From assembly GCA_026706845.1 (NCBI GenBank), contig JAPOXY010000189.1:1-37707 (forward strand): a DNA stretch of 37,707 nucleotides. The letters run 5' to 3'. Of this stretch, positions 1-37,707 are shown one piece after another. Below the pieces are notes generated by a model. It was not told the DNA's origin. It did not search any database and saw nothing but the letters and a program-made list of their open reading frames with translations. The stretch comes from Gemmatimonadota bacterium (GTDB lineage Bacteria > Latescibacterota > UBA2968). The position numbers were made by a program, and so were the translations under genes. Every line of letters starts with the position of its first letter. The first letter of the stretch is position 1.

Positions 1-216
1 TTGGAAAATACGCTGTCGCTTACCGATATTTACGGTTCTTATATTTCTCTGGATTGCGTATTTCAAGATGACAATATGAATCAGTTGTTTGACAGCATGG
101 ATGCAGAAGATAGAGAAATTTTTAATTGTGATGTTTCGCGCATAGATTGGCCCTCTTATGTAAAAGAGGTTCACATTCCCGGCTTGCAACGCCATGTGCT
201 AAAGACCGGTGTTTAG
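1..216 (+). CDS. Fatty acyl-CoA reductase (alcohol-forming), C-terminal fragment
   Basis: Only the last 71 codons are in the window, so the TTG at base 1 is probably internal and the true start lies upstream. The visible piece resembles the C-terminal 'sterile' (FAR_C) domain of alcohol-forming fatty acyl-CoA reductases. It has an acidic stretch, then FNCDV, IDWPSYV and a GLQRHVLK ending, which parallels the 'F.V..I.W..Y......G...YVL' pattern of FAR1-type enzymes. Such enzymes reduce acyl-CoA to fatty alcohol with NADPH. The next gene starts 9 bases after the stop, so this gene is very probably co-transcribed with the ether-lipid genes, where the fatty alcohol would be the substrate of the AGPS homologue. 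The Rossmann domain is outside the window, so the call rests on a short tail and on context. Confidence 0.72.
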   Translation: MENTLSLTDIYGSYISLDCVFQDDNMNQLFDSMDAEDREIFNCDVSRIDWPSYVKEVHIPGLQRHVLKTGV

Positions 217-224
217 GATCTCTC

Positions 225-2165
225 ATGACCTCACGCGATAGATCGGATACTCGTCCATTGCACGAATCACTGCTCGACGATCTGGAGCAGATGTTGGCTA
301 TTTATGACCAATCGGTTCAGCTTATGCTCGAAGCCGTGCGTCACGATGGCTATTTTGACGATCTTGATCCAGATGCGCTTGTCTGGCCCAAAAGTCAGAG
401 CGGGGCGGTGGATATGGAGGCACTGCAATTTCGCGCGCAACTTGTGGATGCGATTTTTCAGGGTCTGCCCGAGGTTCGCGATGAGCGTTTGGAAGAGGCG
501 TATCGTCCTTTTGCGGAGTTGCTTCCGCAATATCACACGGGGAGCCGAATTTATTTGCAACTCAGGCGGCAATTTGTCGAGCGAGGTCGCGGAGATGCGA
601 AAGATTTTTTGAAGTTGTATCAATCTCTTTATTTGAAGGCTCTGGCACGGGCGGAGTTGCACGCGCCCGAAGCCGTGGAAGAGGCATTGGCTCAGGTGCA
701 TATTACACAGGTGCCGATGTCGCATGCCCGCGCCGTTGCAGAGGCGCTTGACACTGTGGAGGCGGATGAGGATGCGCACTGGGGCGAGGAGTACAGTTGT
801 GAACGAGATGGCGAGCAGATTGAGGGCACTTTGCGCGATTTGTTGCAAGATGTGGCACAGCGCACGCTCAATTTGATCGCCGCGGGGGGGTTGCTCTCAA
901 CGCGGTATAATTATTTGACGAATTTTGGCTGGTTTGGCGTGTCGGTGTGGAAGGTTATTGTGGATGCGGAGGTGGCTTTGGCGCAGTTGCGCGACGATGT
1001 GGATCTGGCCGGGATAGATGATGATGTGTTGCACATCAAGGCGCTGTTGATTGAATTTTTGCACGCACATCAGGAAGATCCCACCAGGCTGCGTCCCCGG
1101 CTGTACTGGTATGGGCAGGAATATAGTTATTTGACGCGGGATATGATTGATTTGTCGATTAAGCTGATATGCGATGTGAACGCGCAAATCGATCGCGTTG
1201 GGCAAAAAGACTCGCGTGTAGAGATTCCCGCTTTGCTCGCAGATACGGCGCAAGGGCGATTTTTGGAATATCCCAATGTCGGGTGTCGGGGGCAATTTTC
1301 GAAATTGCAGAGAGGAATGCGTTTTGTGAGGTGGATGGGAACTTCGCTCAAGGTGGGGCGAAAAAAAAAGAAATTGTTGGAAAGAGAAGCCGATCCCATC
1401 CGTCGCCGCGAAGCTGGATGGCGCACCTGGCTCGATTGGGGACGGCGCACGCTGGATATTTTTGATATTCGCGTTGATATTTATATTGATCCCCATTTTG
1501 AAGCTATTGTAAGAGATTTGGGAGCCGATGCAGAAGATCGGCGTCTTATTTTTTTGCCAACGCATCAGAGTCTGTTTGACCATCCCGTTTTGTACAGGGT
1601 TTTGCAGTCTCGAGAATTTTTGAATGCTATGGGATGGGAAAGACCCGAACCGTGTGTAATTTTGGCGCGCACGGGGCTGGCGCGTTCGGGTATCAAAATT
1701 GGGTCGAAACAGATTACGCAGTTTGGGATGACGTCTGAGGTCTTTGATCAGATTCTGGAAAATGTCGATGGCTATGTGATGCTCGAGCGATCCCATGCCG
1801 CGGGCCATACGACACAGCGCGTGGCACAGGCATTGACAGAGCGACCAGGCGTTATTTATCCCATGGCGACGACCGCAGCTTTTGCGATCCAGCAATTTCC
1901 GCTTCAACACGGGGTGTTTGCACAATTGCCCCAGGATGTGGTGATTGTGCCGATTGCGTACCGCGGGCTTCACGCGCTGTGGCCCAAGTGTCCAAAGGGC
2001 AATATCAATATCAATCCAGGGCAGGTCGATGTGTGGGTTTCTCCGCCCATGCTGGGGGAGACCACTCTGTTGCCCAAGAGGCGGTCGTTGCGGATTCAGT
2101 CCGAGGCTGCCGCGCTGTTTCAAGCGGTGCATATTGCGACGTTGTTGAATCCGGAAGGATCGTGA
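225..2165 (+). CDS. GNPAT/PlsB-type acyltransferase (probable DHAP or glycerol-3-phosphate acyltransferase)
   Basis: This is a 646-residue protein, close to the ~680 residues of animal GNPAT and larger than PlsC enzymes. The start at 225 is chosen because AGGA lies 6 bases upstream and an earlier in-frame start would overlap the previous gene heavily. The first ~400 residues are mostly helical and unassigned. The acyltransferase core begins near 410. Motif I (HX4D) is H447 to D452 in THQSLFDHP, and a motif IV-like VIVPIAYRG lies near 573-581. The usual motif III (FPEGTRS in PlsC) is replaced by VMLERSHAAG (about 518-527), so substrate specificity cannot be read from it. Between an acyl-CoA reductase and an AGPS homologue, the expected role is acylation of dihydroxyacetone phosphate at sn-1. 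A plain glycerol-3-phosphate acyltransferase remains possible. Confidence 0.78.
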   Translation: MTSRDRSDTRPLHESLLDDLEQMLAIYDQSVQLMLEAVRHDGYFDDLDPDALVWPKSQSGAVDMEALQFRAQLVDAIFQGLPEVRDERLEEAYRPFAELLPQYHTGSRIYLQLRRQFVERGRGDAKDFLKLYQSLYLKALARAELHAPEAVEEALAQVHITQVPMSHARAVAEALDTVEADEDAHWGEEYSCERDGEQIEGTLRDLLQDVAQRTLNLIAAGGLLSTRYNYLTNFGWFGVSVWKVIVDAEVALAQLRDDVDLAGIDDDVLHIKALLIEFLHAHQEDPTRLRPRLYWYGQEYSYLTRDMIDLSIKLICDVNAQIDRVGQKDSRVEIPALLADTAQGRFLEYPNVGCRGQFSKLQRGMRFVRWMGTSLKVGRKKKKLLEREADPIRRREAGWRTWLDWGRRTLDIFDIRVDIYIDPHFEAIVRDLGADAEDRRLIFLPTHQSLFDHPVLYRVLQSREFLNAMGWERPEPCVILARTGLARSGIKIGSKQITQFGMTSEVFDQILENVDGYVMLERSHAAGHTTQRVAQALTERPGVIYPMATTAAFAIQQFPLQHGVFAQLPQDVVIVPIAYRGLHALWPKCPKGNININPGQVDVWVSPPMLGETTLLPKRRSLRIQSEAAALFQAVHIATLLNPEGS

Positions 2166-2182
2166 AATGTTTGAGGTACGAT

Positions 2183-4015
2183 ATGAATGAACTGATGATA
2201 GTTGCAATTTTACTGGTGATCGTATTTTTGCTCGTTCGAGGGCGTCGCGCTTTTGCCAGTAAAGACCGTTTTTTTCAGGGGGAAGAAGGCGAGCGGTTTG
2301 CTCACAAGTGGGGGTATAAGGATACGCGGTTTGAGTTTGACGATGACAGGACCGTGCATGTGACGGGAACGCGGTATCCGTTGTGTGGCTATCGGATGCC
2401 GTATTTTTTGCCTTTTGTCGAAGGGGTGCTCGATGTGCCGGTCCGGCCCGAAGATATGGGGCAAGAGGTCGAGCATCGCGATTTGCCCGCGCCTGTGGCA
2501 AATGATGAATTTTTGCGGGCGGTGCGCGAGGCGCTCAACGAAGATGGCATTTCTCAGGAGGATATAGAGCGTCTGGTGCATAGCCACGGGCAGTTGAGTG
2601 TGGATGAGGTGTATCAAATTTTGTACCATCGGCCGCCCGAACGCCTGGTGGATGTGGTGTTGTTTCCAGAGGAAGACGCGGATATTCAGGCTGTTATTCA
2701 GCTTGCAAATGAACACAATGTGGTGCTGGTGCCCTATGGCGGTGGGACGAATGTGAGCGGTGCGCTCGCTGTTCCTATTTCAGAGACGCGGATGGTCGCG
2801 TCGGTGGATATGCGTCGCATGAATCGCATTGTGCAGGTGGATGAAGAGAATTTTCAGGCGTGTGTGCAAGCGGGTATTTCGGGTAAGCAATTGGAGATTG
2901 CGCTAAATGAATTGGGATACACGTCGGGACACGATCCCGATAGTCTGGAGTTTTCAACCCTGGGGGGATGGATTGCGACCAATGCCAGTGGTATGAAAAA
3001 GAACCGGTATGGCAATATTGAGGATATTGTGATAGAGGCCACGCTGGTGACGCCGACGGGGGAAGTGGAGACACACCATGCGACGCCGCGCAATTCGACA
3101 GGTGTGCAGCCCAGGTCGTTTTTGTTTGGTAGCGAGGGCAATTTGGGGATTATTACCCGGGCGACGATAAAGATCCACAAACAGCCCGAAGCACAGGCGT
3201 TTGGCTCGCTGGTGTTTCCGTCATTTGAACGGGGTGTGGCTTACTTAAAGGCACTTCGGCAGACAGGGCAAGTTCCGGCGAGTATTCGGCTGGTGAACAA
3301 TACGGAATTACAGCTTGGGCAGGCGCTGAAGCCCGAGGTAAAAGGATTCAAGAAGCTCCAGCAGGATATTCAGCAATTTTTTTTGGTTAAGGTCAAGGGA
3401 TTTGATCCAGAGCAGTTGGTGGCGTGTACGATTGTGATGGAGGGCACAAAAGACGAGGTCCGGCAGCAGGCAAAGACGATTTTTCGTTTGGCGAAGAAAT
3501 ACGGTGGTATTTCGGGCGGGGCGCACAGGGGCGAGCGGGGGTATATGTTGACGTTTGGCATTGCGTATATTCGCGATTTTTTCACTCAGTTTCACATTTT
3601 GGGCGAGACATTTGAGACTTCTGTGCCGTGGACTAATATTCACGACGTTATAGGTGCGGTGGAAAAGAAGCTATTTGTTTTGTGTGAAGAATACAGTGTG
3701 CCGGGCAAGCCCTTTCTGGCTTATCGCGTGACGCAGACCTATCACACGGGCGTGTGCATTTATTTTACAATGGGTTTTTGCGCGCAGGGGCTCGAGGATT
3801 CGGTTGGCGTTTATCACGCGATTGAACGCCGGCTGCGGCAGGAGATTTTAGACCACGGGGGGTCTTTGTCGCACCATCACGGCGTGGGCAAGCTCCGCAG
3901 TGGCTTTTTGCCGCAGATTCAAAGCGAAAATAGCATTGCAGTGTTGCGGCAGATGAAGAAGGCGATGGATCCAAATAATATTTTTGCCATTGGCAATGGG
4001 GCGTTTGCGGATTGA
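2183..4015 (+). CDS. Alkyldihydroxyacetonephosphate synthase (AGPS-like, FAD-dependent)
   Basis: A 610-residue flavoprotein of the VAO/FAD_binding_4 family that strongly resembles animal AGPS. It begins with a hydrophobic segment (residues 4-18). The FAD pyrophosphate loop is PYGGGTN (184-190). The AGPS-specific block GHDPDSLEFSTLGGW (249-263) is followed by ASGMKKNRYGNIED. Further family landmarks are GSEGNLGIITRATIKI (316-331), PASIRL (365-370), AYIRD with R464, the YRVTQTY tyrosine Y520, and the histidine triplet in SHHHGVGK (563-570). In AGPS these Tyr and His residues carry out exchange of the acyl chain of acyl-DHAP for a fatty alcohol, forming the ether bond. The start at 2183 has GAGG six bases upstream and lies 17 bases after the acyltransferase stop. 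Generic FAD-linked lactate or glycolate oxidases lack the SHHHGVGK and ASGMKKN blocks, so this call is firm. Confidence 0.92.
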   Translation: MNELMIVAILLVIVFLLVRGRRAFASKDRFFQGEEGERFAHKWGYKDTRFEFDDDRTVHVTGTRYPLCGYRMPYFLPFVEGVLDVPVRPEDMGQEVEHRDLPAPVANDEFLRAVREALNEDGISQEDIERLVHSHGQLSVDEVYQILYHRPPERLVDVVLFPEEDADIQAVIQLANEHNVVLVPYGGGTNVSGALAVPISETRMVASVDMRRMNRIVQVDEENFQACVQAGISGKQLEIALNELGYTSGHDPDSLEFSTLGGWIATNASGMKKNRYGNIEDIVIEATLVTPTGEVETHHATPRNSTGVQPRSFLFGSEGNLGIITRATIKIHKQPEAQAFGSLVFPSFERGVAYLKALRQTGQVPASIRLVNNTELQLGQALKPEVKGFKKLQQDIQQFFLVKVKGFDPEQLVACTIVMEGTKDEVRQQAKTIFRLAKKYGGISGGAHRGERGYMLTFGIAYIRDFFTQFHILGETFETSVPWTNIHDVIGAVEKKLFVLCEEYSVPGKPFLAYRVTQTYHTGVCIYFTMGFCAQGLEDSVGVYHAIERRLRQEILDHGGSLSHHHGVGKLRSGFLPQIQSENSIAVLRQMKKAMDPNNIFAIGNGAFAD

Positions 4016-4049
4016 AATTGGAAAGGACCGATTGATTTTGAGCGGCGAA

Positions 4050-4862
4050 ATGTTTCGCAATAAAGTTGTGATCATTACAGGCGCGTCTTCGGGGCTTGGG
4101 GCTGCGTTGGCTCTGGAACTGGCGAAGCAGGGCGCACATCTGGCGTTGTTTGCTCGGCGAGAGGACAAGCTGGGCGAGATGGCTGAGCAGTGTCGGGATT
4201 TGGGGGCACAGGTGGTGACGGTGGTGGGGGATGTGACACGGCTCGAAGATTGTGAGCAGTTGATTGAGGCGACGATTGCAGAATTTGGCCGCATAGATTA
4301 TTTGATTGCCAATGCCGGGATCAGTATGTGGGCGCGGTTTGACGAGGTGGAAGATTTGGAGGTGTTTCGCAAGCTGATGGAGACCAATTACCTCGGTCTG
4401 GTTTATTGCGTGCATGCGGCATTGCCACATTTGAAAATTTCAAAGGGTATGATCGTGGCGATTGCATCTTTGCAGGGCAAATTTGGCGTGCCTCTGCACA
4501 CGGGATATGGCGCGTCAAAGCACGCGGTGCTGGGTTTTTTAAACGCCCTGCGTCTGGAAGTTGGAGATGTGCATGTTTTGACGGTTTTGCCGCATTGGCT
4601 TCAGGGAACGAATTTGAGACGGCACGCTTTTGGGAAGGATGGTGAAGCACTGGGCGATTCCTCACAGCGGCACAATAAAGAGGCGCTTTCTCTTAGATCT
4701 TGTTGTAGGGCAATTTTGAAAGCTATGCGAAAACAGAAGCGCGAATTGGTGCTTCCCTGGCACCACCGCGCATTGCCCTATCTGCAATTGATTCATCCCA
4801 AGATTGTCGAGTGGCTGGTGAGGAGGAAGATGAAGGGGCAGGGTTTGGGAGATATGGCGTGA
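4050..4862 (+). CDS. SDR-family reductase, DHRS7B/PexRAP-like (probable acyl/alkyl-DHAP reductase)
   Basis: A classical short-chain dehydrogenase of 270 residues. The cofactor loop is GASSGLG (11-17), the NAG motif is at 88-90, and the catalytic triad residues are S140, Y153 and K157 (YGASK). Residues following the Rossmann core, including METNYLG, IVAIASLQGKFG and the C-terminal basic helix, resemble DHRS7B (PexRAP), the mammalian enzyme that reduces acyl- or alkyl-DHAP. Specificity within the SDR family is hard to assign from sequence, so the DHAP substrate is inferred from the AGPS gene 34 bases upstream. ATG 4050 begins at the conserved first strand; TTG 4038 is an alternative. The last codons overlap the next gene, indicating translational coupling. 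Confidence 0.82.
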   Translation: MFRNKVVIITGASSGLGAALALELAKQGAHLALFARREDKLGEMAEQCRDLGAQVVTVVGDVTRLEDCEQLIEATIAEFGRIDYLIANAGISMWARFDEVEDLEVFRKLMETNYLGLVYCVHAALPHLKISKGMIVAIASLQGKFGVPLHTGYGASKHAVLGFLNALRLEVGDVHVLTVLPHWLQGTNLRRHAFGKDGEALGDSSQRHNKEALSLRSCCRAILKAMRKQKRELVLPWHHRALPYLQLIHPKIVEWLVRRKMKGQGLGDMA

Positions 4863-5914
4863 CGCCCGATGATCCTGGAACTTCCATAGAAGAAGCCGTG
4901 GGACAGATGCTGATGATCGGTTTTCGCGGTGATGTTCTATATGGGGATATTGTTGCGCTATTGCGGGATATTCGACCCGGTGGGGTGGTGCTTTTTGATT
5001 ATGATCTGCCGAGTAAAGGTGAGGTGGTGCGGAATATTACGTCACCGCGGCAACTTCGTGCTTTGACCTCAGCGCTCCAGGATATAGCGCCTTATTTTAT
5101 TGCGGTTGACGTAGAGGGTGGATATGTCAACCGGTTAAAAAAGAAATATGGTTTTTCGGTTTCTGTGCCTTCTGCCCAAATACTCGGTGGACAGTCCCTC
5201 GGTAAGACGAAAAAGGTAGCAGATGCTCTTGCGTGCGAATTGAAAGAGATGGGGATTAATTGGAATTTTGCTCCTGTTGTCGATGTGAATATAGATCCCA
5301 AAAGCCCGGCTGTTGGCGCGATAGAACGGTCTTTTAGTGATGTGCCGAGGGCTGTGGTGGCACATGCCAATGTTTTTATTAAGGCGCATCGAGAACAGCA
5401 GGTGATACCGACGCTAAAACACTTTCCCGGACACGGAAGCGCGGCGGGTGATACACATCTGGGTGTTGCCGATGTCACACAGACATACCGACGTGCGAAA
5501 GAGCTTTTGCCGTATCAAAAATTTATCCAGAAAGGCTATGGCGATCCGATTCTTACCGCGCATATTGTCAATCGGAAGCTCGACAAGAGCGGGAGGCCGG
5601 CAACTTTGTCGTATGATATTATGACGAGGCTCCTCAGATATGAGATGGGTTTTGATGGGGTCGTTATTTCCGATGATATGCAGATGGGGGCGATTGTCGA
5701 GGCGTATGGTTTGACGGAAGCGGTTGTTGAAGCGATAAAAGCAGGTGTTGATATGATTTTGCTCGCCAACCAGATTGGGGAATACAATATTGAGCAGGTG
5801 TATGAGGTAAAAAATGCCATTGTGCAGGCGGTAGCAGATGGCGTTATCGAGGAAGACCGCATTTGCGAATCTTTTAATCGGATTCAAAGATTGAAGCAGA
5901 GGTTCGGGATTTAA
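4859..5914 (+). CDS. nagZ: Beta-N-acetylhexosaminidase, GH3 family (NagZ-like)
   Basis: A 351-residue glycoside hydrolase family 3 protein without a signal peptide, consistent with cytosolic NagZ, which removes GlcNAc from anhydro-muropeptides in peptidoglycan recycling. Signatures seen are KHFPGHG (187-193) followed by D198 and H200 of the catalytic loop, and SDDMQMGA (271-278), which carries the nucleophile aspartate. The start is taken as GTG 4859, overlapping the preceding stop as GTGA, with GGGAGA a few bases upstream; the only upstream ATG would lie well inside the reductase gene. Its link to the lipid genes is positional and probably reflects general cell-envelope housekeeping. It appears to be the last intact gene before the terminator at 6047. 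Confidence 0.88.
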   Translation: MTPDDPGTSIEEAVGQMLMIGFRGDVLYGDIVALLRDIRPGGVVLFDYDLPSKGEVVRNITSPRQLRALTSALQDIAPYFIAVDVEGGYVNRLKKKYGFSVSVPSAQILGGQSLGKTKKVADALACELKEMGINWNFAPVVDVNIDPKSPAVGAIERSFSDVPRAVVAHANVFIKAHREQQVIPTLKHFPGHGSAAGDTHLGVADVTQTYRRAKELLPYQKFIQKGYGDPILTAHIVNRKLDKSGRPATLSYDIMTRLLRYEMGFDGVVISDDMQMGAIVEAYGLTEAVVEAIKAGVDMILLANQIGEYNIEQVYEVKNAIVQAVADGVIEEDRICESFNRIQRLKQRFGI

Positions 5915-5924
5915 CAGAGAGAAT

Positions 5925-6011
5925 GTGACGTCTTCTGACCTTGAAATTCTTATTCAAGAAGGCGAAGACACGACGCTTGAGTTCAAATTACCGGGGAAGT
6001 TACCGGGGTAG
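5925..6011 (+). pseudogene. Remnant of an AlbA_2/Schlafen-type DNA-binding domain gene
   Basis: A 28-codon reading frame starting at GTG encodes a peptide containing SDLEILIQEGEDTTLEFK. That pattern is typical of the extreme N-terminus of AlbA_2 (COG2865-type) proteins, where a leucine-rich helix is followed by E.ETVEFK. The frame then runs into LPGKLPG and stops. The last codons come from a tandem nine-base repeat, TTACCGGGG, at the break point. Intact family members have several hundred residues, so this looks like a decayed stub. It could also be a chance small frame. Confidence 0.42.
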
Positions 6012-6046
6012 TTGCTCCAGAAGTTCGATTCTTAACTTATCTTTCA

Positions 6047-6077
6047 CTCATCTCATCATGAGATGAGTTTTCTTTTT
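6047..6077 (+). terminator. Intrinsic terminator ending the lipid/nagZ operon
   Basis: A perfect 9-bp stem (CTCATCTCA and TGAGATGAG) with a 3-base loop is followed directly by TTTTCTTTTT. The stem is AT-rich, so termination may be partial. It lies 132 bases after the nagZ stop and immediately before the lipid-kinase start, which could then be read by leak-through. Confidence 0.72.
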
Positions 6078-6083
6078 AATCTG

Positions 6084-6959
6084 ATGTCAAATCACTGGAC
6101 AATTATTGCGAATCCCGTTTCGGGACGTGGCCGTGCAAGGCGTACAGGTGAGCGGGTTGCGGATTTGTTGCACGAGCGCGGTGTATATGTAGATTTGATG
6201 ATGTCGGGAGCACCGGGCGATTGCGAGCGGTTAGCGCGGGAAGCATTGGCGCGAGGCGTGCGACAGGTTGCTGCATGTGGGGGGGATGGGACAGTGCATG
6301 AGGTGGTCAATGGTCTCGCAAATTCAGATGCGATTTTGGGGGTTGTGCCGTGTGGTCGCGGGAATGATTTGGCGCGGGCGTTGGGGTTGTCCAGTGATGT
6401 GGAGGATGTGGTCAATACGCTGGTGCATGGGGTGGATCGCGCGATTGATCTGGGGAAAGTGGGTGACCGTTTTTTTGTGACTGTTGCGAGTTTGGGTTTC
6501 GATACGGCGGTGGCGCAAAGGGCGCGGTCTCGACCTTCGAGATTGGGTGGGACAGCGTCCTATTGTCTGGCGGTTTTGCGAACACTATCTGGATATCGAT
6601 CTCCTTTTGTGCGTCTGCGAGGAGATTTTGGCGTTTTTGAAGGGCGTATTTTGCTGGCGGCAACGGCGAACGCGCCTTTTTATGGGAGCGGGATCAAAAT
6701 TGCACCTGATGCCATTGTTGACGATGGGGCGCTGGATGTGTGCATTGTGGCAGATGTTTCGCGCTGGACGGTTTTGCGGATGTTTTTGCGCGCGTATTCC
6801 GGCGCTCATGTTGGTCATTCTGCTGTGCGCGTTGTGCAGACCAGAACTTTGCAGATTGAGTCAGATGATCCCCTGTGGATTTTTGCGGATGGGGAACCGA
6901 TGTGTGAGGTTCCCGCAAAGATTGAGGTTGTTCCGGGTGCGCTGAAGGTGAAGGTATAG
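6084..6959 (+). CDS. Diacylglycerol kinase family lipid kinase (YegS/DagK-like)
   Basis: A 291-residue protein with the DAGK catalytic fold. Motifs are NPVSGRGRA (10-18), the nucleotide loop GGDGTVHEVVNGL (66-78) and PCGRGNDLARALG (89-101). The last motif usually reads P.GTGND, so the threonine is replaced by arginine here. The family phosphorylates diacylglycerol, ceramide or related lipids with ATP, and length is normal. ATG 6084 is preferred over ATG 6063 because the latter lies inside the terminator stem; neither has a clear ribosome-binding site. Its place directly after the ether-lipid operon suggests phospholipid metabolism, but the substrate cannot be told. Confidence 0.88.
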   Translation: MSNHWTIIANPVSGRGRARRTGERVADLLHERGVYVDLMMSGAPGDCERLAREALARGVRQVAACGGDGTVHEVVNGLANSDAILGVVPCGRGNDLARALGLSSDVEDVVNTLVHGVDRAIDLGKVGDRFFVTVASLGFDTAVAQRARSRPSRLGGTASYCLAVLRTLSGYRSPFVRLRGDFGVFEGRILLAATANAPFYGSGIKIAPDAIVDDGALDVCIVADVSRWTVLRMFLRAYSGAHVGHSAVRVVQTRTLQIESDDPLWIFADGEPMCEVPAKIEVVPGALKVKV

Positions 6960-6969
6960 TTGGTTTTAA

Positions 6970-7008
6970 GTGTTCATTTTCGGACACCTGTGTATCATTT
7001 CCGGACAC
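6970..7008 (+). promoter_or_regulatory. Two tandem imperfect palindromes: candidate enhancer sites for a sigma-54 activator
   Basis: GTGTTCATTTTCGGACAC (6970-6987) and GTGTATCATTTCCGGACAC (6990-7008) share a GTGT-N10/11-ACAC frame and a CGGACAC right half. Their centres are about 20 bp apart, roughly two helical turns. They lie about 65-100 bases upstream of a -24/-12 promoter, where bacterial enhancer-binding proteins normally bind. The activator is not encoded in the window. Confidence 0.5.
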
Positions 7009-7070
7009 TTGTGGTGTTATGGAATTTGCCGATTTTTTATAACACGTTGATAAATAATGAGATAAATATT

Positions 7071-7087
7071 TTGGCACGGATATTGCA
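7071..7087 (+). promoter_or_regulatory. Sigma-54 (-24/-12) promoter
   Basis: TTGGCACGGATATTGCA matches the RpoN consensus (TGGCAC-N5-TTGC), with GG at 7073-7074 and GC at 7085-7086 exactly 12 bases apart. Transcription would start near 7098, 49 bases before the ABC ATPase start. An inverted repeat GTGTTAT (7014-7020) / ATAACAC (7039-7045) and AT-rich DNA lie between it and the upstream palindromes, and might aid DNA bending. Confidence 0.78.
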
Positions 7088-7146
7088 TAGGATGGGGGTT
7101 ACAATTTGATCCGTCGTTCAAAATTAGTTTATAGAGGAGGTTCGAG

Positions 7147-7821
7147 ATGATTCAGATGTCGGGTATTCAAAAGTGGTATTCGTCGCGTTTTATTCGGACG
7201 GTTGTGTTGCAGGGGATTGATCTGGAGGTTGCGTCCGGGGAGTTTGTATCTATTATGGGACCTTCCGGTTCGGGCAAATCCACGTTGTTGCATATTATGG
7301 GGATGCTGGATTCGGCGAATAGAGGGGAGTATTTGTTTGACGGCGATGCCGTGCATAAGATGCGCGAGCGCGAGCGGTCGGATTGTCACAAGAACAATAT
7401 CGGCTTTGTGTTTCAGAGCTATCATTTGATTGATGAGCTGACTGTGTACGGAAATATTGAGACGCCTTTGTTGTACAAGAAGGTGAAGAGCGATGAACGC
7501 GAGGAGATGGTGAATGCGATGCTGGATGAGTTTGATCTGGTGGAGAAGAAGGATTTGTTTCCACATCAATTGTCCGGCGGCGAACAACAGCGCGTGGGTG
7601 TTGCGCGTGCCGTGGTGATCAAACCGCGTGTGATTCTGGCTGATGAACCCACGGGGAATTTAAATTCGACGCAGGGCGAACATGTGATGGATTTGTTCAC
7701 TAAATTGCACGGTGAAGGGACAACGATTGTGCAGGTGACGCATTCGGAAAAGTGGGCGGGCTATAGCAAACGTATTGTGCATTTGCTCGATGGGGAAGTG
7801 GTGAGGGACGAGGGGGTGTGA
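7147..7821 (+). CDS. ABC transporter ATP-binding protein, MacB/LolD type, without adjacent permease
   Basis: A 224-residue single-domain ATPase. Walker A is GPSGSGKST (38-46), the signature is LSGGEQQR, and Walker B is in VILADEPTGN, followed by an H-loop histidine in QVTHSEK. These features, and the typical length, match the LolD/MacB/FtsE class that drives FtsX-type permeases. The start has a strong GAGGAGG site 6 bases upstream. It sits behind a sigma-54 promoter and is followed after 3 bases by an ankyrin protein, not a permease, so its membrane partner must be encoded elsewhere. The permease at 26752 has its own ATPase, so it is not the obvious partner. Confidence 0.9.
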   Translation: MIQMSGIQKWYSSRFIRTVVLQGIDLEVASGEFVSIMGPSGSGKSTLLHIMGMLDSANRGEYLFDGDAVHKMRERERSDCHKNNIGFVFQSYHLIDELTVYGNIETPLLYKKVKSDEREEMVNAMLDEFDLVEKKDLFPHQLSGGEQQRVGVARAVVIKPRVILADEPTGNLNSTQGEHVMDLFTKLHGEGTTIVQVTHSEKWAGYSKRIVHLLDGEVVRDEGV

Positions 7822-7824
7822 AAG

Positions 7825-8742
7825 ATGACTGAGGAATTTGAAGAAGCTGTTGATGCAGTGATTTCAGGTGATACGGAGACGCTTGAATTGCTGCTCCGGA
7901 GAGAGCCTGACCTGATTCGCATGCGGTCCTCCAGAGCGCATAGGGCGATGTTGATCCACTATGTGGCGGCAAATGGCGTGGAAGATGAACGGCAGAGTAC
8001 ACCGGCTAATGCGGTCGATGTCGCAAATGTACTCATTGATGCCGGTGCAGAAATAGATGCTACATTTCTGGATGGGGGATCGGGGACCACACCTCTTGTT
8101 TCGTTGGTGACCAGTTTCCACCCACACAAAGCGGGTGTCGCTGCTGAGCTTGTGAGCGTGTTCGTCAATGCGGGAGCGAGGGTAGATGGGTTAAAGGGAG
8201 ATGGTGAACCACTAAGGCTCGCGCTCAGTTCTGAATATCCCGAGTCGGTTCAGGCTCTTCTTGAATGCGGTGCAAAGATTATGAATGTCGAAGTCGCCGC
8301 TGGTTTGGGAGATCTTGTACTGGTTGAGAAATTTATCGATGAGGGAGGTGTGTCCAGCAGGGAATTGGAAGAGGCATTCTGGTCTGCTTGCAAGTATGGA
8401 CACACTGAGGTGGCGGAATGTCTTCTCAAACGCGGGGTGGATATAGATGCAAGGGGCGGGGCGAATAATACGGGGTTGATGCTGGCATCACAACGCGGTC
8501 GAAGAGATACGGTCGAGATGCTTCTGGATTGCGGGGCGTCTGTTGAGTTGAAAAATGACTATGGTGGTACAGCGCTTGGTTCAACGATGTATTTTCTGGC
8601 AAATCATCCCGTGATAGGTGCCGATTATGCGGGGGTGATCGAGTTGCTGCTCAATGCGGGATCGGAGTTCAACTTTGGTGGCAAAACAACGGGCGATGAC
8701 GAGGTGGACGATATGCTTCGCAAACGCGGTGCGATCATATAG
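7825..8742 (+). CDS. Ankyrin-repeat protein
   Basis: A 305-residue protein made largely of ankyrin repeats. Typical repeat cores such as EVAECLLKRGVDIDARG, TVEMLLDCGASVELKNDYGG and VIELLLNAGSEFN recur at about 33-residue spacing in the C-terminal half, while the N-terminal half has more divergent copies. There is no signal peptide or membrane segment, so it is probably a cytoplasmic protein-protein interaction module. It begins 3 bases after the ABC ATPase stop and is most likely under the same sigma-54 promoter. It has no recognisable catalytic domain, and a regulatory or adaptor role for the transporter is only a guess. Confidence 0.83.
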   Translation: MTEEFEEAVDAVISGDTETLELLLRREPDLIRMRSSRAHRAMLIHYVAANGVEDERQSTPANAVDVANVLIDAGAEIDATFLDGGSGTTPLVSLVTSFHPHKAGVAAELVSVFVNAGARVDGLKGDGEPLRLALSSEYPESVQALLECGAKIMNVEVAAGLGDLVLVEKFIDEGGVSSRELEEAFWSACKYGHTEVAECLLKRGVDIDARGGANNTGLMLASQRGRRDTVEMLLDCGASVELKNDYGGTALGSTMYFLANHPVIGADYAGVIELLLNAGSEFNFGGKTTGDDEVDDMLRKRGAII

Positions 8743-8761
8743 TGGTCTGTCTGCGTCCGTA

Positions 8762-9907
8762 TTATTTCAGGCTAAAAATAAAGGTTACGTCTTCGTGGCG
8801 TAGCTCCCAGCTATTTTTTCGATGGACAGTACTCGGCCATACTTCTACGCAGTAGTCCTGGCGGGATGGTGAACCTGAATGAAGCCATTTTGTTTGCGCT
8901 TCTTTGAGTTTGTCGAAACACTCCCTCCCTCCGTATGCGGTTATGTGATTTTCGTGTATGATACAGATATTCGATCTATTATGTTTGGTGAATACGAAAG
9001 CATTCTGCATAGGTATTACGGTTAATCCCTGAAGTTGAGCAAAGAACGCCAGGTCTCTCCGTAAAGTCCAACTATTCCTTCCGTCTTGTATATCCGCCCA
9101 GGAAGCGCGCTCTTTGGCGGCTGGCCGTTTTCCGGCAAATTTCTCGACTAATTTCCGAGCCTGATCCCACTGAGGAGTCATTCCGTGTCTGCCTGTGAAT
9201 AGCATAAATCCAGGAAGAGATATTACTTTCCCACTGAGATGATCTTTTCGCTTTTGTAATTGCAACATGAGGCACTGGCTCTCACCCGGGAAGTCGTTCA
9301 ACGTCAATACCATTACGCCTTTGGGCGATAGTTGCTCCCACCAGGCGGGGAACAGGGTTGGGCACGTGACCGTGGTGATCAGCCGATCAAAAGGCGCTTC
9401 TTTCGCATAGCCTTTGGATGCATCACCCGTTATTACACGAACATTTTTTGTGCCCTGTCGCTTCAAGTGACGGCGTGCCCTGCGCGTAACATCGGGTTGG
9501 ATATCCATTGTCACAACACGTCCGTCAGGTCCTGTGAGATGTGCCAATAGAGCGGCATTCCATCCGGTGCCTGCGCCAATTTCAAATACGCGATGTCCCG
9601 CGCGAACGGATAGAACATCCAGCATGTGAACGACGAGAGAAGGTTGCGATGTCGAGCTTGGAGGGTTGAGGTGGCTGAGCAAAGCTTCGTCGGAATAAAT
9701 TCTCTCTAATTGGCTCGAAGTGGGGCATTTCGGATCGACCTCAATTAAGCCTTTCCGCTTTCCCAATGCATGGATTCGATCGACAAACAGATGTCTCGGT
9801 GTCGCTTGGAGGGCATGTTCTATTGCCTTATTCTTCAAACTACCTGTTGCCTTTAGCATGTCGATGAAATTGCGCTGTAACAGATCTGTATTTTTATTTT
9901 CGGGCAT
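8762..9907 (-). CDS. Protein-L-isoaspartate O-methyltransferase-like protein with C-terminal extension
   Basis: A 381-residue SAM-dependent methyltransferase. The N-terminal half has the PCMT layout: helical start with TPRHLFVDRI (36-45), the substrate-loop motif STSQPSLV (85-92; 'TISAP/TISQP' in standard PCMT), SAM motif I EIGAGTGWNAAL (109-120) and the acidic MDIQPD after strand 2. PCMT repairs isoaspartyl residues in damaged proteins. Usual PCMTs are ~210-230 residues, so about 150 extra C-terminal residues are present with no family I can name. Comparable extended PCMT-like enzymes modify peptides in some natural-product clusters, but no such cluster is seen here. It lies last in the minus-strand run, 39 bases after the D-aminoacylase, and converges with the ankyrin gene. 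Confidence 0.78.
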   Translation of the reverse strand: MPENKNTDLLQRNFIDMLKATGSLKNKAIEHALQATPRHLFVDRIHALGKRKGLIEVDPKCPTSSQLERIYSDEALLSHLNPPSSTSQPSLVVHMLDVLSVRAGHRVFEIGAGTGWNAALLAHLTGPDGRVVTMDIQPDVTRRARRHLKRQGTKNVRVITGDASKGYAKEAPFDRLITTVTCPTLFPAWWEQLSPKGVMVLTLNDFPGESQCLMLQLQKRKDHLSGKVISLPGFMLFTGRHGMTPQWDQARKLVEKFAGKRPAAKERASWADIQDGRNSWTLRRDLAFFAQLQGLTVIPMQNAFVFTKHNRSNICIIHENHITAYGGRECFDKLKEAQTKWLHSGSPSRQDYCVEVWPSTVHRKNSWELRHEDVTFIFSLK

Positions 9908-9946
9908 TAGTCTTCTCTCAAGGGTTTAAGTGAGCTATGATCCTGC

Positions 9947-11521
9947 TTACGCACCCGGACCTTTGACAAACATCCCAGGGGTCGCACCCGTATGTTCGCC
10001 ATTTTTGAGGACGCGGATGCCATTGACGAAGACGTCGCGGATGCCGATAGAGAGTTGGTGAGAGTCGTCGAATGTCGAGCGGTCGGCGACGGTGTTGGGA
10101 TCAAAGACGACGATGTCGGCCCAGCAGTGGGGCTGGAGTCGCCCGCGGTCCCACAGTGAGAGGCGATTGGCGACCGAGGAGGTCATTTTGCGGATGGCTT
10201 CTTCGAGGGGCATGAGCTTTTCGTCGCGGACATAGTGGCCCAGGACGCGGGGATAGGTGCCGTACGACCGGGGATGGAGCGGTCCTTCAGTAGCTGCCCA
10301 TTCTGGATCGACGCCGCCTGCGTCGGTGGAGACTTTGATCCAGGGGAGTTGGAGTTGAAGACGGACGTTGTCTTCGGACATGGTGTGGTAGATGGTGAAG
10401 ATGCGCTGGTTTTCCGATAGCAGGAGGTCGATGGTGGCTTCTATCCAGTCCTGGCCGCGCATCTCGGCAATTTCAGAGAGGCGCTTGCCGATGTATTGCT
10501 GGTTTTCGGGTTTTTTGAATGCGACCGGGGCGATGTGTTCGGGGCGACGGGGAATTTCGCCGTGGCGGTTTCTGACTTCGGAGACGATTTTCGCGCGGAT
10601 GTCGGGGTCGCGCAGGTTGTCGAAGAATTTGCCGTCTGCGGCCACCCAGGTGGGCAGGACAGTGGCGGTATAGGGATACATATCGGCGGTGATGTCGAGG
10701 CCCTCGGCGCGTACCTGGTTTACGCGCGCAATGACCTGGTGCATCTTGGGATAGTTGCGCTCGGCGACGGCTTTGAGGTGATAGACTTCGACCGGGATGT
10801 TGGCGCGCTGTCCGATTTCAATGGCTTCGTCCAGGGCTTCGAGAAGTTTGTCGGCTTCGGACCGGATGTGGGTGATGTAGATGCCGCCGGATCTCGCCGC
10901 TGTCTTGCAGATTTCGACGATTTCATCCGTGTTGGTATATGTGTCCGGGGGATAGATGAGGGCATAGGAGGGACCGAAGGCGCCGTCTTCCATGGATTCG
11001 GCCATGACGCGGTGCATGGTTTTCATTTCATCGGGAGTTGGCTCGCCCATCCGCATGCCCATTGCGTGCGCGCGCAGGGTGCCCGCGCCGAGGAAGGAGC
11101 CGACGTTGGGCGAGACGCCAGCTTCGATCATGGCGTCGAGCCAGTTGCCGAAGCGATGCCAGTTCCGCGCGCGTTCCCGCCAGTTTTTGGGTAGAGATCG
11201 CGAGAGGGTGTTGGAGCCACCGACAGGTGCGGGGGTCCACGCTTCGCCCATGATTTCGGTTGTGATGCCCTGGGTGATTTTGGAGAGGCATCGGCCATCG
11301 CGCATGAGGGGGACGATGGAGTGACTCTGTATGTCGATGAAGCCGGGACAGACGATGTGACCGGATGCATCGACGATTTCGTCTATGCCGTCGCGGGGGA
11401 TGGACCCTGGCGGTTCGATGGCGGATATTTTGCCATTTTCAAGAGCGACATCGCCGTAGAAATAGGGGTTGCCGGTGCCGTCGATAATTTTACCTGAGTG
11501 AATAAGGGTCGTGATTGGCAT
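9947..11521 (-). CDS. N-acyl-D-amino-acid deacylase (D-aminoacylase) family amidohydrolase
   Basis: A 524-residue amidohydrolase of the D-aminoacylase subfamily, which hydrolyses N-acyl-D-amino acids and sometimes other N-acyl substrates using zinc. Seen are the N-terminal GKIIDGTGNP, the strand PGFIDIQSHS (59-68), THIRSE and VEVYHLKA carrying the conserved metal histidines, and the catalytic aspartate in STDAGGVD. The usual HxH after PGFID is QSH here, so the first histidine is replaced by Gln65. The cysteine or glutamate ligand position reads TTEIMGEA. These point to a variant metal site rather than obvious inactivation. There is no signal peptide. The start at 11521 has AGGGAC upstream and lies 24 bases after the protease gene, so co-transcription is likely. 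Confidence 0.86.
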   Translation of the reverse strand: MPITTLIHSGKIIDGTGNPYFYGDVALENGKISAIEPPGSIPRDGIDEIVDASGHIVCPGFIDIQSHSIVPLMRDGRCLSKITQGITTEIMGEAWTPAPVGGSNTLSRSLPKNWRERARNWHRFGNWLDAMIEAGVSPNVGSFLGAGTLRAHAMGMRMGEPTPDEMKTMHRVMAESMEDGAFGPSYALIYPPDTYTNTDEIVEICKTAARSGGIYITHIRSEADKLLEALDEAIEIGQRANIPVEVYHLKAVAERNYPKMHQVIARVNQVRAEGLDITADMYPYTATVLPTWVAADGKFFDNLRDPDIRAKIVSEVRNRHGEIPRRPEHIAPVAFKKPENQQYIGKRLSEIAEMRGQDWIEATIDLLLSENQRIFTIYHTMSEDNVRLQLQLPWIKVSTDAGGVDPEWAATEGPLHPRSYGTYPRVLGHYVRDEKLMPLEEAIRKMTSSVANRLSLWDRGRLQPHCWADIVVFDPNTVADRSTFDDSHQLSIGIRDVFVNGIRVLKNGEHTGATPGMFVKGPGA

Positions 11522-11545
11522 GGGAGTCCCTTTCGTTTTTTTATG

Positions 11546-13072
11546 TTAAAAGTCTGCGCCGAAGTTCTGGACAAAGATGAGGAAGTCCGGGAAGGTAACG
11601 CGCAGGTCACCGTCGAGGTCAAAGGTGGGATCGAAGCCAACGTCGCCTGCGGTTTTGCCAAAGACAGAGGTAAAGGCGAGGAAGTCCGAGAAGCCGATTT
11701 CACCGTCGCCGTCAAAGTCTGAGGCTGCGGGACCGGACGCGAGTTCAGATACGGAGAGGGTGTAACCGAGTGTTGTGCCAGATGTGGAGGTGATGGCGAG
11801 GCTTCTGGCAATAGTGCCGGATGTGTGAATGCGTTTGCTCTGTGAGGCTGAAATGGGGATCGGTGCGGCGAAGGGTTGATTCCCTTCGGCGATGAGTGTG
11901 ACGAGGAGGTCGTTGTCACCTGTGGATTGAATGGTGAAGGCGAGACCGGGTGTTTCGCCCAGATCGAGATAGTCTATGCCCCAGCGCGTGGCGCGTCGCG
12001 TGAGGTTATTGGTCGGGACGGTGAGGGCTTCGCGCTTTGCCGGGTGCAGGTCAATGGCGCGATAGCCGAGGTCGCCCTCGCCGTCGAGGTACAGGGCAGC
12101 GGCCCATTGCCCAAAGAGGTGATCGAAGCGTTCGGGTGCGTTGAGCGATTGAAGGACATTGTCGATGCTCGCTATGCTGCTGTCCGGGTCTGCGACGAGT
12201 TTGCGGAGTGCGCCGTTGCCATAGCGCTGTGCGAAGTACGTCATGTAGAGATATGCCTGGTCAAAATCAAAAAACTGATCTTCCCAATGGGTGAGGTCTG
12301 TATTGGTCGCGAACGAGAGAAAATTTTCGGTCGCGGCTGCTGTCGTGTCTTTGTATCCACAGGCGAGTTCAGCGTATTCCGAGCACCCTTCGTCGAGCCA
12401 TTTGGCTTCGTCGTGGTCGGCTTTCCAGTGGATCAGGTGCTGAAATTCGTGGGCAAGTGTGGCGCGTGCGAGGCTGCTGTCAATGTCGAGCGGGCGGGCG
12501 TCGATATAAATGATTTCGCGCGAGACGGGCGGGGCTTCGTTGTCGGTATCGATATAACCGACAAATGTGATGCCCGTGATTGGACTGTCGAGCACGTCGA
12601 GTACCAGGATGAGTATGCGGGGATCGGCATCGACATCCGGAGGATCACCAAAGAGGTCGGTGACAGTTTCGTAAATGCCGCGGTCGGGATGGCGTGCTGT
12701 GGATTTATCAAATGCGTGTGCAAGGGATTCAATGCCCGTTTGAGTTACGCGCGGGGTGTTCCACATGTCGTCTTCTACAAAAATGTAGCAGTGGTCACCC
12801 ACATAGCGACAGGTTGTTGTGGTGTGGTATTTCCCCCCGCCAACGAGTTGAAAACTGTAAGCCGGCAGCGTGAGCGTATCGCCAACGCGAAAAGGTGTGG
12901 AGGAGGATATTTTGGTTGCGGGACGATAGGGTATGGTTTGACGTGGAATCAGGTGGGTTCCGCTTTGAGGGATGGGGTGGGCGTGGGCTGTGATGCAAAA
13001 AAGCGCAATGCAGCAGATAAAAAAAATAGGGATGTAACGCAAAGAGCGTTTGGGAATTGTCGGCAAAGGCAT
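11546..13072 (-). CDS. Exported zinc metallopeptidase (M30-like) with C-terminal dockerin-like EF-hand pair
   Basis: A 508-residue exported protein. An N-terminal signal peptide spans about residues 8-31 and ends in AHA. The zinc motif is HEFQH (208-212), followed by WLDEGCSEYAE (225-235), whose glutamate can be the third ligand, as in M30/hyicolysin-like and gluzincin peptidases. The C-terminus has two calcium-loop motifs, DFDGDGEIGFSDF (452-464) and DLDGDLRVTFPDF (485-497), forming a dockerin-like module. The start at 13072 is chosen because it opens the signal peptide and lies 2 bases after the previous stop; longer upstream frames would overlap that gene. The neighbours are exported or envelope proteins. 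Substrate is unknown. Confidence 0.82.
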   Translation of the reverse strand: MPLPTIPKRSLRYIPIFFICCIALFCITAHAHPIPQSGTHLIPRQTIPYRPATKISSSTPFRVGDTLTLPAYSFQLVGGGKYHTTTTCRYVGDHCYIFVEDDMWNTPRVTQTGIESLAHAFDKSTARHPDRGIYETVTDLFGDPPDVDADPRILILVLDVLDSPITGITFVGYIDTDNEAPPVSREIIYIDARPLDIDSSLARATLAHEFQHLIHWKADHDEAKWLDEGCSEYAELACGYKDTTAAATENFLSFATNTDLTHWEDQFFDFDQAYLYMTYFAQRYGNGALRKLVADPDSSIASIDNVLQSLNAPERFDHLFGQWAAALYLDGEGDLGYRAIDLHPAKREALTVPTNNLTRRATRWGIDYLDLGETPGLAFTIQSTGDNDLLVTLIAEGNQPFAAPIPISASQSKRIHTSGTIARSLAITSTSGTTLGYTLSVSELASGPAASDFDGDGEIGFSDFLAFTSVFGKTAGDVGFDPTFDLDGDLRVTFPDFLIFVQNFGADF

Positions 13073-13074
13073 TG

Positions 13075-13698
13075 TTAAAATCGGACTGAGAGTCGCACCT
13101 GTAAGTCTCCGGAGGTCTTGGGGGAGACTGTTGCGATAGGGCGGGTTTTGGCGGCGATGTTGGCGGCGTTTAACGCGCTGGCAAAGCGGTTGAAGATGAG
13201 TGCGCCCACAAAGAGAAAGCTGCGTGTGCGGGCCCAGGTGGCTTTGCTTCGCAGTTCTCGAAAGTGTTCGCGGGAAGACGGTGTGTCCCACTCCCAAAAG
13301 TTTTCGGGTGTTTCCGGCAGTGGGGTGGCCGATGGGCCCTCGACGTATTGCAACCGGGCATTGTAGTCGTAGATGCTGTTATAACTGGACAGGCGGTCGT
13401 AATGGGAGTTGGGTTTTTTGACAGCGGTTGCGCCAGCGCGTGCCGCGGCATAAGCGCGGAAGGTGTTCTCTCGTGTGGTGTTGAGTTTTTTAAATGCCAA
13501 TAGTCCGGTCCAGAACATGCCTTCGGTGAAGTGGAAAAATTTCGCGGATTTTCGCCCGCCCGCATACCGCTCGCCCAGACCGGGTAAAATAACCGATAAA
13601 AAGGCGGCTTTTTTAGGTGATTTCGCTTCTTGTGCAAATGCGGCAGACGGCGCGAGCAAACAGGCGCAGACGATTAGAATTTGAGATGATGTTTTCAC
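13075..13698 (-). CDS. DUF5683-like exported protein, second of two paralogues
   Basis: A 207-residue protein with a clear signal peptide (cleavage near AFAQE, about residue 23). After it comes KSPKKAAFLSVILPGLGERYAGG, the pattern of DUF5683 and related FCB-group proteins, in which a small hydrophobic hairpin precedes a membrane segment. Another hydrophobic stretch lies near FLFVGALIFNRFASALNAA, and the protein ends in an aromatic residue (LSVRF). The gene immediately upstream (13703-14374) encodes a paralogue with the same layout. Function of the family is not known to me; the operon suggests an envelope role. Confidence 0.66.
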   Translation of the reverse strand: MKTSSQILIVCACLLAPSAAFAQEAKSPKKAAFLSVILPGLGERYAGGRKSAKFFHFTEGMFWTGLLAFKKLNTTRENTFRAYAAARAGATAVKKPNSHYDRLSSYNSIYDYNARLQYVEGPSATPLPETPENFWEWDTPSSREHFRELRSKATWARTRSFLFVGALIFNRFASALNAANIAAKTRPIATVSPKTSGDLQVRLSVRF

Positions 13699-13702
13699 GA
13701 TG

Positions 13703-14374
13703 CTAAAATCTCTTTTTCAATTCGACCATGGATCGTCCATGGCTATCAACCGGCGTGATGTCGATCCACAAGCTCGGCCCGGTCTGTTTTTGCAGCGTGC
13801 GCGTATAGATCGAGGCGTGTATGGCACTGGCAATGTGGTTGAGTACGGCCAGGCCTGTGACAACAGACGCGCGTTTGAGGTATTTGTTGCTGTCGTTGCG
13901 ACGGGTTTCATAGTCCTGCCTGCGTGACGATGGCACGTTTTTGTTATCGGTGGAAAAGTCAGCCGTCACATCGTCCCAGCCATAGACAAATTGATGGTAT
14001 TTGCCAATGAGTTCGTAATACTGTTGTGTGTCTTCGCTTTTGGAGGGCAGGGCGTGGGTTTCGTGATATGGATCGGGCTGAGTTTTGTTCCATTCTCGCC
14101 AGGCTCTGTACTGCGCTTCCCGCCAATGCCGATCGGCATACGCTCGAAATTCTTCTTTAATGTCATTGCCCCTGCCTCGCCATGATACATAAGCGGTCCA
14201 GGTGAGGGCTTCTGCGCCCATAAACCCGACTGCGCGCATTTTGGCCCCGGCATATAATTCACCCAGACCCGGTACCAGTAGTGAGAGAAAGAAGGCCGTT
14301 TTAGGTGATTTTTCCGCGGTGGCCTGCCCGCACATCAGCGCGAAAACAAGCGTACAGAGTGTGAATTTTCGCAT
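13703..14374 (-). CDS. DUF5683-like exported protein, first of two paralogues
   Basis: A 223-residue protein with a signal peptide (cleavage near residue 20, QATAE) followed by KSPKTAFFLSLLVPGLGELYAGAK, which parallels the downstream neighbour. A central charged region is rich in Tyr and Trp (YRAWREWNKTQ), and a C-terminal hydrophobic segment has VVTGLAVLNHIASAIHAS. Both paralogues share order of elements, length and a basic, Phe-terminated C-terminus (VELKKRF here), so they look like a tandem duplication that has diverged strongly. It lies 14 bases after the protease/propeller/barrel gene. No enzymatic motif is seen. Confidence 0.66.
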   Translation of the reverse strand: MRKFTLCTLVFALMCGQATAEKSPKTAFFLSLLVPGLGELYAGAKMRAVGFMGAEALTWTAYVSWRGRGNDIKEEFRAYADRHWREAQYRAWREWNKTQPDPYHETHALPSKSEDTQQYYELIGKYHQFVYGWDDVTADFSTDNKNVPSSRRQDYETRRNDSNKYLKRASVVTGLAVLNHIASAIHASIYTRTLQKQTGPSLWIDITPVDSHGRSMVELKKRF

Positions 14375-14388
14375 GGGGAGTCCTTTGG

Positions 14389-17300
14389 CTAAAAGTTGCC
14401 TTTCCCAACATCTGTAACAAATCCAAATAATAATGTAAAATAAATCTTCAAGCCACTTCGTTCAAGTGGATCGCCGGGCCGTTGCAAAGGCACATGGTCG
14501 AATCCATAGGCCACGTCGATGCTGGCGCGTGTGGGAAAAAGATAAAACGAGGTGGCGTCGTAGCGCAACTGCGTGCCCAGTTCGCGTTTCCAGCCGCGTT
14601 TGAGTATCGCATCGTCGGGTGTGCCATCCCAGGCGCGGGCGATTCCGGCAAAGAATGCGCCGTAGAGCTGGTCTGAGTAGATCGGGCCGGTTTGTCGGTC
14701 GATGCGCGACCAGAGGGGAAAGCGATAAGCCGACCGCCACATCAGGGCGCGGCGGCCTTCCAGGCTGTAAAACGTATATCCTTTCATGCCGGGTAAGCCG
14801 CCGAGGAAGAAGTCAAAGGTGTCGTCAACTTCGCGGTCGATCACGCCGCCAAAAAAGCGGAAACTCAGCGCACTGCGGCCGGGGGCAACCGGGATAAATT
14901 CGTTCCAGTCGAGGGAGAGTTGGTTGTAGAAATAGCGGTCATAGGTTTCGACGATTAGCGAGGTATTTTCCTCAAAGCCGCTGATGAACCAGTTGAAATA
15001 GCGATCGTAACGCAGCGCGAGACGGCGTCCAGATCGGGGGTTGATTTCCGAGTTGCGCGAGCGGCTTATGGCATCGAGGCGATAGGTGAGGGCGAGGTCA
15101 AATCCGTTGAGGGTTGTGGCGGCTACTATATCGCGATTGAGGCCATTGAACCGCGCCTGATCCAGAACCGCGCCCGTGCGATTGTACACGAGGCGGGCGT
15201 CGATCATACCGCCGCGCCTCATGGTGTATTTGCCCCCTATTTCGATGCCCGTCAGCGCAAAGGTGCGGTTGTAGATGCGGAAGTCTTCGTCGCGGCTGAT
15301 GACATCTTCTTCAACGTGGCGCGATAGACGATAGGCTTCGAGAAAGAAGGTGGGCCGTTTTTTGCGGTATTCGTAAAGCGCGTATAAATCCATGTCCAGA
15401 TCGTGGGCGAGCAGGCCACTGATGAAAAAGGTTTGTTTTCGCAAGACATCGTCGGATCCCGCTATGGCGCCGAGTTTGAGTTTGCCGCTGTCGATTGCCA
15501 GACGCGGAAGTATGGTGGTGGTTGCAAATTCATTTTTGTATGGGCGGCTCGCTATTGCGGGTTTGGGCGTTGCGGACGCGAAGGGTTCGACCCGAAAGAT
15601 ATTTCTCGATACGGGTTCATTTAGCGGCTGGGAAATAACGCGAATTTCGTAGGCGTTTTTGCCGTAGTGGGCATAGGCGATGCGGTCGCCATCTGGATGC
15701 ACATGGGGTTGAAATGCGCCGCCGTACACGCGGGTGAGGCGGTCTATTGCGCCGCTGGATAGATTGGCGCGATACAGGTTGAAGATGCCGTCGTGGTCAG
15801 AGGCAAATACGAGGGATGACCCATCGGGTGTCCAGCACGGGTCGCGGTCGGTTTCGGGTGAGGCGACGCGCACTGTGTAGTCGCCACCGGTTGCGGGAAT
15901 GGTGGCGATGTCCCGCGAGGTGCCGATTCGGTAGAGCGAGAATGCGATTTGCGATCCATCGGGCGACCAGCGCGGGGTGGCGACTTGTGAGCCATCGTCA
16001 AAGGTTGTGAGGTAGCGTATGGTGTCTGCCGCGATGTCGAGGATACAGAGGTTGGTGCTGCCCCCGCCGTTTTTGACAAACGCAATTTGCGTTCCGTCTG
16101 GCGAATAGGTCGGGTGAATGCCGCGCGAGCCTGTGCTGAGACGCGTTTCGCCGGGGAAGGTGGTACGCGCGAGGCCAATGGCGGTTTTGACATTTTGATA
16201 CAGGCTCGGTTTCGCGGCTTTGGGATCTATGGTGTAGAGGTCCCATTGCCGCCCGCCATATTTGTTGGGCTGGCTGTGGCGCGCGTAGAGGAATTGCTCG
16301 CCATTGGTTGACCAGTCAAAGGCCGTGACCGCGCTGGGGGCGGCGATTTCTTCGCTGCTGTCGGCGAGGGTATAGACCATCAAACTCGTGCGCCCGTAAT
16401 CGCGCCCTTTATTGGAGAGATAGGCGAGTTTTGTGCCGTCGGGCGACCAGCGGGGGTGCAGATTGAGGTAGCCGTCTTCGCGGATGAGGTCGCCCTGTTC
16501 GGGATTGGTTTCGATCTGTGCGATTTGTGCCGCATAGCGTTTTTCGAGCGATGCGACCCAGCGCGCGTGCAATTCGCTTGCAGAGATGCCCAGGGTCGCG
16601 CGGATTGCGCCGCCAAAATCCGTGCGCCACCAGACTTTCATTTGCCGATACAATTCGGGGAGTTTGTCGCGCCCAAAAGTATCGACCATAAAGAGGGTGA
16701 GCGAGTATCCGTGGTCGTACACTTTTTCAAATCCGAGACCTGTTTTCGCGCCGAAGACGGACATTTCGTCGCGGGTGAGCAAGCTTCCATTGCGCGTGGC
16801 CTGACGCAAGATCATATCGCGGTGCGAGTCCCAGCGGTCGTGTTGTGCGCCCGGTGCCATGTATTGCGCTGTGCCTTCGGCAAACCAGGGTGGAATGATG
16901 GTGGCGGGAATGGCATACGCGGCCAGGACATTGGGGTAGCCAGCGAGGATGTCGTCGCGTTTGCCTTCGCCCTGATATTGCAGGTAGTTGACGAAGATGG
17001 CGGGGATGCGCCGCGAGGATTTTCGGGCGAGCTGGAGGGCGATGATGTGCGTCAATTCGTGCGTTATCACATTTGGGAGCCAATCTGTACTACCGCGCAG
17101 TGCAAAGTCGAGGTTGGAAACCCAGATTTCGATGGTATTGTGGTAATAATACGCCGCGCCATTGGCATAGTCTTCGGTATCCTTGAGGATGATGCGGACT
17201 TTGCTGTCGGGGTCAAAATTGTAAAAGGAGGCGATTGGGCCGTACGCGTTTTCGGCGACCTGTGCAGCGCGCGGAGCCAGTTTTTCCAGGCCTTGATGGT

Positions 17301-17430
17301 AATAGACTTTGAAGTGTTCGGTTTCTATGACGCGCCAGTTTAGTTCTGGATGATTGGCGTCAAATTGCGCGAGGGCCTGTGTACTCAGGGTCAGGAGGAT
17401 GAGAATTGTTTGTGTGAGTTTGTGAGACAT
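14389..17430 (-). CDS. Peptidase MA-like / PD40 propeller / outer-membrane barrel fusion protein
   Basis: A 1013-residue exported protein. A signal peptide covers residues 1-21. A gluzincin-like peptidase domain has HELTH (124-128) and the downstream ligand region WFAEGTAQYMA (182-192, E185), as in peptidase MA-like proteins. Residues about 320-600 contain five or more TolB/PD40 propeller repeats (patterns such as HPRWSPDGTKLAYLS, HPTYSPDGTQIAF, TPRWSPDGSQIAF, DPCWTPDGSSLVF). The last ~400 residues are rich in alternating aromatic and polar strands and end in LKIYFTLLFGF before a short tail, consistent with a BamA/Omp85-like surface barrel. The protease would thus be anchored in the outer membrane. 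It follows the pseudo-M6 gene by 5 bases. Confidence 0.85.
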   Translation of the reverse strand: MSHKLTQTILILLTLSTQALAQFDANHPELNWRVIETEHFKVYYHQGLEKLAPRAAQVAENAYGPIASFYNFDPDSKVRIILKDTEDYANGAAYYYHNTIEIWVSNLDFALRGSTDWLPNVITHELTHIIALQLARKSSRRIPAIFVNYLQYQGEGKRDDILAGYPNVLAAYAIPATIIPPWFAEGTAQYMAPGAQHDRWDSHRDMILRQATRNGSLLTRDEMSVFGAKTGLGFEKVYDHGYSLTLFMVDTFGRDKLPELYRQMKVWWRTDFGGAIRATLGISASELHARWVASLEKRYAAQIAQIETNPEQGDLIREDGYLNLHPRWSPDGTKLAYLSNKGRDYGRTSLMVYTLADSSEEIAAPSAVTAFDWSTNGEQFLYARHSQPNKYGGRQWDLYTIDPKAAKPSLYQNVKTAIGLARTTFPGETRLSTGSRGIHPTYSPDGTQIAFVKNGGGSTNLCILDIAADTIRYLTTFDDGSQVATPRWSPDGSQIAFSLYRIGTSRDIATIPATGGDYTVRVASPETDRDPCWTPDGSSLVFASDHDGIFNLYRANLSSGAIDRLTRVYGGAFQPHVHPDGDRIAYAHYGKNAYEIRVISQPLNEPVSRNIFRVEPFASATPKPAIASRPYKNEFATTTILPRLAIDSGKLKLGAIAGSDDVLRKQTFFISGLLAHDLDMDLYALYEYRKKRPTFFLEAYRLSRHVEEDVISRDEDFRIYNRTFALTGIEIGGKYTMRRGGMIDARLVYNRTGAVLDQARFNGLNRDIVAATTLNGFDLALTYRLDAISRSRNSEINPRSGRRLALRYDRYFNWFISGFEENTSLIVETYDRYFYNQLSLDWNEFIPVAPGRSALSFRFFGGVIDREVDDTFDFFLGGLPGMKGYTFYSLEGRRALMWRSAYRFPLWSRIDRQTGPIYSDQLYGAFFAGIARAWDGTPDDAILKRGWKRELGTQLRYDATSFYLFPTRASIDVAYGFDHVPLQRPGDPLERSGLKIYFTLLFGFVTDVGKGNF

Positions 17431-17435
17431 AGTGT

Positions 17436-20432
17436 TTATTTAATTATTGCGGCTTTGATAAATCGCACTTCTGTGCGCGTGCTATTGCTGGCTTGCAGGC
17501 GACAAATATAGAGGCCGCTGGCGTAATCGGTTACATCCCAGGCGATTTCGTTGTCGGTGTTGGGCATGGGATTGTCGTGTGTGAGGTCGGCGATCTTTTC
17601 CCCGAGGGGATTGTAAATAGTCATAATGATTTCGGCGGATTCTAACAAAAAAAAGCGAATGCGCGCCCTGTCACCATTGCGGACGGGATTGGGGTAGAGG
17701 TATGCTCGCGCCGCGGGTAAAAGCGAGGTGTCTGTTGGGGTTGTGATTTCGACAGGCTGCTGGAGCAATTTGCCCGCGTTGCCCGGCCCACCGCCGAGTT
17801 GTCCCCAGATAATTTTGTTGCCGGTATAAGATGGGTCAATTGTCTCCAGGTGGAAGAGGTGTACGCTGCCGCTGGCGGTATAGATAATGAGTTCCAGGGT
17901 GCCGTCGTTGTCAAGGTCGTCGATAAGGGGCGATGAGAGAATGGGGCCGGGTACTAATAGGGGAAAGCCCGATAGGAGATGTCCTTCGGCGGTCAGGCCG
18001 TAGAGGAGGCCACCGCGTGTGCCTATAAAAATATCGGGGGATGCGTCGTTATTGATGTCGGCGAGAATGGGCGGTGCTTCAATGGGGCCAGCGTCGTCTT
18101 TTATCGGGAAGGCGAGCGCGCCTTCGGTTTGCAAGATGGCGTTGAAACGATAGAGATAGAGTTTGCCGTTGCCGCCAAAAAGGACTTCGAGAAATCCGTC
18201 CCGGTCGAGGTCGGCGACAACAGGGGGTGAATGCGCGCCGCCGGGTACGGGATCGCTCGCAAAGGCGAGGCCGTTGGCGTCGAGGATGGAGAGGATACCG
18301 TCTGATGTGACGACTGCAATGTCGTCATCGCCATCGCGGTTGAGGTCGCCTATTGTGGGGCCGCCGATGATGGGAGATGCGAATGTGGCGAGTGGCGTGG
18401 ATTGGCCGGTGTCGTGAATGAGGTGGATCTGAGCACTGCTGGTAATGGCGATGAGTTCATTGTCCGGATCGCTGTCGATATTGCCCACGGCGAGCGATTG
18501 TATGGCGTCGCTCAGGGCGATGCTACCCGCGATTTCAGATAGAAAATTGCCCCATTCGATTTTTCCATCGCTCCATCCCCAGATATCGACATGCGCTGTG
18601 GGAAATTTTGCAATGACGGGTGTTGTGGAAAAAGATGAGGGAGAGGTGATATCGACGGTTTCGTGGACTGTACCACCGGGACGCCAGTGCGTTCGGATTG
18701 TTTCCCCGCGATGGTAGATGAATCCGGCTATTTCCGGGTCGCCAATTGCAGGGGTTGTCGCAAATGTCTCGTCTGCGCTGTGCGGTGTGCCCGCGATTTT
18801 CCACGCGCCAGAACTGTGAAGGATTTCTTTGATTCCATCTCTATCGAGGTCGATGACGCGGGGCGATTCCCGCGTGGGAGTCAAGTTTGTAATCGGCCAG
18901 TTGTCCGGTTGCCTGGCAAAATGGATAGCAACTGCCATTACTTCACCAGGCGGACTGAGGACTTCGATGGTTATGCCGCTTTCATAGCCCAAATTGCTGC
19001 GGGTATTCGGCGAGGTGTCGGGATCAAATACAGCGTTGTTGCCCACGTAAAAGGCGTCTTCTGGCGCGCCTTCGATACTGCTTAGTGAGATGATACCAGC
19101 TTGAATGATGCGGCTGGCCGATACATTGCCGATGTCTTGCAAGCCATCGGCTTCTTCGAGTGCAATGCCGCGGCGATATTGGGCAGGTGCAATTTTGTAA
19201 TCGGGATGGCTGTTGATATGTTTTTCTGCGTCGCTGGCTCGAATAACCGCATCGTCAATGTGGTAGATGAGAATGCCCGAGCCGGGTATGAATGCATCGT
19301 AGTCGTCTGCGGAAAGCCAGACATTATGAGGGGTGGAAAACTCGATTTGCGGAATGCGATTTTCAATGTTGAGACGCGAGAAGCGGTTTTCGATCAGGAA
19401 GTATTCTGTGGCGCTGATGGGCACGCGAATAGCCTGCGGAAGGTCGGACGCGCTGCCAGATGCGGCGATTTCTACGGTGTCGTTGTGGGTGATTACGAGT
19501 GGTTCGAGCCAGCCGAGTTGTATGCGCGACCAGGCCGTCATGCGACTGGGCAAGAATCCGATCAAATTTGTGCTGGTGGGGTCATTTGTGAGAGGTTGGA
19601 GACCCAGGCGCGCGGCGTCAATTTGATTGTTGGCGCCCGTATCCATCAAACTCCAATCGCCAATTGCGGGCAGGTCGTTTTCGAAGTCCGACAGACCGGG
19701 CAAGCCGAGTTGCGAGGCAAAAAATCGGGCGAGCGTGCCGTTGAGACCGCCCTGACCGTTTGCACTGATGGCTTCGGGCAATAGCATGCCCGATGTCACC
19801 TGAAAGGCACCGTTGTTGACGGAAAGCGCACCGTCGGCGAGTTCGATGAGGTCGCGTTCAAAAATAAAAGCCGAGGGTATGTCGTTGAGTTTTTGACCTG
19901 CTTCTCCGCCGAGTCCCGCGTGAAATACCGCAAAGGCGCGATATTTTGAGAAGTCTATGGTTGCGCCATCTGTGGCATCTGCAGCGCGAATGCCATCCCG
20001 AAAGAGCCGCGTGACGCGCTCATTTATTTCGCGCCTCGTGCGTCCATTGCCGTATTCGATCAAGGGGGTATCGAGGACGTAACTCGCGGTGGGTTCCTGC
20101 GGGTACACGTCGTATTCGATGGTCAGTTGCCCCTGGGATATGTCGCGGTAATAATTGGAAAGAGCTTGAAGGTGGGCTTCGAAATAGGCGCGGTCGTGGG
20201 GAGGCGCGTCAAAGGGGTAGATGCGATCGGAACTTTCGGATGTGCTGAGATTGAATGTGCCGTTCCCGCTGGTGGTTTCGTTGTCGGGGGTTTCGGGGGG
20301 GAAAGAGACGCGCAGAGCCAAAACGCGATAGGTGTCGGCAGACATAATGGGCTGTAGAAAAAGAGCTACAAGATACAGGAGGATTGAGCATCCGCGCAGG
20401 AGGGTCATAGTCAAGCGTCTGTTCAGATTCAT
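17436..20432 (-). CDS. Catalytically dead M6-family protease homologue with FG-GAP repeats and T9SS C-terminal sorting domain
   Basis: A 998-residue exported protein. A hydrophobic signal lies at residues ~9-31. Residues 33-480 follow the immune-inhibitor-A (M6) plan, including an early FPFD-like region, GDWSLMDTG (258-266; 'G.WDLMS.G' in M6) and late GILIYHIDD. The zinc site, HEFGH..GLPDL in active enzymes, reads ARFFASQLGLPGL (235-247), so both histidines and the glutamate are lost. Residues ~520-880 hold FG-GAP/VCBS-type repeats (DLDRDGIKEIL, DLNRDGDDDIA, DLDRDGFLEVL, DINNDASPDIF, DLDNDGTLELI). The C-terminus (YPNPVRNG...GLYICRLQ) is a T9SS type A sorting domain. It probably acts as a surface adhesin or binding protein. 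The start could also be Met8 or Met9. Confidence 0.86.
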   Translation of the reverse strand: MNLNRRLTMTLLRGCSILLYLVALFLQPIMSADTYRVLALRVSFPPETPDNETTSGNGTFNLSTSESSDRIYPFDAPPHDRAYFEAHLQALSNYYRDISQGQLTIEYDVYPQEPTASYVLDTPLIEYGNGRTRREINERVTRLFRDGIRAADATDGATIDFSKYRAFAVFHAGLGGEAGQKLNDIPSAFIFERDLIELADGALSVNNGAFQVTSGMLLPEAISANGQGGLNGTLARFFASQLGLPGLSDFENDLPAIGDWSLMDTGANNQIDAARLGLQPLTNDPTSTNLIGFLPSRMTAWSRIQLGWLEPLVITHNDTVEIAASGSASDLPQAIRVPISATEYFLIENRFSRLNIENRIPQIEFSTPHNVWLSADDYDAFIPGSGILIYHIDDAVIRASDAEKHINSHPDYKIAPAQYRRGIALEEADGLQDIGNVSASRIIQAGIISLSSIEGAPEDAFYVGNNAVFDPDTSPNTRSNLGYESGITIEVLSPPGEVMAVAIHFARQPDNWPITNLTPTRESPRVIDLDRDGIKEILHSSGAWKIAGTPHSADETFATTPAIGDPEIAGFIYHRGETIRTHWRPGGTVHETVDITSPSSFSTTPVIAKFPTAHVDIWGWSDGKIEWGNFLSEIAGSIALSDAIQSLAVGNIDSDPDNELIAITSSAQIHLIHDTGQSTPLATFASPIIGGPTIGDLNRDGDDDIAVVTSDGILSILDANGLAFASDPVPGGAHSPPVVADLDRDGFLEVLFGGNGKLYLYRFNAILQTEGALAFPIKDDAGPIEAPPILADINNDASPDIFIGTRGGLLYGLTAEGHLLSGFPLLVPGPILSSPLIDDLDNDGTLELIIYTASGSVHLFHLETIDPSYTGNKIIWGQLGGGPGNAGKLLQQPVEITTPTDTSLLPAARAYLYPNPVRNGDRARIRFFLLESAEIIMTIYNPLGEKIADLTHDNPMPNTDNEIAWDVTDYASGLYICRLQASNSTRTEVRFIKAAIIK

Positions 20433-20441
20433 AATGCGAGA

Positions 20442-21785
20442 TTAGTGAGAATAGCTGATGCGGTAGATGAGACCGGCCTGGTCGTCCGATACCAGCAGAG
20501 AACCGTCGGGCATGACGAGTACATCGACTGGCCTGCCCCAGTTCGATTCGCCCTGTAGCCAGCCTTTTGCGAAGGGTTCGTAGCTGACCGCCCTGTTGCC
20601 ATTTAGACGCACCAGGGTAACGCGGTAGCCGATCTTGCTACTGCGATTCCAGGATCCGTGTTCGGCGATGAAGATCTGATTGCGGTACTCCTCTGGAAAC
20701 ATGTCGCCAGTGTAGAAGCGCATGCCAAGAGCCGCTACGTGCGGACCGAGATTCTGGACCGGCGCGACGAACTCGCCGCAGCTACGCTGATCGCCGAATA
20801 CGGGATCGGCGATGTTGGTGCCGTGGCAGTAGGGATAACCGAAGTGCTGGCCCTCGACGGTTATTCTGTTCAGTTCATCCGGTGGCACATCGTCGCCCAT
20901 CCTGTCTCTTCCATTGTCTGTGAACCACAGTTCGCCCGTTTCCGGGTGCCAATCGAAGCCGACGGTGTTGCGAATGCCCCGCGCTATGATGCTGAAGTTG
21001 CCATTGGCATCCAATCTTCCGATTGAGGCGTAAGGATCGCCGCGATTGCAGATGTTGCACGGCGCGCCGACCGGTACGTACAGCAAGCCGTCGGGTCCAA
21101 AGCGAATGAATTTCCAGCCGTGCGATCGATTCGTGGGGAAAGCGTCGTTGACAATTTCAGGCTGCGGCGGGTTGTCGAGTTGTGCTTCGATGTTGCGATA
21201 GCGCAGGATGCGGTTGATTTCGGCTACGTACAGGTTGCCATCTTTGACGGCGACGCCATTGGGGTTATTCAGGTCGCGGGCGAGGATGATGACGCGCTCT
21301 GCTTTGTAGTCGCCATCTTCGTCGCGCAGTGCATACACGCGACCGCTGGGGCGGGTGCCGACAAACAGGGTTCCGCTGGGGCTGAGGCTCATCGAGCGAG
21401 CGCCAGTTATCCCTTCGGCGTATATGCGAATGTGGAATCCTTCAGGTAGTTCAATTCGCGTCAGGCGTGGATCGCTGGGTGGTGGTGGCTGTGACGATGC
21501 CGCAAAGCTATCGACAAATAGCAGAAAATCGTCAAATGCAATTTCGCCATTGCCATCCAGATCGTATTTCGCATCGTAGCGATCTTGACCCGCTTGAGAT
21601 CCGAACGCGGTGACAAATAGCAAGAAGTCGGGGAAATCGACAACACCATTGCCATTAAAATCCGAAGAAGGGGGGCTGCTATTTTGAGAAAAAAGAGACG
21701 AAATTAAGAGTGTGAGGTTTATCAAACTGGCGATACCGAGCGCGAGAAGGCGAGGTTTGGTATTATATCTCAAGAGATTTAGCAT
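20442..21785 (-). CDS. PQQ-dependent sugar dehydrogenase-like protein (GSDH/YliI fold) with N-terminal EF-hand pair
   Basis: A 447-residue exported protein. After a signal-anchor segment (about 11-33) comes an EF-hand pair, DFNGNGVVDFPDF (42-54) and DLDGNGEIAFDDF (75-87), a dockerin-like module. From about residue 105 it follows the soluble aldose sugar dehydrogenase propeller (GSDH): RPSGRVYAL, NPNGVAV, SHGWKFIRFGPDGLLYVPVGAPC with the conserved histidine, RNTVGFDWHPETGELWFTDNG, and a final RPVDVLVMPDGSLLVSDD. Enzymes of this fold oxidise sugars with PQQ in the periplasm or outside the cell. Whether PQQ is made by this organism cannot be told from this window. It is the second gene of the minus-strand run, 55 bases after the PorV-like gene. 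Confidence 0.87.
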   Translation of the reverse strand: MLNLLRYNTKPRLLALGIASLINLTLLISSLFSQNSSPPSSDFNGNGVVDFPDFLLFVTAFGSQAGQDRYDAKYDLDGNGEIAFDDFLLFVDSFAASSQPPPPSDPRLTRIELPEGFHIRIYAEGITGARSMSLSPSGTLFVGTRPSGRVYALRDEDGDYKAERVIILARDLNNPNGVAVKDGNLYVAEINRILRYRNIEAQLDNPPQPEIVNDAFPTNRSHGWKFIRFGPDGLLYVPVGAPCNICNRGDPYASIGRLDANGNFSIIARGIRNTVGFDWHPETGELWFTDNGRDRMGDDVPPDELNRITVEGQHFGYPYCHGTNIADPVFGDQRSCGEFVAPVQNLGPHVAALGMRFYTGDMFPEEYRNQIFIAEHGSWNRSSKIGYRVTLVRLNGNRAVSYEPFAKGWLQGESNWGRPVDVLVMPDGSLLVSDDQAGLIYRISYSH

Positions 21786-21840
21786 TGTATTTCAACTGAT
21801 GTCTTCGTCGCAAGGGGAGCCGGTTTCTGAACCCGGAGGA

Positions 21841-22905
21841 TTAAAATATAAATCCACCCGTGAAGCGGAATGTATTGCTGGCAGGCGTATCTTCAGTTGG
21901 CACAAAATATGAGATATCGAAATTTGCCCAGTTGTATTTCAAGCCAAGTCCAAAGGTGGGGAAGTTGCGTTTGCCATCTTTGTCATAGGAGTAGCCACTG
22001 CGCAGGGCAAAAGCCGAATCTTCAGAAAGCTGGTACATCCATTCAATACCGACGCGGTAGTCCATGTCGTCAAATTCCGTAAAACCATTGCCGCCCGGAT
22101 TGGGCTTCCAGCCAAAGGTGTCATCGTTCCAGCCCGAAATAAAGGAGAAGAAATTATCAGAGGCGAGGGGTTTGTAAACATCCGTGGTGAGCATCAGAGA
22201 AGACGAGTTGTTTTTGAGCAGTTTGTATGCAATGCCAAAAACGAAATTTTGTGGCAGTGGATCTGCCTGGTCGGCATCGATAAACGTCATGTTTGGACCG
22301 ACATTGCGCAACACGCTGCCGAAGGTAAGCCGATCTGTAGCTGTCCACATGAGGCCTATGTCTCCGGCAAAAGAAGTCGCTGTCCCTTTGCCCTGTTCAA
22401 TACCCGCACCTATGTCGGAGAGATTTTCATGGATGAACTTAACGGTTATGCCCAGTGCCAGATTTTTGAAGAGATGCGTGCCATAAGATACACCCAGGGC
22501 CATGCCATAGCTTTTAAATGTACCTAAAAGGTTTCCCTCTTCATCTGTGCGTTGTTGTTCGCCCAAAGAACTGTAAATGAGGCTGTATCCCAGATTGCCA
22601 ATGCCACTAAAGGGGTGTGTGTAAGCACCGAATGACGAAAAGATGTCTCCAGCCAGTCGGGGAACGGGTTTGTAAAGGGTGGTGCTGAGACTGTGAATTT
22701 GCAATGAGGCCAGTGCGGCGGGGTTGTAGTACGTCGCATTGGCGTCATCGGCAATAGCGACGTACGCATTGCCCATGCCCGCTGCACGAGCCGATGGTGC
22801 GAACAACAAAAAAGTGGCTGCGGCATGGCTTTCTGGCGTTGCATCAGCTGGGGTGCTGATCAGGCCAATACCAAGCGCGAACAGGGCGAGAAGGCGGTGT
22901 TTCAT
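21841..22905 (-). CDS. PorV/PorQ-family outer-membrane beta-barrel protein
   Basis: A 354-residue exported protein. A signal peptide (about 1-22, ending PADA) precedes the PorV-family hallmark FLLFAPSARAAGMGNAYVAIADDANATYYNPAALASL. The remainder alternates short hydrophobic strands and ends in FRFTGGFIF, fitting a FadL-like barrel. PorV is the outer-membrane shuttle protein that carries T9SS cargo from translocon to attachment complex, and many paralogues exist in FCB bacteria. It leads a minus-strand run that includes a T9SS-tagged protein two genes downstream. The ribosome-binding site AAAGGAGAA sits just before the start. Whether this copy serves secretion or is a general barrel protein is not settled. 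Confidence 0.87.
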   Translation of the reverse strand: MKHRLLALFALGIGLISTPADATPESHAAATFLLFAPSARAAGMGNAYVAIADDANATYYNPAALASLQIHSLSTTLYKPVPRLAGDIFSSFGAYTHPFSGIGNLGYSLIYSSLGEQQRTDEEGNLLGTFKSYGMALGVSYGTHLFKNLALGITVKFIHENLSDIGAGIEQGKGTATSFAGDIGLMWTATDRLTFGSVLRNVGPNMTFIDADQADPLPQNFVFGIAYKLLKNNSSSLMLTTDVYKPLASDNFFSFISGWNDDTFGWKPNPGGNGFTEFDDMDYRVGIEWMYQLSEDSAFALRSGYSYDKDGKRNFPTFGLGLKYNWANFDISYFVPTEDTPASNTFRFTGGFIF

Positions 22906-22951
22906 GGGAATTCTCCTTTATAGGAATTGACCGGAAAGCCCGCAAAATATG

Positions 22952-22995
22952 AAAAAACCCGGTCGTGAGCGCGTGTGAACGCGCCGCCAACCGGG
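22952..22995 (-). terminator. Terminator-like hairpin in the leader of the PorV-headed operon (possible attenuator)
   Basis: Read on the minus strand, a 6-bp outer stem CCCGGT/ACCGGG encloses a 5x5 internal loop and a 6-bp inner stem GCGCGT/ACGCGC with loop TCAC. Six Ts follow directly. It ends 46 bases before the PorV start, so transcription from further upstream would meet it first. An extended -10-like TGTTAGAAT lies at 23008-23000 on the minus strand; a start there would put the hairpin at the very 5' end instead. Confidence 0.58.
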
Positions 22996-23013
22996 GGGCA
23001 TTCTAACATCGCG

Positions 23014-23091
23014 CGCTAAAGCAGACACATCTCGGATATCGGATAAAATGGCCGATGAGATTTTACTGATATAAAAAACAGCGCTTTAGCG
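23014..23091 (-). promoter_or_regulatory. Candidate structured leader element upstream of porV-like gene
   Basis: CGCTAAAGC (23014-23022) and GCTTTAGCG (23083-23091) form a perfect 9-bp inverted repeat. Inside it, ATCTC (23029-23033) plus ATCGG (23038-23042) pair with CCGAT (23052-23056) plus GAGAT (23057-23061), giving two stacked 5-bp stems with a 4-base bulge. Strand is uncertain; minus is preferred because a terminator-like hairpin follows on that strand. GCGCGC at 23011-23016 overlaps the outer stem and could instead pair with the terminator stem. The rest of the 304-base divergent gap (22906-23209) shows no convincing gene or strong sigma-70 promoter. Confidence 0.35.
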
Positions 23092-23209
23092 GTGATGCGA
23101 TAGACAAATTCCCTGATTAATGGTGAGATAAAATCAAAAAACCGCTTGTTTGAGACTCGCGTGTTGACTATTTTCAGACCACGAATTTTTCCGATAAAGG
23201 GGGAGAACC

Positions 23210-23473
23210 GTGATTGATAGGGACTTACTCGATATTTTGGCCTGTCCAGAGAACAAAACGCCCGTGAAATTGGCCGATCAACCGCTGATTGATACCATCA
23301 ATAGCGCGATTGAAAGAGGCGAGGTTAAAAACCGGGGCGGACAAAAAATTGAACAGCCAATTGATGGAGGCCTGGTGCGCGAAGATCGCGTCTTTTTATA
23401 TCCCATTCAGGACGCGATTCCCATTATGTTGATCGATGAAGCCATCTCAATAGAAAAATTCGCGCCTCAATAG
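23210..23473 (+). CDS. Trm112/UPF0434-family small protein
   Basis: An 87-residue protein starting at GTG 23210 with GGGGGAG upstream. The N-terminus IDRDLLDILACPENKTPVKL and the C-terminal EDRVFLYPIQDAIPIMLIDEA match the Trm112-like (UPF0434/COG2835) pattern, 'LLDILACP.C..PL ... YPI.DGIPVML..EA'. Two insertions make it longer than the usual ~60 residues, and the second cysteine of the usual zinc-binding pair is replaced. In other organisms Trm112 activates methyltransferases, and bacterial members are often near lipid A or envelope genes. It is the first gene of a plus-strand group that includes an RmlD-like reductase and a glycosyltransferase. Confidence 0.75.
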   Translation: MIDRDLLDILACPENKTPVKLADQPLIDTINSAIERGEVKNRGGQKIEQPIDGGLVREDRVFLYPIQDAIPIMLIDEAISIEKFAPQ

Positions 23474-23485
23474 TCTTTTCCCCGT

Positions 23486-23503
23486 TTCTAAAGTATTTTA
23501 GAA
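23486..23503. repeat. Short palindrome between Trm112-like and lipoprotein genes
   Basis: TTCTAAA and TTTAGAA flank a 4-base spacer (GTAT). It lies 13 bases after the Trm112-like stop, with no T-run after it, so an operator or mRNA-processing site is as likely as a weak terminator. Confidence 0.3.
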
Positions 23504-23560
23504 CTTCAGCAAATCCTGCCCATGTGTCAAGCCTTTTTTGAACGGTTTAGACGTTTACCC

Positions 23561-25057
23561 ATGCAACGAGTTCCAAATTTTTTTTTGCAAAATTTATGTA
23601 ATATCTGGATCGCGCTTGTGTTTGGGTTTTTATCTGGTGCATGTGGTGGTGGAAATGAGACAGCAAAATTAGATGTAACGGCGTTGGATGGCGGGAAAAT
23701 AAGCTGGCGGACATGGAGCCAAAGAGATTCTGCCCGAATCATCGGGCGCCCCATCTTATTATTTTTTTATACACAGCGATCGGTTTGGTGCCGCGATCTG
23801 GCAGCGAGATGTTTTGAAAATTCAGAAATTGCGCGGGCTATTGCGCGTTACACGCTGCCGATATGGGTTGATGCTGATCAACGACCCGACTTGTTTGAGC
23901 ATTTTGGTCTGGGCGGGGTTCCATCTCTCTCTTTTTTAACGCCCGATGAACGCTGGATAACGGGTAGCACCTATCTCGACCCCGATGATATGATAGATCT
24001 GTTGCGGTGGGTGCAAATTTTGTACGATAATCCCGATAGGCTCGTCAGGCTCGAGGAGCAGCGGGCAGAGTTGAAGCGGCGAGCGGAACTCGAAAAAAAG
24101 AAAGATCCGCGCCCTCGTATCGAACCCAGTACAGCGCTTTTGCACCGCGTGCGCGATAGTTTGAAATCGGTAGTAAAAAGCGGTTTTGATCCAGGGATCG
24201 AAGGTCTTCTCGCGCTTGCAGAAGTGGGTATTGATTCGCCTTTGGTCAATTTTGCACATAGCGCGCGGCGCGATACAGATGGCGTTTATGTGTTGGGGGT
24301 ATTAACGCATCGCGGGCCTGTGATTGATGCGGAAAAACACATGGCGGTCAATGCTCAATTATTGCGGGCGTTTGCACGGGTAAATTTGTCTCGCAATCTG
24401 GCCGATGCGGTGCTGGAACAGTTTGCTGTATCTGGCGATGTTTTGTTGGGAGCCGGGCTGGCTGGCTTTCGAGATCAGGCTGGAAATGTATTGCGGGATA
24501 CAGAGATTTATTCGGGCTGGAATGCGCTGGCAGTTTCGGGTTTGTGCGCGGCGTTTATCGAGACTCGAGAAACGCGTTTTTTAGATGCTGGGCGGCGAAT
24601 TTTTGAAGCGGTTAAGACGCGATTTGTACAGGAAGATAGCCTGTTTGCCCACGCGCGATCTTTGAGTGCTCCCCATTTTTTGGTGGATCAGGTTTTAATC
24701 ATCCGCGCGGCCCTCGATTTGTACGAGGTGCAGAAACGCGAGGCCGATTTGTTATTTGCGCGGGCGCATGCAGATCGGGTGATGACGACTTTTGCCGATT
24801 CTTCGGGTGCTTTGAGAGACCGAATGCCCGAGGCCGATGTCGCGCTATTGCCCGCTATTGATCGGTGGTTGCCTTCGGGAAATGGCGTAGCAGCGCAGGT
24901 TTTTATGCGGCTTTTTGTACATACGCAGATGCCGCGCTATCGAGATCGGGCCAAAGCGATTTTGACCGCTCTGATTGGGCCCAATATAGATCGCATCGGA
25001 TATGCCGGCGCACTGAATCGCGCATTGGTTTTATTTGTGCGAGAAAGCGAAAACTAA
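23561..25057 (+). CDS. Lipoprotein with SPATA20/YyaL-like thioredoxin fold and helical C-terminal domain
   Basis: A 498-residue protein. The N-terminal hydrophobic segment ends in the lipobox LSGAC (Cys28), so it is probably a lipoprotein. Residues ~63-145 have a thioredoxin fold like DUF255: RPILLFFYTQRSVWC, a strand LPIWVDADQRPDLF, and the cis-proline loop GGVPSLSFL (P121). DUF255 proteins normally have CHWCH; here only Cys77 in VWC remains, so disulfide chemistry is unlikely. A charged helical linker (about 155-185) leads to a C-terminal region with repeated helix pairs (GWNALAVSGLCAAF, FLDAGRRIFEAV) resembling the six-hairpin part of these proteins. ATG 23561 is preferred over ATG 23522 as it gives a standard signal. 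Function is unknown. Confidence 0.74.
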   Translation: MQRVPNFFLQNLCNIWIALVFGFLSGACGGGNETAKLDVTALDGGKISWRTWSQRDSARIIGRPILLFFYTQRSVWCRDLAARCFENSEIARAIARYTLPIWVDADQRPDLFEHFGLGGVPSLSFLTPDERWITGSTYLDPDDMIDLLRWVQILYDNPDRLVRLEEQRAELKRRAELEKKKDPRPRIEPSTALLHRVRDSLKSVVKSGFDPGIEGLLALAEVGIDSPLVNFAHSARRDTDGVYVLGVLTHRGPVIDAEKHMAVNAQLLRAFARVNLSRNLADAVLEQFAVSGDVLLGAGLAGFRDQAGNVLRDTEIYSGWNALAVSGLCAAFIETRETRFLDAGRRIFEAVKTRFVQEDSLFAHARSLSAPHFLVDQVLIIRAALDLYEVQKREADLLFARAHADRVMTTFADSSGALRDRMPEADVALLPAIDRWLPSGNGVAAQVFMRLFVHTQMPRYRDRAKAILTALIGPNIDRIGYAGALNRALVLFVRESEN

Positions 25058-25953
25058 TGGCTAATAATCGGTTGCTCATTATCGGCGCATCGGGCTTTTT
25101 GGGGCAGGCGCTTTGCGATGCATCCTGCGATGATTGGGAGCGGGCACCTGCGTCGCGCAGCGGTCAAAAAGGTCATCTCGTCGTGGATTTGACGCGGCCC
25201 GATTTGGTACACGAGGTGGTGGCACAGGTGCGCCCCCAGTGGGTGATCAATTCTGCAGCTATGACGAGCGTTGATGTATGTGAGCGAAATCCCGCGCTTG
25301 CGCGTGCGATACACGTCGATGGAACGCGCAATCTGGTTCAAGCGTGTGAACGGGTTGGATGTGGTCTGGTGAACTTATCGACCAATTATGTGTTTGATGG
25401 AGAGAAAGGGCCTTATGGCGAGGGCGATGAAGCACATCCGGTGAATGCGTATGGACAGACCAAGTTGGAAAGCGAAGTTATTTTGCTGAATGCACTTTGT
25501 CCCGGCATTGTGGTGCGAACGGCGGTATTGTACGGTTTTCGCCCGTCTTGTCGGTCCAATTTTGTGACCTGGGCCATTTCATCGCTGGCAAGACGCGAGG
25601 CGATTCGCGTGGTGATAGACGAGTGGGCAAATCCTACTTTTGTCGATGAACTCGCCGCATTTATTTTAAAACTGTGCCGCACTGACTTCCGCGGCGTGGT
25701 GCATTTTGGTGGGGTGGATTTTTTGACGCGCTTTGAAATGGTCGAGCGGATATGTGCTGTGATGGGGCTTGACTTGTCGCTGGTGTCTTCCATAACGTCC
25801 GCAGAATTTGGGCAACTTGCACAGCGCCCGTTGCGAGCGGGGTTGACAACCACACTTGCCAGAGCATTATGTGATATTGTACCTGCCTCTTTTGAGTATA
25901 ATTTGAGGCAATTAAAGGGCGTTTTTCACAAGATCGCTAATACCTATGTCTGA
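25057..25953 (+). CDS. RmlD-like dTDP-4-dehydrorhamnose reductase family protein
   Basis: A 298-residue extended SDR protein. The Rossmann loop is GASGFLG (10-16), then NSAAMTSVDVCE (65-76), the strand STNYVFDG (108-115), and the catalytic YGQTK (Y132, K136). This follows RmlD (dTDP-L-rhamnose synthesis, last step) and related NDP-sugar reductases; the annotation to dTDP-rhamnose itself is not certain, because the other rml genes are absent here. The start overlaps the preceding stop by one base (TAATG), and its end overlaps the next gene by 8 bases, indicating translational coupling with a glycosyltransferase. Confidence 0.84.
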   Translation: MANNRLLIIGASGFLGQALCDASCDDWERAPASRSGQKGHLVVDLTRPDLVHEVVAQVRPQWVINSAAMTSVDVCERNPALARAIHVDGTRNLVQACERVGCGLVNLSTNYVFDGEKGPYGEGDEAHPVNAYGQTKLESEVILLNALCPGIVVRTAVLYGFRPSCRSNFVTWAISSLARREAIRVVIDEWANPTFVDELAAFILKLCRTDFRGVVHFGGVDFLTRFEMVERICAVMGLDLSLVSSITSAEFGQLAQRPLRAGLTTTLARALCDIVPASFEYNLRQLKGVFHKIANTYV

Positions 25954-26665
25954 TAATACACTCCGCATTTCTCTGATTACACCCACTTACAACGAGCGCG
26001 AGAACATTTCTTTGTTGGTAGAAGAAATATTCGACGTTCTGAAAGACTATCCCGACATTGATCTCGAGTTAATAGTGGTCGATGACAATTCGCCCGATGG
26101 CACGGGAGAGGTGGCCGAATCACTTGTGGATCGCTATCCGGTACAGGTGGTTCACCGCGCCGGAAAATTGGGATTGGGCAGTGCCGTGATGGCCGGGTTT
26201 GAGCGGGCAGAGCGGGATCTCTTAGGGGTGATGGATGCCGATTTGAGCCACGATCCCATTGTTTTGCCTCAACTCATTTACGGGTTGCGGAATCACGATC
26301 TGGCTATTGGTAGCCGATTTGATTCGGAGAGTCACGTCGAACAATGGGCCTGGTATCGCAGGACTATTTCCCAATTGGGAGTATTTCTCGCGCGGCAATT
26401 AACCGGTGTGCAAGACCCACTATCGGGCTATTTTTTCTTACATCGGCGCGTTATTAAAGACCTGGTATTGACTTCGCCGGGGTATAAAATTTTGCTGGAG
26501 ATTCTGGTTAAGGGACATTATAAATCTTTTATTGAAGCGCCCTTTGTGTTTCGCAACCGGCAATACAGCAGTAGTAAGTTGAACTGGACTGAGTACTATT
26601 TGTTTCTCAAGCAATTGTTGACATTCTATATTTTTTCAAAAAAGAGCAACGCCGATAATAAATAA
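25946..26665 (+). CDS. Polyprenol-phosphate mannosyltransferase-like glycosyltransferase (GT2, DPM1-like)
   Basis: A 239-residue GT-A fold enzyme. The nucleotide-binding strand is ITPTYNERENI (11-21), followed by VVDDNSPDGT (44-53) and the metal-binding DADLSHDP (97-104). AIGSRF and QDPLSGYFFL match the dolichol/polyprenol-phosphate mannose synthase group. The C-terminus keeps the family's RNRQYSSSKLNW block and lacks extra membrane helices, giving the short soluble form of DPM1. It would transfer a sugar from an NDP or GDP donor to a polyprenyl phosphate for later use in the envelope. It overlaps the RmlD-like gene. Confidence 0.89.
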   Translation: MSDNTLRISLITPTYNERENISLLVEEIFDVLKDYPDIDLELIVVDDNSPDGTGEVAESLVDRYPVQVVHRAGKLGLGSAVMAGFERAERDLLGVMDADLSHDPIVLPQLIYGLRNHDLAIGSRFDSESHVEQWAWYRRTISQLGVFLARQLTGVQDPLSGYFFLHRRVIKDLVLTSPGYKILLEILVKGHYKSFIEAPFVFRNRQYSSSKLNWTEYYLFLKQLLTFYIFSKKSNADNK

Positions 26666-26680
26666 TTCTTGTATTTTGGC

Positions 26681-26709
26681 TTGACATAGGAACAATTGGC
26701 TTTTATGTT
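26681..26709 (+). promoter_or_regulatory. Sigma-70-type promoter for the FtsX/ABC pair
   Basis: TTGACA (26681-26686) is a perfect -35 match, separated by 17 bases from TATGTT (26704-26709) as -10. It lies 43 bases before the permease start. No terminator is visible between the glycosyltransferase stop and this promoter, so some readthrough is possible. Confidence 0.6.
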
Positions 26710-26751
26710 GAGCATTGATTTGTGCATTTTCTTTTGAAACTGGAGGCGTTT

Positions 26752-27423
26752 ATGGCCGTGCAGCACGAACTCAATACCCAGATATCTCTTCCGCTTTCCA
26801 AAGCGGTGGAGATCAGTTTTAATAGCGTTAAGATTCGATTTGGCCGGTCTTTGATTACGGTGAGTGGTATTGTGCTTGCTATCGCTTTTTTGATGTCGAT
26901 TTGGGCGGGCAATTCCATTATTGACGGTTTGATGGCTGCCAGCGATCCCAAGATCAACTTGATCTTGCAACAAAAGGGTGTTGAAATTGATCCCGATAGT
27001 GCCGCCGCAATGCAGCAGCGGTCGAAGGATGCATGGCTGGTGGTGTTGTCACTGCTCGTGTGTTTGGTGGGTATTGCCAATGCCATGCTGATGTCTGTTA
27101 CCGAGCGGTTTCGCGAGATTGGTACCATGAAGTGTATGGGTGCATTGGACGGATTTATTATTAAACTGTTTATTCTCGAATCGACGTTTATGGGTACAGC
27201 AGGCACGATTATTGGCGTGATCATTGGGTTTTTGCTGACTGCATTGCTCAATATGTCGAGTTTTGGCACGGTGATTTTCGATCATCTTCCCCTGACTCAG
27301 ATTCTTGAAGATGGTGGTAAGGCTATTGTTATTGGTTCTGTTTTGTCGCTGATTGGCGGTATTTTGCCGGCCTATCGCGCTGCCAAGATGGAGCCGGTCG
27401 ATGCGATGTCGTTGGAAGTCTAA
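26752..27423 (+). CDS. FtsX-family ABC permease, minimal form
   Basis: A 223-residue membrane protein with four predicted hydrophobic segments (about 33-52, 94-114, 135-165, 190-206). The second carries the FtsX-family signature GIANAMLMSVTERFREIGTMKCMGA, and the end reads LPAYRAAKMEPVDAMS as in MacB/LolCDE-type permeases. The loop between segments 1 and 2 is only ~41 residues, whereas MacB and LolC/E carry large periplasmic domains there. ATG 26752 has GGAGG upstream and is preferred over an upstream in-frame ATG. It is followed 20 bases later by its ATPase, so the two form one ABC transporter or mechanotransmission module. Cargo is unknown. Confidence 0.87.
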   Translation: MAVQHELNTQISLPLSKAVEISFNSVKIRFGRSLITVSGIVLAIAFLMSIWAGNSIIDGLMAASDPKINLILQQKGVEIDPDSAAAMQQRSKDAWLVVLSLLVCLVGIANAMLMSVTERFREIGTMKCMGALDGFIIKLFILESTFMGTAGTIIGVIIGFLLTALLNMSSFGTVIFDHLPLTQILEDGGKAIVIGSVLSLIGGILPAYRAAKMEPVDAMSLEV

Positions 27424-27443
27424 ATCTGATTGTGAGGTGCTTT

Positions 27444-28214
27444 ATGGCTGCTGAAGAAAAAATAGAGACAAATGGAGAGGCCGAAGAAGCAACGGTTGTA
27501 CGCACGCAAGATGTGAAGAAGGTGTACATAATGGGCGATGAGCAGATTCACGCACTCAAAGGTGTGGATCTGGAAGTGACACAGGGCGAATATCTGTCCA
27601 TCATGGGACCTTCTGGTTCGGGAAAGAGTACCCTGTTTAATATGGTGGGGGGATTGGACAAGCCGACCGAGGGCAAGGTTTATATCGACGATGTAGATGT
27701 CGCCCAACTCGACGCTTATGAACTCGCGTGGTTGCGCTGTCGAAAGATCGGTTATATTTTTCAATCTTATAATTTGATTCCGGTGATGACAGCGCTTGAG
27801 AATGTGACCCTGCCGATGGTGTTTGCCGGCCTGACGAGCGACGAGGCGCGCGACAAGGGCGTGGAATTGTTGACACAGGTGGGTCTGGGCGAGCGCGTGA
27901 TGCACAAACCTTTTGAGCTTTCAGGTGGGCAGCAACAGCGCGTGGCTGTTGCGCGGGCCTTTGCCAACGACCCTGCGATCATTCTGGCTGACGAGCCTAC
28001 TGGAAATCTCGATTTGAATACGGGGCGGGAGATTATTGAACTGTTGCGCCAGATGAACGAGGAGTCGGGCGTGACTGTGATTTCAGCGACGCACGATCAC
28101 AAGATGCTGTCGGTATCCGACCGCGTGGTGTGGGTGCGCGATGGCCGCGTAGATCGCATTATTGACCGCGATGAATTGAAAATTGAGGTGGGCACGATTG
28201 ACGGTCATGAATAA
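27444..28214 (+). CDS. ABC transporter ATP-binding protein (MacB/LolD type)
   Basis: A 256-residue ATPase. Walker A is GPSGSGKST (55-63), the signature is LSGGQQQR, Walker B is IILADEPTGNLD, and the H-loop histidine is in ATHDHK. The first ~20 residues are an extra acidic stretch (EEKIETNGEAEE) not common in LolD-type proteins. ATG 27444 is preferred to GTG 27432 because it is better spaced from GAGG. It pairs with the permease just upstream. This ATPase is closely similar in motif layout to the orphan ATPase at 7147 but differs in sequence, so they probably serve different permeases. Confidence 0.91.
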   Translation: MAAEEKIETNGEAEEATVVRTQDVKKVYIMGDEQIHALKGVDLEVTQGEYLSIMGPSGSGKSTLFNMVGGLDKPTEGKVYIDDVDVAQLDAYELAWLRCRKIGYIFQSYNLIPVMTALENVTLPMVFAGLTSDEARDKGVELLTQVGLGERVMHKPFELSGGQQQRVAVARAFANDPAIILADEPTGNLDLNTGREIIELLRQMNEESGVTVISATHDHKMLSVSDRVVWVRDGRVDRIIDRDELKIEVGTIDGHE

Positions 28215-28223
28215 ACTTCTCTC

Positions 28224-28251
28224 TTGACACTGTTTTAGAATTTGTTATTTT
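28224..28251 (+). promoter_or_regulatory. Sigma-70-type promoter of the trp operon
   Basis: TTGACA (28224-28229) and TATTTT (28246-28251) are 16 bases apart. The predicted transcript would begin near 28258, 37 bases before the leader peptide start. The promoter lies just after the ABC ATPase stop and before a leader with an attenuator. Confidence 0.65.
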
Positions 28252-28294
28252 TGGCGCGTCCGATATTTAAGAGTTATTTAAGGAATTTGGTGTG

Positions 28295-28399
28295 ATGAAC
28301 GCTTTTGCAACCTGCTTCTGGTATTTTTGGCGTCGATTTGACGGCCGATATTATTATTATCGCCGCCCGTCCAAGAGTGTGGTTTGTCCTGCGTTTTAA
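28295..28399 (+). CDS. trpL: trp operon leader peptide (34 aa) with Trp and Tyr codon clusters
   Basis: An ATG with AAGGA 10 bases upstream opens a 34-codon frame. Residues 8-12 are FWYFW, and residues 19-22 are four consecutive tyrosines. Four Phe, two Trp and five Tyr codons fall in the first 22 positions. Such a clustering just after a promoter and before an intrinsic terminator and trpE is the classical attenuator arrangement. The Trp codons lie at 28319-28321 and 28328-28330, and the Tyr run at 28349-28360. The Tyr run sits in a hairpin formed by GGC-c-GATA (28343-28350) and TATCGCC (28358-28364), so a ribosome stalled there would disturb it. Sequence rather than expression data supports translation. 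Confidence 0.74.
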   Translation: MNAFATCFWYFWRRFDGRYYYYRRPSKSVVCPAF

Positions 28400-28425
28400 A
28401 TGTGATGTAAGTGAATAAAAGTACG

Positions 28426-28464
28426 AGGTCGTGGGCAAACTGCTCACGACCTTTTTTATTTTTT
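28426..28464 (+). terminator. trp attenuator terminator
   Basis: A 12-bp stem (28426-28437 with 28441-28452) containing G-U wobble has a 3-base loop AAC. Six Ts follow (28452-28457), then ATTTTTT. It ends 14 bases before trpE. GGGC at 28433-28436 could alternatively pair with GCCC at 28365-28368 in the leader, a possible antiterminator contact. Confidence 0.85.
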
Positions 28465-28477
28465 CAAGGATTTTCCA

Positions 28478-29953
28478 GTGATTCAACCCGATCTCAAAAC
28501 TGTCGAGAAGTTGAGCAAAGGCTGTGGTCTCGTTCCCATTTCAAGAGAAATTCTCGCGGATACAGAGACGCCCGTTTCGGCCTATTTGAAAATTCGCGCA
28601 AAGTCATCGCATGCGTTTTTGTTTGAAAGCGTGGTGGGCGGCGAGCAGATTGGGCGGTATTCGTTTTTGGGCGTGGATCCGTTTTTGGTTTTTCGTTCGC
28701 GCGGAACAAAAATTTCGGTTGAATATGCGACGACGGGTGAGCTTCGACTATTTAATGGGGAGCCTATTGAGGTATTGCGGGGGTTGTTAAGAAAATATCA
28801 TTCGCAACATATGGAGGGGTTTCCTCGATTTACAGGCGGTGCTGTGGGCTATGTGAGTTACGATGCCGTGCGTTTGATTGAGCGCATTCCCGAGACGGTT
28901 GAAGACGATCTCGATCTTGACGATATATTTTTTTCCTTTTACGATTCGGTGCTGGCGTTTGACAATGTGACGCACAAAGTGCATGTGATGGCCAATGTGC
29001 ATACAGAGGGCGATATAGAGGCGAATTACGAGGATGCAGTCAAACGGATCGATACACTTATTGAGGTACTGGCGCAACCGGTGGATGCGTCTCTGAAACC
29101 GGGCATGAGTTCGTGTGTCGTGACTTCAAATACGAGCAAAGAAGCGTATATGGATGTGGTGGCGCGTTGCAGGGAATACATTGTGGCAGGTGATATTTTC
29201 CAGGTGGTGCCTTCGCAGCGCTTTGCAATGGATGTGACGGTGGATGCACTGGATATTTATCGGGCGTTGCGGACGGTGAATCCGTCGCCTTATATGTTTC
29301 ACGTCGATTTGAAAGATCATCAACTCGTGGGCGCGTCGCCCGAGTTGCTCGTCAGGGTAGAGGACGGGGTGGTGCAGGTGCGACCTATTGCGGGTACGCG
29401 GTGGCGCGGTAAAACAGAGGCGGAGGATCAGGTGCTGGCACAGGAGTTGCTGGCAGATAAAAAAGAATGCGCCGAGCATATTATGCTGGTGGATTTGGGA
29501 CGCAATGATGTGGGGCGCGTCTCAAGGTTTGATACGGTGCGCGTGACCGAGCAGATGACGATTGAACGGTATTCGCATGTGATGCATATCGTTTCGAATG
29601 TGCGCGGCGAATTGCACGAGGGTGTCGATGCGCTGGACGCGCTTTTTGCCTGTTATCCGGCTGGTACGGTGTCGGGCGCGCCAAAAATTCGAGCGATGGA
29701 GATTATCGACGAGATGGAGCCAACGCGCCGCGGGCCTTATGCCGGTGCGGTGGGTTATATCGATTTTGCGGGCAATATGGATACGTGTATTGCCATTCGC
29801 ACGCTGGTGATTAAGGATGGCAAAGCGTATGTGCAGGCAGGAGGTGGCGTGGTGTTCGATTCCGAGCCGGAATACGAATATCAGGAGACCGTGAACAAAG
29901 CTCGGGCACTGTTTCGGGCAGTAGAGATGGCTGAAGGGGGAGAGTTGTTGTGA
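28478..29953 (+). CDS. trpE: Anthranilate synthase component I
   Basis: A 491-residue chorismate-utilising enzyme that makes anthranilate from chorismate, using ammonia from TrpG. The N-terminal FLFES (47-51) corresponds to the LLES feedback site for tryptophan. The catalytic domain has [58 protein letters not shown], and the C-terminal [18 protein letters not shown], matching TrpE and PabB. The operon and TrpG partner favour TrpE. The start is GTG 28478, 7 bases after AAGGA. It lies directly downstream of the attenuator. Confidence 0.93.
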
Positions 29954-30513
29954 TTCTCGTCATTGATAACTACGATTCTTTTACTTATAACCTCGTTCAA
30001 TATCTCGGGGAACTGGGTGCGGATCTGGTGGTGCATCGCAATGATCAGATCTCACTTGAAGATATTGCGGATATCGCACCCGAGAAGATCGTTATTTCTC
30101 CCGGTCCCTGCACGCCGAATGAAGCGGGGATTTCCGTGGCTTTGGTACAGCATTTTGCGGGGGAAATTCCGATTTTAGGGGTTTGTCTGGGGCATCAGTC
30201 CATTGGGCAGGCGTTTGGTGGAAAAATTGTGGGCGCGCCGACAATTATGCACGGGAAGGTGTCGGAGATTCATCATACGGGGAAGTCTATTTTTCAGGGA
30301 TTACCCGAGCCGTTTATTGCCACGCGCTACCATTCGCTGGTGGTCGAGCGAGAGAGTTTGCCCGATTGTTTGGAAATTACGGCAGAGACCGATGATGACG
30401 TGATTATGGGCTTGCGCCATCGAGATATGGCGGTGGATGGCGTGCAGTTTCACCCAGAATCGATTTTGACGGGTGAAGGCAAGAATTTGCTGCAAAATTT
30501 TCTCGATGCGTGA
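29950..30513 (+). CDS. trpG: Anthranilate synthase component II (class I glutamine amidotransferase)
   Basis: A 187-residue class I amidotransferase that supplies ammonia to TrpE. It has the N-terminal [11 protein letters not shown], the oxyanion region [12 protein letters not shown] (49-60), the catalytic cysteine C79 in GVCLGHQ, and the His168/Glu170 pair in VQFHPES. Length is typical of stand-alone TrpG or PabA. The start GTG overlaps the trpE stop by 4 bases (GTGA), giving coupled synthesis of the two subunits. It may also serve p-aminobenzoate synthesis. Confidence 0.93.
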
Positions 30514-30535
30514 TTTGTTAGCTGAGGAGATGAGT

Positions 30536-31549
30536 ATGAACATACAAGAGGCGATTGCAAAAGCGATTGAAGGTGCGGATTTGAGCCGGGGTGAGATGAC
30601 GGATGCGATGGATCAGATTATGTCGGGCGAGGCGACGGATGCGCAGATCGGCGCGTTTTTAATTGCGCTGCGCGTGAAGGGCGAGAGTGTCGATGAGATT
30701 GCCGGGGCCGCGTCTGTGATGCGCGAGAAGGCAACGCCTATTGCGACAAAGCACGATGTGATTGTCGATACCTGTGGCACGGGGGGCGATCATTCAGGCA
30801 CGTTTAATATTTCGACAACGGCGGCATTTGTCGCTGCGGGAGCGGGTTTGTGTGTGGCCAAACACGGCAATCGCGCGGCGACGAGTCAGTGTGGTAGCGC
30901 GGATGTGCTGGGTGCATTGGGTGTGAATATTGAGGCATCGCCCGAGACGGTGAGCAGGTGTCTGGACGATGTGGGGATTGGGTTTTTGTTTGCTATTTCG
31001 TTACATGGGGCGATGAAATACGCGATTGGACCGCGTCGGGAAATTGGTGCGCGGACAATTTTCAATGCGCTGGGACCGCTGAGCAATCCAGCGGGTGCAA
31101 CGCGGCAGGTGGTCGGTGTGTACAGCGCGGCATTGACCGAGACACTTGCAGGTGTTTTGGGGACTCTGGGATCGGAGCGGGCGTTTGTGGTTCACGGTTC
31201 GGATGGTTTAGATGAGATGACCTTGACGGGTCCGACGAGGGTGAGTGAATTGAAGAATGGATCGGTTTCGACGTATGACGTATCACCTGGGGACTTTGGG
31301 CTGATGCAGGCTCCAGCCGATGCGCTAAAAGGTGGAGATGCCGATTATAATGCGGAGATTACGCGGTCGATTCTGAATGGTGAAGAAGGTCCTCGGCGAG
31401 ATATTGTGTTGTTGAATGCGGCGGCGGCAATTGTGGCGGGCGATAAGGCGCGTGATCTCAATGAAGGCGTGCAGGTCGCGGCTGAAGTGATTGATTCGGG
31501 TAAGGCGTTGGAGAAGTTGGAGGGTCTGGTCGCGGCGAGTCGGGAATGA
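30536..31549 (+). CDS. trpD: Anthranilate phosphoribosyltransferase
   Basis: A 337-residue enzyme that transfers ribose-5-phosphate from PRPP to anthranilate. Seen are the PRPP-binding DTCGTGGDHSGTFNIST (78-94), KHGNRAATSQCGSAD (109-123) and the later ALGPLSNPAG, all diagnostic of TrpD. ATG 30536 is chosen because GAGGAG lies 6 bases upstream; ATG 30530 would abut it directly. It follows trpG by 22 bases. Length is normal. Confidence 0.93.
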   Translation: MNIQEAIAKAIEGADLSRGEMTDAMDQIMSGEATDAQIGAFLIALRVKGESVDEIAGAASVMREKATPIATKHDVIVDTCGTGGDHSGTFNISTTAAFVAAGAGLCVAKHGNRAATSQCGSADVLGALGVNIEASPETVSRCLDDVGIGFLFAISLHGAMKYAIGPRREIGARTIFNALGPLSNPAGATRQVVGVYSAALTETLAGVLGTLGSERAFVVHGSDGLDEMTLTGPTRVSELKNGSVSTYDVSPGDFGLMQAPADALKGGDADYNAEITRSILNGEEGPRRDIVLLNAAAAIVAGDKARDLNEGVQVAAEVIDSGKALEKLEGLVAASRE

Positions 31550-31567
31550 TTCTGGAGGTGAAGTAAA

Positions 31568-32632
31568 ATGGCTCTCTCTGTAGGTGTTGCTGGTTTGCGA
31601 TTTGGCATGTCCTGGGCACGGGTGTTTGATGCGTATGACGAGACTGATTTGGTCGCTGTTTGTGATATCCAACAGGAGAGACGGGACGAGGCAAAAGAGC
31701 AGTTGGGTGTCGATGTTTGTTATGCGGCTTTTGATGGTCTGGTCGCCGATGAACGGATTGATGCGGTGGCTATTTTTACGCCCGCGCCGCTTCATGCAGA
31801 ACATGTGATTCGAGCGATTCGGGCCGGTAAGCACGTTTTGTGTGCCGTGCCCGCTGCGCTGACTATGGATGAGGCAAAGGCATTGGTCGAGGTTGTTTCA
31901 GAAAGTGACCGCATTTATATGATGGCAGAGAATTGGGTTTATGAGCCCAGTGTGGTGCGTGCGAGGTCGCTTTATGAGTCGCAGAAACTGGGGCGTATTT
32001 ACTATGCCGAGGCCGAGTATATTCACGGTCTAAAAGCGTTGAGGCGACATCCCGATGGACGGCCTACCTGGCGGAATAGTTTACAACCCCTTCTTTATCC
32101 GACACATGGGACATCGCCGTATCTGAATATGACGGGTGATCGTCTGGTTGAGGTCATGGCTGTTTCGGCATCAGGACGAGATGAGTTTTTAGAGGGGTAT
32201 GAAGCAGATTGGGTACAGACGGCTTTGTTCCGAACTGAAGAAGGCGCGGTGTTCAGGTTGACAAATTCGTTTCAGAATGTGCATGGGATGAGCCATTTTT
32301 TGAGTTTTTATGGCGATGAGGGTTCTTTCGAGACGGGGCGATTTCGCGAAGCGCGAACGGTGTGTTATTATTCGGTGGGGAATAAGGAGCAGGTGACGCG
32401 CGAAGAATGCCACCATCCCGAGTTGTCCCAGTTTTCGGACGCGCTCGGTGCAGGGCACGGCAAAACGAGTATGCTCATTGTTCTGGATTTTGTGCAGGCA
32501 GTTGCGAACGGATCGCCACCGCCGGTAGATTTGATGCAGGCGCTGGATATGACACTGCCCGGTATTGTGGGGTTGCAGGCGGTGCGCGAAGATGGATGGG
32601 TGTCTGTTCCCGATCCGCGGTCGTGGCTTTAG
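31568..32632 (+). CDS. Gfo/Idh/MocA-family oxidoreductase homologue inside the trp operon
   Basis: A 354-residue protein with an N-terminal Rossmann fold (GVAGLRFGMSW, then VAVCD) and a C-terminal Gfo/Idh/MocA-type domain. The region VAIFTPAPLHAEHVIRAIRAGKHVL (67-91) is typical. The catalytic motif EKP is replaced by LCAVPAA (91-97), so the usual active-site lysine is absent. In the second domain YPTHGTSPYLNM occupies the expected histidine motif. GGAGGTGA upstream of ATG 31568 is one of the strongest ribosome sites here. It sits between trpD and trpC and has no known tryptophan role; it may be an altered sugar oxidoreductase or have lost oxidoreductase function. Confidence 0.82.
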   Translation: MALSVGVAGLRFGMSWARVFDAYDETDLVAVCDIQQERRDEAKEQLGVDVCYAAFDGLVADERIDAVAIFTPAPLHAEHVIRAIRAGKHVLCAVPAALTMDEAKALVEVVSESDRIYMMAENWVYEPSVVRARSLYESQKLGRIYYAEAEYIHGLKALRRHPDGRPTWRNSLQPLLYPTHGTSPYLNMTGDRLVEVMAVSASGRDEFLEGYEADWVQTALFRTEEGAVFRLTNSFQNVHGMSHFLSFYGDEGSFETGRFREARTVCYYSVGNKEQVTREECHHPELSQFSDALGAGHGKTSMLIVLDFVQAVANGSPPPVDLMQALDMTLPGIVGLQAVREDGWVSVPDPRSWL

Positions 32633-32657
32633 CTCTGTCTGAGGATGGTGGGACTTT

Positions 32658-33449
32658 ATGGCTGGCAATATTCTCGACAAGATTGTGGCGTATAAACGCA
32701 GGTTTCTCGCCGGGTGTGTGGGACAGAAGCCGTTTGAAGAGATGGCGCAGTTGGCCGAAGATGCGCCAGAGCCGCCTTCTTTTTTTGATGGGCTGGTGGA
32801 TGGGGATGATATTGCTGTGATCGCCGAGGTGAAAAAGGCGTCGCCCTCTAAGGGCGTGATCCGCGGGGATTTTGACGCGGTGGATATTGCGAAAATTTAT
32901 GTGGAGAATGGGGCTTCGGCGCTTTCGGTATTGACGGATGAGAAATTTTTTCAGGGGTCGGCGGATTATTTGGCTCAGATTTCAATGGTTGTCGATCGGC
33001 CCATTTTGCGAAAGGATTTCACGATTGATCCCTATCAGATTTACGAGGCGCGCGCGATTGGGGCTTCGGCTGTGTTGTTGATTGTGTCGATTTTAACGCC
33101 TCGAGAATTGTCCTCATTTATAGCGACGAGCCGTGCGCTGGGTCTGGATGCGCTGGTGGAAGTGCACGAGAGAGAAGAACTGATGGTCGCGCTCGATGCT
33201 GGGGCAGAGATTGTTGGGATTAACAATCGGAATTTGAAGACTTTTGATACGTCTCTGGGTACGACTTATGGGTTGATCGATTATATTCCCGATGACGTGT
33301 TGAAGGTGAGTGAGAGCGGTATTTATACGCGCGAAGATGTTGTCGCGCTTCGAGATGCGGGCGCAGATGCCGTGCTGGTGGGCGAGAGTTTGATGCGCGA
33401 ACCGGATATTGCCGCCAGGTTGCAGGAGTTGATAGGGCATGCGAGCTAA
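32658..33449 (+). CDS. trpC: Indole-3-glycerol-phosphate synthase
   Basis: A 263-residue TIM-barrel enzyme converting CdRP to indole-3-glycerol phosphate. The catalytic N-terminal block is EVKKASPSKG (57-66), followed by LSVLTDEKFFQGS, PILRKDF, ALVEVHEREE, GINNRNLKTF and a terminal SESGIYT and AVLVGESLMR. It is a mono-functional TrpC, not fused to TrpF. ATG 32658 has a purine-rich GGTGGGA upstream. The last 11 bases overlap trpF. Confidence 0.94.
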   Translation: MAGNILDKIVAYKRRFLAGCVGQKPFEEMAQLAEDAPEPPSFFDGLVDGDDIAVIAEVKKASPSKGVIRGDFDAVDIAKIYVENGASALSVLTDEKFFQGSADYLAQISMVVDRPILRKDFTIDPYQIYEARAIGASAVLLIVSILTPRELSSFIATSRALGLDALVEVHEREELMVALDAGAEIVGINNRNLKTFDTSLGTTYGLIDYIPDDVLKVSESGIYTREDVVALRDAGADAVLVGESLMREPDIAARLQELIGHAS

Positions 33450-34044
33450 AATTTGCGGTGTTACAAATCGGGATGATGCGTTGTGTGCGGTTGATCACGG
33501 TGCAGATGCCCTGGGGTTTAATTTTTACGAGAAGAGCCTTCGCTATATCGCGCCCGAGAAAGCCGGAGAAATTGTTTTTGATTTGCCGCCATTTGTGACT
33601 CCCGTAGGGGTGTTTGTGAATGCATCGGAACGAGAGATTGACGTTGCCGTGAAGTTGGCGGGGCTTCGGGCGATTCAATTGCACGGGGATGAGCCTCCCG
33701 AAGCATGTCTGGGGCATGCGGTGCCGGTGATTCGCGCGCTTCGCGTAGGACGCGATTTTGATGTGCAGACGATGGGGTCGTATCTGGTCAATACATTCTT
33801 ATTGGATACAGAGAGAGCGGGTTTTTATGGTGGTACGGGGGAGACATTTGACTGGACAAAGGCGGTGGAGGCAAAAGAGTATGGGCGCATTATTCTTGCC
33901 GGTGGGTTAAATCCGGATAATGTTCAGGAGGCGATTGAACGAGTTGGTCCCTATGCGGTGGATACGAGTAGTGGCGTAGAAGTCGAGCCGGGGAAGAAGG
34001 ATCACAAAAAAGTGAAGGATTTTTTGGCGCGCGCAAAGGCGTGA
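33439..34044 (+). CDS. trpF: Phosphoribosylanthranilate isomerase
   Basis: A 201-residue TIM-barrel isomerase that turns N-(5-phosphoribosyl)anthranilate into CdRP, acting before TrpC. It begins with KICGVTNRDDAL (4-15), holding the catalytic cysteine C6, and has ALGFNFY, PVGVFVN, IQLHGDE, ILAGGLNPDNV and the conserved VDTSSGVE near the C-terminus. The start overlaps trpC by 11 bases, suggesting coupled translation. Length is normal. Confidence 0.93.
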   Translation: MRAKICGVTNRDDALCAVDHGADALGFNFYEKSLRYIAPEKAGEIVFDLPPFVTPVGVFVNASEREIDVAVKLAGLRAIQLHGDEPPEACLGHAVPVIRALRVGRDFDVQTMGSYLVNTFLLDTERAGFYGGTGETFDWTKAVEAKEYGRIILAGGLNPDNVQEAIERVGPYAVDTSSGVEVEPGKKDHKKVKDFLARAKA

Positions 34045-34065
34045 TATGAATATGGAGATAAAAAC

Positions 34066-35328
34066 GTGGATGTGTTAGACGATTTGGCATTTCGTGGCTA
34101 TATTTTTCAGATGACAGATGAGGATAAGCTCCGCAGGCGTTTGGCAGAGGGGCAGATGACATTGTATTGTGGATTTGACCCCACTGCCGATAGCCTGCAC
34201 GCGGGCAGTCTGGTTCCCATTATGGGATTGCGTCGCTTTCAAGATGCGGGGCACAAGCCCATTGCACTCGTGGGCGGGGGCACGGGATTGATTGGCGATC
34301 CGAGTGGGAAAGCAGAAGAGCGGCAGTTGAATTCACTGGAGGTAGTGCAGGCATATACGGAGTGCCAGCGCGCGCAATTGGAAAAGTATCTGGATTTTGA
34401 GACCAGGGACAATCCGGCGCTGATGGTGAGCAATTATACCTGGCTTTCGGAGTTGCGTACGATTGAATTTTTGCGCGATGTGGGCAAACACTTTTCAATG
34501 GGATATATGCTGGGCAAAGAGTCGGTGTCGTCGCGTCTTTCAACCGGGATTTCGTTTACCGAATTTAGTTATATGGTTTTGCAGGCGTATGATTTTATGG
34601 AATTGAACAGAAAGTATGGCTGTGAGCTTCAGATCGGGGGTAGCGATCAGTGGGGCAATATTACGGCGGGCATAGAGTTGTGTCGGCGCATGCTCAATAA
34701 GACGGTGTATGGGTTGACTTTCCCTTTGCTGGAAAAGTCGGATGGGACGAAGTTTGGCAAGACCGAGACGGGTACGTTATGGCTCGATCCCGAGAAGACA
34801 TCGCCCTATCAATTTTATCAGTTTTGGGTGAATGCAGCGGATCGCGATGTGGTGAAATTTTTGAAGTTGTTCACTTTTTTGAGCCGCGAACGCATAGAGG
34901 AATTGGAACGAGAGGTGGAGGCGCGACCCGAGAAGCGCGAGGCGCAGCGCGTGCTGGCCGAAGAGGTGACGACTTTTATCCACGGCGCAGGCGCAAAGGA
35001 TCGCGCCGTGCATATTTCCGAGGCGCTGTTTTACGGCAATTTGCGGGATTTGAATGAACAGGAGATTGCAGAAGGATTTAGCGATGTGCCGTCTTACGCG
35101 CTCAAAGGAGTTGACGAAGTGGGCTTGATCGATTTGCTCGTGGATGCGCGAATTTCTTCGTCCAGACGACAGGCGCGCGAAGATATCAGGACCGGTGCTA
35201 TTTATATTAATGGAGAACGCTGTACAGATGTGAGTCATGTCTTAAAGCCGTCTGAAAGACTGGCTGGCAAATATCTGGTGATGCGCCGCGGCAAACGCCG
35301 CTACTTTCTGGTGAGGTGGTTGGCGTGA
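34066..35328 (+). CDS. tyrS: Tyrosyl-tRNA synthetase
   Basis: A 420-residue class I synthetase. The ATP site is GFDPTADSLHAGS (36-48, HIGH variant HAGS), the tyrosine pocket has GGSDQWGN (191-198), and the KMSKS-type loop is KFGKT (229-233). The anticodon-binding region precedes a C-terminal S4 domain with ISSSRRQAREDIRTGAIYING. Together these distinguish TyrS from TrpS. GTG 34066 has GGAG about 9 bases upstream. Its presence between trpF and trpB is unusual and matches the Tyr codon run in the operon's leader peptide. It charges tRNA-Tyr for translation. Confidence 0.93.
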   Translation: MDVLDDLAFRGYIFQMTDEDKLRRRLAEGQMTLYCGFDPTADSLHAGSLVPIMGLRRFQDAGHKPIALVGGGTGLIGDPSGKAEERQLNSLEVVQAYTECQRAQLEKYLDFETRDNPALMVSNYTWLSELRTIEFLRDVGKHFSMGYMLGKESVSSRLSTGISFTEFSYMVLQAYDFMELNRKYGCELQIGGSDQWGNITAGIELCRRMLNKTVYGLTFPLLEKSDGTKFGKTETGTLWLDPEKTSPYQFYQFWVNAADRDVVKFLKLFTFLSRERIEELEREVEARPEKREAQRVLAEEVTTFIHGAGAKDRAVHISEALFYGNLRDLNEQEIAEGFSDVPSYALKGVDEVGLIDLLVDARISSSRRQAREDIRTGAIYINGERCTDVSHVLKPSERLAGKYLVMRRGKRRYFLVRWLA

Positions 35329-35386
35329 TTAGGCAAATGCATGTAGATTGTTTACTAACTATTTAACCCAAAGGAAGGATTTTTTT

Positions 35387-36364
35387 ATGAAAGCACCCTG
35401 GATTACCTACCGTCCGGAACTCAAGGTACTCGATTGTACGATCCGCGATGGCGGTTTGATGAATGACCATCATTTTGATGATGATTTTGTGAAAGCCGTG
35501 TATGAAACATGTGTCGCGGCAGGTGTTGACTATATGGAAATTGGGTACCGAAACTCTAAAGAGATGTTCCCCAAAAGAGATTTTGGTGCGTTCCGCCACA
35601 GCGATGAAGAGGATATTCGCAAAATTACCGGGGATCACGATCCCGAAGCGACGGGGATGAAACTCGCAATTATGGCGGATGCGGGCAAGAGCGATTGGGC
35701 TGAAGATATTCTGCCGGCCAGCGAGAGCGTGGTCGATATGGTGCGCGTGGCGTGTTATGTCGAACAGATTCCCGAGACTGTTGAAATGTTGCTCGATGCC
35801 CACGAGAAGGGGTATGAAACGAGTTGTAATATTATGGCGATTTCGACGGTGCAAGATGTCGAGATTGATCAGGCGTTAGAGGTGTTGATGCAAACGCCTG
35901 TGGGCACGATTTGCGTTGTGGATAGTTTCGGTGCGCTGTATCGCGAGCAGGTCGATATGCTCGTGCGAAAATACATGGAGGCGACCAAGAGTTCGGGCAA
36001 AGAGGTGGGTATTCACGCGCACAATAACCAGCAACTGGCATTTGCCAATACTATTGAGGCCATTATTTTAGGGGCCAATCGGGTCGATGCCACAGTGGAT
36101 GGATTGGGCCGAGGTGCGGGCAATTGTCCCATGGAATTGTTGCTCGGTTTTTTGCGAAATCCCAAATTTAAGATCCGCCCCGTCTATAAGTTGCTGGAAG
36201 ATCATTTTGTCAAGTTGCGCAGCGAAATGATGTGGGGACCTCTGGTGCCCTATAATATCACAGGCCAGCACAACCAGCATCCCCGCGAGGCAATGGCGTT
36301 GCTCGATGGTGATGACCGAGATGAGTATCTGGCATTTTACGACCGCGTAGTTGGTGATATTTAA
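35387..36364 (+). CDS. DRE-TIM aldolase-family protein (HMGL-like), function unassigned
   Basis: A 325-residue TIM barrel of the DRE-TIM metallolyase superfamily, which includes 4-hydroxy-2-oxovalerate aldolase, HMG-CoA lyase and isopropylmalate synthase. The metal and catalytic block is LDCTIRDGG (15-23), and the metal histidines are H210 and H212 in [27 protein letters not shown] resembles the aldolase members more than the condensing synthases. No acyl-CoA-binding or regulatory domain follows, so it is probably a lyase. AAGGAAGGA precedes ATG 35387. It lies between tyrS and trpB with 13 bases to trpB; a role in aromatic metabolism is suggested only by position. Confidence 0.8.
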
Positions 36365-36377
36365 GGGGATATACAAT

Positions 36378-37583
36378 ATGGCTGTAAACGCGAGTGATTT
36401 GCCCGATGCGCGAGGGCATTTTGGGCCTTATGGTGGGCAGTATGTGCCCGAGACGCTTATGGCGCTGTTGGAAGACCTGGAGGCGGCTTACCGGGAGGCA
36501 AAGCGCGATCCCGGTTTTTGGGCTGAACTGGATCGATATTTGCGCGATTACGTCGGGCGGCCCACGCCGCTTTATTTTGCCGAGCGGTTGACAGAAGAAC
36601 TCGGCGGTCCTAAAATTTATCTCAAGCGCGAAGACCTCGCCCATACGGGGGCGCATAAAATCAATCATGCCATGGGGCAGATTTTGCTCGCCAACAGAAT
36701 GGGCAAAACGCGGATTATTGCCGAGACTGGCGCCGGACAACACGGCGTGGCAACGGCAACTGTGGCGGCGATGTTTGGTCTCAAATGCGAAATTTACATG
36801 GGTGTTGAAGATATGGAACGGCAAGCGCTCAATGTGTTTCGCATGCGGCTTTTGGGTGCGAAAGTTACGGGTGTCCATTCGGGTAGCAAAACGCTGAAGG
36901 ATGCGATCAACGAGGCCATTCGAGACTGGGTGACCAATGTGGAGGATACGTTTTACATTTTTGGTTCGGTTTTGGGACCGCATCCATATCCGATGATTGT
37001 ACGCGATTTCCAGCGGGTTATTGGCGTTGAAGCTCGTGCTCAAATTTTGGAGAGAGAAGGTCAATTGCCCGATGTGCTCGTCGCCTGTGTGGGCGGGGGA
37101 AGTAATTCTATCGGGTTGTTTCACGCTTTCTTAGATGATGCCGATGTCCAGATGATCGGTGTGGAGGCCGGCGGTCACGGTATTGAGTCTGGCGAGCACG
37201 CTGCGCGGTTTAATGGTGGCGATTTGGGGGTTTTGCACGGTGCGCGCATATATGTGTTGCAAGATGATGATGGACAAATCTCATTGACGCATTCGGTATC
37301 GGCTGGTCTCGATTATTCGGGTGTGGGGCCAGAGCATTGTTATTTGCGAGATATGGCGCGTACGGCTTATACGTATGCGACGGATGAGGAAGCACTCAGT
37401 GCTTTTGAGTTGCTCAGTCATACCGAAGGGATTATTCCCGCTTTGGAGAGTTCACACGCGATTGCCCATGTTTGCAAGTTGGCGCCCGAGATGAGTCGAG
37501 ATCAGATTGTGGTGGTCAATTTATCGGGGCGCGGGGACAAAGATGTGCAGCAAGCGGCGCGGTTTATCGAAGGAGTGAGATGA
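36378..37583 (+). CDS. trpB: Tryptophan synthase beta subunit
   Basis: A 401-residue PLP enzyme that joins indole and serine. The start has [14 protein letters not shown] (15-28), the PLP lysine is K94 in [10 protein letters not shown], and the phosphate-binding loop is [21 protein letters not shown] and [13 protein letters not shown] are also present. It is TrpB1-type in length and sequence, meant to pair with TrpA. AAGGGG lies upstream of ATG 36378. The stop codon overlaps the trpA start region. Confidence 0.95.
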
Positions 37584-37707
37584 TGCGGATTGGACGGCGG
37601 TTTGAAGACTTGAGAAAAGCGGACAGAACGGGCTTTGTCGCGTATATTACGGCGGGTGATCCAGACTTAAATACCACGCATCAGGTGGTGTTGGAACTGG
37701 ATCGGCG
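37580..37707 (+). CDS. trpA: Tryptophan synthase alpha subunit, N-terminal fragment
   Basis: The reading frame enters at ATG 37580 and is cut by the window end after 42 full codons. [15 protein letters not shown] matches the N-terminal first strand and catalytic loop region of TrpA, which cleaves indole-3-glycerol phosphate to indole for TrpB. A second ATG at 37583 is in frame; AAGGAG is 4 bases before the first and 7 before the second, so either may be used. The start overlaps the trpB stop. Confidence 0.88.

Follow-up and report, generated by a model that had tools for sequence, protein, structure and literature searches.

A conserved FAR-AT-AGPS-SDR operon in a class of Latescibacterota and a proposed DHAP route to bacterial glycerolipids

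In the textbook account, bacterial membrane lipids begin from glycerol-3-phosphate (G3P), which is made mainly by GpsA. Animal FARs, which join a Rossmann and a Sterile domain, act in the peroxisomal ether-lipid pathway together with GNPAT, AGPS and PexRAP/DHRS7B. Several described systems resemble parts of this pathway. According to PMC3219689, DHAP acylation in trypanosomatids feeds ether lipids and can also feed ester lipids without a G3P acyltransferase. In Myxococcus xanthus, AGPS is described as part of a three-gene operon, MXAN_1676-1674, whose other two products are a fused FAR-GNPAT protein and an epimerase/dehydratase of the NAD-dependent type (PMC9131029); the first-pass annotation of our locus, which knew of isolated bacterial AGPS homologues in myxobacteria, was right about their occurrence there and incomplete about their isolation. 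ElbD-like clusters have been assigned to sponge symbionts of the Acidobacteriota and Poribacteria (PMC9426513). For Latescibacterota, AGPS homologues have already been reported, by homology search, in 67 of 92 Black Sea MAGs (PMC11868695). A survey that finds gpsA in almost all of its listed bacterial groups, with Atribacteria and Caldiserica as exceptions, has a table that marks Latescibacteria once, seemingly in its GpsA column (PMC5059525); such an entry would agree with our findings for the phylum's other classes. The open-access literature searched yielded neither a FAR-AT-AGPS-SDR operon in Latescibacterota nor a bacterial class without GpsA, PlsX and PlsY that uses acyl-DHAP.

The operon and its products

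The window analysed here, 37,707 nucleotides in length, is an entire contig (G000:C189:1-37707), and base 1 is therefore an assembly edge. Four genes on the + strand, FAR (3' end), AT, AGPS and SDR, follow one another at its start with intergenic spacings of 8, 17 and 34 bases. This agrees with the earlier description of four adjacent, tightly spaced genes, and all motifs named in that description were found in the window translations.

1..216, + strand: 3' end of the FAR gene (Pfam Sterile, PF03015)
225..2165, + strand: AT, 646 aa, proposed DHAP acyltransferase (PlsC/GPAT-like predicted fold)
2183..4015, + strand: AGPS, 610 aa (FAD_binding_4, 3e-38; FAD-oxidase_C, 1e-37)
4050..4862, + strand: SDR, 270 aa, proposed alkyl/acyl-DHAP reductase (adh_short, E 7.8e-49)
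4859..5914, + strand: GH3 family glycosidase, beta-N-acetylhexosaminidase-like (PF00933, E 6.9e-63)
6063..6959, + strand: YegS-type lipid kinase (TIGR00147, 180.6 bits against a cut-off of 118.65)

The truncated FAR gene (1-216) matches the Sterile domain with an E-value of 3.8e-16 (59.4 bits; cut-off 35.4) and shares 98.6% identity with the C-terminal end of the complete FAR ORF (541 aa) at locus L022. Its N-terminal part is encoded in the same genome at G000:C63:55520-56851, the extreme end of contig C63 (length 56851), where it adjoins the same divergent genes as FAR in relatives; the FAR gene of the source genome is split across contigs C63 and C189. Three relatives carry Rossmann and Sterile domains in one protein (in one example PF07993 at 3.2e-65 and PF03015 at 6e-15), with the NAD_binding_4 Rossmann domain preceding the Sterile domain as in FAR1, and FAR matches PDB 7eoz with an E-value of 5.8e-124. 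The fragment is thus the C-terminal part of a true FAR, as had been proposed, and the Rossmann domain, whose absence upstream of base 1 would have spoken against that proposal, is present on C63 and in relatives.

The AGPS protein matches guinea-pig ADHAPS (4bby) in phmmer with an E-value of 2e-152 (512 bits), compared with 4.6e-24 (88 bits) for D-lactate dehydrogenase. It carries an N-terminal hydrophobic segment and, in the alignment, keeps the HHH stretch and the counterparts of guinea-pig R419 and Y578, which we take to be catalytic residues of guinea-pig AGPS; R419 and Y578 are the positions that differ in 4bc7 and 4bca. All three patterns occur in 16 of 16 AGPS rows of the class, and those of HHH and R419 in none of seven same-class FAD oxidases. 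These seven, of the glycolate-oxidase type, are split from 18 AGPS rows in the tree with support 100/100. Together with the 4bby match, this split rules out a mis-named lactate or glycolate oxidase, and the window protein is, judged by its sequence, a true alkyl-DHAP-synthase homologue, in agreement with the original assignment. The class contains two AGPS types, each adjoining its own SDR type, and AGPS forms separate clades within it. Type-2 AGPS groups beside the guinea-pig protein (95/89) among few long-branched rows, a placement that supports no statement on origin. Searches of plasmids by tblastn returned one Streptomyces plasmid match for AGPS, at 32% identity, and no match for AT.

The SDR keeps the TGASxGLG and YxxxK motifs, which are invariant across 18 aligned members, and is a catalytically plausible classical SDR. 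Its best model is the generic NCBIfam PRK06181 (306.8 bits against a cut-off of 215), and its best PDB matches are assorted SDRs, with clavaldehyde dehydrogenase and 11-beta-HSD1 on top. The classical motifs agree with the proposed DHRS7B/PexRAP function, and these matches do not establish orthology to DHRS7B; a role as alkyl/acyl-DHAP reductase is suggested by the context of the gene.

The AT protein consists of a mostly helical N-domain (~1-355) and a C-domain (~356-646) with a predicted PlsC/GPAT fold. Against PF01553 the window AT scores 12.2 bits, below the cut-off of 23, and the AT proteins of three relatives give 15.8, 12.5 and no match; those of two f4 genomes reach it (G033 at 25.3 bits, G038 at 23 with neighbours). 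The AlphaFold model (pLDDT 75.7) matches PlsC 5kym with a Foldseek E-value of 4.9e-5 (Z 15.9 and rmsd 3.7 across 227 residues), and the C-domain model matches plant and algal GPATs at Z 10.3-10.7. The HX4D motif is present, so that the earlier label of an HX4D acyltransferase is correct for this protein; across the family (n=16) H447 is kept in 16 of 16 members and D452 in 12, the other four having E instead. The canonical motif III is of the EGTR type, with Glu and Arg, whereas here T-T replaces T-R in 16/16 and Glu occurs in 2/16. An AT family profile search of the PDB found no relative, and in profile comparisons with the C-domain the PlsC of the class reached a probability of 2.6% and an ElbD-type acyltransferase domain 45.7%. 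For the N-domain, folded alone (pLDDT 83.3), neither Foldseek at E <= 0.001 nor VIA at Z >= 8 returned a match, a null result for a predicted model that does not amount to a new fold. AT is best described as a divergent acyltransferase family with a predicted PlsC/GPAT fold that is not recognisably GNPAT by sequence; the original claim of a GNPAT homologue is not supported, given the PF01553 score and a motif III without the usual Glu and Arg. That AT acylates DHAP is proposed from genomic context only.

Of the flanking genes, that for the GH3 glycosidase would, with the GTG seen at 4859 as its start, have a 4-base overlap with the SDR stop. Besides the window it occurs at 7 of 8 same-genus loci and at none of the other compared loci, and it probably lies outside the lipid route. 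The YegS-type kinase follows SDR at 12/12 f1 loci (about 6 kb off at L026) and at 1/6 f2 loci; it may be an accessory gene that phosphorylates alkyl- or diacylglycerol. On the other side, the operon is divergent from the fab cluster, in which the rpmF-fabH interval has no plsX ORF; at L022, domains of the divergent neighbours ndk, yceD, fabH, fabD and fabG type were confirmed.

Distribution in the class

A contig search with one protein returned 7 close relatives only. Most of the related genomes compared here bear the label Latescibacterota. Families f1-f3 comprise 22 genomes, and in 18 of these FAR-AT-AGPS-SDR stands unbroken on a single contig, a count that takes in G010, established from separate searches. 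Three of the remaining four are cut by contig ends and one has another SDR type. The conservation of gene order in related genomes that the first-pass annotation had suggested examining is thus borne out, and a chance cluster is rejected. The operon, complete or as its AGPS-SDR part, occurs across the class, single-contig genomes included (G007, G008 and G037). Four genomes, G030, G031, G036 and G039, have AT and no AGPS-level match; the orthologous SDR is absent from these four and from G026 and G021, as are GpsA and PlsY. Most f4 genomes encode an ElbD-like protein of ~1400 aa that combines a PlsC-type acyltransferase with FAR and AMP-binding domains and a possible carrier domain.

Of the 47 class genomes 46 carry the AT family, against 0 of 17 from other classes of the phylum, whereas PlsY and GpsA were each found in 0/47 and 12/17, respectively. 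PlsX did not exceed the cut-off in any of the 41 class genomes searched; 14 control genomes gave PlsX in 8, PlsY in 8 and GpsA in 10. In 10 genomes of other classes plsY and gpsA are adjacent on one contig, so that one deletion could have removed both, and the clade-wide pattern of AT, PlsY and GpsA counts as one evolutionary event. The source genome yielded neither a G3P acyltransferase (PlsX, PlsY or PlsB) nor GpsA. PF01553 occurs once per genome in 17 of 22 f1-f3 genomes, and the frame that holds it is of PlsC size (223-300 aa); in the source genome this gene lies between cytidylate kinase and an S1-domain protein. Since this sole PF01553 gene is PlsC-sized, no candidate for an sn-1 acyltransferase other than AT was found in that genome.

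The proposed route and its alternatives

From the genes observed and their order, the homology of FAR and AGPS, the predicted AT fold and the co-distribution, we consider it probable that the operon encodes a DHAP route to glycerolipids, with partial exchange to alkyl ethers followed by reduction. In this scheme, for which we infer all substrates, the reductase role of SDR and the lipid products, AT would acylate DHAP, and FAR would convert fatty acyl-CoA or acyl-ACP to fatty alcohol, with which AGPS would replace the acyl group of acyl-DHAP to give alkyl-DHAP. SDR would then reduce alkyl-DHAP, as well as acyl-DHAP escaping AGPS, to 1-alkyl- or 1-acyl-glycerol-3-phosphate, to be taken up by PlsC and the usual later steps, and membranes should contain sn-1 alkyl ethers. 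Because neither a G3P acyltransferase nor GpsA was found in the source genome, this route is probably its main or only entry to glycerophospholipids. Counting against this reading are the non-canonical motif III of AT, the E for D in four of 16 members, the further, ElbD-like acyltransferase of most f4 genomes and the four genomes whose AT is unaccompanied by AGPS. For the class as a whole we lean slightly towards the view that it dropped GpsA, PlsX and PlsY and became DHAP-first, making phospholipids from acyl- and alkyl-DHAP with a previously undescribed acyltransferase family and an AGPS-reductase pair, much as the animal ether-lipid route does.

Wax-ester synthesis commonly pairs a FAR with an acyltransferase, and FAR and AT could accordingly serve storage, the one making fatty alcohol and the other esterifying it, with AGPS and SDR as incidental neighbours. 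We regard this as very improbable: AGPS keeps every catalytic residue checked, the gene order is kept in 18 of 22 genomes, the predicted AT fold is of the glycerolipid type and, without PlsX and PlsY, the source genome offered no other sn-1 candidate. An add-on pathway is a more serious contender, if still unlikely. It would make a minority of ether lipids, as in M. xanthus, the bulk of the phospholipids coming from AT acting as a G3P acyltransferase on G3P from glycerol kinase or a GlpD-type enzyme. That AT occurs in four genomes with neither AGPS nor the orthologous SDR means that AT is not always paired and that G3P may have another source; moreover, the AT C-domain model also matches the plant and algal GPATs, and the M. 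xanthus AGPS gene is described as adding little to ether lipids (PMC9131029). Such an add-on is, however, at odds with the failure to find GpsA or PlsY in any of 47 class genomes, or PlsX above the cut-off in any of 41, and with the operons of families f1-f3, in which FAR and AGPS flank AT.

That the locus is an artefact of assembly or binning, or was acquired recently from an animal host, might be suspected from the contig edge at which the window begins and from the sponge-associated bacteria that Latescibacterota are described as including (PMC12993501). The occurrence of AGPS-SDR or the operon across the class, in single-contig genomes as well, and the AGPS clades inside the class make this exceedingly improbable, and host contamination is rejected on this distribution. 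The DHAP route that we favour would, if true, mean that a class of bacteria had replaced the first committed step in making its membranes. The operon would offer a compact gene set for bacterial alkyl-ether synthesis, and its acyltransferase family is worth characterising.

Comparison with known systems

Both the proposed route and the GpsA/PlsX-PlsY route would supply 1-acyl-G3P to PlsC; they differ in that none of the latter three genes was found in the class (41 genomes for PlsX, 47 for the others). The animal peroxisomal pathway is alike in the proposed reaction sequence, in AGPS and in the two-domain FAR, and the operon would provide a bacterial counterpart for comparison with the human enzymes of plasmalogen synthesis. 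Here, however, the genes form one bacterial operon and no organelle is involved, AT cannot be recognised as GNPAT from its sequence, SDR is a DHRS7B counterpart by proposal, and the canonical G3P route was not found alongside. The original picture of an animal-like ether-lipid route in one operon accordingly keeps its FAR, its AGPS, a plausible SDR and the tight, conserved gene arrangement, with the route itself as a proposal; its GNPAT assignment is not supported.

The M. xanthus operon, compared here by its description, likewise unites AGPS, FAR and acyltransferase functions with an NAD-dependent partner (PMC9131029), whereas in the window and in families f1-f3 FAR, AT and SDR are separate genes in another order. 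The ~1400-aa f4 protein resembles ElbD of M. xanthus and the ElbD-like clusters of sponge symbionts, having the architecture described for elbD homologues (PMC9426513); the window's own family has discrete genes and no such protein. The trypanosomatid route through DAT, ADS1 and alkyl/acyl-DHAP reductase, likened here by description (PMC3219689), shares an acyltransferase with a long extra N-terminal part and differs in being eukaryotic and glycosomal.

Operon layout and gene order

The window, which is one entire contig (C189 of the genome under study, G000), opens with four consecutive genes separated by 8, 17 and 34 bases, as read from the window sequence.

Genes at the start of the window
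1-216, + strand: 3' end (last 71 codons) of the fatty acyl-CoA reductase (FAR) gene, first of four
225-2165, + strand: acyltransferase-like gene (AT), second of four
2183-4015, + strand: alkylglycerone-phosphate synthase (AGPS) gene, third of four
4050-4862, + strand: short-chain dehydrogenase (SDR) gene, fourth of four
from 4859: GH3 glycosidase gene, overlapping the SDR stop if the GTG at 4859 is used as start
6063-6959: YegS-type lipid kinase gene, after the GH3 gene and 3' of the operon

The four-gene run described in the first-pass annotation is confirmed as an observation. The FAR Rossmann domain, expected there upstream of base 1, is absent from the window because the contig begins at that base; FAR residues 1-444 are encoded in the same genome by the final bases of a 56851-base contig (C63:55520-56851), adjoining the same divergent genes that stand upstream of FAR in relatives. 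At eight related loci (L022, L023, L025, L027, L030, L037, L040 and L041) these form a divergent fatty-acid synthesis cluster of fabH-fabD-fabG types, mostly with ndk and yceD, and no plsX ORF lies between rpmF and fabH, its usual place. A domain scan of L022 identified NDK, YceD, FabH, FabD-type and FabG-type domains; rpmF, acpP and fabF were assigned by reading of ORFs.

In the families f1-f3, which share the operon type of the window and supply 22 of the 41 genomes in the first search set, FAR-AT-AGPS-SDR is unbroken on one contig in 18. The exceptions are G021, with a second SDR type and an AMP-binding acyl-CoA synthetase-type gene directly upstream, and G000, G004 and G015, where contig ends break the order. 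Extra ORFs separate AGPS from SDR, or AT from AGPS, in G002, G007 and G008, and in G009 (L051) AT and AGPS each occupy two frames, perhaps through assembly errors, since the relatives are intact. In family f1 a YegS-type lipid kinase is found 3' of the operon.

Of 11 f4 loci, 8 have AGPS directly next to the orthologous SDR; ORFs intervene in one of the remaining three, another has the second SDR type and the third is cut. AT is located elsewhere in this family. Whereas f1-f3 have discrete FAR genes, FAR in most of f4 is the front part of an ElbD-like protein of about 1400 residues (14 of the 18 f4 genomes in which FAR matched have frames of 1406-1508 aa, and FAR is discrete in G029 and G033), and the two such proteins scanned contain AMP-binding and PlsC-type domains, the elbD architecture. 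ElbD-like proteins combining FAR, AMP-binding and PlsC-type acyltransferase parts lie at L083:4156-8349, L084:5099-9316, L085:5323-9765 and L086:4229-8410; another lipid kinase gene (DAGK_cat plus YegS_C, divergent, L084:9593-10495) adjoins the second of these.

Among seven named loci with close AGPS relatives, six are labelled Latescibacterota or Latescibacteria and one Gemmatimonadota. L053 (JAPPIE010000285.1) bears the label Gemmatimonadota, yet its AGPS is 94% identical to that of the window, and the label may be wrong. Elsewhere in the window, a secreted-protein-like ORF (11546-13297, - strand) has two C-terminal DxDxDG-type repeats that look dockerin-like by eye, and two adjacent similar small ORFs (13075-14374, - strand) with a common PGLGExYAG motif are perhaps a tandem duplication.

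Enzyme identities

The complete FAR gene encodes PF07993 and PF03015 in the three relatives scanned, and its profile finds the solved fatty acyl-CoA reductase 7eoz (E 5.8e-124). The bit score of the window AGPS is 512 for guinea-pig ADHAPS, 301 for the Dictyostelium enzyme and 88 for D-lactate dehydrogenase, and the protein keeps the SHHHGVGK stretch as well as R419 and Y578, positions altered in the variant structures 4bc7 and 4bca. All three patterns (HHH, R419, Y578) occur in 16/16 AGPS rows of the class, and neither HHH nor the R419 pattern in any of the seven FAD oxidases. A grouping of AGPS with lactate or glycolate oxidases, which would have refuted the first-pass reading, was not seen: a 25-row tree splits the 16 class rows and two eukaryotic AGPS from seven FAD oxidases (support 100/100). 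Two AGPS types make up the class rows. The first has 14 members (98/95); the second, from G021 and G026, adjoins the second SDR type (L042:7902-10480, L043:9224-11832) and falls beside guinea-pig AGPS in a small tree. The SDRs of these two genomes share 50% identity, against 28-34% with that of the window. That AGPS adjoins two distinct SDR lineages supports a role for SDR as its putative reductase partner.

The proposed interpretation stood in part only. AT was not recognisable by sequence as a GNPAT homologue (PF01553 scored 12.2 bits, below its cut-off of 23). NCBIfam gave nothing at E <= 0.01 for the window AT and two relatives, and a 14-row AT profile found no relative in the PDB. Since AT reaches PF01553 in two f4 genomes (G033, 25.3 bits; G038, 23 with neighbours), AT is best regarded as a distant branch of that superfamily. 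In the predicted structure (pLDDT 75.7, pTM 0.79), the modelled C-terminal domain (358-646) resembles the Thermotoga maritima PlsC, with a Foldseek E of 4.9e-5 and Z 15.9 across 227 residues, and also GPATs from plants or algae, at Z 10.3-10.7; the first 350 residues are predicted to be largely helical and gave no clear match in structure comparison. The HX4D histidine is kept in 16/16 family members, and the motif ends in D in 12 of them and in E in four; the motif III counterpart G/A-T-T is kept in 16/16, the preceding Glu in just 2/16.

Glycerolipid entry across the class

A phylum sample of 64 genomes, 47 from the class of the window and 17 from other classes, gave AT in 46/47 versus 0/17 (the sole class genome lacking a match, G027, is 75% complete), PlsY in 0/47 versus 12/17 and the GpsA C-domain in 0/47 versus 12/17; both PlsY and GpsA went unfound in four genomes of other classes, of 57-80% completeness. 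PlsX exceeded the cut-off in none of 41 class genomes searched, with one weak match in G020. Searches for PlsX, PlsY and GpsA each gave matches in control genomes. PF01553 is present in 41/41; 17 of the 22 genomes in f1-f3 have it as a single copy, in a frame of 223-300 aa, and in G000 it sits between the cytidylate kinase and S1-domain protein genes, the usual place of plsC. With PlsX and PlsY unfound and a PF01553 gene in the plsC place, AT is the only sn-1 acylation candidate found in G000, and, as no GpsA was found, the simplest scheme is one in which DHAP would be acylated first and reduced afterwards, matching what the AGPS-SDR neighbours need.

We consider it likely that the four genes encode a DHAP ether-lipid pathway. 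The candidate reading that the class swapped G3P entry for DHAP entry fits these data better than one in which the operon adds minor ether lipids while bulk phospholipids still start from G3P. Some observations weigh against such a swap. AGPS-level matches (>500 bits) occur in 35/41 genomes; G027 has a 250-bit fragment, in G004 a contig end truncates the gene, and none was found in four genomes of genus g14 (G030, G031, G036 and G039). An orthologous SDR (>400 bits) occurs in 37/47, the ten others being G021, five g14 genomes, and G004, G024, G027 and G028, judged as a group to be fragmentary loci or incomplete genomes. The g14 genomes lacking AGPS or SDR still have AT, and PlsY and GpsA are unfound there; either another enzyme reduces acyl-DHAP or G3P comes from another source. 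The pattern marks one clade and hence one event, not 47 independent ones, and since 10 genomes of other classes carry plsY close to gpsA on one contig, the two genes may have been lost together.

Comparison with known systems

The literature searched yielded no discrete FAR-AT-AGPS-SDR operon and no description of the AT family or of its mutual exclusion with PlsY and GpsA. AGPS homologues have already been counted in 67 of 92 Latescibacterota Black Sea MAGs, by the account in PMC11868695, and complete phosphatidylethanolamine pathways are reported for sponge Latescibacterota in PMC12993501. In Leishmania, acyl-DHAP can supply ester lipids without a G3P acyltransferase, as stated in PMC3219689. 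The closest bacterial precedent, described in PMC9131029, is the Myxococcus xanthus operon MXAN_1676-1674, where AGPS is encoded together with a FAR-GNPAT fusion and an NAD-dependent partner and where AGPS disruption lowered ether lipids only slightly; the reactions proposed for the window operon would follow the same order as in the animal ether-lipid pathway reviewed there.
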